A DNA stretch of 38,726 bases, taken from a virus. The DNA lies in IMG/VR virus record IMGVR_UViG_3300037247_000447, positions 1 through 38,726 of that record; one strand, written 5' to 3'. How positions within the stretch are numbered: position 1 is the first letter of the stretch; each line of letters opens with the position of its first letter. The translations under genes and the position numbers were made by a program. Shown here piece after piece: positions 1-38,726 of this stretch. The notes beneath the pieces are model-generated. The model did not search any database. It was not told the DNA's origin and was given only the letters and a program-made list of their open reading frames with translations.

Positions 1-834
1 AGGCGCTTCCTGCACCCACTCAGCCTCATCTGCTGAGTAAAGCTGATAAGCAACCACGCCATCGGCAAGGTTGTTGATCAGGAACTGCTCTGCAAAGGTC
101 GGCTTGATTTGGCGTACCAGAATCACGGCCTCCCTGTGGAGGAGCGCACAGTTGGTCTGCCCAACTGCCGGCGCCGTCAACAGATTGCTAACATAGGCCG
201 GGTAGTTGTACAGCGGTGGCAAGGTTGCGGTCTCCATAACGGACGACGCACTCACGAAGTCCTTGCTCGTAAACTTGTTGATTCCGAACAGTGCTGACTC
301 GGCTGATGGACCGAAAATCCAGGAAGCGTCCTGGTAGACGCCCGCCTCAGCTAGATACTGCCGAGAGCGCCGAATGACAGCATCGTCAGGGTCAGCACCC
401 AATGAGCCAGTGATCTGCGAGAAACTGCCGAACAGGCCGGCGACACTTACCTCAACACCCCGCATTAGGGCATAGCCAAGACCGTGAGCAATCCGCTGAC
501 GCTCATCATACTTGGACTGAGCCGCAACAACGGCGTTAAGCAGGGCAGCCGCATACTGGAACGTACTAATGGTGACGTCCTGATAGTTCGTGTCAGCAGC
601 GTGTGCCTGGAACACGACAGTGTTGCTGATACCCTCACTCTTCGTCTGGGTGTTGTAGTTGGCACGCTGCGGGATGCGCAGAACGCGCCCAATGGTCAAC
701 TCGTCCTCATAAGACGTGTTAACCAGCTTACTCAAGACCTCCGCATACTCAATCGCATCGCGCGTGTCATCTGCCCAGATAGTGGGCAAGAAGTTAGCGT
801 GCGTAGTGGAGGTCATCTCAAGAGTTGTGACCAT
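1..834 (-). CDS. Major capsid protein, C-terminus cut by window edge
   Basis: I translated this strand directly: an open frame starts at ATG 834 and runs 278 codons without a stop to the left edge, so the gene is partial. The product begins MVTTLEMTSTTHANFLPTIW and continues with LVNTSYEDEL, RVLRIPQRANYNTQTKS and a GYALMRGVEVSVAGLF helix. This is the layout of the N-arm, E-loop region and spine helix of HK97-fold coat proteins of the kind whose N-terminus reads FLPxIWAD...LVN.dYE...G..V.IP. It lies directly after the scaffold gene in transcription order, as capsid genes usually do. A GAGGT ribosome-binding site sits about 9 bases upstream. The family call is from memory of conserved positions; the fold class is likely, the exact subfamily is not settled. 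Confidence 0.85.
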   Translation of the reverse strand, partial: MVTTLEMTSTTHANFLPTIWADDTRDAIEYAEVLSKLVNTSYEDELTIGRVLRIPQRANYNTQTKSEGISNTVVFQAHAADTNYQDVTISTFQYAAALLNAVVAAQSKYDERQRIAHGLGYALMRGVEVSVAGLFGSFSQITGSLGADPDDAVIRRSRQYLAEAGVYQDASWIFGPSAESALFGINKFTSKDFVSASSVMETATLPPLYNYPAYVSNLLTAPAVGQTNCALLHREAVILVRQIKPTFAEQFLINNLADGVVAYQLYSADEAEWVQEAP

Positions 835-851
835 ATCGTTCTACCTCGTTC

Positions 852-872
852 TCCGCGAGCACAGATCGCGGA
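852..872 (-). other. Perfect GC-rich hairpin between scaffold and capsid genes
   Basis: A 7-bp perfect inverted repeat (TCCGCGA / TCGCGGA, loop of 7) fills most of the gap between the scaffold stop (873-875) and the capsid start codon (834). No T-run follows it, so it is not a standard intrinsic terminator. It could stabilise or process the capsid message and so raise capsid over scaffold output; that role is inference. Confidence 0.5.
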
Positions 873-1883
873 CTAAGCTCTTCCTCCACTTGTGCGAGCC
901 GTCGCCCAGCGGTTTACGTAGTCCTGAATCTGTTCTGGCGTACCGTCCTTCTTGATCGTACGGTAGCCGTCTTCAGAGAAATCCGTAACCACCGACTGTG
1001 GCTCCGACTTGGGAGTGCGGGGTGGCGTCTTGCCAGCCTCGATCTTCGCCCTCGCTGCCGCGACCGCGTTCGTATCCGCGATCTTTCCCTTAACAGCAGA
1101 CCGGCTTGCGAGGCGGCTACGCTCTTCCGCAGCCCCATGTTCCATCGCGCGGCGAGCTACAAAATCAAGAAGCTGCGTCATCCACGTGGAATCCGCGCGG
1201 GTGTACTGCTGCTGATCACCACGCATCCGATTGATAGTCGTGGTGATCCCCTGTAGCTCCTCTACGTGCTCGTCAGACAATTCCGGCAAGACTTCCCCAA
1301 AGACGTGATCAAACCCATCCTGCGTTGCCGTCTCGAGTACGTGGCGCTCGTACATTGCCGTAGCTGAGCCGTACTGCTCAAGCGAGGCCACCATCTCCTT
1401 GGGGTCGAGGACACTAGCATTGACCGGCTCGTCGCCTCCGGCCTTGTCTAGCTCCCCACGTGCCGCGTTGGCGAGCCGCTGAATGTTCTCAGCAGCACTC
1501 CGTCCCTGGTTGACAAATTGGTCCGCACGAGTCTGTGTTGAGGCGACGGACTGATGCTCACGCACCTGACGGCCCACTTCGTCCTTAACCTGCTGGGTCA
1601 CGCTACGCGAAAGGGTCTTAGTCTTCCGCAAGCGGTCGTCATAGGCTTCGGCAAGCGCCTCAAGCGTCTCGTCGTCTAGCTCGTCGGATGGTTCCTCTTC
1701 GTCAGCAGGAGCATCTTCAGGGGCCTCATCTGGGGCGGCATCCGTCGCGGCTTTAGGCTCCTCCGGTGTAGCCTCAGCAGCCGGAACATCTTCCGGGCCT
1801 GGAGTATCGGTGCCCTGAGCGGGCTCCTCCTTAGTCGGGGTGTCAACCATGGTGTCGACGGTTTCTTCAGTTGTAGTAGCCAT
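873..1883 (-). CDS. Capsid scaffold / assembly protein
   Basis: The 336-residue product has a long, very acidic, Pro/Ala/Glu-rich N-terminal half (about residues 1-80), then a mostly helical, highly charged middle with coiled-coil character (about 80-260) and a basic C-terminus ending SGGRA. It has no cysteines or membrane segments. Composition and position immediately upstream of the major capsid gene fit an internal scaffolding protein that directs procapsid assembly and is then lost; scaffolds are poorly conserved, so the call rests on context and composition. ATG at 1883 is preceded by AAAGGAGCC at good spacing, and an extended -10 promoter lies just upstream, giving scaffold and capsid their own transcript start. 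Confidence 0.75.
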   Translation of the reverse strand: MATTTEETVDTMVDTPTKEEPAQGTDTPGPEDVPAAEATPEEPKAATDAAPDEAPEDAPADEEEPSDELDDETLEALAEAYDDRLRKTKTLSRSVTQQVKDEVGRQVREHQSVASTQTRADQFVNQGRSAAENIQRLANAARGELDKAGGDEPVNASVLDPKEMVASLEQYGSATAMYERHVLETATQDGFDHVFGEVLPELSDEHVEELQGITTTINRMRGDQQQYTRADSTWMTQLLDFVARRAMEHGAAEERSRLASRSAVKGKIADTNAVAAARAKIEAGKTPPRTPKSEPQSVVTDFSEDGYRTIKKDGTPEQIQDYVNRWATARTSGGRA

Positions 1884-1897
1884 AAGGCTCCTTTCTT

Positions 1898-1926
1898 AGT
1901 GTACCACAATCTTACCCTTACGTAAA
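1898..1926 (-). promoter_or_regulatory. Promoter for scaffold-capsid transcript
   Basis: On the minus strand TTTACG (1921-1926) is followed after exactly 17 bp by TACACT (1898-1903), with TGG just before the -10. The start of transcription would fall about 10 bases before the scaffold ribosome-binding site. The -35 lies inside a 22-bp palindrome (1911-1932), so this promoter could be controlled by a protein binding there. Confidence 0.55.
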
Positions 1927-1932
1927 GGTGAG
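1911..1932. promoter_or_regulatory. Operator-like palindrome over the scaffold promoter
   Basis: Imperfect 22-bp palindrome centred on TTACGTAA, half-site CTyACCyTTAC. It matches the palindrome at 17764-17785 at 19 of 22 positions by my count and overlaps the -35 box of the scaffold promoter. Repetition in non-coding control regions argues for a bound regulator, but no regulator gene is identified. Confidence 0.5.
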
Positions 1933-1944
1933 ATGCGTATGTGT

Positions 1945-4900
1945 CTATCTGATCCTGAACGTTGGTTCAGTCAGCCCCACGTCACTAGCGGCAAGTTCTC
2001 GATAGCCCCACCTGTCCAATACGGGGAGCAGATCAATATGTGCAGCATACCAGTCCTGATTAAGTAGTGCCTTAACCCGTCGGTACTCCTTCAGGTCGGG
2101 GTCCTGGTCTACGATGAAGTCACGTTCATATGGAGGCAGGCCACGAGCCTGAACAACGAGCTGCTCCTCATACTCACGTCGGGTAGCGGGTAGCGGCAGA
2201 GCGCCTACACGTACGCGACCCTCACGCGTCTCCGCCACGATCATTTCCCACGCCCGCTCGCCAATGTCCCAGTAGCCCGCCTCACGTAGAGTCTTCTTGT
2301 CTCTGCGAAGGTCAGTATATACAGGGACCTCCTTGAACGGTAGCCCAAGCTGGCGCTCAATTGCGTCCGCCCGATCCGTCCCAACTTCCGCATAGAACCG
2401 CTCGATCTCCTCAAACATATCTTCCCGTTCTCGAGGGTCGGAATCTGCTTCGGGATAGCGGTCGAAGATATCGAAGAACGTATTCAGGTCATCCCACACA
2501 GGCCCCGCCCGCTCACGTGTCTCAAGACCGAGCTGCTCCCGCTCTTCCTCCAAGACGCTGCGTAGACCGCGCAAACGGAGGAACGCAGAATCAACCGCAT
2601 CACGGAAGCCCTTTCCGTTTTCCGTACGGCGGAACACGTCAGCCGCCTGCGTGATACCCTCTACCGCCTGCTCACGACCGACGCGGCCTAGCTCACCTAT
2701 AAATGCCCGCTGGCCCCGTTCACTAATACCTGCCACCGTTTCACCCGTCGCCTCCATTAGCTCACGGAATAGTTCGGGATTCAGGTCTTCTAGCTTAGCG
2801 CGATCCTCAGGAAGAAGATCACCAATCCCGTCCGGTAGATCGTCGTAGTCTGCCGGATTGAACATACCCGTCATAAAACCTTCATGGATCATCTCCTTTG
2901 TACGAACGCTGGGCGACGTGTAGGACACGATGCCGATCCCCGTGAAGGACAGGAGGCTTGGGAGCACATGCCAGACACCGCCTTCACGTACAGCTTCCTC
3001 AATGTCCTGGAAGACAATAGGCATGAGGACATCATGCGCGATCTGTCCTGGTGAGAGGTCTTCCCCAATAAATGTCTTTCCAGTCGTCGCTGACCACACC
3101 ACACCAGCGGCCGGTGAGAGCTTAGATCGAATCAGATTCAACGCTGCCGTGCCGACTTCGATGTCTTGGATGTCGCCCAGCGCAGTTTTCCGCTGGCCCG
3201 TCGCTATCTGTACCGCTGTGCGGAACAGGGGTAGCGCACCTGACGTGATGTCCACACGGAGAGGGCCGGCCTTGATCTTGCCCCAGTCGGTGGATCGGGG
3301 GTCCCACTCAACCCGTATGGGGACCATGCCCGTTTCCTGCTCTATCTTCCACCCCGCAAGGCCGACAAGTGCCAGCACGGTAGTCATCGTGCCGTAATAC
3401 TTACCAAGCTCACGAAGAATCAACTTACGAGCGGTTAGACTGATGCTCGGATCGAACGCGGGGCCGAAGCGCGTAATCTGACCAGCGACGAATCGAGGGG
3501 CGAAGAACGGTAGGTTCAGGACACGCGTGATGGGGTTCAGGGGGCCGAGAGTCCCACGTCCGGTTGCCGAGTTGACAAAGGAAGCTATAGCCTTTGCGTC
3601 AGCAGCCTCAACTCCCTCACGTAGGATGCCTACCCGTCCTGCAGCATCTGCCATACTATACGCAAGCCGATCCTCACGGGAAAGCAACTGAACAAGCATG
3701 TCCACGCTTGTGTCGCGGCGCAGACCGGATAGGAACGTGATCATCCCATCTGTTGCAGCACGCGATCCCAGCTGCCGACCAAGCACCTTCCGCAGTGTCA
3801 GCGGCACGCCCGCCTTCTCCATCATAGTCTCAGCGCCGTGATTAAGCACCCGCCCTAAGAAGGTTGCCTCGTCTCGGCCGAGGAGAACCTCCTCACCAGC
3901 AGCCATGCGCCCAGGTAGGGGCATGTACACCCCGATCTCGTCCAGATACGCGAAGTTGGGGTCCTTCATAAGCTGCGTTGCGCGGGCCTGCGCGAAGTCT
4001 TCAGAGAAGAAAGCACGGTAGTAACGTGTTGCATTAGCCCGCCACGCACGGTTCTGCGTGATCGCCATAAACCCACCCTGGCGGAGGAGCCCCGACTGGT
4101 CAAAGAGGCCCGCGAGGACATTTCGGGGGAAGTGGACTATGGACACAAGCTGATCAACAATGCTCGGCTTCCGCATCCCAATAAGGGCCGACAGGTTAAG
4201 TGCGAAGTCTCCACCGAATACCCTGTCGAGGAGGGATATCTCCCCCGGTGTAATGTCTAGCAGCTTTCCGGGGAATAGCTTGTCGGTCAGGATCGCGCGG
4301 ATGTTACCGGCCTCAAACACGAGCCCTTCGTTCCGTAGCGCATCCTGGGCCGCACGGATGAGAGTCTCCCGTTCAACGTCAGAGAAAACCTCGTCAGGAA
4401 GCTGGAACTCGCCCTTAGGCAGCTTACCACGCAGCGCAGTCCGCTCGAAGCGGAGGGCCTCTGCCCCTGTAAGGCCCTTTCTCCGGCCAGCCATGATAGC
4501 GCGCGACAGGCGTGCAGCCTGCCCCCGTCGCCCGGCCGTGATCTCCAATGCGCGGCCTGCCTGCATACGTGCGAGCTTCATTACCACGCTACGCATACGT
4601 TCGACCAATGGGCCTTGCGTATCCATCAGCTCCGCAAACGTCTCTGCTGAGGCTGCCCGTTGGGCTGCTCGCCCCGTGCGTGTGGCCTCCGCTGCAGCAC
4701 GACGCTCAACAGCCGTTCCTCGTGCACGTTCGACACGTGATGCAAGCCTCGCGCGTTGGTTCAGGGCCTTTTTGTTGCCTGCCTGTACTCGCTTGAGATC
4801 AGCAAGCGCCTCGCGGTGAGCCTTCTTCGCTTCAGTAACATCAGCTAGTCGAGCCGCACGCTGCCCACGGGGCGCATCTGCGTGAGCCTTCTCAGCACGG

Positions 4901-7086
4901 TTAACGGCATTATTTGTCCGTTGTACCCTTGTGCGGAAGGGCTTAACTTCGGTAGTGGGGAAGGCTTCAGACGGAGCCACACCACGCGCAACGGCTTCGT
5001 CGATAGCGTCAGGCGCTCCCGGCTTGCGGGGCGTCGGTACGGCAGCCTCAACAGGCGCGGCTCGTGGCGCCATAGGGGGTTCGCGCAGCGCAGTCAGATC
5101 AAACTCAAACTTGGGCGGTGCGGGTGGTACCCCTTCTTCCACCGTTCCAGGGGCCCGCCGCAGAAGGCTTCTAAGCCCACGTTCGCCCTCCGGGCTTACG
5201 GCGTCTGCTGTGAGCCTTGTAGCTCCCAGCTCATCTGCGCGTTCAACAGCGCGGTCAAGGAGTCGGTTTCCCAACCCACGACCCCGAAACGCTTCGTCGA
5301 CACGGAAGTTGACCACGTGGAGGCGGTCAGGAAACCTGGGGTCTACACGGTACTCTAGGTCACCAATCTTGGCACCCGTTTCGTCGAGCATATCATCCAT
5401 GAATCTGCCCTGCTGCTCATCGACAAGGCGAGTAGAAAACCGAGTAGTGGGAGGGGCAGCCTCCCCCACAGGCGCAGCAACTCGTGCGGGGGCGGCCTCT
5501 ACAGGGCGTACGGGCGGGGCATCAACCGGAGCCGCAGCTTCACGGAAGAACTCCAAATCGTCTAGACGGCGTTCAACCGACTGCCCCTGGGGATCAATCA
5601 ACGTAGCCCGCCTCCGCGACCAGTCAATCCGTGTCAGCCGACCAACAGACACGTCTGGTGCAGTGCGAGCAGCTGCCTGAATGTCCGTTACACCGCGTTG
5701 AATTTCCGTATTGGCACGACCAACGCGTATGGGTTCGCGTGCCGCACGCGGTGCAGGCTCTACACGTGCTATGGGCTCTACACGTGCGGGTATGACAGGT
5801 TCTACGGCCTCAGCTACCGGCCGCCTGACAGCCTCTGGCTCAAGTGGCGATCCACGCGCAAAGGCCGGATCAGCTAGAGTACGCGCCGCATCGTCAGCAA
5901 ACTGCTCGGCCGCCAGCTTCGTCCCCTGTTCGGTTCCCTCCCGTGCTGCTAACTCCAGGGCCTCCCCCGTAAGCTTCTGTAATATGGGCCGCGCCACCCG
6001 CGCCCCAGTTCTAAATACCCAGCCCAATGCCCCTGCCACTAAGGGGTCAATGATGGGTAGAGGAACAAAGTTAAAAGGGTTAAGAACTTCCGGTGCGAGG
6101 GGGACTTCACGGCCCAACTCACGAAGGGTTTCATACGATGGGTCCTCGGCAAAACGTTGAGTTGCCTCTCCACCAACGGGGCGGCCAGCAGCCACACCTG
6201 GCAGACCAACACCTACTGGGCGAACCTGTTCTGCGCCAAGCCGTAAGGCACCTGCTGTTGGCTCGCCCGCAAATCGCTCACCTGCCTCGTAGACCCTTCC
6301 AGCCTCTTCTAAGGCAACTGCTGCGCTCGGTAGCACGCCTGGAGGACGGCGGATGCCGCCCGAGGGCTCCACAGAGATAAGCTCCTCATCCTCCGTTGCA
6401 CGGTAGACCCTATTAGCCCTGTCCACCATGTCTTTCGTAATATCCCCCACTCCTGGGGGCGCACCCCGTAGCTCCATTCTGTTGAACCACAACTTGACCT
6501 CTCCCGCACGTACAGCGCCTAGCACCTGCTCATAGTCGGCTGGGCGGAGATCCTCTCTCTCAAGCCCAGCAGCCATTGTACGGAACGCGCCCTGCTGATC
6601 AGGAGACAGCTTATCCATCGCCTGACCAAAGCTATCGGCGCGGCGTGACCCTTCGTTCAGGCGCTCTTCTTCAACGACTTCATAGTAGGGCCGGTTTTGT
6701 ATTCCAGACCGGAATGCTGCAGCCTGCTTTACGTCGGCGCCAAGGTCCTCGATTCGCGGCGCAAAGTCAGATCGGATAGCCTCCATACGAACACGATTCT
6801 GCTCTTCGTCCGCTTGGCGCTTTTCCTGCTCCGCCATCTGCACCTGCTCCCGGTGAGCCTGGTAACGGCCAACCGCACCGTATGCAGCACCGCCAAGAAC
6901 CCGTGCATCTGCTGTGGCTGCGTCTGCCTCTGTGGCAGCAGCCATCGTACGAGCAAGCTGGCTCCGAAACTCAGGTGTAGGAGCTGGTTCTTGTGGAGGC
7001 GGAGCAGGAGTCGGCGTGGCAACAACCGACACCGTAGGACGCCGCCTAGACGGCCGACCACGCCCCCCTGTTATGAAGCGAAACAC
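1945..7086 (-). CDS. Very large virion-associated (ejected-type) protein with GNAT domain
   Basis: The product is 1713 residues, the largest in the window, with a GTG start 6 bases after the preceding stop. Visible parts: a basic, Pro-rich N-terminus; an Ala/Glu-rich helical region; a short beta-rich segment near residues 480-520 (GRLTRIDWSRRRATLIDP); a GNAT acetyltransferase-like domain near 550-645 with the acetyl-CoA loop RGRGLGNRLL; long coiled-coil stretches; and a hydrophobic region near 1230-1300 that ends WDPRSTDWGKIKAGPLRVD...ATGQRKT. I recognise that last pattern from very large phage proteins thought to be internal virion proteins or large polyvalent proteins. The C-terminal 450 residues are helical and charged. 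Position between portal-side genes and scaffold fits a structural protein packed in the head and delivered with the DNA. That role is inferred. Confidence 0.6.
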   Translation of the reverse strand: MFRFITGGRGRPSRRRPTVSVVATPTPAPPPQEPAPTPEFRSQLARTMAAATEADAATADARVLGGAAYGAVGRYQAHREQVQMAEQEKRQADEEQNRVRMEAIRSDFAPRIEDLGADVKQAAAFRSGIQNRPYYEVVEEERLNEGSRRADSFGQAMDKLSPDQQGAFRTMAAGLEREDLRPADYEQVLGAVRAGEVKLWFNRMELRGAPPGVGDITKDMVDRANRVYRATEDEELISVEPSGGIRRPPGVLPSAAVALEEAGRVYEAGERFAGEPTAGALRLGAEQVRPVGVGLPGVAAGRPVGGEATQRFAEDPSYETLRELGREVPLAPEVLNPFNFVPLPIIDPLVAGALGWVFRTGARVARPILQKLTGEALELAAREGTEQGTKLAAEQFADDAARTLADPAFARGSPLEPEAVRRPVAEAVEPVIPARVEPIARVEPAPRAAREPIRVGRANTEIQRGVTDIQAAARTAPDVSVGRLTRIDWSRRRATLIDPQGQSVERRLDDLEFFREAAAPVDAPPVRPVEAAPARVAAPVGEAAPPTTRFSTRLVDEQQGRFMDDMLDETGAKIGDLEYRVDPRFPDRLHVVNFRVDEAFRGRGLGNRLLDRAVERADELGATRLTADAVSPEGERGLRSLLRRAPGTVEEGVPPAPPKFEFDLTALREPPMAPRAAPVEAAVPTPRKPGAPDAIDEAVARGVAPSEAFPTTEVKPFRTRVQRTNNAVNRAEKAHADAPRGQRAARLADVTEAKKAHREALADLKRVQAGNKKALNQRARLASRVERARGTAVERRAAAEATRTGRAAQRAASAETFAELMDTQGPLVERMRSVVMKLARMQAGRALEITAGRRGQAARLSRAIMAGRRKGLTGAEALRFERTALRGKLPKGEFQLPDEVFSDVERETLIRAAQDALRNEGLVFEAGNIRAILTDKLFPGKLLDITPGEISLLDRVFGGDFALNLSALIGMRKPSIVDQLVSIVHFPRNVLAGLFDQSGLLRQGGFMAITQNRAWRANATRYYRAFFSEDFAQARATQLMKDPNFAYLDEIGVYMPLPGRMAAGEEVLLGRDEATFLGRVLNHGAETMMEKAGVPLTLRKVLGRQLGSRAATDGMITFLSGLRRDTSVDMLVQLLSREDRLAYSMADAAGRVGILREGVEAADAKAIASFVNSATGRGTLGPLNPITRVLNLPFFAPRFVAGQITRFGPAFDPSISLTARKLILRELGKYYGTMTTVLALVGLAGWKIEQETGMVPIRVEWDPRSTDWGKIKAGPLRVDITSGALPLFRTAVQIATGQRKTALGDIQDIEVGTAALNLIRSKLSPAAGVVWSATTGKTFIGEDLSPGQIAHDVLMPIVFQDIEEAVREGGVWHVLPSLLSFTGIGIVSYTSPSVRTKEMIHEGFMTGMFNPADYDDLPDGIGDLLPEDRAKLEDLNPELFRELMEATGETVAGISERGQRAFIGELGRVGREQAVEGITQAADVFRRTENGKGFRDAVDSAFLRLRGLRSVLEEEREQLGLETRERAGPVWDDLNTFFDIFDRYPEADSDPREREDMFEEIERFYAEVGTDRADAIERQLGLPFKEVPVYTDLRRDKKTLREAGYWDIGERAWEMIVAETREGRVRVGALPLPATRREYEEQLVVQARGLPPYERDFIVDQDPDLKEYRRVKALLNQDWYAAHIDLLPVLDRWGYRELAASDVGLTEPTFRIR

Positions 7087-7092
7087 TATCGA

Positions 7093-7224
7093 CTACCCTA
7101 CTTGTCGAAGGATGTTAATCTGCCGTTGGGCCTTGATCTTAGACGCGTGGGTGCCCTTCTTCTTACCCGTAGAAGTGTTCACCACGACCCATTTGTCACC
7201 GCTCTTCCGAATGCGATAAGGCAC
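7093..7224 (-). CDS. Small conserved phage protein (PYRIxKxGxKW...KGTH type)
   Basis: A 43-residue product read from GTG 7224, four bases after the preceding stop, so translation is probably coupled. It begins VPYRIRKSGDKWVVVNTSTG and ends with a Lys/Arg-rich helix (KIKAQRQINILRQ). This beta-hairpin plus KxxAxxQxxxL helix matches very short proteins found in many phage structural operons. Their function is unknown to me. The frame also stays open further upstream to 7311, but that part only overlaps the neighbouring gene. Confidence 0.7.
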   Translation of the reverse strand: MPYRIRKSGDKWVVVNTSTGKKKGTHASKIKAQRQINILRQVG

Positions 7225-7228
7225 AGCG

Positions 7229-7549
7229 TTAGCTCTTCGTCTGCGTCGAATCCTGCTTCGGAGGGGACACCTTCGGCTTGTTGAGGTCGCCTGTCCCAAA
7301 GACATCATCAAACGCGGGCTTCAGGGCCTCAAGCGCCTTCTCAATGGAATCCTTCCCCTTACCCTGACCTAGCGCCGCGATGGCCTGCGAGTCCAATGTG
7401 TGGATATGCTCCCACGCATCGTGCCGCGTAGCGTATGTGCGACCGACAGGCGAGTTGTCGCGGGTGTCCACCACCTGATACCTCGATCCCGTCTTGATCA
7501 CGTCAAGGAACATGAGCACTTCTATACCGACTGTAGGATGCAATGCCAT
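7229..7549 (-). CDS. Unknown virion-region protein
   Basis: 106 residues from ATG 7549, chosen because TAGGAGAG sits just upstream and shares bases with the stop codon of the previous gene. The product begins MALHPTVGIEVLMFLDVIK, has a short beta-rich segment (SRYQVVDTRDNSPVGRTYATR), a helix and a Lys-rich tail. I do not recognise a family. It lies in a chain of leftward genes with gaps of 4-11 bases, so it is probably a minor structural or assembly factor. Confidence 0.65.
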   Translation of the reverse strand: MALHPTVGIEVLMFLDVIKTGSRYQVVDTRDNSPVGRTYATRHDAWEHIHTLDSQAIAALGQGKGKDSIEKALEALKPAFDDVFGTGDLNKPKVSPPKQDSTQTKS

Positions 7550-7559
7550 GTAATCTCTC

Positions 7560-8504
7560 CTATGATGGTCGTGCGGCCTCAGCCGCTGCGCCGATCTGCT
7601 CTGGTAGTACGCCACGCTCCTGATAGAGGCCCAACATCTTCTGTTTGGTAACGGGGTCTGCGTGTCGCCAGAAGGCGGCCTGGATCATATTCGGATTAGG
7701 CATAAGTCCCCGCTGGAGCATACTCAGCCCCTCAGGGCTAATAAAGGGGTTGTTCTGTACCTCGTCTGCCATTCTCCGCGCAGAAGCTGCCAGTTCTGGA
7801 TGAATCTTCTCAGGAAAGTCCTCAGCCGTCGACTGCCCCATCCCAAGAAAGCGAGCAAAGTCCGCGCGCGCACCGGGAGTGGCACCAAGCATCGATCCCA
7901 CACGCATGATGTTTTCGGGAACCCCAGTTGCCTTCGCCTGCGTCTGTAGCGTCTCTAAGAACGGCTTGTCAACCGTGGGAATGCCCCCATCACCTACTTG
8001 ACCGAGAAAACGCTCAGCCGTAAAGGGGTTCGGCGTTGAGACAAGGAACGGCCCCCCGATCCCAAAGGCAGATGTGGCCATGCCTGGCGCAGCTCCGGGA
8101 GCCCCCGGCGTACCAGCCGTTGCGAGCAGCTGTTGGTTCTGCATTGCCTTCTGCAACTGCTCATCACTAATTAGCCCCGCATCCCGCTGCAGCTGTAGCG
8201 CAGCCATAATGGCAGGCGGTGCCACGCCAGGATCGGTCGGAATAAGGCCTGCCGACTGCTGCAGAAAGATGTTAGCGCCCGCCGCGAAGTCCTGCTTAGG
8301 TGGAGCAGCAGTCGTTGGAGGCTTCGTCTCCCCAGCCGTGGCTGCGGCCTGGAAAACGCCGCCGAAGGGTGAGGCCGTAGCACGTGTTCGCTTCCCTGGC
8401 CTATCCGTTGGCCGTCCGCGTGCGAACGGCGACACGTCCAGCAGAGCATTACGAACGCGGGGATTTTTGCTGCGCTTACGGGCAGCGAATGATGTGTGCG
8501 GCAT
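7560..8504 (-). CDS. Unknown Ala/Pro/Gly-rich virion-region protein
   Basis: 314 residues. The N-terminus is basic (FAARKRSKNPRVRN), the centre is low-complexity Pro/Ala/Gly (for example GTPGAPGAAPG), and the C-terminal third is helical and charged, ending in a region rich in Arg/Glu. The start ATG overlaps the upstream stop by one base (TAATG). No catalytic motif or membrane segment is seen. Composition and place in the morphogenesis operon suggest a minor head, connector or internal protein; function is not assigned. Confidence 0.7.
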   Translation of the reverse strand: MPHTSFAARKRSKNPRVRNALLDVSPFARGRPTDRPGKRTRATASPFGGVFQAAATAGETKPPTTAAPPKQDFAAGANIFLQQSAGLIPTDPGVAPPAIMAALQLQRDAGLISDEQLQKAMQNQQLLATAGTPGAPGAAPGMATSAFGIGGPFLVSTPNPFTAERFLGQVGDGGIPTVDKPFLETLQTQAKATGVPENIMRVGSMLGATPGARADFARFLGMGQSTAEDFPEKIHPELAASARRMADEVQNNPFISPEGLSMLQRGLMPNPNMIQAAFWRHADPVTKQKMLGLYQERGVLPEQIGAAAEAARPS

Positions 8505-8959
8505 TATATCACACTTGCGCGGGGCTGGGGCGCCTGCCGCTGCTGGAGAATATTCAGGTAGGCAATCTCCTTAGCCGTGTAGGGAAGGCCCGTCTGAGGG
8601 TTAATCCCAGCAGCGCCAGCATAAATGCTCAGCTCACGGAGAAGGTTAGTGGCCACATCAAAATACTCTGGCGGAGCCGGCTGCCCAACGCCGCCCGTCC
8701 GCTGGAACGCCGCCATATAGGGAGAGATCCCGCCCCCAGCTCCTGTTGCCCCCGCTGCAATGCCAGCCAGCGTGGGGCTAAACGGGTTCTGCGCCATCTG
8801 CGTGACTTGCTGCAGGAGGCTGAGCCCTACCTCCCGCCGACCGGCCTCTGCTTCCATTGCAGCCTGTTGCGCTGCCAGGTTGAGCTGGGCGATGTCAAAC
8901 CCACCTGCGACGTTGAACGCTGTGGAGTCCTGCTTGAAGAGGTCAAGAAAGGTTGCCAT
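8504..8959 (-). CDS. Unknown virion-region protein
   Basis: 151 residues, ATG 8959, overlapping its downstream neighbour by one base and its upstream neighbour by one base. The N-terminal half is an Ala/Gln/Glu-rich helix (AQLNLAAQQAAMEAEAGRREVGL), followed by a Gly-rich linker and a second helical part with PQTGLPYTAKEIAYLNILQQRQ. Not recognised. The tight overlaps show co-translation with the two flanking genes, which look similar in composition, so the three may build one sub-assembly. Confidence 0.65.
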   Translation of the reverse strand: MATFLDLFKQDSTAFNVAGGFDIAQLNLAAQQAAMEAEAGRREVGLSLLQQVTQMAQNPFSPTLAGIAAGATGAGGGISPYMAAFQRTGGVGQPAPPEYFDVATNLLRELSIYAGAAGINPQTGLPYTAKEIAYLNILQQRQAPQPRASVI

Positions 8960-9528
8960 TATATTGCCTGTAGACCTTGTAACATAGCTGCGACCTGTGG
9001 GGGAATGTCCGGCGCATCCGCCAACGCCTGTGGCTGGAACTCGCGCTCAACGACGCGGGAGGGTGCAAACTCCAACCCCGCACGTTCGGATGCCTGCGCT
9101 AACGCACCGCTTGGACCCATACCAGGGAAGAACTCCGTTCCCTTGGGAACGAGAAGGCCGCTAAGCAATCGGGCCTGGTCTATCGCCGCTACCCGTCGTT
9201 CATCGGCACTACGCTGGGCCTGGTTAAAGGCCCCAAGTGACGCAATGGCACGGTCGAGGTTGATCCGCCTGTTTGCAGTAGCTGCCTGTAGCTGTGCAGA
9301 CGCAAGGCTTGACTGCGCATCATCACGGAGGAGGCCCTCCGCCTCAAGAACATGCCGAGGCTTCGGTATAAGCTCCCACTGGTCAGGGCCGCCAGGGCGA
9401 GTAGGACCAAGGTTCATCCACATCATCCACCAAGGCGCAGCCTCAGGAGGTTGCGAACCGGAGGGGGGCGGCGGGGACACATTGCCTGCGTCTAGCAAAC
9501 GTTCCCAAGGACTTACGGGTGGAGGCAT
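8959..9528 (-). CDS. Unknown virion-region protein
   Basis: 189 residues from ATG 9528; this start is preferred over one ten codons upstream because GAGGAGCTT lies nine bases ahead of it. N-terminus is Pro/Trp-rich (PPPVSPWERLL, PEAAPWWMMW), followed by a long Ala/Gln/Arg helix and a Pro-containing tail. Not recognised. It is the first gene after a good leftward promoter at 9572-9601 and therefore probably starts a sub-operon running toward scaffold and capsid. Confidence 0.65.
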   Translation of the reverse strand: MPPPVSPWERLLDAGNVSPPPPSGSQPPEAAPWWMMWMNLGPTRPGGPDQWELIPKPRHVLEAEGLLRDDAQSSLASAQLQAATANRRINLDRAIASLGAFNQAQRSADERRVAAIDQARLLSGLLVPKGTEFFPGMGPSGALAQASERAGLEFAPSRVVEREFQPQALADAPDIPPQVAAMLQGLQAI

Positions 9529-9571
9529 AGAAAATAAGCTCCTCGGCCATGCCTCCAATGGCCCACTCTAT

Positions 9572-9601
9572 ATTATAGCAGATGCAGCGCGTCTAGGGCA
9601 A
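9572..9601 (-). promoter_or_regulatory. Extended -10 promoter inside the morphogenesis operon
   Basis: Minus strand: TTGCCC (9596-9601), 18 bp, TATAAT (9572-9577) with TGC directly before it. This is the only perfect TATAAT among the paired promoters here. It lies in the 64-base gap between the gene ending at 9593 and the gene starting at 9528, where a transcript start makes sense. Confidence 0.6.
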
Positions 9602-9871
9602 TTCCTCATCTACAGCGGGGAGCTTCGCAGCCGTCTTGATCAGCTCAGCCTTTGCGCCCATGCTCAGCTGTTCGTCTACCACCTGCTGAAACGCCTCAGC
9701 TGTCAGCTTTTGGATGTCTCCCCTTGTGATCGGCTGCTCCAGCGGACCAAAACCCTCGCTGTAGATCGTGTCGACCAAACGGTCTACGAGCTGATACACG
9801 CCGTCGAGGACCGCAAGGAATCGTTCATTTACCCAGGCCGATCCGAGGATGGGCTTACGGTCACTAGCCAC
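9593..9871 (-). CDS. Small helical protein next to portal
   Basis: 92 residues from GTG 9871, overlapping the portal stop (GTGGCTAG). Longer in-frame starts would lie wholly inside the portal gene and give an implausible N-terminus. The product is acidic and helical (VNERFLAVLDGVYQLVDRLVDTIY; LTAEAFQQVVDEQL). Not recognised; position after portal would suit a small connector or chaperone, which I cannot show. Confidence 0.6.
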   Translation of the reverse strand: MASDRKPILGSAWVNERFLAVLDGVYQLVDRLVDTIYSEGFGPLEQPITRGDIQKLTAEAFQQVVDEQLSMGAKAELIKTAAKLPAVDEELP

Positions 9872-11930
9872 GGGTCGTAACCTCAACCGCTTCTTGGACT
9901 GGCGGCCCAAAGTCCTTCGTGGACGGTGCAATAGGCATACGCACGCCGGGCACTCGTGGCAGGTTAGCACCACCAGCGCCACCACCACCACCAGCCAACC
10001 CCGTTGCCGGATCAATGCCCAGCGTCAACTGTTCTCCACCCTCCGGAGGCGGTGCCTCCCCAGGCGGTGCCAGGAGCGCCTTTACCTTCTGCGTCCCATA
10101 GGCAGTAGCCAACTCAACTAACACCGGGATAATCGCCTCCATCGTACCGATCAGCATCTTACCCTCGAAGACACGGGCTATCTCCTCATCAGGGTCTTCA
10201 GTGTCAGACTGCTCAACCACGGTCTGGTAGCCAGCTGTGCCCTGCTCCATGCGCTCAGCCAGCGCAGCCCACTTAGCATACTTAGTAACGGGGGTCTCTG
10301 CGCCCAGCGTAATAATCAAGTCAAAGGGAAGATCGGCCATCTCCGGTGTGATCACTGCCATGTCGGCAACGCGAACCTTCTCTCCCCGTGCTGGCTTCTC
10401 AGGCATAGCGGGAATATACACCGGCAGCCCGTGCTTGCGGACCGCATAGACAATCCCCTTCATGATCTCTTCCATCGCATCCTTTCGGACGTTCTGGTAG
10501 GGAACCATCTGGATGTCAGCCTGTGACACCTGGATCGCCAAGCGGTGGCCCGAAGCCTCAGAGGTCGCCTCCCCCTGCTGAACCTCCGACATACGATACA
10601 GATTTGTCTCATCCAGCAGTCGCTGCTCAGCCTTTGCCAAGTCCGCGTTAGGTGTCTCAACACGCTTGATCTCACCGGGGATAACAGGGATTTCACGGTT
10701 CGTCTGGTCAATCGACGGCGCCTTCTCTTCCTCTGACGGAAGCACCTGCTGCTCCGGAGTCGGACGGATATAGGCCGGTGCCAAGGCCTCCTCCAACGAT
10801 GCGGACAGCCGAGCCGTCATGAGAACATTCAACGCCTGCGCTGTGGATAGCACACCTTCGATCACGGGCTGATACTTGTACGCAGGGTCCTCATCGGTCG
10901 TCACATCACCGGGCACAAGTACGTAGCCGGTCGTTCGCGGCCCGAAGGGATTCGGGAACCGGAACACCACACCCTTTTCACCCTGCTGACCACGCGGCGC
11001 CCGCTTTTTGAGCTTCGGGTGCTCGATCAGAACATAGATGTGCTCACGCGTGCGTATCTCCGTATAGGCCACACGCTGGCTTAGGTCTGCCCCACTCGAC
11101 TGCGGGGGAAGGTACGCCCGCGCACCGACCGCCTCCGTTGTCTCTCCCCGTATGAAGACCTTTCCGGTGTCCTTGTCGTAACGCAGGCCATAGTCAGCAA
11201 AGGCTTCTAGGAGCGGGTTCAGGGACTTCTCACCCGTCTCCACCATCAACGCCACGCCATCGTCGTCCTCCCACCAATAACAGTTGAGGGGGTCCACGGC
11301 GATGAGCCTAAACGGGGGGAACTCAGTCCGGAGTGTATCATTTGTTACCTGGCTAAACGCCTTAGCCTCGTCACCATGTTTCGTCATAGCCGCGCGGAAA
11401 TCAGATCGGGCGCTGTTACGGTCACTGGCACCCTCAATCTCCCCGTCTTCGTCGTCAGCCGTCAGGTCATCGAGATCAAAGGCCCCAAGCGTTACACCGT
11501 GCCCAGGAAGGAAGTCAACCTTGAGGATGCCTAACCCGTCGCCCTGCTGGTGCTCTACCAGCTTCCACTCGACCGTCGGCTTCCCACGGTTCATCCAGTT
11601 GTACAGCGCCTTGATACCGTTCTCGAGTTCCTGCGCCAACCCCTGGAAGTCGGGGCCGGTCTTAAGCAGGATAACCTCGAACCGAGGACGGTTAGCGATG
11701 AGTCTCTTCGTACGCTTGTGCGCCTCCTGATTCGGCAGCTCGGTCTGATAGACCATGAGCGCCGTATCCTTTATGCGGGGGTTCAAGGGGAGCGCGGCAA
11801 GGTCCTGCTCCATTCTCCGGTATCGAACCTTACGCCGGTTCCGCCACACACGATCACGTTCGTTAAACGGTCGCATGACCTCAGTACGGAGCTTCCAAAG
11901 TTCTTGGTCAGTCGCCGTTGCTAGGGTCAT
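9864..11930 (-). CDS. Portal protein
   Basis: 688 residues. The product starts with a charged helical clip/stem-like N-terminus (LWKLRTEVMRPFNERDRVWRNRR), then the segment ALMVYQTELPNQEAHKRTKRLIANRPRFEV, which is typical for podovirus-like portals, and later a long helical C-terminal part and a Gly/Pro-rich tail. It lies two genes after the large terminase subunit, the usual place for the dodecameric DNA-entry channel. The length suits the larger podovirus-type portals. ATG 11930 overlaps the HNH stop (ATGA). There is no sign of frameshift. Confidence 0.8.
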   Translation of the reverse strand: MTLATATDQELWKLRTEVMRPFNERDRVWRNRRKVRYRRMEQDLAALPLNPRIKDTALMVYQTELPNQEAHKRTKRLIANRPRFEVILLKTGPDFQGLAQELENGIKALYNWMNRGKPTVEWKLVEHQQGDGLGILKVDFLPGHGVTLGAFDLDDLTADDEDGEIEGASDRNSARSDFRAAMTKHGDEAKAFSQVTNDTLRTEFPPFRLIAVDPLNCYWWEDDDGVALMVETGEKSLNPLLEAFADYGLRYDKDTGKVFIRGETTEAVGARAYLPPQSSGADLSQRVAYTEIRTREHIYVLIEHPKLKKRAPRGQQGEKGVVFRFPNPFGPRTTGYVLVPGDVTTDEDPAYKYQPVIEGVLSTAQALNVLMTARLSASLEEALAPAYIRPTPEQQVLPSEEEKAPSIDQTNREIPVIPGEIKRVETPNADLAKAEQRLLDETNLYRMSEVQQGEATSEASGHRLAIQVSQADIQMVPYQNVRKDAMEEIMKGIVYAVRKHGLPVYIPAMPEKPARGEKVRVADMAVITPEMADLPFDLIITLGAETPVTKYAKWAALAERMEQGTAGYQTVVEQSDTEDPDEEIARVFEGKMLIGTMEAIIPVLVELATAYGTQKVKALLAPPGEAPPPEGGEQLTLGIDPATGLAGGGGGAGGANLPRVPGVRMPIAPSTKDFGPPVQEAVEVTTRG

Positions 11931-12373
11931 ACAGCCTGCTCCATATGAGTCTTGATCGCGTGGCAGTTAGCACAGAGGAGCTGACACTTTTCAAGCTCAC
12001 GAATTACAAATGGTGGGAGGCCCCCCTTAAGCGCAAAACGACCAAGCCCACTAAGCCCCATCGTCTTCGTGGCGGGGTCAACGTGATCAACCTGAAGCGC
12101 CCGAAGATCATCCTTATACCCGCAGTTACGGCAGACGCCCCCCAACCGCTCGATTACTTCCATCTTGCCCACCCAGCGCGTCAGCTTAGTTTCCACACGC
12201 TTCTGGGCATTGATACTATCCCGGTGCTCTTCTCTGTACCGCCGACCACGCTCCGCAAGCTGCTCTCGACGGCCTTCTCTGTACCACCGGCCGACCTCGG
12301 CTATCTGATCGCGGTGCGTCTCGTTATACTGCTGGTTGTACGCTTTCCTCTTTACCCTATCCTTAAGTGCCAT
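11927..12373 (-). CDS. HNH endonuclease, free-standing
   Basis: 148 residues. N-terminal 60 residues are a charged, repeated helical pattern (HRDQIAEVGRWYREGRREQ / GRRYREEHRDSI), then an HNH domain with zinc cysteines C81/C84 and C134/C137, the metal-binding D96-H97 pair in LQVDHVDP, and H138 in CANCH. Such proteins cut DNA with a beta-beta-alpha metal site. The gene sits between TerL and portal, overlaps the portal start by four bases and appears to have its own promoter, which fits a homing-type endonuclease that has settled in the packaging operon. A packaging-associated HNH role, as in some phages where HNH lies next to terminase, is the alternative. Confidence 0.85.
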   Translation of the reverse strand: MALKDRVKRKAYNQQYNETHRDQIAEVGRWYREGRREQLAERGRRYREEHRDSINAQKRVETKLTRWVGKMEVIERLGGVCRNCGYKDDLRALQVDHVDPATKTMGLSGLGRFALKGGLPPFVIRELEKCQLLCANCHAIKTHMEQAV

Positions 12374-12393
12374 TCAAATATAACCCCTCTACC

Positions 12394-12422
12394 AGTGTAT
12401 CACGTCCGTCGGCTTACGACAA
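12394..12422 (-). promoter_or_regulatory. Promoter ahead of HNH-portal
   Basis: Minus strand: TTGTCG (12417-12422), 17 bp, TACACT (12394-12399), with TGA before the -10. It overlaps the last codons of the terminase gene and is 20 bases upstream of the HNH start. Confidence 0.45.
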
Positions 12423-13854
12423 CTCCTGACGGACCCATGCTATACTTTACTGCTTGCAGGCGCCCGCCACCGCTGAAAGCGTGTTGCAGGCCATACCTCA
12501 ACGCATCAGCAGCATGGTCCTCCCCATCCGAGTCTACGTCCTCCACGTTCACGTCATGGCAGATGAGTAGCGGAAGCGTACGACAGAGGTTCGCGCACGT
12601 ACGGAACACGAAGAGCCGAGGCGGCATGAGTATCCCCCCCTGCGGGGCCTCCTCCCAGTTGATCATCTCACGCATCAGCCGCCACCCCGATACGCGTTCG
12701 TTGTTCCCGCGTATGACAACCGTGGTCCCCCCAAACTGCTGCTTCCACGTGTCGGCCATCGCAGCAATCCTCTCACCCTTCACGTTGACCTTTGAGAACA
12801 TAGACGGGTCGAGGACCACCGCCCTGATCGTCTCCGATGCATCGACTGTAATCTGGTGCGCGCGGTAGACCTGTTCGTTGAGCGTAACACCCTTCCCGTA
12901 GTGCTCACGGTAGACGTACACCGACTTCGTTCCCGGCGGCCGTGCAAACCACAGCACCGCATAGGGAGCGTTGGACCCGTAGTCCACGCAGATGAAGCGG
13001 TCCCAGTCCGGCGGAATATCAAAGGGATCAATCGGATGAATCTCCGGCCGCCACCTAGCGAAGAACTGTCCCGTGAATACGTTCCAGTCACCGAGGGCCT
13101 TCATTCGGTACTCCTCAGGAGACATAGCACGGAGCCGCTCAACGTAGTGGGGGTCAGTCTTCGTAAGCGAGGGGTTATCCGACACCCGTGCAGGAATAAA
13201 CTGACGCGTCATGCCGCCCTCAGCCACCGGCGCCTTCCACACCTCCAAGGGCGCAGGCTGGTCGCCTCCACTCCACGGCGCAATCCAGCGAGCCATCACC
13301 CAGTTGTGTCCACGATCTCCAGGAGTGGCCCCCGAGCGTATGCGGGGTCCGGGCCACCACTCTTTGGTCGAACGGCAACGCGTAAGGAGTCCAGTGTATT
13401 GATACTGCGTAAACTGTTGGAGTTCATCAAAGAGCATGAAGTCATACTCCGCCGTCTGATAGGTGGCTACGTGTTCATCCTGCTCGCAGTAGCGGAGTTG
13501 AAGTATCGATCCGTTATTGAATACTAGGTTGTGGTTCCCACTAGCATAGGTAGCCACGGAGAGGGGAACCTCCTTCTGGATCGCCAAAATGTGCGTGTCC
13601 TCGAGTTCACGGTATGATCGGCGGAAGAGTATCCCTTGGGCGCCTGGGTGAACCATACAATACGTAACAGCGTAACAACGGAGAGCGTGCGACTTCCCAC
13701 CCCCATAGGCCCCACCAAAGAGGACTTCTTCGGCGTCGCTCACCATGAACTCGGTCTGGGGGCCAATGTGGGTTATGTATAACGCCCTACTAGCCGACGT
13801 ATTGGCCGTACGCCTAATTGCCTTCTGTTGCTTTGACAGTCTCGGCTTCGGCAT
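12400..13854 (-). CDS. terL: Terminase large subunit (packaging ATPase-nuclease)
   Basis: 484 residues with both motor and nuclease parts. Walker A is GGAYGGGKS (residues 47-55); Walker B with catalytic acid is FMLFDE (D143, E144). The RNase H-like nuclease has acidic residues in FICVDYGSNAP (about 290), VVLDPSMF (about 350) and GEDHAADALRYG (near 455). The enzyme drives DNA into the procapsid through the portal and cuts the concatemer. Length is normal. ATG 13854 has GGAGGAGGAAG upstream and lies inside the end of the small-subunit gene (41-base overlap), so the two subunits are translationally coupled. Confidence 0.95.
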   Translation of the reverse strand: MPKPRLSKQQKAIRRTANTSASRALYITHIGPQTEFMVSDAEEVLFGGAYGGGKSHALRCYAVTYCMVHPGAQGILFRRSYRELEDTHILAIQKEVPLSVATYASGNHNLVFNNGSILQLRYCEQDEHVATYQTAEYDFMLFDELQQFTQYQYTGLLTRCRSTKEWWPGPRIRSGATPGDRGHNWVMARWIAPWSGGDQPAPLEVWKAPVAEGGMTRQFIPARVSDNPSLTKTDPHYVERLRAMSPEEYRMKALGDWNVFTGQFFARWRPEIHPIDPFDIPPDWDRFICVDYGSNAPYAVLWFARPPGTKSVYVYREHYGKGVTLNEQVYRAHQITVDASETIRAVVLDPSMFSKVNVKGERIAAMADTWKQQFGGTTVVIRGNNERVSGWRLMREMINWEEAPQGGILMPPRLFVFRTCANLCRTLPLLICHDVNVEDVDSDGEDHAADALRYGLQHAFSGGGRLQAVKYSMGPSGVVVSRRT

Positions 13855-14212
13855 CTATGACTTCCTCCTCCCCCTCCGGGAGTTCCTTAACCTTCACGCT
13901 GGGAGGAAGCCAGGGGATTATCGTAAGTGCTCCCCCCTCTTCCCCTGTGATCTCATGCCTCTGTGGGACCTTCCCTAAACCATGTTCAATCAGAAACTCC
14001 AACGCCTGCCTATCCGGAGGGGTCCTATATATAGTCTCATCCCCACTACGGCCGTCGACCTTCACCACAAGTACCCCAGTAGCCAGCTCTTCCAGCTTCC
14101 CTATGTACTGCGGTAGATGCTTGACTAATTGGGACTCAGAGCGATCTAGGATTCGCCGCTTACGCTTAGGGGAGAGGTCTGTGCCCCCACGATCTGGTTG
14201 GCCTAATGTCAA
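13814..14212 (-). CDS. Terminase small subunit (probable)
   Basis: 132 residues from a TTG start at 14212 that has TATAGGAGG seven bases upstream; no ATG or GTG fits as well. The segment ESQLVKHLPQYIGKLEELATGV followed by PPDRQALEFLIEHGLGKVPQR matches the central oligomerisation part of small terminase subunits (PDRxAxxxLxxxxxGKPxQ). The C-terminus is acidic. It lies directly ahead of TerL and overlaps it by 41 bases. It would recognise the packaging site and recruit TerL. The N-terminal DNA-binding domain is short, so the call is probable, not certain. Confidence 0.7.
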   Translation of the reverse strand: MTLGQPDRGGTDLSPKRKRRILDRSESQLVKHLPQYIGKLEELATGVLVVKVDGRSGDETIYRTPPDRQALEFLIEHGLGKVPQRHEITGEEGGALTIIPWLPPSVKVKELPEGEEEVIDAEAETVKATEGN

Positions 14213-14339
14213 TGATTCCTCCTATAGTAGTCTCCGACGGGCCGTACGGTCTCACGGAGCCTCCTGAGAGCCTTCCGAGGAGGCAACGGCCGGCCCCCAG
14301 GCTCGCAGACAGGGGTGCCCACGAGTGTGCTCCATTTAC
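14213..14339 (-). other. Structured 5' leader of the terminase operon
   Basis: About 120 bases lie between the promoter at 14340-14368 and the small-terminase start. The minus strand folds on paper into a hairpin with a perfect 7-bp stem GCCTCCT / AGGAGGC (14278-14284 with 14259-14265), enclosed by GGCCG...CGGCC. The GCCTCCT arm could instead pair with the real ribosome-binding site AGGAGG near 14218. This is what a switchable leader would look like; no ligand or trigger is known. Confidence 0.4.
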
Positions 14340-14368
14340 ATCGTAGCACACCCTAACGTTTACGTCAA
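14340..14368 (-). promoter_or_regulatory. Strong promoter for terminase operon
   Basis: Minus strand: TTGACG (14363-14368), 17 bp, TACGAT (14340-14345), with TGC before the -10. The -35 and spacer carry half of the same palindromic element seen at 1911-1932 and 17764-17785, linking this promoter to the same putative regulator. Confidence 0.6.
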
Positions 14369-14374
14369 GTGGAA
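14353..14374. promoter_or_regulatory. Operator-like half palindrome at the terminase promoter
   Basis: The left half CTAACGTTTACGT matches the 17764-17785 palindrome exactly in its degenerate form; the right half is degraded (about 17 of 22 positions in total). It overlaps the -35 box and the stop codon of the upstream gene. Confidence 0.4.
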
Positions 14375-14802
14375 GGCTTGGGCGGAGACAGGCCCTTGAA
14401 GGCATCATTTGACCAGCCGCCACGTGGATCATCTACAAGGTTGGGCGTGGGCGACAGATGCTGCCCGATGTCGAGATACCACAGACCACGCATGAGCTGA
14501 AGAATAATGTCAGTCCCCGGTCCCTCAGGTCCGTCAAAGGGGATCACGCTGTCTAAGAGCCACGCTTCGTTCTCGGAGCAATCGATCTCGACATCATCCA
14601 GCTCCTCGTCAATCATCCGGAGGATCGCGTTGTTGGTCTTCCGGCGGAGAGCGCGAGCACACACGTCAGCCTGTGCGGGGACGGAGTCGGTCGGCCAGTC
14701 AATGTTGATCCCTGGTCGGACTGTGCCTCGGATCACCCAGGCCGTGTTGGGGTTCAGGTGGAGAGGGAAGATGGTCTGAGGGTCATCAGTATCTTCAATC
14801 AT
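14365..14802 (-). CDS. Unknown leftward protein
   Basis: 145 residues from ATG 14802, with a weak AGGACA ribosome-binding site upstream. Acidic product, beginning MIEDTDDPQTIFPLHLNPNT, with a helical middle (ADVCARALRRKTNNAILRMIDEELDD) and a Trp-containing C-terminal part. No motif recognised. It is the gene just before the terminase promoter and could belong to the packaging group. Confidence 0.6.
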   Translation of the reverse strand: MIEDTDDPQTIFPLHLNPNTAWVIRGTVRPGINIDWPTDSVPAQADVCARALRRKTNNAILRMIDEELDDVEIDCSENEAWLLDSVIPFDGPEGPGTDIILQLMRGLWYLDIGQHLSPTPNLVDDPRGGWSNDAFKGLSPPKPST

Positions 14803-14849
14803 GGCTGTGTCCTATCTACGAAGTAGAACATCGGTTCAGAACGTTTGAA

Positions 14850-15410
14850 TTACAGTATTTCAGTTTCGCCCACATTGCCTAATATACTATAAGCATTCGG
14901 GTCGTCCCAAGGCTTCAGTGACCCCTCCGGCTTCGGCGTCATAGCTTCAGCCCTTGCCCCGTCAGACAGCCACCGACCATCATCTGTGGTATTCCGTCTC
15001 CTCCAGCCTGGAACCTTCAAGGCCATCATGTCGTCAAAGAGGGTCGCGTACACAATGCAGAGCCTCTGGTCCCCATAGAGGTCCTTATACAGAGCAGCTG
15101 GACAGCGGAGAGAGGTATGTGCAGTGGCTAATGAACAAAGGAGGTGTCCTGGGTTGCCATACGAACAGTGCTTGTCTAGAGCCCTCTCGGCTTCATCAGA
15201 GTCCCGCGATCTATACCTCCTACACTGAGTATTACTAACGTTCGTGGCCTCACCTTCCCTGCGTCGACGGCGGGTGTTACGCATAGACTGGCGTCTCGCG
15301 TGCCTTCTATTCATATAGGATCGTGGTCTACCGGCCCGCTTGGACTCACGGAATGTACTCCCGCAGCCACATGCGCAAATAATTTCCACCTCCCATGGGC
15401 TATCGTTCAC
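14850..15410 (-). CDS. Zinc-finger-like protein of unknown role
   Basis: 186 residues from a GTG start at 15410, which overlaps the stop of a 21-codon gene (GTGA). The N-terminus carries CACGCGSTF followed by a Lys/Arg-rich stretch with GRPRSY and several Arg clusters, a pattern seen in short phage and plasmid zinc-finger proteins (CxCGCGxxF...RxRYCS). The usual later cysteine pair is missing, being replaced by MNRRHARR. The C-terminal 120 residues are less typical but contain spaced Cys residues and Trp/Asp motifs. Possibly a small DNA-binding protein; weakly supported. Confidence 0.5.
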   Translation of the reverse strand: MNDSPWEVEIICACGCGSTFRESKRAGRPRSYMNRRHARRQSMRNTRRRRREGEATNVSNTQCRRYRSRDSDEAERALDKHCSYGNPGHLLCSLATAHTSLRCPAALYKDLYGDQRLCIVYATLFDDMMALKVPGWRRRNTTDDGRWLSDGARAEAMTPKPEGSLKPWDDPNAYSILGNVGETEIL

Positions 15411-15472
15411 CAGACCACCTCGTCACATCGGAAACAGTAGTCGAATAGCCAACAGAGTATCTTACCGATCAT
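15407..15472 (-). CDS. 21-residue Cys-rich peptide
   Basis: ATG 15472 has a GAGGAGG ribosome-binding site at good spacing and the frame ends in TGA that overlaps the next gene's GTG (GTGA). The product is MIGKILCWLFDYCFRCDEVV plus a final Trp: a hydrophobic start and three cysteines, like other minute phage peptides. The promoter at 15542-15570 lies just upstream. Signals are better than for many longer frames here. Confidence 0.5.
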   Translation of the reverse strand: MIGKILCWLFDYCFRCDEVVW

Positions 15473-15541
15473 GAGCTGCCTCCTCTTCTCCTATATATGT
15501 CCATGTGGGTGAAATCGAAATACCGAAACCTCCGCCCTTTC

Positions 15542-15570
15542 ATCATACCACACACCCGCTCGTGTGTCAA
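15542..15570 (-). promoter_or_regulatory. Near-consensus leftward promoter
   Basis: Minus strand: TTGACA (15565-15570), 17 bp, TATGAT (15542-15547), with TGG before the -10. It is the best sigma70-like match in the window and sits about 70 bases upstream of the peptide gene at 15472. Confidence 0.7.
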
Positions 15571-15626
15571 TTCCCTATAGAGACAATAGTATCCCAAATT
15601 GCCCCTCGGCGGCTCTCTCTCCGTGC

Positions 15627-15755
15627 CTATGATCTTAGTAGTGCAATGATGGCGATCACAATGGCGGAGACTCCCGTACATGCTCCGACAACGGTGGCTA
15701 TCGTATTTACTGCTACCCATCGAGGAGACCAGGCCTCGTGGTGATCACTCGGCAT
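15627..15755 (-). CDS. 42-residue single-membrane-segment peptide
   Basis: From ATG 15755, with AGGAGG six bases upstream. The product starts MPSDHHEAWSPRW and continues with one long hydrophobic segment, VNTIATVVGACTGVSAIVIAIIALL, ending in RS. The start overlaps the preceding gene by 11 bases. Length and topology would suit a small membrane accessory or holin-like peptide, but there is no lysin nearby to support lysis. Confidence 0.6.
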   Translation of the reverse strand: MPSDHHEAWSPRWVAVNTIATVVGACTGVSAIVIAIIALLRS

Positions 15756-16170
15756 CGGCGCCTCCTGTCTTTGCGCCCTCAGGATCAGTCGGCTTCTTGT
15801 CCGGATCAAGCGTCACGCCATCAAACATCTGCGCAACGTCCTCAGCCGACGCGAGCCTTACCGCCTCATGCCCCGTATCCAGCTCATACAACACCTGGCG
15901 CGTTTGGTGGAGTACATCCTTGGCCCAGTCACCGTCCTCAACAGATACAAAGTTGTTGATAACCAGGACCTCATCGTGGTCAACAGGAAAATCAACCGCC
16001 TCACGGTCAGGATCGGCTTCAAGTGAGTAATGTGCACGGTAGAGACGTATGCAGAACTCCCGCACGGTTCCGTGAGGCAGATAGGCTGATTCACCAAATG
16101 GTCGGATCGCCTCACGCAGTCCAATACAGATGTCCCTGGTCAACCAGAGCTGAGTGAATGCTCGGCCCAT
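15745..16170 (-). CDS. Unknown leftward protein
   Basis: 141 residues from ATG 16170. N-terminal half has Trp/Arg/Tyr-rich helical segments (FTQLWLTRDICIGLREAIR, EFCIRLYRAHYSLE), the rest is acidic with a Pro/Asp-rich tail ending GGADAE. No family recognised. It follows the gene ending at 16183 by 12 bases and overlaps a membrane peptide, so it belongs to the same leftward unit. Confidence 0.65.
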   Translation of the reverse strand: MGRAFTQLWLTRDICIGLREAIRPFGESAYLPHGTVREFCIRLYRAHYSLEADPDREAVDFPVDHDEVLVINNFVSVEDGDWAKDVLHQTRQVLYELDTGHEAVRLASAEDVAQMFDGVTLDPDKKPTDPEGAKTGGADAE

Positions 16171-16182
16171 GTTTTCACCCGC

Positions 16183-16854
16183 CTAGACTGGACCCATTAG
16201 ACCCATGTAGACGTACTGCTGATCGCCCACCTCCATCACTTCGATGAACGGATCGCTCTCATCGGCCCCACTATCTGCCACCTCACGGTAGAACACGCGC
16301 TTGTCAAAGTCGTATTCCAGCCCCGCATCCTTCATCCAGGGAAGATACACATGATTCCACTCGATACACACCTTACGCTTCAGGCGGAGTGGAAGGGTCA
16401 CCAGAGGGAGTGGGCGGAGTCTCCAGCCATCAGGGCGCCGTTCGGTAGGCATATCTTGGAATAGCTCGCAGAAGCGCCGCCGATTGGCTAGATGCGCTTC
16501 GTGTGACCGTGATCCGCCACCGTTCGGCTCGAGTACGTCCGGCGATCCGCTGGCAAGCCACCCGATGTAATGTGCGCTCTTTGACCGCGTAGCCTCGATA
16601 TCAATCGCGTACTGAATCCCCGCCACGCGTCGTTCAGCATCTTCATCTGTGAGCCTCACACAGAAAACACAATCGTCCGCCACGATGTTGGGCTCCTTCC
16701 ACGGCCGGCGCCGGTCCACGTCCACAGCAGGATCGACCTTCTGCATCTGGGGGTTTCGGTACGGATAGCCGACAAAATACCCCGCGTAGCGTTGGGCTAC
16801 CAGCGCGTGTGCGTCCGCGATCTCCTGCGGAGGCTTAACCGCTTGGCGTGCCAT
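16183..16854 (-). CDS. Unknown leftward protein
   Basis: 223 residues from ATG 16854 with GGGGGT upstream. The product is hydrophilic with several Trp/Tyr residues, an Arg-rich central part (ANRRRFCELF, RRPDGWRLRP) and a beta-rich C-terminus ending QQYVYMGLMGPV. Only isolated cysteines, no Walker or nuclease motif seen. Function unknown; it lies in the leftward module between small membrane peptides and terminase. Confidence 0.65.
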   Translation of the reverse strand: MARQAVKPPQEIADAHALVAQRYAGYFVGYPYRNPQMQKVDPAVDVDRRRPWKEPNIVADDCVFCVRLTDEDAERRVAGIQYAIDIEATRSKSAHYIGWLASGSPDVLEPNGGGSRSHEAHLANRRRFCELFQDMPTERRPDGWRLRPLPLVTLPLRLKRKVCIEWNHVYLPWMKDAGLEYDFDKRVFYREVADSGADESDPFIEVMEVGDQQYVYMGLMGPV

Positions 16855-16878
16855 AGATACCCCCTATGGAGAATCCGA

Positions 16879-17007
16879 CTATGGGCGGCTAAAGCGTTCG
16901 CCGTCCCCGCGCTGGGTCGGGCACAATCGTTCCGGAGCATAATGCCGTTCGGGGTCGATACTCGGCTTCGTGCGCGTAGGAGTCTGGGTATCAGTCTTCG
17001 TTGGCAT
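16879..17007 (-). CDS. 42-residue hydrophilic peptide
   Basis: Translated by hand from ATG 17007, which has GGAGGAAGGAG upstream and an extended -10 (TGGTATAAT) 20-odd bases further up. The product is Thr/Lys/Arg/Pro-rich with no hydrophobic core (starts MPTKTDTQTPTRTKPS). Strong initiation signals make it likely to be real; function unknown. Confidence 0.55.
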   Translation of the reverse strand: MPTKTDTQTPTRTKPSIDPERHYAPERLCPTQRGDGERFSRP

Positions 17008-17029
17008 GTGGTCTACTCCTTCCTCCTAC

Positions 17030-17038
17030 ATTATACCA
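17030..17038 (-). promoter_or_regulatory. Extended -10 element
   Basis: Minus strand TGGTATAAT, a full extended -10, just upstream of the peptide gene starting at 17007. No convincing -35 is present, which is acceptable for extended -10 promoters. Confidence 0.45.
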
Positions 17039-17040
17039 CA

Positions 17041-17259
17041 TTACAACCCGCCAAGCATCCTCAATACGATCCCGACTCCCAGGCCGATACCCAATCCGGA
17101 TAGGAACCCGGCTATCATCCGCTCTGTGATGTCTTTCCAGTTCCACGATCCCCGCCAACGTAGGATGCCGAAGAGGTATGATTCATTCCGCTTTTCAGTG
17201 GAGCGAAAAGCAAGATCGGTGACTTGCTGTACTAGACAGGGGAGGCTGATTGTCTGCAT
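17041..17259 (-). CDS. 72-residue membrane protein
   Basis: ATG 17259 has AAAGGACA upstream. The N-terminal 50 residues are soluble and basic; the C-terminus holds one glycine-rich hydrophobic segment (AGFLSGLGIGLGVGIVLRMLGGL) with repeated GxxxG-like spacing, which favours helix packing in membranes. It is the first leftward gene after the control region. Possibly a holin-like or host-membrane-directed early peptide; not proven. Confidence 0.6.
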   Translation of the reverse strand: MQTISLPCLVQQVTDLAFRSTEKRNESYLFGILRWRGSWNWKDITERMIAGFLSGLGIGLGVGIVLRMLGGL

Positions 17260-17309
17260 GTGGTTTGTCCTTTCTTAGCTCTCGGGCCGTTGGCTCCGGG
17301 CTTACTCCC

Positions 17310-17338
17310 ACGGTAGCACATTTCGCCCACACTGTCAA
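17310..17338 (-). promoter_or_regulatory. First leftward promoter
   Basis: Minus strand: TTGACA (17333-17338), 17 bp, TACCGT (17310-17315), with TGC before the -10. Sequence around the -10 (TGTGCTAC) is shared with the terminase promoter. It would drive the leftward genes starting at 17259. Confidence 0.6.
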
Positions 17339-17479
17339 GCTGGGATGTCCGGTGGACGCCCGGACGATAGAACATCTGTGCTGAAAGGTAAGGTCAGGAA
17401 AACTTCAAAAACCCGCACGACCGTAGAATACTTCCTCTCTCTATCCTGCTCCCAGGTCCGACCCCCTTCGAGTGCTCAT

Positions 17480-17494
17480 GGGGGGGTGGGGGGG
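17480..17494 (+). other. G7-T-G7 tract, G-quadruplex-capable
   Basis: Seven G, one T, seven G on the plus strand. Split as GGG-G-GGG-T-GGG-G-GGG it satisfies the four-run rule with single-base loops, the most stable class of intramolecular quadruplex. A further GGG and a G6 run follow within 30 bases. Confidence 0.6.
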
Positions 17495-17530
17495 TATGTT
17501 CGCGGGAACACACATGGGGGGTGTGGTCGG

Positions 17531-17578
17531 TGAGCAATCGCCTGAGCAATCGTGTGAGCCATCGCGTGAGCCAACATA
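17531..17578 (+). repeat. Four 12-bp tandem repeats (iteron-like)
   Basis: Four head-to-tail units: TGAGCAATCGCC, TGAGCAATCGTG, TGAGCCATCGCG, TGAGCCAACATA. The first three differ at two to three positions; the last is degenerate in its second half. Twelve base pairs is about one helical turn, so a bound protein would sit on one face, as on plasmid and phage origin iterons. Confidence 0.65.
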
Positions 17579-17653
17579 CCTGGGTTTGGGGATTGGTGAG
17601 GTGTGCGAGGGATTGCACTACGTCTGCATCCTACGCGTCAGGCTATTAGCCTA

Positions 17654-17665
17654 GGCTCACGCGAT
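17654..17665 (-). repeat. Inverted copy of the iteron unit
   Basis: GGCTCACGCGAT is the exact reverse complement of ATCGCGTGAGCC at 17561-17572, across the junction of the third and fourth repeat units. A perfect 12-base inverted copy about 90 bases away supports a specific binding site. Confidence 0.5.
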
Positions 17666-17758
17666 CTGTCGGCGCGTGTTCAGGGGTATCCAGGCTGTCC
17701 ACCTGGTAGCACTGGGAGCCAGCAGCGATCCGGCGGGGGTGCGGGTGGTGGGACGGAA

Positions 17759-17813
17759 CCCATCTAACGTTCACGTAAAGGTTAGGTTCACGTTGACGTA
17801 AGGGTTAGATGGG
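17759..17813. promoter_or_regulatory. Composite nested palindrome (operator-like)
   Basis: Outer arms CCCATCTAAC (17759-17768) and GTTAGATGGG (17804-17813) are a perfect 10-bp inverted repeat. Inside, 17764-17785 is itself a 22-bp palindrome with half-site CTAACsTTyAC, and 17787-17808 is a second diverged copy of the same element. Related single copies overlap the scaffold and terminase promoters. A dimeric regulator binding cooperatively would explain this arrangement. Confidence 0.6.
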
Positions 17814-17982
17814 GGTGGCTGGGCCTATTCTAGCGGTTGCTAAGCTAAGGGGTAAGCAAGATGGGCAGGATATGGGCGGAGATCATAGCAAGTCGGTGGA
17901 CTTTCTAGCATTGGTATAGGTCAGGATAGCTGGGGTGGTGGGCTAGGGGGCTGACAACGGCCAAGGATGGCTGACTAGGGGC

Positions 17983-18011
17983 TTGACAGGGAGGGGTAGC
18001 CGTGGTAAGCT
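17983..18011 (+). promoter_or_regulatory. Main rightward early promoter
   Basis: TTGACA (17983-17988), 17 bp, TAAGCT (18006-18011) with TGG before the -10. It faces all rightward genes, and a 170-base untranslated leader follows before the first start codon at 18181. Confidence 0.65.
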
Positions 18012-18018
18012 AGTAGCA

Positions 18019-18088
18019 GTTGACCGACCATTGGCCCCGGTCGACCCAAGCCTAGGTATACGGGTAGGCTGGTCACTGGTCGGTCAAC
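18019..18088 (+). other. Long inverted repeat in the early leader
   Basis: GTTGACCGACCA (18019-18030) pairs perfectly with TGGTCGGTCAAC (18077-18088). Inside, AGCCTA (18049-18054) pairs with TAGGCT (18065-18070), and palindromes GGTCGACC, CCTAGG and GTATAC are packed together. The transcript would start just before it, so the RNA could fold into a branched stem. It may act as an RNA switch, an attenuator, or a DNA cruciform at the origin. Confidence 0.55.
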
Positions 18089-18108
18089 CCTGAAAGGCAG
18101 GTAACACC

Positions 18109-18120
18109 ATGACGGCATAG
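18109..18120 (+). other. Three-codon minimal open frame in the leader
   Basis: ATG-ACG-GCA-TAG directly after the hairpin, with AAAGG about ten bases upstream. It is 60 bases ahead of the first gene. It may be a ribosome-loading or leader-peptide site; chance cannot be excluded. Confidence 0.25.
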
Positions 18121-18180
18121 GGCCAAACGTTGCACACGGTTGTTACGCGTATAGCAGAACGATAGCACAACGGAGGTATC

Positions 18181-18819
18181 ATGACCACACTGAAGCAGAC
18201 AATCGACGCCATGGCTGGGCTACTCGAGCGCCAGGCCGAAGTGCAGCTGGAGATCATCGACCGCTTGGGCGCAGTCGAAGGTAAGCCAACATCGGCTCCC
18301 GCACAGGTAGCCGCATCCCCAAAGCGCACGCGCATCGTAAGCGCATCGCCTGAACTCCAAGCCCTACGTGGGCAGATCAAGCGCCAGGCGAAGGCCAACC
18401 TGATCGACAAGTGTGCTGGGCACTCGCCTGCTGCCATCAACACGTTCGTGCTGGCGGGAAGCAAGGCTGCACGCGAGTTCATGCGCGGCGAACGGACGGA
18501 AGCGAAGAGCCTGGAAGAGTTTGCCTTGGTGCCTGGTAGCGCAGCGCACAGTTACGCAAGCGCGGTTGCTGGCGGGGCATCGCCACAGGTCACGGCCACG
18601 CCAAAGGCCAAGGCACGGGCGAAGGGAGTCAAGGCCACGGCAGTACAGGCCAAGCCATCGACCAAGACGGACAAGGCTCTCGATGCCGCCATGACTGACG
18701 CCCAGCTTCTCAAGTCGCGGCCAGCCAGCGCAAGCCAAGCGCCAGCCGCGATTCGTACGTGGCTATGGCGCACGCGAGAACGCATCGCAGGGCGTGACCC
18801 GATGCGGGCTAAGGCGTAG
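18181..18819 (+). CDS. Basic, coiled-coil plus histone-like tail protein, first early gene
   Basis: 212 residues, ATG 18181 with ACGGAGG upstream. Residues 1-33 form a likely coiled coil (MTTLKQTIDAMAGLLERQAE, DRLGAVE); the middle is helical; from about residue 140 there is a Lys/Ala-rich stretch (ATPKAKARAKGVKATAVQAK) like the tails of bacterial histone H1-like proteins; the C-terminus is again basic. No enzyme motif is seen. Being the first gene beside the putative origin and strongly basic, it may bind DNA or organise the origin; this is inference. I do not recognise the family. Confidence 0.65.
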   Translation: MTTLKQTIDAMAGLLERQAEVQLEIIDRLGAVEGKPTSAPAQVAASPKRTRIVSASPELQALRGQIKRQAKANLIDKCAGHSPAAINTFVLAGSKAAREFMRGERTEAKSLEEFALVPGSAAHSYASAVAGGASPQVTATPKAKARAKGVKATAVQAKPSTKTDKALDAAMTDAQLLKSRPASASQAPAAIRTWLWRTRERIAGRDPMRAKA

Positions 18820-18846
18820 GCACATACCATAGCGCAAGTTGGGGGT

Positions 18847-18866
18847 GGCCCTCGCCTGTCGGGGCC
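18847..18866 (+). terminator. Weak terminator-like hairpin after the first early gene
   Basis: GGCCC-TCG with CGGGGCC forms a seven-pair stem with one bulged T, followed by GTTTCC. The T-run is short, so read-through is likely; it may lower expression of the following genes relative to the first. Confidence 0.3.
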
Positions 18867-18894
18867 GTTTCCTATGTAGGAAGGGATCGGGGCG

Positions 18895-19158
18895 ATGAAG
18901 AGCGTTTACAAGTACAGCCTAACGTACGAGGACTGCGTGGTGGTTGCGATGCCTGTCGGGGCAGAGATCCTCCACTTTGGCATACAGGGCAACACGCCGG
19001 CTGTGTGGGCGCTGGTTGACCGCGACGAGAAGGGTACAGACGACCGCGTACTGTGCCTTGCGGGAACCGGTCATGATATACCCGAGGAGATCATTGCCCA
19101 TATTGGGTCGGTCACTGACCCCCTGAGCTTGGTATGGCACCTCTTCGAGGTTAGGTAG
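18895..19158 (+). CDS. DUF7352-type small phage protein
   Basis: 87 residues. MKSVYKYSLTYEDCVVVAMP, GAEILHFGIQGNTPAVWALVD, then a G-x-G-H turn (AGTGHDIPEE) and a terminal LVWHLFE strand match the small family I know as DUF7352 (Y.y.l.......mP.GA.iLh...Q......WAlvd...GtGh.i......yigt......HlfE). Function of that family is unknown. It opens the run of short overlapping early genes. Confidence 0.8.
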   Translation: MKSVYKYSLTYEDCVVVAMPVGAEILHFGIQGNTPAVWALVDRDEKGTDDRVLCLAGTGHDIPEEIIAHIGSVTDPLSLVWHLFEVR

Positions 19159-19455
19159 GTGGCCTGCCCACGCTGCAACACAGCCTGCACGGATGCGGAC
19201 CTCACGCCTGAACCCGTTAGGTACTCACGCTCTAGGCCACTTGATGTCTGCAAGACGTGTGGACGCTTAGGCGGTAAGCTGTGCGATCAAGGGCCGTGTG
19301 CCTATCGACAGGTGTGGGGTAGATGGGACGTGAACACTCGGATATGCGCTGCGTGTCTGGCAGAGATTTGCGGCGATCCATATACACAGGTGAGCGCACG
19401 CTCAGTCAACGCATGGCTACGCATAGCGGAGCGTGAGAAGGAGGTTGAACAGTGA
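19159..19455 (+). CDS. Small zinc-binding protein
   Basis: 98 residues from GTG 19159 immediately after the previous stop. Cysteine pairs CPRCNTAC, CKTCG, and later CAACLAEIC point to one or two zinc sites. Basic C-terminus with coiled-coil character. No named family recognised. It overlaps the next gene by four bases (GTGA). Confidence 0.65.
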   Translation: MACPRCNTACTDADLTPEPVRYSRSRPLDVCKTCGRLGGKLCDQGPCAYRQVWGRWDVNTRICAACLAEICGDPYTQVSARSVNAWLRIAEREKEVEQ

Positions 19456-19751
19456 TCAAGGCAACCTGTTACAGCGACGATCATATCGTTGAGTGTAGCT
19501 TCGACGCTACTCCCTGGTTCGTGCAGGCTACCGAGGATGCCGTGCGTGCGCTCGACGAGTGCGGGTGGGGCGGTGACTACCCTGCTGATGCCGTGGCCCT
19601 CTTCATAGCATCGCATGATGATGGCGTGAAGCGAATGTTCACGTACCTGGACATCATGGATGGACACAGGGATGTAGGGTTCGAGTGTTACGTTGACGAG
19701 CACGATGCAGTTGCATGGTTGCGTGCTGCTGAGCACAAGAAAGGAGAATAA
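19452..19751 (+). CDS. Conserved-type hypothetical early protein
   Basis: 99 residues from GTG 19452 (GTGA overlap). Pattern DATPWFVQATEDAVRALDECGW, DYPADAVALFIA, then HDAVAWLRAAE suggests a compact alpha/beta domain. I have seen similar short acidic phage proteins but cannot name a family. Confidence 0.65.
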   Translation: MIKATCYSDDHIVECSFDATPWFVQATEDAVRALDECGWGGDYPADAVALFIASHDDGVKRMFTYLDIMDGHRDVGFECYVDEHDAVAWLRAAEHKKGE

Positions 19752-19753
19752 GT

Positions 19754-19993
19754 ATGAACGATCACGATCACGTCGGCCCGTGGTGGATAATCGGAGTGTT
19801 CCTTGCGGCGCTGGTCCTCGCCTGGTATAGCATACTGATGCTGCATGCCTACCAGTTCGATATCATCTACGACCGAGTAGGAGATATGCAACAGCAGCTA
19901 GAGTGTCCACCTACAGAGGCGTACGTCACAGACCTCGACGGCAACGAGTACTGTGTTGATGTTGCTGATCAACAGAAAGGAGCTAGCCCATGA
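19754..19993 (+). CDS. Small membrane-anchored protein
   Basis: 79 residues, ATG 19754, AAGGAG upstream. After MNDHDHVGPWW there is one membrane segment (IIGVFLAALVLAWYSILML), then an acidic soluble tail with a coiled-coil start and two cysteines. Likely an inner-membrane protein with the tail outside or inside by one crossing; role unknown. Confidence 0.65.
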   Translation: MNDHDHVGPWWIIGVFLAALVLAWYSILMLHAYQFDIIYDRVGDMQQQLECPPTEAYVTDLDGNEYCVDVADQQKGASP

Positions 19994-20214
19994 ACGCATG
20001 TGATCACATACACCTACTGATCGACGCAACGGTTACACTCTATGCGGACAAGCCGTGTAGCGACGGAAGCCGCGTACTCGGCGTTTGTGGTGAGTTGACC
20101 GATGCATTGGTACAAGGCGCCGTCTGCATGGAGTGTGACAGCGAGATCCTCGTTGATGATAACCCATTGCTGGAGGCGTGGCTACCCGACTTCTACGAGC
20201 AGAAAGGGCAATAA
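19990..20214 (+). CDS. Unknown small early protein
   Basis: 74 residues, ATGA overlap with the gene before. Acidic, with four to five cysteines (C in NACDH, KPCSDG, LGVCGE, VCMECDSE), the last in a CxxC-like pair that may bind metal. Not recognised. Confidence 0.6.
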   Translation: MNACDHIHLLIDATVTLYADKPCSDGSRVLGVCGELTDALVQGAVCMECDSEILVDDNPLLEAWLPDFYEQKGQ

Positions 20215-20219
20215 GTGGA

Positions 20220-20450
20220 ATGTTCTACCGAACAGTGTTTCAGGTTGAGGTACTCAGCCGCGGGCAGTTGCCAGAAGGCGCTGGCCTAACATACATAGCA
20301 TATGAGATCGTTGAAGGCGACTGCTCCGGCAATGTGGAAGTACTCAGCGAGGATGCCGTTGATGGGCCTACGATGGCACGCTTGCTGCGGGAACAGGGCA
20401 GCGAGCCGATGTTCCTTGGCCTGAGTGATGACGGGGAGGATGAGGAGTGA
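20220..20450 (+). CDS. Conserved-type small phage protein (TVFQVEVLSRG)
   Basis: 76 residues from ATG 20220, six bases after the previous stop; AAAGGG lies upstream. The pattern MFYRTVFQVEVLSRGQLPEG...YEIVEGDCSGNVEV...MARLLREQGSEPMFLGL resembles a widespread small phage family of unknown function (VEVL..G.......i..DI..GD.sG......). An earlier in-frame start would overlap the previous gene further and lacks signals. Confidence 0.7.
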   Translation: MFYRTVFQVEVLSRGQLPEGAGLTYIAYEIVEGDCSGNVEVLSEDAVDGPTMARLLREQGSEPMFLGLSDDGEDEE

Positions 20451-20453
20451 GCA

Positions 20454-20666
20454 ATGGCACGGCAGATTTACATAGCCACGGTACAACTTGGCATTGCAGC
20501 AGATAGCGAAGCAGAGGCGTGCGATGCGGTTTCAGAGACGCTTAGCCTCGAAGATATGGCTATCTTCGACTGGGCCTACCTACGACTGGGCGGGCAGGTT
20601 CTAACGCCGGTGATGAAGCTGGTAGGAGACCCCGGCGATTACGAGGAAGGGGAGTTCCTACAATGA
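20454..20666 (+). CDS. Conserved-type hypothetical early protein
   Basis: 70 residues, GAGGAG upstream. IYIATVQLGIAADSEAEACDAVSETL followed by FDWAYLRLGGQ suggests a single beta-alpha-beta unit, similar to many small phage early proteins. Overlaps the next gene by ATGA. Confidence 0.65.
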   Translation: MARQIYIATVQLGIAADSEAEACDAVSETLSLEDMAIFDWAYLRLGGQVLTPVMKLVGDPGDYEEGEFLQ

Positions 20667-20911
20667 ACCCACGATACAAGTACGTTACGGACCTCAACGG
20701 TGAGCAGATGCCGATGATCATACCGCAACCGGATACAGCAGCGTACGGGGCATACGCGGCAGGACAGCACGCGGCACTGGCTGACAAGCATCGGGATGAT
20801 GGCTTGCGGGCGGAGGAGCGTGGCCGCCAGTCAACAGTTGCTCCGCTTGGTGCTCTAACACCCAACGCAGTGGATCGCATCCGCCGGGCGATTGAGGAGC
20901 AGAAGGACTAG
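20663..20911 (+). CDS. Unknown small early protein
   Basis: 82 residues, ATGA overlap. Tyr/Pro-rich start (MNPRYKYVTDLNGEQMPMII), Ala-rich middle with AAYGAYAAGQHAALADKH, then a helical acidic tail. Not recognised. Confidence 0.55.
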   Translation: MNPRYKYVTDLNGEQMPMIIPQPDTAAYGAYAAGQHAALADKHRDDGLRAEERGRQSTVAPLGALTPNAVDRIRRAIEEQKD

Positions 20912-20912
20912 T

Positions 20913-21116
20913 ATGCTAGGCACTAAGATGCAGCCATTCGTACCGCCCGAAGCAGGGATGCCATTCATGCTGGCCCTTACCTGGGCGTGGGTTGACCTGA
21001 GCCTGGGCTTGATGTTCAGGATACAGGGCGTGGTGCTCGAGGCGTATCGGGATTGGTATGAGGCCTGTTGTAGTAAGAGAGAGGTGGATGATGTGCACAT
21101 ACGGAGCGGACGTTGA
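20913..21116 (+). CDS. Unknown small early protein, hydrophobic centre
   Basis: 67 residues from ATG 20913, with AAGGA seven bases upstream. A Trp-containing hydrophobic stretch (GMPFMLALTWAWVDLSLGLMF) may be membrane-associated. The end overlaps the next gene by 26 bases. Confidence 0.5.
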   Translation: MLGTKMQPFVPPEAGMPFMLALTWAWVDLSLGLMFRIQGVVLEAYRDWYEACCSKREVDDVHIRSGR

Positions 21117-21360
21117 CAAGATTGTGGGAGCGATCCTTGACGGCGCGGGCATGCCCAGTAATGGTTATACACCCCTAGTATTCATACGGGGGCTGTGGGA
21201 CTACGCTGTGCTAGTCAAGGCAACCAAGACACCCATCAACCGAGCGATCACATACCTCAAAGACACGGGCTCCCCTGAGCACGCTCGAGGACGCTTGCTG
21301 CTACGTGCTGCGGAGCGTAGTCTCAGAGAGAGCGGGGATGTAGGAGGGGAAGAGACATGA
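21091..21360 (+). CDS. Unknown small early protein
   Basis: 89 residues from ATG 21091 (21088 is an equal alternative), AGAGG upstream. MCTYGADVDKIVGAILDGAG, then a helical Arg-rich tail (HARGRLLLRAAERSLRE). Not recognised. Overlaps the next gene by ATGA. Confidence 0.6.
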   Translation: MCTYGADVDKIVGAILDGAGMPSNGYTPLVFIRGLWDYAVLVKATKTPINRAITYLKDTGSPEHARGRLLLRAAERSLRESGDVGGEET

Positions 21361-21554
21361 GGATACTAAGACTGGAAATCCACATTGATACGACGAGAGA
21401 GGATACATTCCGTGACATGGCAGAGGCTATCATTAGCCTATTGGAGGCCACCCTAAGCATGGTCACGATACAGACAGTCGTAACCATTCCTGTCGAGGAT
21501 GAGGGGCTGGGCCATGACCATGATGAGGCAATCTACTTAGAGGATGAACGGTAA
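21357..21554 (+). CDS. Unknown small early protein
   Basis: 65 residues, ATGA overlap. Beta-alpha-beta look: MRILRLEIHIDTT, helix FRDMAEAIISLLEAT, strand VTIQTVVTIPV, then an acidic His/Asp tail. Not recognised. Confidence 0.6.
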   Translation: MRILRLEIHIDTTREDTFRDMAEAIISLLEATLSMVTIQTVVTIPVEDEGLGHDHDEAIYLEDER

Positions 21555-21565
21555 CGGGGCACACC

Positions 21566-21670
21566 ATGGCCCCCGACTCTCTGCTATTCATTGAGGCGCT
21601 CGCCGTAGCCTACATCCTACGTGTGAGCGTTCGCTCAATCCTGTTTGCTGTTCGGAATACTAGGAGGTGA
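21566..21670 (+). CDS. 34-residue hydrophobic peptide (possible)
   Basis: ATG 21566 to TGA 21670: a single hydrophobic helix (LLFIEALAVAYILRV) with an Arg-rich end. The ribosome-binding site is poor, but its last codons hold the AGGAGG of the next gene, as in coupled pairs. Low confidence. Confidence 0.35.
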   Translation: MAPDSLLFIEALAVAYILRVSVRSILFAVRNTRR

Positions 21671-21675
21671 ACCCC

Positions 21676-21840
21676 ATGCCTAGGAGAACTGGTGATAGAA
21701 TCTGCGCCCTCTGTAGGGAGCGAGAGAGCGAGCACGTGTCCCGCATTATGGACGTAGTTACGGACACTGTAGTATCGGGGTACCTTTGTCCCGGTCGGGT
21801 TGAGGACATCGGCACGTTCAAGGCGGAGGAGAAGTCATGA
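21676..21840 (+). CDS. 54-residue zinc-ribbon-like protein
   Basis: Translated by hand from ATG 21676 with TAGGAGG upstream, ending in TGA that overlaps the next ATG. CALC near the N-terminus and a lone C in YLCPG could bind metal with partners. The initiation signal is strong. Confidence 0.55.
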   Translation: MPRRTGDRICALCRERESEHVSRIMDVVTDTVVSGYLCPGRVEDIGTFKAEEKS

Positions 21841-22163
21841 CTGGCGCCCGAATAGTCCTATTCTCCCACCGTGACGTGAACATGATCCTCTGTGGGCTTA
21901 CACTGCTCGATGACTGCCTGCTCATTATGGAGACGGGTACTGATAACCCACTCGAGGGTCAGCTTGATGCTGGAGTCACCATCGGTGAGGTAGTCCAGCT
22001 CATCGCACGCGTGTCCGCCGAGGACGACCTGGGAACCTGTACGCCGTGTCGGCTGGGCGATCACGCTGACTGCACCGACTCATGGATCAGCAGCGTGAAC
22101 CTCATGCACTGCAGCTGTGATGAAGGTTCCTGTGGTGTCGCGGTCGGAGGTGATCAACCATGA
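21837..22163 (+). CDS. Small protein with cysteine-rich C-terminus
   Basis: 108 residues, ATGA overlap. N-terminal alpha/beta part (ARIVLFSHRDVNMILCGLTL), then CTPCRLGDHADC and HCSCDEGSCG, at least six cysteines in 30 residues, a likely zinc site. Not recognised. Confidence 0.6.
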   Translation: MTGARIVLFSHRDVNMILCGLTLLDDCLLIMETGTDNPLEGQLDAGVTIGEVVQLIARVSAEDDLGTCTPCRLGDHADCTDSWISSVNLMHCSCDEGSCGVAVGGDQP

Positions 22164-22630
22164 GCCCCGATGATCTAGACGAGCTGATCAAGCGGTTGCA
22201 AGCAGATATACCATCCGACGTGCTTGAGATCATGCTCCAAGAGGCAACTGCTACCCAGACTACGATGAGCGGCGGGGTCTTTGCTGACGCAGAAGAAGGC
22301 ACGTACCGCTCTCATACCCACTATGGCTGGTTCCTTGCACGGGAGCACGAGGGCAAGACCTATCTGCTCATCGAGGATCGAGCAGACGAACTCCATGCTA
22401 TCGAGTGTGGTGAGCAGTCGGAGGTAGAGTTCTGGAGTAGACTACTTGGTATGAATACGGAAGCGGAGGATAATACCCCCCCTGATGCGCCGGAAGATGA
22501 GCACAGAGACGACGAAGAGGGCAATGAGGTTCGCGTCATGCGTGGTGGCACCATAACAGGCAGGCTTACTATCAGTTCCGGGCCTAGCATTACATTGGGT
22601 GAGTACTGTGAGGAGGATCACCCATCATGA
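22160..22630 (+). CDS. Unknown acidic protein ahead of the Ubl cassette
   Basis: 156 residues, ATGA overlaps on both sides, so it is co-translated with the E2-like gene. Residues 1-100 look folded (LDELIKRLQADIPSDVLEIM; YGWFLAREHEGKTYLLIEDRAD), followed by a very acidic linker and a beta-rich tail (GRLTISSGPSITLGEY). No E3, protease or Ubl motif seen. It could be a substrate or adaptor of the neighbouring system; nothing in it shows that directly. Confidence 0.6.
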   Translation: MSPDDLDELIKRLQADIPSDVLEIMLQEATATQTTMSGGVFADAEEGTYRSHTHYGWFLAREHEGKTYLLIEDRADELHAIECGEQSEVEFWSRLLGMNTEAEDNTPPDAPEDEHRDDEEGNEVRVMRGGTITGRLTISSGPSITLGEYCEEDHPS

Positions 22631-24048
22631 GAACCCGCTTAGAAACCGTTGAGGCTATACGTGATGCACTCTACCAGATAGAGTCGGCCGACCCGATCCC
22701 AATCACGTTCCCATCTGAGCGCCGCGGCCTGATACGTGTCGGAGACTCCAACTTTTCGTCTCGCACTAGCCAATGGCTACGGCGTTACCGTGTGTGGCTG
22801 GACGTAACCGAGCCCTCACCTGATGGCCTTGGGAGGAGGCACGAGATCACCCTCATGCCGACCGCTTTTGGTTATGGGCTGGAAGGCTTCGTGCAATCAC
22901 CGGTTCGTATTCAGAGGCAGATACGTGGTGCTGAGCGCTCACGGGACGCCGCCATGCGTATTATTGAAGCCAGCCAAGCTGAGTTAGTGGAAGTAAGCGC
23001 CGTTATCAAGACTGTACGGTTACCGACTCCTCTCACTGACATCGAGGCAGCCGTAGCCGAATGGCCAGAGGCGCTCAGCGTGGTTGCTGGTCCGGATAAC
23101 GGCGAAGGGTATACCGTGCCATCTTGCACAATCGGCGTTGGCTTCATACCCGTTGCCTACGTGCAGCCGGGTGGGGACATTGCCCTAACCAGCACGCTCC
23201 TACCAATGGCGTCTTCTGCCCGCCCTAACTGGTACGATGGGCAGTTTGTAACCGCGCATCCCCACGTAGATAGGCAGCGCTATTGCTTTGGAACGGGAGG
23301 AGCAGCCGTGCGGGCGATGGGAAGATTGAATCAGGTCATAGCAACCTTCGATATCATCCGCCATTGGCGAGCCAGTCTGAACACGCACGATATGTACGGG
23401 CATGCATGGCCGCGACACGCCTGGGCTCTACTCGCAAGCGTCCGTGGTGGACATCTATCCCCGCTACTCGGCTGGGACGGGAACTCGGTGCAACGCTCAG
23501 ATACGGGTGATGTTGTACCACTAGAAGGAGGTCTTGTTGATGACATCGACCTGGCTACTCATGTAGGGATGTGGACGGGGGGGAATGTGACCTATATGTC
23601 TCATCATGATATAGTCAGCGTGGTCGGTGATCAAGATACGACGCCATCCTCCTGCCCCTCATGTGGCCGGCCGACCAAGCGTTGTAGGTGCCACGAGCGC
23701 TTCTGCGTCGGTTGCCAGGAGCAGCCTAACTATTGCATCTGTGAAGGTTCGTCTTGTCTGATCGGGCGTTACAATCTGCACGGCTTCATGATCAAGGTGC
23801 CACCTAGTTACGAATCATACCACTGTGGCTACTGTGATCGTCCGCAGGACATCATCGCTCTGGTGAGCACCTTCCAGATTCGAGCGGCACCTCTTCCGGT
23901 CGGGTGGCAAGCCTGCTGCCGTGGGTGCGTTGTCATAAACCCAACACTAGCCGGACTATACAAAGATTGGGAGGAAAATCATGATAGAACTCACGAAGAA
24001 AGCAGCACAGATGATGCGAACAGCAGTACTCGAAGCGCCGACGCTTGA
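22627..24048 (+). CDS. E2-like ubiquitin-conjugating protein with zinc-binding C-terminus
   Basis: 473 residues. The centre carries the E2 hallmark: H211-P-H-V214 followed six residues later by C220 in YCFG, matching the HPN/HPHV...G.xCL catalytic loop of E2/UBC folds. A downstream helix and DMYGHAW (about 250) resemble the C-terminal part of prokaryotic E2s (fL.s.N..d.Y). C220 would carry the Ubl as thioester. Residues 343-372 hold two copies of C-x2-C-x6-C-x-C, and 400-434 hold C400/C403 and C430/C431/C434: zinc modules fused to the E2. The N-terminal 110 residues are unassigned. The gene overlaps its neighbours on both sides, including 68 bases with the JAB gene. The E2 call rests on motif and context; no structure was computed. 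The zinc part might bring substrates, as E3 proteins do, but that is inference. Confidence 0.7.
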   Translation: MRTRLETVEAIRDALYQIESADPIPITFPSERRGLIRVGDSNFSSRTSQWLRRYRVWLDVTEPSPDGLGRRHEITLMPTAFGYGLEGFVQSPVRIQRQIRGAERSRDAAMRIIEASQAELVEVSAVIKTVRLPTPLTDIEAAVAEWPEALSVVAGPDNGEGYTVPSCTIGVGFIPVAYVQPGGDIALTSTLLPMASSARPNWYDGQFVTAHPHVDRQRYCFGTGGAAVRAMGRLNQVIATFDIIRHWRASLNTHDMYGHAWPRHAWALLASVRGGHLSPLLGWDGNSVQRSDTGDVVPLEGGLVDDIDLATHVGMWTGGNVTYMSHHDIVSVVGDQDTTPSSCPSCGRPTKRCRCHERFCVGCQEQPNYCICEGSSCLIGRYNLHGFMIKVPPSYESYHCGYCDRPQDIIALVSTFQIRAAPLPVGWQACCRGCVVINPTLAGLYKDWEENHDRTHEESSTDDANSSTRSADA

Positions 24049-24811
24049 GGTGCTTGGGTTCGGTAAGGTGACCGTAGACAGCGGTATCATCACCATCACC
24101 GACGTTATCATCCCGCCTCAAGAGGTAGGTGCAGTACACACCGACCTTGAGGCCGACGACTTGCGGGAGTGGCTCACCTCGCTGGCTCAGATCGGGATGG
24201 TGCTTGCTGATTGGCCGCTCTGGTGGCACTCCCACTGTAGCATGAATGTGGGTCCGTCAACACAAGACACAAAGACGCTCGCTCTGCTTGCTGAGTCCGT
24301 CCCGAGTCTCGGCTGGTTCGCAGGGATCGTAACGAACGTGCGCAGCGAGTACCACGGATGGATCAACACGACTCGCCCGGTCGATCTGAGTGCCACGCTG
24401 AGTGTGGACGTTGATGATCCCATACCAGTGAGCATCATCAACGCTGTCAAAGACATGATGAAGGAGGTTCGCAAGGCACCGCCAGTGGTGCACACGTACC
24501 CTTCTCTCTATCAGCCACCAACGGACCGCTCCTCGGCTCCACCTGTCCGACCACAGGCACTCAAGGGCCTACCCGATGACGCTGCTGCCTGGGATAAGTG
24601 GGCAAAGAGGTTTCCAACAGACGTACACCGGCGACTCCCTGATATGAATTGGCTGGCGATCAACGGGCTACGTGAGATGTTCGGTGCGGATGCCGTTGAT
24701 GCCCTACTTGATCGGGAAGGAGATGAGCTGATAGCCGTAGTTGCGAGCGGTGACGGGAATCAGGTTGCTCAGCAGATGATGCGAAAGAATAAGGGAGGAG
24801 GTAAGAAGTGA
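23981..24811 (+). CDS. JAMM/JAB-domain metallopeptidase (deubiquitinase-like)
   Basis: 276 residues. The N-terminal 135 residues have all JAMM residues: E23 in EVLGFG, H83-S-H85, and S93-T-Q-D96 exactly seven residues on, that is HSH-x7-SxxD. These bind zinc and cut after the C-terminal Gly-Gly of ubiquitin-like proteins. After a Pro-rich linker (about 160-185) comes a helical region and a Gly/Lys tail (MMRKNKGGGKK). There is no NlpC partner, unlike tail-assembly JAB proteins. GGAGG lies 6 bases ahead of ATG 23981, which falls inside the end of the E2-like gene. Role inferred: trim the Ubl precursor and/or remove it from targets. Confidence in the catalytic family is high; in the substrate it is moderate. 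Confidence 0.9.
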   Translation: MIELTKKAAQMMRTAVLEAPTLEVLGFGKVTVDSGIITITDVIIPPQEVGAVHTDLEADDLREWLTSLAQIGMVLADWPLWWHSHCSMNVGPSTQDTKTLALLAESVPSLGWFAGIVTNVRSEYHGWINTTRPVDLSATLSVDVDDPIPVSIINAVKDMMKEVRKAPPVVHTYPSLYQPPTDRSSAPPVRPQALKGLPDDAAAWDKWAKRFPTDVHRRLPDMNWLAINGLREMFGADAVDALLDREGDELIAVVASGDGNQVAQQMMRKNKGGGKK

Positions 24812-24999
24812 TGATGAGGCTGTTTCAGGTAACGGCGTTGAGCCACGACTCAAGCGGCAGCCCTATTCAGATAGGGTCTATAGGACGCTTGATCGAGGCG
24901 GGGTGGGCGCCGCTCTGTTACCCTTGGATGAGGCTGTTATTAGAGGATGGGCGCGATGTCGTTATGCCCAACAGTAAGCTCAGGGCGGAGAGGGGGTAA
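24808..24999 (+). CDS. Unknown 63-residue protein between JAB and E1
   Basis: Start GTG 24808 overlaps the JAB stop (GTGATG); ATG 24811 is an equal alternative. The strong ribosome-binding site (GGGAGGAGG) lies upstream. Product is small, mostly beta (FQVTALSHDSSGSPIQIGSIG, LLLEDGRDVVMPNSKL), with a Trp/Pro turn. It ends six bases before E1. Not recognised; I see no Gly-Gly tail, so it is not an obvious second Ubl. Confidence 0.6.
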   Translation: MMMRLFQVTALSHDSSGSPIQIGSIGRLIEAGWAPLCYPWMRLLLEDGRDVVMPNSKLRAERG

Positions 25000-25005
25000 G
25001 AGGCG

Positions 25006-25710
25006 ATGAACGACGACAGTTACTCAGCCGGACATACGGCTCTCCAGCTGGAGCCGCACCACCAGCGGCAGGCCAGAATCATCCATCCGCGCATGGCAGA
25101 AGCCACCGTGCTCATAGCGGGGCTAGGTATGATCGGGGGGTGGACAGCGATGGCTCTCGCCAGGGCGGTGGGGATGTTACATCTCATTGACCCCGACGTA
25201 GTGGAGGACGTGAACATCGGGTGTCAGCCATACACGTCGATGTATGTGGGGCAGGACAAAGCAGAGGCACTTAGCAACATCCTGACCGGCTTCTACACCT
25301 GTTATCAGGTGGACAGCTTTCCTTGTGATCTCACGACAGAGCCACCTCCGACCGTCATGATCTCCGCCGTTGACTCCATGGCTGGCCGCCTAGCTAACGT
25401 AAACTGGGCATGGGATCACGACATTCCCCTCTACATCGACGGTCGGATCATGGGGGAACTCGCCGTGGTGGCAACTGCGTTTGATGCGAGGTCGTACAAT
25501 GAGTACACTGCCGACCTCCCTGACGATGACGAGGTTCCGGACATTCCATGTGGTCAGAGTGGGACGGCGTACGTCGGAATGTGGGTGGCGAGTCGGATTG
25601 CGGCAGTGATCAATCAGTGGTGCAAGGGTATAATGCCGCGCCCCCTTGAGGTGTACCATGTTGGAGTAGGAAGAGGGATGGCAGAGGAAGACATTCACTC
25701 ACCAGAGTAG
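25006..25710 (+). CDS. E1/ThiF-type Ubl-activating enzyme, compact
   Basis: 234 residues. An N-terminal RQARIIHPRMAEATVLIAGLG holds R21 and the ATP-binding GxGxxG (G39-L-G41-M-I-G44). D62 and D64 in LIDPDVVEDVN, N70, Q74, K85 and D123 in SAVDSMAGRLANVN match the adenylation site of the E1 superfamily. C182 in DIPCGQSGTAYVG is the best candidate for the thioester cysteine. The usual N-x2-R-Q arginine is Cys (C73). It has no C-terminal ubiquitin-fold domain and no ThiF CxxC pairs, so it is a minimal E1. It would adenylate the Ubl C-terminal glycine and pass it to the E2. Neighbour genes for E2, JAB and Ubl support this over a cofactor-synthesis role. Confidence 0.85.
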   Translation: MNDDSYSAGHTALQLEPHHQRQARIIHPRMAEATVLIAGLGMIGGWTAMALARAVGMLHLIDPDVVEDVNIGCQPYTSMYVGQDKAEALSNILTGFYTCYQVDSFPCDLTTEPPPTVMISAVDSMAGRLANVNWAWDHDIPLYIDGRIMGELAVVATAFDARSYNEYTADLPDDDEVPDIPCGQSGTAYVGMWVASRIAAVINQWCKGIMPRPLEVYHVGVGRGMAEEDIHSPE

Positions 25711-25729
25711 AACAGGAGGTGCCACAGTA

Positions 25730-26050
25730 ATGATACTCACAATTGCGCTCATCATCATCGGAGCCGCCACGCTCTACATCGCTTGCGGAGTGTTGGCGTA
25801 CGGGCTAACGGTGGCGTACTTTCAGCAGCACTACTATAGTGTGCGCCGTGCCAGCGATAGCCGCAGTGCTCTTCTACTTGCAGTAACAGGGCCGGCCCTC
25901 CTGCTGGTCGCGCTTGTTATGGGGGAGTTCGGCTATCACGGCTTCCAGTGGCGGGCAACGGACTCAGCGTGGGTAAGGGACAGAAGCATCCCGTACGAGT
26001 CCTACCTTGCTGAAGGCCACGCACGTAAACACAGGGACTCCACCCTCTAG
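25730..26050 (+). CDS. Two-membrane-segment protein inside the Ubl cassette
   Basis: 106 residues. Two hydrophobic segments (about 2-28 and 46-68: IGAATLYIACGVLAYGLTV; LLLAVTGPALLLVALVMG) surround a basic loop, and a hydrophilic C-terminus follows. ATG 25730 has AGGAGG about ten bases upstream. It lies between the E1 and Ubl genes. It could anchor the system at the membrane or be a target; no direct sign. Confidence 0.65.
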   Translation: MILTIALIIIGAATLYIACGVLAYGLTVAYFQQHYYSVRRASDSRSALLLAVTGPALLLVALVMGEFGYHGFQWRATDSAWVRDRSIPYESYLAEGHARKHRDSTL

Positions 26051-26056
26051 GGGGTG
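26041..26056. promoter_or_regulatory. Imperfect palindrome at the end of the membrane-protein gene
   Basis: CACCCTCTAGGGGGTG is a 16-bp palindrome with one mismatched pair. It covers the stop codon of the preceding gene. No T-run follows, so it is more likely a binding site or message-end hairpin than a full terminator. Confidence 0.35.
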
Positions 26057-26076
26057 TTATCTCACAGCTGCGGGAG

Positions 26077-26092
26077 GTCGAGTATACTCGAC
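26077..26092. promoter_or_regulatory. Perfect 16-bp palindrome ahead of the Ubl gene
   Basis: GTCGAGTATACTCGAC is a perfect palindrome 36 bases upstream of the Ubl start. Its centre holds TATACT, which could be a -10 box (26083-26088), with no good -35. A repressor binding here would close the promoter. It is unlike the CTAAC palindrome family of the late promoters. Confidence 0.5.
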
Positions 26093-26128
26093 TGAGAAGA
26101 TAGATACCACATAAGGAGGCACAACAAC

Positions 26129-26383
26129 ATGCCAAACGACCGGGGAGTCGTAACCGTCGCCACGACGGAGAAGCAAGAGCCGTATGCCATCAACGGCACG
26201 ATGGTTACGGTTGAGGATGCGCTCGATAAATTCTTCGGAGGCGACGATGTCTTCGAGGAGAACTCGGTGTCGCTGAACGGTAGAGCCATTACTGAGACCG
26301 ACGTGAGTAAGGAACTCCGTGCCAACGACGTGATCCTGGTGCTGGCTAAGCGCCTCGCATCGGGAGGCATCAAGGGCGCCTAA
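26129..26383 (+). CDS. Ubiquitin-like beta-grasp protein with GG plus tail
   Basis: 84 residues. Strand and motif order match MoaD/ThiS/ubiquitin-type proteins: VVTVATTEKQEPYAINGTMV as first hairpin, helix VEDALDKFF, then VSLNGRAITETDVSKELRAN and DVILVLAKRLASGG (compare v.vNG......L..gD.v.v.......GG). G79-G80 is followed by I-K-G-A, so the product as read is a precursor; removing four residues would expose the Gly-Gly that E1 activates. AAGGAGG lies nine to twelve bases ahead of ATG 26129. Family call is by motif and neighbours. A pure sulfur-carrier role is less likely because E2-like and JAB genes are present and the tail needs cutting. Confidence 0.75.
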   Translation: MPNDRGVVTVATTEKQEPYAINGTMVTVEDALDKFFGGDDVFEENSVSLNGRAITETDVSKELRANDVILVLAKRLASGGIKGA

Positions 26384-26468
26384 GCACCTAACCTTCCGCA
26401 GCAATTCTCGGGGTGGGGGGTCGAGGATGGTCTCGGCCTCTCACTCCTACCCTCAAAGGATGCACATC

Positions 26469-26912
26469 ATGGCTGACTTGCCAACACCCGAACACCTCGA
26501 CGATCAACGTTACGCCCGCTTCCACAAAGACGTATACCTCCCAGCCAACATCGTGCGAGGAGTATTCGATTTCCTCCCCGACTCAGGCGTAGAACTCAGG
26601 CTTAGCCAACACTACCAGCGTATTATGGAGTCCCGCCATCTCCCACCGAGTATCATCATGCCGAAGGACTTCGAGATCATCGACGTTACCATAGTCCGTG
26701 AAACATGGGCAGTGTTCCGTACATGTATCCGGTTCGACTGGCCTGGGAGGAGATTTGATTTTGTCCTCGTGATTGAGGGAGACTATGAGGCACTTACGGG
26801 CTACTGGAACTCGAAGGAAGATCGGCATGGGTCGTTGGATACCGAGGGGTATGAGCGGCCACCAGAAGATATATACTGGAACAAACCCGATGAGGAGGTA
26901 CCCTATGACTGA
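26469..26912 (+). CDS. Hypothetical protein, possible RelE/BrnT-like fold
   Basis: 147 residues from ATG 26469, chosen over 26427 because AAAGGA lies eight bases upstream. Pattern LSQHYQRIMESRHLPPS, strands FEIIDVTIVRETWAVFRTCIRF and FDFVLVIEGDYEALTGYWN, then SKEDRHGSLDTEGYERP. The S.H...R...R..P...WLN..DD.H.tLD...Y look appears in small phage proteins that resemble single-domain toxins of the RelE/BrnT type. The single Cys and lack of E2 or E3 motifs do not suggest a Ubl enzyme. Fold suggestion is weak. Confidence 0.55.
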   Translation: MADLPTPEHLDDQRYARFHKDVYLPANIVRGVFDFLPDSGVELRLSQHYQRIMESRHLPPSIIMPKDFEIIDVTIVRETWAVFRTCIRFDWPGRRFDFVLVIEGDYEALTGYWNSKEDRHGSLDTEGYERPPEDIYWNKPDEEVPYD

Positions 26913-27402
26913 TCAACCGGCAAGCGAGACGGGGCAGCACACGCCGGAGCCGTGGCATGACGGCGAGGCGGCAGGCCTGGTGCTGGGCAGTAACGACGAG
27001 GCTGTAGCCATAGCCCATGACCACGACCGGCCCCGCATCGTGGCCTGCGTGAATGCCTGCGCGGGGATACCTACGGAGAAGCTAGAGCTGGAGTGCAAAG
27101 ACATCAATGTGCTGCGAACAATGATGAGTATACAAGACGAGCAGATGGCAGCATCAGGGCGTATCATAGTCTGCATGACGGATGAGTTGATCCAAGCCAA
27201 AGCCGAGCGTGATAGGCTGCGGGAGGAGAAGGCGGCGCTGCGGAAGAGACAGCAAAATCTGGTTCTTCAAGCGTGTCTACACGTCCGGCATCATGAGGGG
27301 CCGCTAGTTGACTGTATCCGCATAGAATGCTCTGAGGCCCGCGCCGCCATCCCACGTGCGGACAGCCCACACCACACGACCGAGTGCGAACAGGGCGCTT
27401 GA
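26905..27402 (+). CDS. Conserved-type phage protein (TPEPW...RIVACVNACAGI)
   Basis: 165 residues from ATG 26905 with GAGGAGGT six bases upstream, overlapping the preceding stop by eight bases. HTPEPWHDGE, AVAIAHDHDRPRIVACVNACAGIPTEKLE is a pattern I recognise from many phage and prophage proteins (TPgPW...A..D.aRIVACVNAcaGi.te.LE). After it comes a long coiled coil (AKAERDRLREEKAALRKRQ) and a Cys-containing tail. Function unknown. Confidence 0.7.
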   Translation: MTDQPASETGQHTPEPWHDGEAAGLVLGSNDEAVAIAHDHDRPRIVACVNACAGIPTEKLELECKDINVLRTMMSIQDEQMAASGRIIVCMTDELIQAKAERDRLREEKAALRKRQQNLVLQACLHVRHHEGPLVDCIRIECSEARAAIPRADSPHHTTECEQGA

Positions 27403-27427
27403 CACCAGCCCGCATACGTGATACTAT
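27399..27427 (+). promoter_or_regulatory. Internal rightward promoter before the glycosylase
   Basis: TTGACA (27399-27404), 17 bp, TACTAT (27422-27427) with TGA before the -10. The start site would be about 20 bases ahead of the ribosome-binding site of the glycosylase gene. It would let the replication genes be expressed apart from the Ubl cassette. Confidence 0.65.
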
Positions 27428-27457
27428 GACTAATAGGAGGTATAGGAGGTAGCGCAT

Positions 27458-28012
27458 ATGCCTGACCCCTCTGACTGTACAGCCTGCCCCCTCCACCAGC
27501 ACCGGCAACAAGTAGTCCCTGGTCAGGGAAACCCTCACGCAAGCATCATGCTAGTCGGTGAAGGGCCAGGGGCAGAGGAGGACCGCCGAGGGCTCCCCTT
27601 TATAGGGCCTGCCGGACAGAGGCTCAACGGTATTCTTGACCGAGCACCACTGTGCCGTCAGGATGTCTACCTTGACAATGTGCTCAAGTGTAGGCCCCCT
27701 GCGAATGATATCCGGTCATGTCCTCAGGCTATCCTCCTCTGCCCTCGGCTCTGGCTTGATCCCATGATCGAGACCATCAACCCCCGCGTGCTCGTAGCTC
27801 TCGGTGCTACATCGGGAAACCGGTGGTTCCCAGGCTGTGATGCGGGGCAGATGTCTGAGCTACAGCGGACACTCCCTAGTGGTCGGCTTGTGGTTGGGAG
27901 TTTTCATCCATCCCATGCGCTAAGAAGTGGAGGCCCGTGGAATAAGATAGACGATTCGATTGTAGCGAGCCTGAGAAGGGCTGTGAGTCTAGCTGATGGA
28001 GGTACACAATGA
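27458..28012 (+). CDS. Family 4-type uracil-DNA glycosylase (Fe-S)
   Basis: 184 residues. Cys7/Cys10, Cys78 and Cys95 have the spacing of the family 4 cluster ligands (CxxC ... C...x16...C). Active-site motif VGEGPGAEEDRRGLPFIGPA (33-52) and second motif SFHPSHAL (about 148) match UDG families 4/5. The enzyme removes uracil from DNA, protecting the phage genome from deamination or clearing uracil after synthesis. Length is normal. ATG has AGGAGG upstream and a promoter at 27399. Confidence 0.9.
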   Translation: MPDPSDCTACPLHQHRQQVVPGQGNPHASIMLVGEGPGAEEDRRGLPFIGPAGQRLNGILDRAPLCRQDVYLDNVLKCRPPANDIRSCPQAILLCPRLWLDPMIETINPRVLVALGATSGNRWFPGCDAGQMSELQRTLPSGRLVVGSFHPSHALRSGGPWNKIDDSIVASLRRAVSLADGGTQ

Positions 28013-28284
28013 CCATTGAAGATGAGCACACGCTCTTGCTCCGTGCTATCGATGCCTATGCTAATACTGTGGCGAGCATAGTCTATGGTGATGCATATCA
28101 GAAGGATGCAGTAGCAGCGTATTGTGACATAGGCCCTGCCATCCAGGCTCTCATGCTGGAAGTCGCTGAGGCCACTGCGTGCGCTGTCGCGGTTGGCGAT
28201 CAGCGTAGCATGGCACAACTCTACGATGCAACGGAGCCTGTAATACAGGAGATAAGGGCATTGGGGGAGGATCATAATGGCTAA
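28009..28284 (+). CDS. Unknown small acidic helical protein
   Basis: 91 residues, ATGA overlap with the glycosylase gene. Fully helical look: DEHTLLLRAIDAYANTVASI, ALMLEVAEATACAVAVGD, ending EIRALGEDHNG. Not recognised. Confidence 0.6.
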   Translation: MTIEDEHTLLLRAIDAYANTVASIVYGDAYQKDAVAAYCDIGPAIQALMLEVAEATACAVAVGDQRSMAQLYDATEPVIQEIRALGEDHNG

Positions 28285-28618
28285 CTCGATCTGTAAGGAG
28301 TGCAACGGAGACTGGATGGTGTGCGATCATGGGCCGAACGCAGACTGGCGGCCGCGAACGCTTGAGGTTCTCCGTGACCACTATGGTCGGTTCTCCTCCA
28401 TCCGCTACGAGGGCCCTCATCGGAACGCCTGGATAGGGACTACTGGTATGGGCTTCGGCAACGGATTGGTGGGCTACAACGCCCATTGGCATGACCTCCG
28501 CCGCCCGTGGCAGCGGTACTCCGGTGGGCCTACGCGCTTCGTTTTCTTCTGGCAGCAGCTCTGGCGTGGGCTAAGAGCGTTTGTAGATACGAGGAGGGGG
28601 TATGATGGAGAGTACTAG
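28277..28618 (+). CDS. Small protein with N-terminal zinc-like cluster
   Basis: 113 residues, eight-base overlap with the preceding gene. C6-x2-C9 and C16 with H18 near the start (ICKECNGDWMVCDHG) may bind zinc. The rest is rich in Trp, Tyr, Arg (RRPWQRYSGGPTRFVFFWQQLW). Not recognised. Confidence 0.6.
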   Translation: MANSICKECNGDWMVCDHGPNADWRPRTLEVLRDHYGRFSSIRYEGPHRNAWIGTTGMGFGNGLVGYNAHWHDLRRPWQRYSGGPTRFVFFWQQLWRGLRAFVDTRRGYDGEY

Positions 28619-28910
28619 CATACAGAAGGCGAAGGAGCTGCTGGTGGCGGCGAAACGGCGACCATGTGGGCACGGATCGTCCTACACCTGTGGTCACTGC
28701 GAGGGCCGTATAGCTGCGCAAGTATGGCTAGAGGGCCTTGACGCCACCGACCTCTTCGCCTGGGCCACAGGTGCGGTGGAGGCGCTGATCAAGGCAAAGG
28801 ACGTGATCTACACGAGGCTGGGGCCGGATAGTCCCGGCGCAGGCGATGCCTTCGATGCCCTGCTAGAGGCCCTCGCTGGGTTTGAGACGCTGCTTGGGGA
28901 GGGGGTGTGA
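28602..28910 (+). CDS. Small protein with zinc-knuckle-like cluster
   Basis: 102 residues (ATG 28602; ATG 28605 equal). RPCGHGSSYTCGHCEGR holds three cysteines and two histidines in 17 residues. The remaining part is helical and acidic (AFDALLEALAGFETLLG). Not recognised. Confidence 0.6.
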   Translation: MMESTSIQKAKELLVAAKRRPCGHGSSYTCGHCEGRIAAQVWLEGLDATDLFAWATGAVEALIKAKDVIYTRLGPDSPGAGDAFDALLEALAGFETLLGEGV

Positions 28911-29110
28911 CTATGGTTAGAAGAGACAATACGTACTACCTGGAGCTTGGGATAGACATCGGTATTGCTATGGCCTTACGAGAGGTCCTTGCTGTGTTGG
29001 ATAAGAACAAGTGTGTCAAGACAGCAGATCATGTCCAGAGGGCTCTTGCGAGCCACGTGTCGGACCACCCCGAGGCCATAGAGCTTATTAGTCAGAGTGG
29101 GCGAAACTAA
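28907..29110 (+). CDS. Unknown small helical protein
   Basis: 67 residues from GTG 28907 (GTGA overlap) or ATG 28913. YYLELGIDIGIAMALREVLAVLD is one amphipathic helix. Ends before the 114-base gap ahead of the polymerase. Not recognised. Confidence 0.55.
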   Translation: MTMVRRDNTYYLELGIDIGIAMALREVLAVLDKNKCVKTADHVQRALASHVSDHPEAIELISQSGRN

Positions 29111-29224
29111 ATAGCTCTAATCAATTACGTAGTGAATACTTCTGTTACAGCCTCCTCTTAGGGGGCATAAACACTTCGGGTTGTTTGGAACACATTGGGT
29201 TGAATTGGAATGAGAGGTTAGCCT
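29111..29224 (+). other. AT-richer gap and leader before DNA polymerase
   Basis: Largest gene-free gap in the rightward genes after 18181. It holds a hairpin GCCTCCT-CTT-AGGGGGC (29150-29166, one T-G pair) and two near-identical direct repeats, GGGTTGTTTGGAA (29178-29190) and GGGTTGAATTGGAA (29197-29210). I see no convincing promoter. It may end the upstream message and control polymerase translation. Confidence 0.4.
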
Positions 29225-31618
29225 ATGGCTACGTACATAGACCTTACATCTCTAGGCCCAACGGAGGACACCGCCCGACTACGGGCAGAACTCCTCGGTC
29301 TCCGTGGCCTCATCCTACGCCGACAAGACCGTGACGTGGCGTTGCGATCTCTGTCAACGGGCGACTCCATCGTGTGTCAACCGTCCGCATTCCCCTTCTG
29401 GCGTAGGCTTCCACCCGATGTTCCTATTGTGTACGCCGAGGACCCAAGCGCAGAGGACTCCCCCGCTGCGCGTGTGGATTCTTGGCTACTTTGGTGCCTT
29501 ATTCAGCTCAGTCTATCTCCATCTGAGGCGCGTGTGCTTGTACGCCAGCCCCCGAAGAGCAAGACACACAAGCATTGGCAGGCGTGGCAGACAGCAAATG
29601 AGACGGCGAGTGCCTATGAGGGATGGGCTGGCTCTGGTCTGCCTACGCTCGAGGTGCTGGGCGGTGCTGACGCTGACGTAGCGGTGGAGGCTCGACCGTA
29701 CCACTGGCGCCTGGTGCAGACCGACGATGACATCGAAGATGCGGCACGGTTTCTTGCACAGTATCAGCGCCCCGAGTACGCGCTAGGCGTAGACGTAGAG
29801 ACAGCCCTTGTGAGCGACGACCCGAACGAGACCCAAGACGATCTTGTGGGTGTTGGCCTGTCGTTTGGGGATGAATGCTTTTACGGTCAGACATCTGACA
29901 AACGGTGGCTTGCTCTGCTACGCAACTATCTACCTGGCGTTCGGTGGACGGCCTGGAACGCTAAGTATGATGAGGGCGTCCTCCGCCGACACGGTATCGG
30001 CATCGGCTCTCTCGCTGGCGATGGTATGCTTGCTGCACGGCTGCTTGGTGAGCCCACTGCCGGCCTCAAGGATGTAGTCCTCCGACACTATGGCGTGCGG
30101 ATGATCACCTATGATGACGTGACCCTTGGTGGCAAGCGGTCTATTCGTGACGCCCCCCCTGAACAGGTAGCCGAGTACTGCTCGGGCGACTGCTATTGGG
30201 GTGTGAGGGCCACGACTGATCTCGTACAGCGGCTTAGCGGCCAAGCCCTCAAGCTCTACACTGACACTGATCTCCCCCTCGTGCGGACCCTCGTCAACAT
30301 GGAGTTACGTGGCATCCAGCTAGACGTAGACTCCGCTACCGAAGCCTTGGCAGATGCTGACGAAAAGCTGCTTGCTTTGCGGAGCGCCATCGACAGCCTC
30401 GCACGTGAGTCTGGATACGCCCGCCCTGACACCCGCCGAGTATGTTCCTCATGCCGCAACGGTAAGAATAAGCGCGTCGGCTGCCCTGAGTGCAAGGGTG
30501 CAGGCGCCTTCCACTTTCCTAACCCCCTCAACCCTGGCTCCACGGCACAGCTCGTGGACTGGCTACACGGCCACCTGAACATCCCCGTTCAGGCTCTCTC
30601 CCGTAACACAGGCGCTGCATCCGTGGATGCCCTTGCCCTTCTCCGTATGCAAGACGCGCACCCAGCAATCCCGATCCTCCTCAACTGGCGGGCGATTGAT
30701 CGCTACCGTACGTTCCTCATCGGATGGCTGGAGGACGCCCAGCATGACGGGCGGATACGGACTAACCTCACGATGTCCTTCACTAAGAGTGGCCGGCTAT
30801 CTTCTCGTGACCCTAACCTCCAACAGGTATCCCGTCCATGGAGGCGGCACTTCGTTGCACCAGAAGGACACGTGCTCGTATGCGCAGACTACACTGCTCT
30901 GGAGGTACGCATAGCTGCCTTCGCCTCCCGTGACTCAACGCTGCTTGCTGTGATGAATGCTGACCCGGATACCGAGGCCGGCGACATCCATGCGCAGAAT
31001 GTGACTAGGCTCTTCAATGTCCCATACGCAGACCAAGAGGCACGTCCCGACCTCCGTGTGCGTGCTAAGAACTACCTCTTTGGTGCCTTCTACGGGTCGA
31101 TGGGACAGGAGGTACAGGCTGTGCTTGCAAAGGCGATCCTCTCGGATACGTCACTGGGTAAGCCGCCGAGCACCCGTGAGATCTCCCATGCTATCTCAAA
31201 CATCCACGACATCTACTCCCACTACTTCCGTGAATGGGTGCCGTTCATGATCGAGCGTGCGCGTGAACAGAACAACACAGCGTACACCTGCTTCGGCCGG
31301 CCGAGGGTAGTCCCGGACCTCACATCGGGGTACAAGCAGCAGCGTGAAGCCGCCGAACGGATGTGTATTTCACAGATCATTCAGGGGACAGCGGCTGACA
31401 TCGGCCGGATGGCCTGTAATCTGGTTGACAACCTGGCTGGTGGACGCCTGCTGTTGCAAATCCACGATGAACTGGTAATCGAGACGCCGCTGGCGGCTGC
31501 CGAGCTTGACAACTATAAATCGACCGTGGTACAATGCATGTGCTTAGGCCAGCCATTGGAGGGGGTTCCACTGATTGTTAAGGTAGGCGTTGGCTCAACG
31601 TGGCTTGATGCCAAGTAG
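29225..31618 (+). CDS. polA-like: Family A DNA polymerase with 3'-5' exonuclease
   Basis: 797 residues. Exonuclease: D190-V-E192 in LGVDVETAL, the NAKYD motif, and Y-x3-D in EYCSGDCYW. Polymerase: motif A CADYTALEVR (D555, E560), motif B RVRAKNYLFGAFYGSMGQ with the finger-helix R/K and YG, motif C IHDEL (H747-D748-E749). Between exonuclease and palm lies C407-x2-C410...C420-x2-C423 followed by KGAGAF, a small zinc-finger-like insertion. No 5'-3' nuclease domain. It would replicate the phage genome. Start ATG 29225 with GAGAGG upstream. Confidence 0.95.
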   Translation: MATYIDLTSLGPTEDTARLRAELLGLRGLILRRQDRDVALRSLSTGDSIVCQPSAFPFWRRLPPDVPIVYAEDPSAEDSPAARVDSWLLWCLIQLSLSPSEARVLVRQPPKSKTHKHWQAWQTANETASAYEGWAGSGLPTLEVLGGADADVAVEARPYHWRLVQTDDDIEDAARFLAQYQRPEYALGVDVETALVSDDPNETQDDLVGVGLSFGDECFYGQTSDKRWLALLRNYLPGVRWTAWNAKYDEGVLRRHGIGIGSLAGDGMLAARLLGEPTAGLKDVVLRHYGVRMITYDDVTLGGKRSIRDAPPEQVAEYCSGDCYWGVRATTDLVQRLSGQALKLYTDTDLPLVRTLVNMELRGIQLDVDSATEALADADEKLLALRSAIDSLARESGYARPDTRRVCSSCRNGKNKRVGCPECKGAGAFHFPNPLNPGSTAQLVDWLHGHLNIPVQALSRNTGAASVDALALLRMQDAHPAIPILLNWRAIDRYRTFLIGWLEDAQHDGRIRTNLTMSFTKSGRLSSRDPNLQQVSRPWRRHFVAPEGHVLVCADYTALEVRIAAFASRDSTLLAVMNADPDTEAGDIHAQNVTRLFNVPYADQEARPDLRVRAKNYLFGAFYGSMGQEVQAVLAKAILSDTSLGKPPSTREISHAISNIHDIYSHYFREWVPFMIERAREQNNTAYTCFGRPRVVPDLTSGYKQQREAAERMCISQIIQGTAADIGRMACNLVDNLAGGRLLLQIHDELVIETPLAAAELDNYKSTVVQCMCLGQPLEGVPLIVKVGVGSTWLDAK

Positions 31619-31629
31619 AAGGAGGCAAC

Positions 31630-31857
31630 ATGCGCTTAGACCCTAAGACTATTACCGACCTCTGGGCAGATGATGTAAGAGCGGCGGCGGAGTTTACGAG
31701 GGAGATGTCTATCTTGGTTGTGCCTGCTTACCCACACCGCCGACGTTGGCAGTGGTGGCACAATCAGCGTTGTCTGGGTTGCCGCTTAGCGGAGGATGAG
31801 TGGCCGGCACAACGTCAAAGGTTTACCAAGACGTTGCGTATACCGAGGCTTGACTGA
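31630..31857 (+). CDS. Unknown small basic protein
   Basis: 75 residues, AAGGAGG upstream. Trp/Arg-rich (PHRRRWQWWHNQRCLGCRLAE) with one CxxC. Overlaps the next gene by one base (TGATG). Not recognised. Confidence 0.6.
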   Translation: MRLDPKTITDLWADDVRAAAEFTREMSILVVPAYPHRRRWQWWHNQRCLGCRLAEDEWPAQRQRFTKTLRIPRLD

Positions 31858-32177
31858 TGCCGCGCTATGATTTTGACTGCCCGGCTGATGGGGGCCATGT
31901 CTTCGAGCAGGTCGCAGGGTATGACGAGCCCTGTATTCTGTGCCCTAAGCACCAGGCCTGGTCTACCCGCCGAGCTGTCTACCGCTCACAGAGCGTCATC
32001 TTCAAGGGTGATGGGTTCACGCGCTCGGTGATTGTACCTGACCCGCCTCAGCCTACGTCTACGGCGAAGTTGACTACTAGCGAACGCATGGAGGTGCTCG
32101 ACGACTTCGCCAAGGAGACCCACCGCTACGATACCGAGACGCTACCATACAAGAAGGAGGAACGCGCTCGTGGTTAG
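31857..32177 (+). CDS. FmdB-like zinc-ribbon protein
   Basis: 106 residues. MPRYDFDCPADGGHVFEQV...CILCP matches the FmdB-type putative zinc ribbon (MPxYdfrC..CGh.fe......CP.C), with the first pair altered. After it comes VYRSQSVIFKGDGFTRSV, also usual for this group. Phage versions are common; function unknown. Confidence 0.7.
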   Translation: MPRYDFDCPADGGHVFEQVAGYDEPCILCPKHQAWSTRRAVYRSQSVIFKGDGFTRSVIVPDPPQPTSTAKLTTSERMEVLDDFAKETHRYDTETLPYKKEERARG

Positions 32178-32310
32178 GAGACTGCTGCACGGTGTCTATT
32201 GTGGAAAGCACATGTACTACCTGACACGCGGTACTACGAATCATCCAGCCCCTCCTATTAGGGTTGTCCTTGTTAGTGAGGAGGAGTCCCATGCCGACCG
32301 CAGTAGCTGA
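32170..32310 (+). CDS. 46-residue peptide (possible)
   Basis: GTG 32170 with AAGGAGG upstream, overlapping the stop of the FmdB-like gene and, at its end, the next gene by 20 bases. Product starts VVRRLLHGVYCGKHMYYLTR. Plausible but without a recognised motif. Confidence 0.35.
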   Translation: MVRRLLHGVYCGKHMYYLTRGTTNHPAPPIRVVLVSEEESHADRSS

Positions 32311-32428
32311 TCCGGATCAGTGTCCCGAATGCGGACACACGGCCCATGCAGGTAGGTGCTTTCGCATCGTACCTGTAGGGGAGGCGTTCACCTACTGCCC
32401 TTGCAAGCACCGTCGGCAAAGGACTTGA
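32291..32428 (+). CDS. 45-residue zinc-ribbon protein
   Basis: ATG 32291 with GAGGAGGAG upstream. CPECGHTAHAGRC and CPCKHRR give five cysteines and three histidines in 45 residues, a clear small zinc fold. It ends just before a GTG-started gene. Confidence 0.6.
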   Translation: MPTAVADPDQCPECGHTAHAGRCFRIVPVGEAFTYCPCKHRRQRT

Positions 32429-32431
32429 CAC

Positions 32432-33082
32432 GTGGACGGTGAACAGGTAGTCATCGTCGCTCCGCCTGTGCTCACGCCGGTCCTCGATCCCACTACATGG
32501 GACTGCCCGCCTATCTGGGACATGCCTGACTACCAGCAGCGGGAGCGGAAGACGAAACGCATCGCTCTCCCTCAGCTTACGAACGAGGAGTGGGCAGCGT
32601 GGGACCGTGTCGTCCGTGAGACCTTCAGCCGTGATGAGGAATGGGCCGTGCGCTTTGCGATGGGGCACCTGATCCGCTGCTGGGCCAGCGTAGACCCATC
32701 AGGTGCGTATGGGCGGGTCCAAAGTGAGTCAGCAATAGATGCGATCCACCGGCGTAACGTCAAACGGGCACACTACGAACAGATGTTCCGCACGTGGGGA
32801 GACATCATTACGAACATCGAGGACGTGGGTGATGTGTCATCTGCAGCGAGCCTGCTTGCTGAGGTTACGACATACCTCGACGAGTTGCCTACGCAGGCGG
32901 AGAAGAGGTTACTTGTCCTGGCGGCGCATCATTCTCCGTTCTGGGGCTTGATCACCCTGTTGGCCGGACACGCTTCTGCCGATCCGGGTATGGATGATCC
33001 GCCCTATGTCAAGCAGGCTTATCAATGGGTAGAAGCCTGGGAATCATTGAGGCGTGGCCTTGACATCCCAGCGACAATGTAG
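32432..33082 (+). CDS. Unknown early protein
   Basis: 216 residues from GTG 32432, AAAGGA upstream. N-terminus Pro-rich (VVIVAPPVLTPVLDPTTWDC), then charged helices (KTKRIALPQLTNEEWAAWDR, FRTWGDIITNIEDV). No enzymatic motif recognised. It lies among replication genes, so may be a replication accessory factor. Confidence 0.6.
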   Translation: MDGEQVVIVAPPVLTPVLDPTTWDCPPIWDMPDYQQRERKTKRIALPQLTNEEWAAWDRVVRETFSRDEEWAVRFAMGHLIRCWASVDPSGAYGRVQSESAIDAIHRRNVKRAHYEQMFRTWGDIITNIEDVGDVSSAASLLAEVTTYLDELPTQAEKRLLVLAAHHSPFWGLITLLAGHASADPGMDDPPYVKQAYQWVEAWESLRRGLDIPATM

Positions 33083-33088
33083 TATAGT
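33060..33088 (+). promoter_or_regulatory. Near-consensus rightward promoter
   Basis: TTGACA (33060-33065), 17 bp, TATAGT (33083-33088). It overlaps the last codons of the preceding gene and sits 33 bases ahead of the next start. It lacks the TGn of the other promoters but has the best -10/-35 pair on this strand. Confidence 0.65.
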
Positions 33089-33120
33089 GGTAAAGCAGCA
33101 TCAATAGGAGGAGGCATACC

Positions 33121-33303
33121 ATGTGCCCTAAGAACCCCAGAGAAACCGTGTTGGTTCAACCCGTCTACGATCATAATCGAGACGTTGTGGGCTATCGGTG
33201 GCTGTGCCCCCTGTGTCGAATGTACAACGACCGGGGGGATGATCAGGGGCAGTTTACCATCTGTCCCACTTGCCAAATAGATTTTTGGGTATACCGGCAA
33301 TAA
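33121..33303 (+). CDS. 60-residue zinc-ribbon protein
   Basis: ATG 33121 with TAGGAGGAGG upstream. CPLC (about 29-32) and CPTC (about 48-51) form a treble-clef or ribbon pair (WLCPLCRMYND...ICPTCQIDF). First gene after the promoter at 33060. Confidence 0.65.
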   Translation: MCPKNPRETVLVQPVYDHNRDVVGYRWLCPLCRMYNDRGDDQGQFTICPTCQIDFWVYRQ

Positions 33304-33320
33304 GTAGAAGGAGGCATACC

Positions 33321-33620
33321 GTGTCACGTCCAGCAAATCTCGAACGGTTGATTCGTAAGGACGAGATCAGTCTACAGGATCAGCAGGCGGCCGTTAAGGG
33401 TACGCCACTCGACAGCCCTGTCATTAAGGCTCTACGTGACTTCACAACTCAAGCAGCGCAGGCCCGTGCAGTAGCGGTTGTCGTTGTAAGCATGAGTCAG
33501 TCCGGTAACATTGGAATGGCGGCTGTGACGCCTGGTGGCTACGTGCAAGGCTACGGGCTGCTACAGCAGGCAATCATTCTAATGCAGGGGCAGCAGGCGC
33601 AGCAGCAGGGGCCACGATAA
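33321..33620 (+). CDS. Unknown helical protein
   Basis: 99 residues from GTG 33321 with AAGGAGG upstream; an earlier in-frame start overlaps the previous gene and has no site. Arg/Asp/Glu-rich start, then Ala/Val-rich helix (QAARAVAVVVVSMSQ-like region near 50) and a Gln-rich end (LMQGQQAQQQGPR). Overlaps the next gene by one base (TAATG). Confidence 0.6.
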   Translation: MSRPANLERLIRKDEISLQDQQAAVKGTPLDSPVIKALRDFTTQAAQARAVAVVVVSMSQSGNIGMAAVTPGGYVQGYGLLQQAIILMQGQQAQQQGPR

Positions 33621-33982
33621 TGGGAAAGACCGACCGCACCACGGCAGGGGAACGACTTGATATTACCATGTGGTGTGACGCTGTGCTGAATGGTGATGTT
33701 GTGTCTTTCCACAATGAGAAAGCTATCGCGTCAGATATGGAGCGTCTTATTGTGCATCTTGAGGCCACATTAGCTGCGCTACAGGAGCCTAGTCGCCGCG
33801 CATGTGAGGGCCAGGTAGGGAAAATCGACTATGTTGACTGCAACTGTTGGACGTGCCGTGCCCGTGCTGCGCTACAAGAGGTTGATAACCGACGTATACA
33901 GCGGCAGTGGGGTGACGATAGCACACCCGACGCCAGTTTTACAGGATGGCTGGTATCAAGGAGGCCGGGGCCTAAATGGTGA
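33620..33982 (+). CDS. Unknown protein with Cys cluster
   Basis: 120 residues, ATG 33620. Helical N-terminal 60 residues, then VDCNCWTCRARAALQEVD with a CxCxxC metal-site look. The tail overlaps the helicase start by seven bases (ATGGTGA). Not recognised. Confidence 0.6.
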   Translation: MGKTDRTTAGERLDITMWCDAVLNGDVVSFHNEKAIASDMERLIVHLEATLAALQEPSRRACEGQVGKIDYVDCNCWTCRARAALQEVDNRRIQRQWGDDSTPDASFTGWLVSRRPGPKW

Positions 33983-35643
33983 AAACGCCCGAAACCCCTA
34001 CCGAGCTGGGTCTACCTGCTGAACGCTGGTGGCCAGGGCAGCGTGATACAATCGAGCGTGTACTCGCCGCCTTCGATGAGTACCCCTTCGTACTCCTCAG
34101 CGCACCGACGGGCTCAGGGAAAACAATCATAGCAACAGCCGTACAGCGGCTGCTAGGCGTAGACTCAGTGAACCTCACACACACCATTGGTCTGCAGGAT
34201 CAGTACATACGCACAATGGATTGGGCAGCGGTGGTCACGGGGCGCAACAATCACACCTGTCCCATCGACCCATTCGGGGGGACAGCCGAACGTGCCCCAT
34301 GTACGCAGGGCGCTAGTTGCGACCTCATATCGGCCGGCGACGATGGCTGCTCGTACTACCGGATGTTGTATGCGGCGGCTCAGAACCCGCAGGCAGTGCT
34401 CAACTATGCCTACGCGGTGCGGATCGTACAGGCGCAGGGTATTCGGGGGTACAACTACAACCCGTTCCACCGAGAACTCCTCGTGTGTGACGAGGCCGAC
34501 CTTGCCGAGCAGGCTATTATTGAAGCGGTTACGATTCAGCTCAGCCGCCAGACGGTTCGGGAGTTCAACTGTCCTACACGACAGGACACAACGGCTGCTA
34601 TGCTTATTGCGTGGGCAGTCAGTATGATGCCTCGTATCCAGGCATGGTATGATGTGCGGCGCACGGCCGCACTGTGTGCAGGGCACCGGCTTACGACGTG
34701 CAAAGAGTGTGACCACCAAGCGGGCACAACGGCAGCACGGGAATATTGGTCAGCCACTGCCCTCTGGCGTGCTGTCCAGAGCTTGTGCCAGATCGGAGAC
34801 ACAGCCGACGATTGGATCGTTCTCCACGATGACCGCGCACTACGTATCCGCCCCATTTGGGGCTGGACAGTGGCGCGGCGCTCTTTGTTTTTCGCCTTCC
34901 GCCGCGCGCTTTTGATGTCAGCAACGCTTGGTGATCCGCACCTGCTTGCACGGAAGCTTGACCTACCAGAGGGGCAGTGGACGTATGTTACCATGCCGTC
35001 GTACTTTCCAGCTGAGAACCGGCCAGTGTTCTATCTTCCTGTTACGAAGGTCAGCCGGAACTCCAATCCTACCGACTATGACCGGCTGGCCCAGGCGATC
35101 CACCACATTGCGGAGCAGCCAGGGCTTCAGGACAAGAAGGGGATTATCCACACGGGATCGTTCCGTGTCGCGGGTGAGTTGTTCGGACGACTGGCAGCGA
35201 CGAGTGATCGTTATGTTGCCCATTTGGTGGGGGCAGGAGCGAAGCCGTTACTGAATAAGAGCCGTCAGATGAAGGAGCAAATAATCAATTGGCTCCGTAC
35301 AGACGACCGGCCTTTGATTGCTCTGTCCCCCTCTCTAGCCACAGGGGTAGACATCCCCTATGAGATCGGCTTCCAGGTTATCGCCAAGGTGCCGTTCGGA
35401 GACCTCGGAGACCCAGTTGTGCGAGCCCGTCGTGAATACATGAAGGCAGGTGATGCGTTCGGAAAGTCCAACTATGACGGAGAAGCCATGAACACGGTGG
35501 TACAGGCCTGCGGTCGTGCTGTTAGGGCGCCGGACGACAAGGGTGTGACGTTCATAATCGACGGTAATTTCTGGCCCCTGTACAAGCGGACGCATACACC
35601 CGATCACTTCAATGTGACGTGGACAAGAGGAGGGACATCATGA
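33976..35643 (+). CDS. XPD/DinG-type Fe-S DNA helicase
   Basis: 555 residues. Walker A SAPTGSGKT (42-50) with Q22 upstream as Q-motif; DEAD-box in LLVCDEADLAEQ; motif VI QACGRAVRAPDDKG near the C-terminus. Between motifs I and II four cysteines C95, C109, C115, C125 have the layout of the XPD/DinG 4Fe-4S cluster. Such SF2 enzymes unwind DNA 5'-3'. Size is close to small DinG-like phage helicases. It may be the replication or recombination helicase here, as no DnaB-like gene is seen in the window. Confidence 0.9.
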   Translation: MVKTPETPTELGLPAERWWPGQRDTIERVLAAFDEYPFVLLSAPTGSGKTIIATAVQRLLGVDSVNLTHTIGLQDQYIRTMDWAAVVTGRNNHTCPIDPFGGTAERAPCTQGASCDLISAGDDGCSYYRMLYAAAQNPQAVLNYAYAVRIVQAQGIRGYNYNPFHRELLVCDEADLAEQAIIEAVTIQLSRQTVREFNCPTRQDTTAAMLIAWAVSMMPRIQAWYDVRRTAALCAGHRLTTCKECDHQAGTTAAREYWSATALWRAVQSLCQIGDTADDWIVLHDDRALRIRPIWGWTVARRSLFFAFRRALLMSATLGDPHLLARKLDLPEGQWTYVTMPSYFPAENRPVFYLPVTKVSRNSNPTDYDRLAQAIHHIAEQPGLQDKKGIIHTGSFRVAGELFGRLAATSDRYVAHLVGAGAKPLLNKSRQMKEQIINWLRTDDRPLIALSPSLATGVDIPYEIGFQVIAKVPFGDLGDPVVRARREYMKAGDAFGKSNYDGEAMNTVVQACGRAVRAPDDKGVTFIIDGNFWPLYKRTHTPDHFNVTWTRGGTS

Positions 35644-35699
35644 TAGTGTAACCACATGTGGCGTGAACCGAGATCGTTAGGACATTAAGGAGGACAACA

Positions 35700-36521
35700 G
35701 TGACCGAAGCAAAAGCAACAGCAGATGTCTTTGGCGGAATCTCCATCGACCCCGCAACTTGGGAAGACCCCAAGCAGACCTTTCCAGGTGAGATCATCAC
35801 CAGCGAGTTCCGCCTCGCAACAGAAGAGTACCGTGCGGAGACGGAGTACCGTCCAGCCATCACGGAGGACCTCCCGCAGTGGGACCTGCGTATCAAGCGG
35901 CTGGATGCCGTGCGCGTCGAGCTGGACGGCTCGCACTCGGACGTGGTATACTACGGCGGCATCGACATGGTGCGCTACAACGCACGTGTTAACGATGGTC
36001 GGGGTGGGCTAGTGCCGATCTCGAGCCGCTACCCCAAGGAGTGGGAGATCACCAACGCGCACAAGAAGGTGTTTGGCACCGTACAGCCGCCGACGACCTT
36101 GGTAAGCAAGCTGGCGATGTTTGACTTCTTCCAGACCAGGGCGTATGGCACCGTCACGGCCAAGCGTGTTCTGTTGCCAGTGTCCGTGCTTCCGCCTGAC
36201 TGGACGTTCAGTGGGGAGCGGATCGTCTTTACGGCACGTGAGCGGGATGAGGATGCGCCAGTTGACAGTGGAGAGGGTGCCCCTACTGCTGGCGGATCGG
36301 TGAACCTTCTACCTGAGGTGGAGGCATTGGCTCTGATCCCCGCCGCGATCAACGGTCAGAAGGCAACCGACGTGGCTGGTGTCATCGCTGCTATCCCGCA
36401 GCACGCGCGGCTTCCCAACATCGTGAACGGTGTTGCTACTCAGGAGCTATTCAAGGATTTGGAGGCTGCTGGGAAGATCAACATCAATGGCGATGGTGTA
36501 ATTGAGGCCATCACTGCATAA
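35700..36521 (+). CDS. Candidate single-stranded DNA-binding / replication protein
   Basis: 273 residues from GTG 35700 with AAGGAGG upstream. The N-terminal 170 residues are beta-rich with many aromatic residues (PQWDLRIKRLDAVRVEL, DMVRYNARVNDGRGGL, WTFSGERIVFTARER), compatible with an OB-like fold. The C-terminus is Ala-rich and acidic. No signature is strong. Place between helicase and nuclease/recombinase genes is where phages often keep an SSB. It is a suggestion only. Confidence 0.4.
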   Translation: MTEAKATADVFGGISIDPATWEDPKQTFPGEIITSEFRLATEEYRAETEYRPAITEDLPQWDLRIKRLDAVRVELDGSHSDVVYYGGIDMVRYNARVNDGRGGLVPISSRYPKEWEITNAHKKVFGTVQPPTTLVSKLAMFDFFQTRAYGTVTAKRVLLPVSVLPPDWTFSGERIVFTARERDEDAPVDSGEGAPTAGGSVNLLPEVEALALIPAAINGQKATDVAGVIAAIPQHARLPNIVNGVATQELFKDLEAAGKININGDGVIEAITA

Positions 36522-36582
36522 GGACCTGGAGTGGAGGTTCGGGGCGGCGGACCTCCGTGTTACATGGCTAGGAGGTGGCTTT

Positions 36583-36825
36583 ATGATGTATGAATTGGTA
36601 GTGGACGGCGACTTCCGTCTAGCTGCTTGGAATCCCCAGCTCACATCGGGGCCAGACTACTCGTTCCCTGACGTTCTCTGGGTAGAGGGCACTATGCTTC
36701 TTAGTGGACAGCCTGTTGTAGTTAGGGAAGGCGTTACCCTCCTCGCAGACGGTCGCCAGATATGGCAGAAGAAGGTGCCGGTAGGCGCACGTGAGCGGCG
36801 GGAAAGGAAGTGTTGTCGTGACTAG
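36583..36825 (+). CDS. Unknown small beta-rich protein
   Basis: 80 residues from ATG 36583 with TAGGAGGTG upstream. YELVVDGDFRLAAWNP and LLSGQPVVVREGVTLLADG show strand-rich sequence; Arg-rich end. Overlaps the nuclease start by eight bases. Confidence 0.55.
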   Translation: MMYELVVDGDFRLAAWNPQLTSGPDYSFPDVLWVEGTMLLSGQPVVVREGVTLLADGRQIWQKKVPVGARERRERKCCRD

Positions 36826-37771
36826 CCAAGATGTAGAAATCCTCTATGATGCCGAATACACAGCACAGATCAATGACCGTATCCGATCACGCTTTCCGTC
36901 TGGCCCCCGCAATGCTACGCACGCATCGGACTGTTTTTACTGTCTCCGAAAAGCCTGGCGTAAGCGGCAACTGCCCGAGGGCGAGCGTGAACCCGACGAC
37001 GAGCTACTACTGACGTTCCTCGGCGGCCTATTGTTCGAGGACCTCGTTACTGAAGGCGAACCGCAGCGTACATCCGCCTACTGCTGGACATGCCAGACGG
37101 TAAACCGTGTCCTGCGTGCTGATCCCAATGATCCAGAGCCTGAGACCTGCGGCGTCTGTGGCAACCGCTGGCTGCTGTTCACGCCGGACTACATTGCAGA
37201 CGGGGTCATCCATGAGGTGAAGCAAACGCGGAAGTCGCGGCGTCGTGGGCCGGCGGATGCGCCGTGGTGGATAGACCAGCTGCGTACCTACTTCGCCTTT
37301 GCTCAGCGTGCGGGCTGGGTCACAGCACCCTACGCACGGCTTGTGGTCAACTGGATGATGGGAGACTACGGGAGTCGGCGTAAGGGCATGAAGCCTGTGC
37401 CTCCCCGGGCTGCGCTGGATGCGTTCAAGATCGTGTTCGACCCCAAGAGCCTCGAGCCCTGGATGGAGGAGCTACATCGGAGGGCTCGGATTGTTGAGGG
37501 GGAGGAGGTGCCGCCCTTGACAGGTATGGGAGAGGGGGAGGAGCGGTCGCCAGCCTACGAATGGGAATGCGGATCGTGTGACGTGGGCCGGGCAATGGAG
37601 TGTGAGAACTACAGATGGGATGCTGAAGGGAAAGAACGGTACGGTCTAGACAACCTAGCTGCTGCACAGGCATACCTAACAGATGCTAATAGGGAGGATA
37701 AGGAGGAGAGTGATGCTGTTGAGGCAGGGGCTACTGATAAGTCACCGCCTGGTGAGACTGTTGAGGGGTGA
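36818..37771 (+). CDS. Cas4/RecB-like PD-(D/E)XK nuclease with Fe-S-type cysteines
   Basis: 317 residues from GTG 36818, nine bases after AAAGGA; an earlier GTG at 36791 is weaker. DYIADGVIHEVKQT (124-137) is the PD-(D/E)XK core with D128 or D124, E133 and K135. C39/C42 near the start and C251/C254/C262 near the end fit the Cas4/AddB-type cluster (one N-terminal, three C-terminal Cys). A CWTC...CGVC ribbon lies before the active site. Such enzymes are 5'-3' or 3'-5' exonucleases in recombination; neighbours (Sak4-like ATPase, helicase) support that. Confidence 0.8.
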   Translation: MTSQDVEILYDAEYTAQINDRIRSRFPSGPRNATHASDCFYCLRKAWRKRQLPEGEREPDDELLLTFLGGLLFEDLVTEGEPQRTSAYCWTCQTVNRVLRADPNDPEPETCGVCGNRWLLFTPDYIADGVIHEVKQTRKSRRRGPADAPWWIDQLRTYFAFAQRAGWVTAPYARLVVNWMMGDYGSRRKGMKPVPPRAALDAFKIVFDPKSLEPWMEELHRRARIVEGEEVPPLTGMGEGEERSPAYEWECGSCDVGRAMECENYRWDAEGKERYGLDNLAAAQAYLTDANREDKEESDAVEAGATDKSPPGETVEG

Positions 37772-37979
37772 ACACCGATCCTTATCTCTTGAGTTCGGTG
37801 ATACACTAGGGTTGGACGGTTATCACCAGGACGATAAGTGTGACGTGTGTGACCTGCTACACGTCATAGACGATGAAGAGGATATGGCCGATATGGAGGC
37901 TGCCGAACAGGCACATGATAACACAGAAGCGGAGGCAGCCTATGCAGAGTGGAGGAAGGGGGTGCCGCATGACTGCTGA
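37713..37979 (+). CDS. Small acidic protein overlapping nuclease and recombinase genes
   Basis: 88 residues from ATG 37713 with AAGGAGG upstream, beginning 59 bases before the nuclease stop and overlapping the recombinase start by eleven bases. DKCDVCDLLHVIDDEEDMADM has one CxxC; otherwise very acidic. Not recognised. Confidence 0.55.
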   Translation: MLLRQGLLISHRLVRLLRGEHRSLSLEFGDTLGLDGYHQDDKCDVCDLLHVIDDEEDMADMEAAEQAHDNTEAEAAYAEWRKGVPHDC

Positions 37980-38726
37980 TAACATCCAAGAAAAGTATGG
38001 TGCCCGCAAAGCCTCGGAGGCGATCAACAATGGTCCCGTGATCTTCTCCATGTCCGTTGAGGGTCTCGACGCTACCGGCAAGAGTCGCTTCGGCCTAGCC
38101 ACCTGTCCGACGCCTATCGTTCACGTAAACTATGGCGACCGCGATCCAACCCCCCTGCTCTACGATCTGTCCGAAGCACGGCGGGATAAGGTCACGCTGT
38201 ATGACTTCCAGGCGGCAGGCGCGTCAGGGTGGACACGTGAAGAGGGGAGGGCTTCCCTCGTGGGCTTAGCGGAGATCGCAAAGAACCACCTGTCTGACGG
38301 GCAGATGAAGGGCGGTACGTTTATCCTCGACTCCGGATCGACGTGGTGGTCGGTGGTTCAGGAGGTGTACGTCGCACCCGAGCAGGAGAAGCGGGATGCT
38401 GATGGTGGTAAGCGCCGAGGGGGCCTGGAATACACCCAGGCTAACCTCATTGTTTCCGGTGTGCTCAACTGGATCAAGAACCAGGGTGCGTTCCTAATCA
38501 TCACGCACACGAAGGCCCAGGAGTGGGATAAGAACGGCCCGATCCCCGGCAAGTTTCGGGCGCAGCTCAACAACCGCGTGCCTTACATTGTGGAGGTGAG
38601 AATTGATCTGACCAAAGAGTGTAGTCAGTGCGGCGCGCCCGATTGTATGGGCCATGTGGGTCGGCGGCACTTCGGGCAGTTTATCAAGTTTGGGCGGGAC
38701 ACGCAGCTTGAGGGAATGAGGTTTGA
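37969..38726 (+). CDS. RecA-like (Sak4-type) ATPase, C-terminus cut by window edge
   Basis: Translated by hand: ATG 37969, no stop before the right edge, so partial (252 complete codons). Walker A is GLDATGKS (residues 32-39), Walker B lies in GGTFILDSGSTWW, followed by the LIITHTK sensor region. Such short RecA-core ATPases of the Sak4 group pair with exonucleases in phage recombination. CSQCGAPDC near the end may bind zinc. GGAAGGGGG lies just ahead of the start codon. Confidence 0.8.
   Translation, partial: MTADNIQEKYGARKASEAINNGPVIFSMSVEGLDATGKSRFGLATCPTPIVHVNYGDRDPTPLLYDLSEARRDKVTLYDFQAAGASGWTREEGRASLVGLAEIAKNHLSDGQMKGGTFILDSGSTWWSVVQEVYVAPEQEKRDADGGKRRGGLEYTQANLIVSGVLNWIKNQGAFLIITHTKAQEWDKNGPIPGKFRAQLNNRVPYIVEVRIDLTKECSQCGAPDCMGHVGRRHFGQFIKFGRDTQLEGMRF

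Follow-up and report, generated by a model that had tools for sequence, protein, structure and literature searches.

A tailed phage appears to make a working ubiquitin-like (Ubl) conjugation pathway during its replication phase. We give this reading a probability of about 0.72; that conjugation occurs, what its target is, and what purpose it serves are inferred. Genes for an E2-like protein, a JAMM/JAB peptidase, an E1-like enzyme, and a Ubl all lie on the plus strand of one tailed-phage contig. This contig is the window, the whole stretch of 38,726 nucleotides analyzed here. The presence of the four parts, their context, the conservation of the parts and of their catalytic residues, and the fold of the Ubl are all observed.

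Bacterial Ubl systems have so far been known mainly as host enzymes or as anti-phage defenses. A conserved, phage-owned set would mean that viruses of bacteria tag proteins too. Such a pathway would also give function to genes of crAss001, DAC15, and Flavobacterium phages that are annotated as thiamine biosynthesis or hypothetical. A literature search, which lacked key subscription papers, found no published description of a phage Ubl cassette. The question can be tested immediately, existing proteomes included, because there are cultured phages and hosts to work with and because trypsin, given the predicted Ubl C-termini, leaves a short diagnostic remnant on lysine.

The cassette and its neighbors

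The features discussed below are as follows.

22627..24048, + strand: E2-like protein, 473 aa, with a long N-terminal region, a UBC-like domain, and a C-terminal Cys-rich (zinc) region
22996..23433, + strand: UBC-like domain of the E2 (alignment A14 and hhalign to UQ_con E2s)
23257..23286, + strand: E2 catalytic motif HPHVDRQRYC (H211-C220)
23653..23928, + strand: Cys-rich probable zinc modules of the E2, residues 343-434 (CxxC pairs)
23981..24811, + strand: JAB/JAMM peptidase, 276 aa (PADLOC JAB, E 0.002; profile match to crAss-type JABs)
24227..24268, + strand: JAMM motif HSHCSMNVGPSTQD (H83, H85, S93, D96)
24808..24999, + strand: 63-aa ORF within the cassette, not conserved in sister phages
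25006..25710, + strand: E1-like adenylating enzyme, 234 aa (Pfam ThiF, 53.7 bits, cut-off 28.1)
25120..25137, + strand: E1 nucleotide-binding GLGMIG (residues 39-44)
25546..25557, + strand: E1 candidate thioester Cys182 (PCGQ; aligned Cys)
25730..26050, + strand: 106-aa membrane protein with two hydrophobic segments, not conserved in L007-L009
26129..26383, + strand: Ubl, 84 aa, beta-grasp
26360..26380, + strand: Ubl C-terminus SGG-IKGA (SGG is residues 78-80)
26427..26912, + strand: 161-aa protein of unknown function, a cassette neighbor kept in L007 and L009
27458..28012, + strand: uracil-DNA glycosylase (UDG) superfamily protein, conserved neighbor (Pfam UDG, 93.7 bits)
29225..31618, + strand: DNA polymerase A family, conserved neighbor, given for context (PHROG_17, E 5e-78)

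The cassette, E1 and E2 included, sits in the early/replication arm of the phage. A GGAGG-like Shine-Dalgarno site precedes each of its four genes, and the start of the JAB gene overlaps the end of the E2 gene, an overlap kept in L007 and L009. A first-pass annotation had placed four Ubl-pathway parts within 3.8 kb on one strand, and the reading frames are indeed there with their catalytic residues. These are the HPHV-x5-C motif of the E2 (HPH at 211-213, C220), an intact HSH-x7-SxxD in the JAMM peptidase (HSH at 83-85, S93, D96, with E23 upstream), and, in a compact E1, GxGxxG (as GLGMIG) together with the candidate thioester C182. Fourteen of the 16 Cys residues of the E2 fall at residues 343-434, with CPSC, CVGC, and CGYC pairs.

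Two features that the same annotation took to be distinctive turn out not to be. Fusion of the E2 to zinc modules is ordinary in this E2 family; the zinc region stands at the same place in L009, L090, and the E2s of planctomycete operons, and has been lost in L007 and L008. Sister phages lack the membrane protein that separates E1 from Ubl; both it and the 63-aa ORF were rejected as pathway members, since neither is conserved. The only clues to the host of the window phage are its strong Shine-Dalgarno sites and a TerL about 35% identical to that of Arthrobacter phages.

The proposed pathway

Here, the JAB peptidase would first cut the Ubl precursor after its invariant Gly (...RLASG), with loss of the tail, GIKGA or IKGA. 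The E1, using ATP, would then adenylate the carboxylate of that Gly and take the Ubl onto Cys182, to be handed to Cys220 of the E2. The E2 would, in turn, move the Ubl onto lysines of target proteins, where its fused zinc region may stand in for an E3. The JAB could additionally strip the tag from targets. The E2 would probably also choose the targets, consistent with its much faster evolution. Such a pathway would most likely serve to switch proteins, the host's or the phage's own, while the phage takes over the cell and replicates its DNA. In the absence of biochemistry, of course, the joint action of the four parts, their catalysis, the conjugation, its targets, and its benefit must all be inferred.

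Conservation in other phages

The cassette is not unique to the window phage. Related sets occur in about 75 other phage contigs, cultured gut crAss-like phages among them. Viral-contig loci were recovered with an alignment as the query (A5); single-protein E1 and PolA searches of viral contigs gave no match. When IMG/VR loci were fetched by E1 alone, all four parts were complete in 74 of 80, and the remaining six end at contig edges. Three more contigs from the window's phage family keep the order E2-JAB-E1-Ubl, whereas about 70 loci related to cultured Steigviridae (crAss001, DAC15) and to Flavobacterium phages have the order Ubl-E2-JAB-E1.

These cassettes are located in replication modules, mostly close to a UDG gene (58 of the 74 full-set loci); in crAss001 the context is primase, UDG, and polymerase. 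Among the sampled lineages, every locus with enough DNA retains the cassette. It is also among only about eight early genes common to the window and L007/L009, where most small ORFs turn over. The claim of a complete-looking, phage-owned Ubl pathway next to replication genes holds across a comparison of more than 80 loci.

The catalytic residues of the cassette proteins are likewise conserved in relatives. The catalytic C and G of crAss-type E2s are conserved at 99%, the JAMM H, H, S, and D at 95-96%, and a Cys aligns with Cys182 in 99% of 77 phage E1s. A broader hypothesis is that several tailed-phage lineages, cultured crAss-like phages included, run their own complete Ubl pathway as a core part of genome replication or host takeover. 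This would be a viral, not a host-defense, branch of prokaryotic ubiquitin-like signaling, with a fast-evolving E2 that selects targets. We regard this broader view as an even bet.

A rapidly changing E2

In every identity class, the E2 evolves faster than the other parts; pairs whose E1s are 95% identical have E2s that are 67% identical, JABs 93%, and Ubls 91%. Further, two near-identical contigs that share 39.3 kb differ, away from a contig end, only in the E2 and in a scaffold-like gene, and their E2s differ by three SNPs, all amino-acid-changing. Rapid change in the E2 could also reflect relaxed constraint. An RT-driven diversity-generating element varying the E2 was considered and rejected, as no RT is present in the four contigs examined.

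The fast E2 divergence and the SNP pattern would fit a phage pathway that served counter-defense, tagging or saturating an anti-phage system of the host, such as a Ubl system of the Bil-like or CBASS type; changing host targets would then lead to rapid E2 evolution. Bil-like defense is, moreover, present in Bacteroides (PMC12135933). Three SNPs are, however, few, and no defense target has been identified. Counter-defense genes are also usually accessory and patchy, while this cassette sits within replication modules that are themselves conserved, and no sampled-lineage locus with enough DNA is without it. We hold counter-defense to be unlikely, but not so unlikely that it can be set aside.

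Alternatively, the cassette might be a weapon, with which a resident phage would mark its rivals' tail or head proteins in co-infection or lysogeny, much as Bil does. Bil, an anti-phage defense, comprises a Ubl, an E2, a JAMM DUB, and an E1 as four genes in the order Ubl-E2-JAB-E1. Its part list agrees with that of the phage cassettes and its order with that of the crAss-type ones, and changing rivals are compatible with fast E2 evolution. Such a weapon would, however, require carriers such as crAss001 to spare their own virions, and the cassette is found among replication genes, not accessory ones. The idea is quite doubtful.

A tag or a sulfur carrier

The AlphaFold model of the window Ubl is a beta-grasp (pLDDT 70), and its PDB matches are of the ThiS/MoaD/SUMO/ubiquitin type, the closest being archaeal Mth1743, ThiS, and TtuB. 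The lack of a beta-grasp in the 84-residue protein had been set beforehand as a refutation; model and matches agree that the fold is there.

ThiS-ThiF, MoaD-MoeB, and TtuB are, of course, sulfur-delivery systems. The closest folds would therefore suit a cassette whose E1 and Ubl supply sulfur for nucleotide, tRNA, or cofactor modification without tagging any protein, as would the ThiF annotation of the crAss001 E1 and the neighbors of nucleotide metabolism. Against this, measured by the equivalog cut-offs for ThiF and MoeB, the E1 scores far too low (52 vs 159 bits, and lower). It is always accompanied by a conserved E2 and JAB, and neither rhodanese nor cysteine desulfurase is among the annotated neighbors. 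Sulfur delivery alone is improbable.

For the conjugation pathway, the C-terminus of the Ubl is informative. The C-terminal Gly (G79 in the window) is the sole invariant column in 28 aligned phage Ubls; after it come unconserved tails of 1 to about 250 residues. An invariant Gly with variable tails after it is typical of a Ubl that is processed, and ties the Ubl to the JAB gene; judging from the alignment, the tail is probably removed by the JAB peptidase. The Gly-Gly noted by the first reading is present, but is limited to the window's clade and a handful of others; across the family, only G79 is invariant.

A leave-out phage E1 profile matches the window E1 at 1e-32. In an E1 tree, pathway-type E1s stand apart from most bacterial ThiF-like E1s; modest support and long branches led us to leave this tree out of the argument. 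Profiles of the window-clade and crAss-type JABs score 38.6 against each other (shuffled max 19.1); the link between the two kinds of Ubl is more modest (19.9, shuffled max 16.0).

The 473-residue protein as a probable E2

HPH, C, G, and W are invariant in the E2 alignment (A14, 20 sequences). A naive MAFFT alignment of the window E2 with the L002 E2 put the active sites out of register and was set aside. The classical E2 motif is HPN; in the window E2, His replaces Asn, and the chemistry may therefore differ. A leave-out E2 profile gives the window E2 as its top match (E 0.003).

The window E2 is without any Pfam match, and only one relative has a weak match to Pfam UQ_con (0.029-0.11). E2 profiles found only chance matches among PDB sequences, and tblastn of the E2 found no match in phages and only weak, chance-like ones in plasmids. 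Searches of planctomycetes with Prok-E2_D and Prok-E2_B each matched a single genome and missed the window-type E2.

The UBC fold predicted for this protein has mixed standing: the profile comparison with true UQ_con E2s supports it (hhalign score 37.9; shuffled mean 11.6, max 19.4), while AlphaFold with seven sequences gives no confident fold (pLDDT 35). The possibility that this is a Cys/His protein of another fold, leaving a pathway of E1, JAB, and Ubl only, draws on that model, on the missing Pfam match, and on crAss-type E2s, whose score against UQ_con is not beyond shuffles (equalled by 1 of 100), but we think it a poor prospect given the window-family score, the collinear HPH-x-C-x-G and YN-x-x-S, and the homologs in planctomycete operons.

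Comparison with known systems

Several described systems do not fit. The lambda-type TAPI/TAPK pair (Ubl and JAB in a tail block, no E1 or E2) is not met by the window. Nor is a fused E2-E1, as in type II CBASS Cap2/Cap3, since the two are separate genes about 1 kb apart. PRTRC cassettes likewise have Ubl, E2, JAB, and ThiF-type E1 in separate genes, but the PRTRC models (ThiF, A, B, C) are not met; ThiF scores 22.6 of 144.75 bits and the others do not match. Bil is a host defense and is not known to be phage-borne, unlike the window cassette, and no named Bil model is among the matches.

The same enzyme set, with a predicted Ubl relay, is found in the bacterial E1-E2-JAB-Ubl operons of Iyer et al. 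2006 (PMC1779556, rows 6a-6d). Those operons come from bacteria, plasmids, and ICEs, the sole phage case being the lambda/T1 tail TAPI-TAPK pair, and rows 6a-6c have the E1-E2 fusion that the window lacks. Of the traits of prokaryotic Ubl-E2-JAB-E1 conjugation cassettes in the broad sense, the window has an E1 with its Cys, a JAB with JAMM, and a beta-grasp Ubl with C-terminal Gly; for the E2, the profile match and the conserved Cys favor a UBC fold that the structure model does not confirm, and covalent attachment of the Ubl to proteins is inferred.

On the evidence of sequence and profile comparison, the E2 is homologous to planctomycete E2s and to UBC profiles. Its family occurs in Planctomycetota, in chromosomal Ubl-E2(zinc)-JAB-E1 operons (L093, L095, L118-L132), where an E2 with HPH...CxG and a C-terminal zinc array is followed by JAB and E1. 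These lie on bacterial chromosomes or MAG contigs, with the Ubl first (seen in L093 and L095), a canonical HTHPG JAMM motif in the JAB, and up to six copies in a single genome.

By the same kind of comparison, the E1 and JAB are homologous to those of the crAss-type sets. Crass-like Steigviridae (crAss001 gp79-gp76, DAC15 91-88) and Flavobacterium FpV have adjacent genes for Ubl, E2-like protein, JAB, and E1 in the replication region near UDG, which their records label thiamine biosynthesis protein, metalloprotease, or hypothetical. Their Ubl often carries a long C-terminal extension, and their E2 lacks the zinc region. They share with the window the HxH...CxG and SG signatures, and the window matches their type: homologous E1 and JAB beside a Ubl and an E2 in a phage replication module.

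The cassette in its phage

The window, an IMG/VR virus record of 38,726 bases, has two arms: the minus-strand arm holds the genes for the head and for packaging (with major head protein and TerL), and the plus-strand arm those for replication (DNA polymerase A, helicase). An HNH endonuclease gene lies at 11927-12373, between the TerL gene and a 688-aa ORF. The first-pass annotation had reported four parts of a ubiquitin-like protein (Ubl) pathway; a sequence check found all four ORFs, with the residues claimed for them, at the reported positions:

22627-24048, plus strand, E2-like protein
23981-24811, plus strand, JAB peptidase
25006-25710, plus strand, E1
26129-26383, plus strand, Ubl

Each is preceded by a GGAGG-like site. 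In direct family scans, E1 matched Pfam ThiF (53.7 bits, cut-off 28.1), JAB weakly matched the PADLOC JAB model (E 0.002), and E2 and Ubl matched no model.

Distribution and gene order

Among phage records, tblastn with E1 led to crAss001, DAC15 and Flavobacterium phages. There, E1 is annotated as a thiamine biosynthesis protein and its neighbours as metalloprotease or hypothetical; read directly, these neighbours are a Ubl, an E2-like protein and a JAB. A four-sequence E1 alignment, used as query in IMG/VR, gave 156 relatives, of which the best 80 were kept. Retrieved by E1 alone, 74 of these 80 loci hold the complete four-part set, and the six incomplete ones are all truncated at contig ends. 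This bears out the proposal that the set belongs to the phage. Locus counts are not independent, since related lineages dominate. E1 is also present in 74 cultured or named phage records, mainly Bacteroides and Flavobacterium phages.

Three sister-phage contigs (L007, L008, L009) belong to the same family as the window (67% identity in TerL, 51-59% in E1) and keep the window's order, E2-JAB-E1-Ubl. The Ubl thus comes last in this family, whereas it comes first (Ubl-E2-JAB-E1) in the crAss/Flavobacterium-like majority of loci.

Ubl-E2-JAB-E1 and a reverse transcriptase also occur in MT835544.1. On its reverse complement (L002), this element encodes a tyrosine recombinase and, at 1928-2443 and 9724-11700, six small proteins with a common ECxCxSLL-like C-terminal tail, which could be a shared processing or attachment signal. 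Elsewhere (G003:C1:5384-7567; L113, L114), the halves of a TerL match lie about 770 bases apart within a single open frame of 729 aa, and an intein is therefore possible.

Neighbouring genes

The early-arm genes kept between the window and L007/L009 are only the 18181 gene, E2, JAB, E1, Ubl, the 26427 gene, uracil-DNA glycosylase (UDG) and PolA; L009 additionally keeps the gene at 28277. Thus, the layout first described stands for its four parts but not for the membrane protein between E1 and Ubl, which is not conserved in this comparison, nor is the cassette's 63-aa ORF. UDG lies within the fetched DNA in 58 of the 74 complete loci, and in the replication region of crAss001 the cassette is flanked by primase and UDG. 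Two adjoining proteins deserve listing:

Window 26427-26912, L007 8556-8948, L009 7881-8288: protein lacking a family match, 49-58% identity between sister phages
crAss001 locus (L004) 6705-7517: gp75, unannotated

The first always directly follows the Ubl region, and is possibly a target or partner of the pathway. The second, like its counterparts, directly follows E1 in Steigviridae; it has no Pfam match, and phmmer finds counterparts in only 7 of the 74 complete loci.

The Ubl

The 84-residue Ubl had been proposed to be a beta-grasp protein. Its model, built from an alignment holding both window-clade and crAss-type Ubls, agrees: beta-beta-alpha-beta-beta-beta at moderate confidence (pLDDT 70, pTM 0.57), with PDB matches of ThiS, MoaD, TtuB, SAMP1, SUMO and ubiquitin types (best E 1.8e-3). 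The sequence link between the two clades is modest (19.9, shuffled maximum 16.0), and stronger via L014-like Ubls (26.4).

Across 28 phage Ubls, G79 (window numbering) is the sole invariant column. The tail behind it is a single residue in some phages (KSGK, KAGA), of IKGA type in the window, and an extension of 100-250 residues in many crAss-type Ubls. An invariant glycine ahead of an unconstrained tail typifies Ubls that undergo trimming. Because a JAB peptidase gene is also always close, we infer from the sequences that the phage Ubl may be trimmed after this glycine.

The E2-like protein

HPH, C, G and W are common to the E2s of the window, a Deltaproteobacteria-labelled contig (L090), two Phycisphaerae MAG operons (L093, L095) and planctomycetes. 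Of 343 planctomycete genomes, 9 carry the window-type family, at 16 places in all, each adjoining JAB and E1. The family's profile scores 37.9 (probability 80) against 15 planctomycete Pfam UQ_con E2s, where shuffles average 11.6 (maximum 19.4) and unrelated controls give 10-14. When the window clade is left out of the profile, the window E2 is the best hit among window-clade ORFs (E 0.003). AlphaFold gave no usable model of the full-length protein. The label "E2-like" for this 473-aa protein thus has good, but not structural, support, from profiles and motifs.

The probable zinc region is common to the E2s of the window, L009, L090 and planctomycetes, and is absent from L007/L008. Planctomycetota chromosomes (L118-L132) carry E2(zinc)-JAB-E1 operons in multiple copies per genome, six in one.

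Crass-type E2s follow the pattern YxHSHx(n)CxG...ESxxGxP, with C and G conserved at 99%. Their match to UQ_con does not rise above the shuffled range, and their match to the window family is modest (21.5, shuffled maximum 17.8).

E2 is the fastest-diverging part in every identity class; where E1 is 65% identical, JAB is at 59, Ubl at 49 and the E2 domain at 30. L007 and L008, from two samples, are near-identical over 39.3 kb and differ by three SNPs in E2, all amino-acid-changing:

4628, T2P
5142, F173Y
5162, H180Y

Away from the contig start, the remaining differences are eight SNPs in one scaffold-like gene. This concentration in two genes is suggestive; the numbers are small.

Possible function

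On the favoured reading, JAB would mature the Ubl, E1 would activate it, and E2 would transfer it onto lysines of a target that E2 itself would choose. Genomic place and conservation lead us to infer that the cassette acts in replication or host takeover. A counter-defence role and a role in rivalry between phages both remain open. A sulfur-carrier role is less likely, since E2 and JAB are always kept.

Relation to known systems

GenBank already labels one record "E1 enzyme family protein". No description of a phage-borne Ubl conjugation set was found in the open-access literature, a scope that excludes the main work on Bil and bacterial ubiquitination, and the crAss genome papers examined mention none. 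With a literature scope so limited, and with that GenBank label, earlier notice elsewhere cannot be excluded. Bacterial E1-E2-JAB-Ubl operons were described by Iyer et al. 2006 (PMC1779556), where the phage case is the tail TAPI/TAPK pair only. For the window, PRTRC membership, a Cap2-type E1-E2 fusion and ThiF/MoeB membership of E1 were each tested and rejected. The window cassette is a real, conserved, phage-owned variant among the known systems of Ubl-conjugation type.
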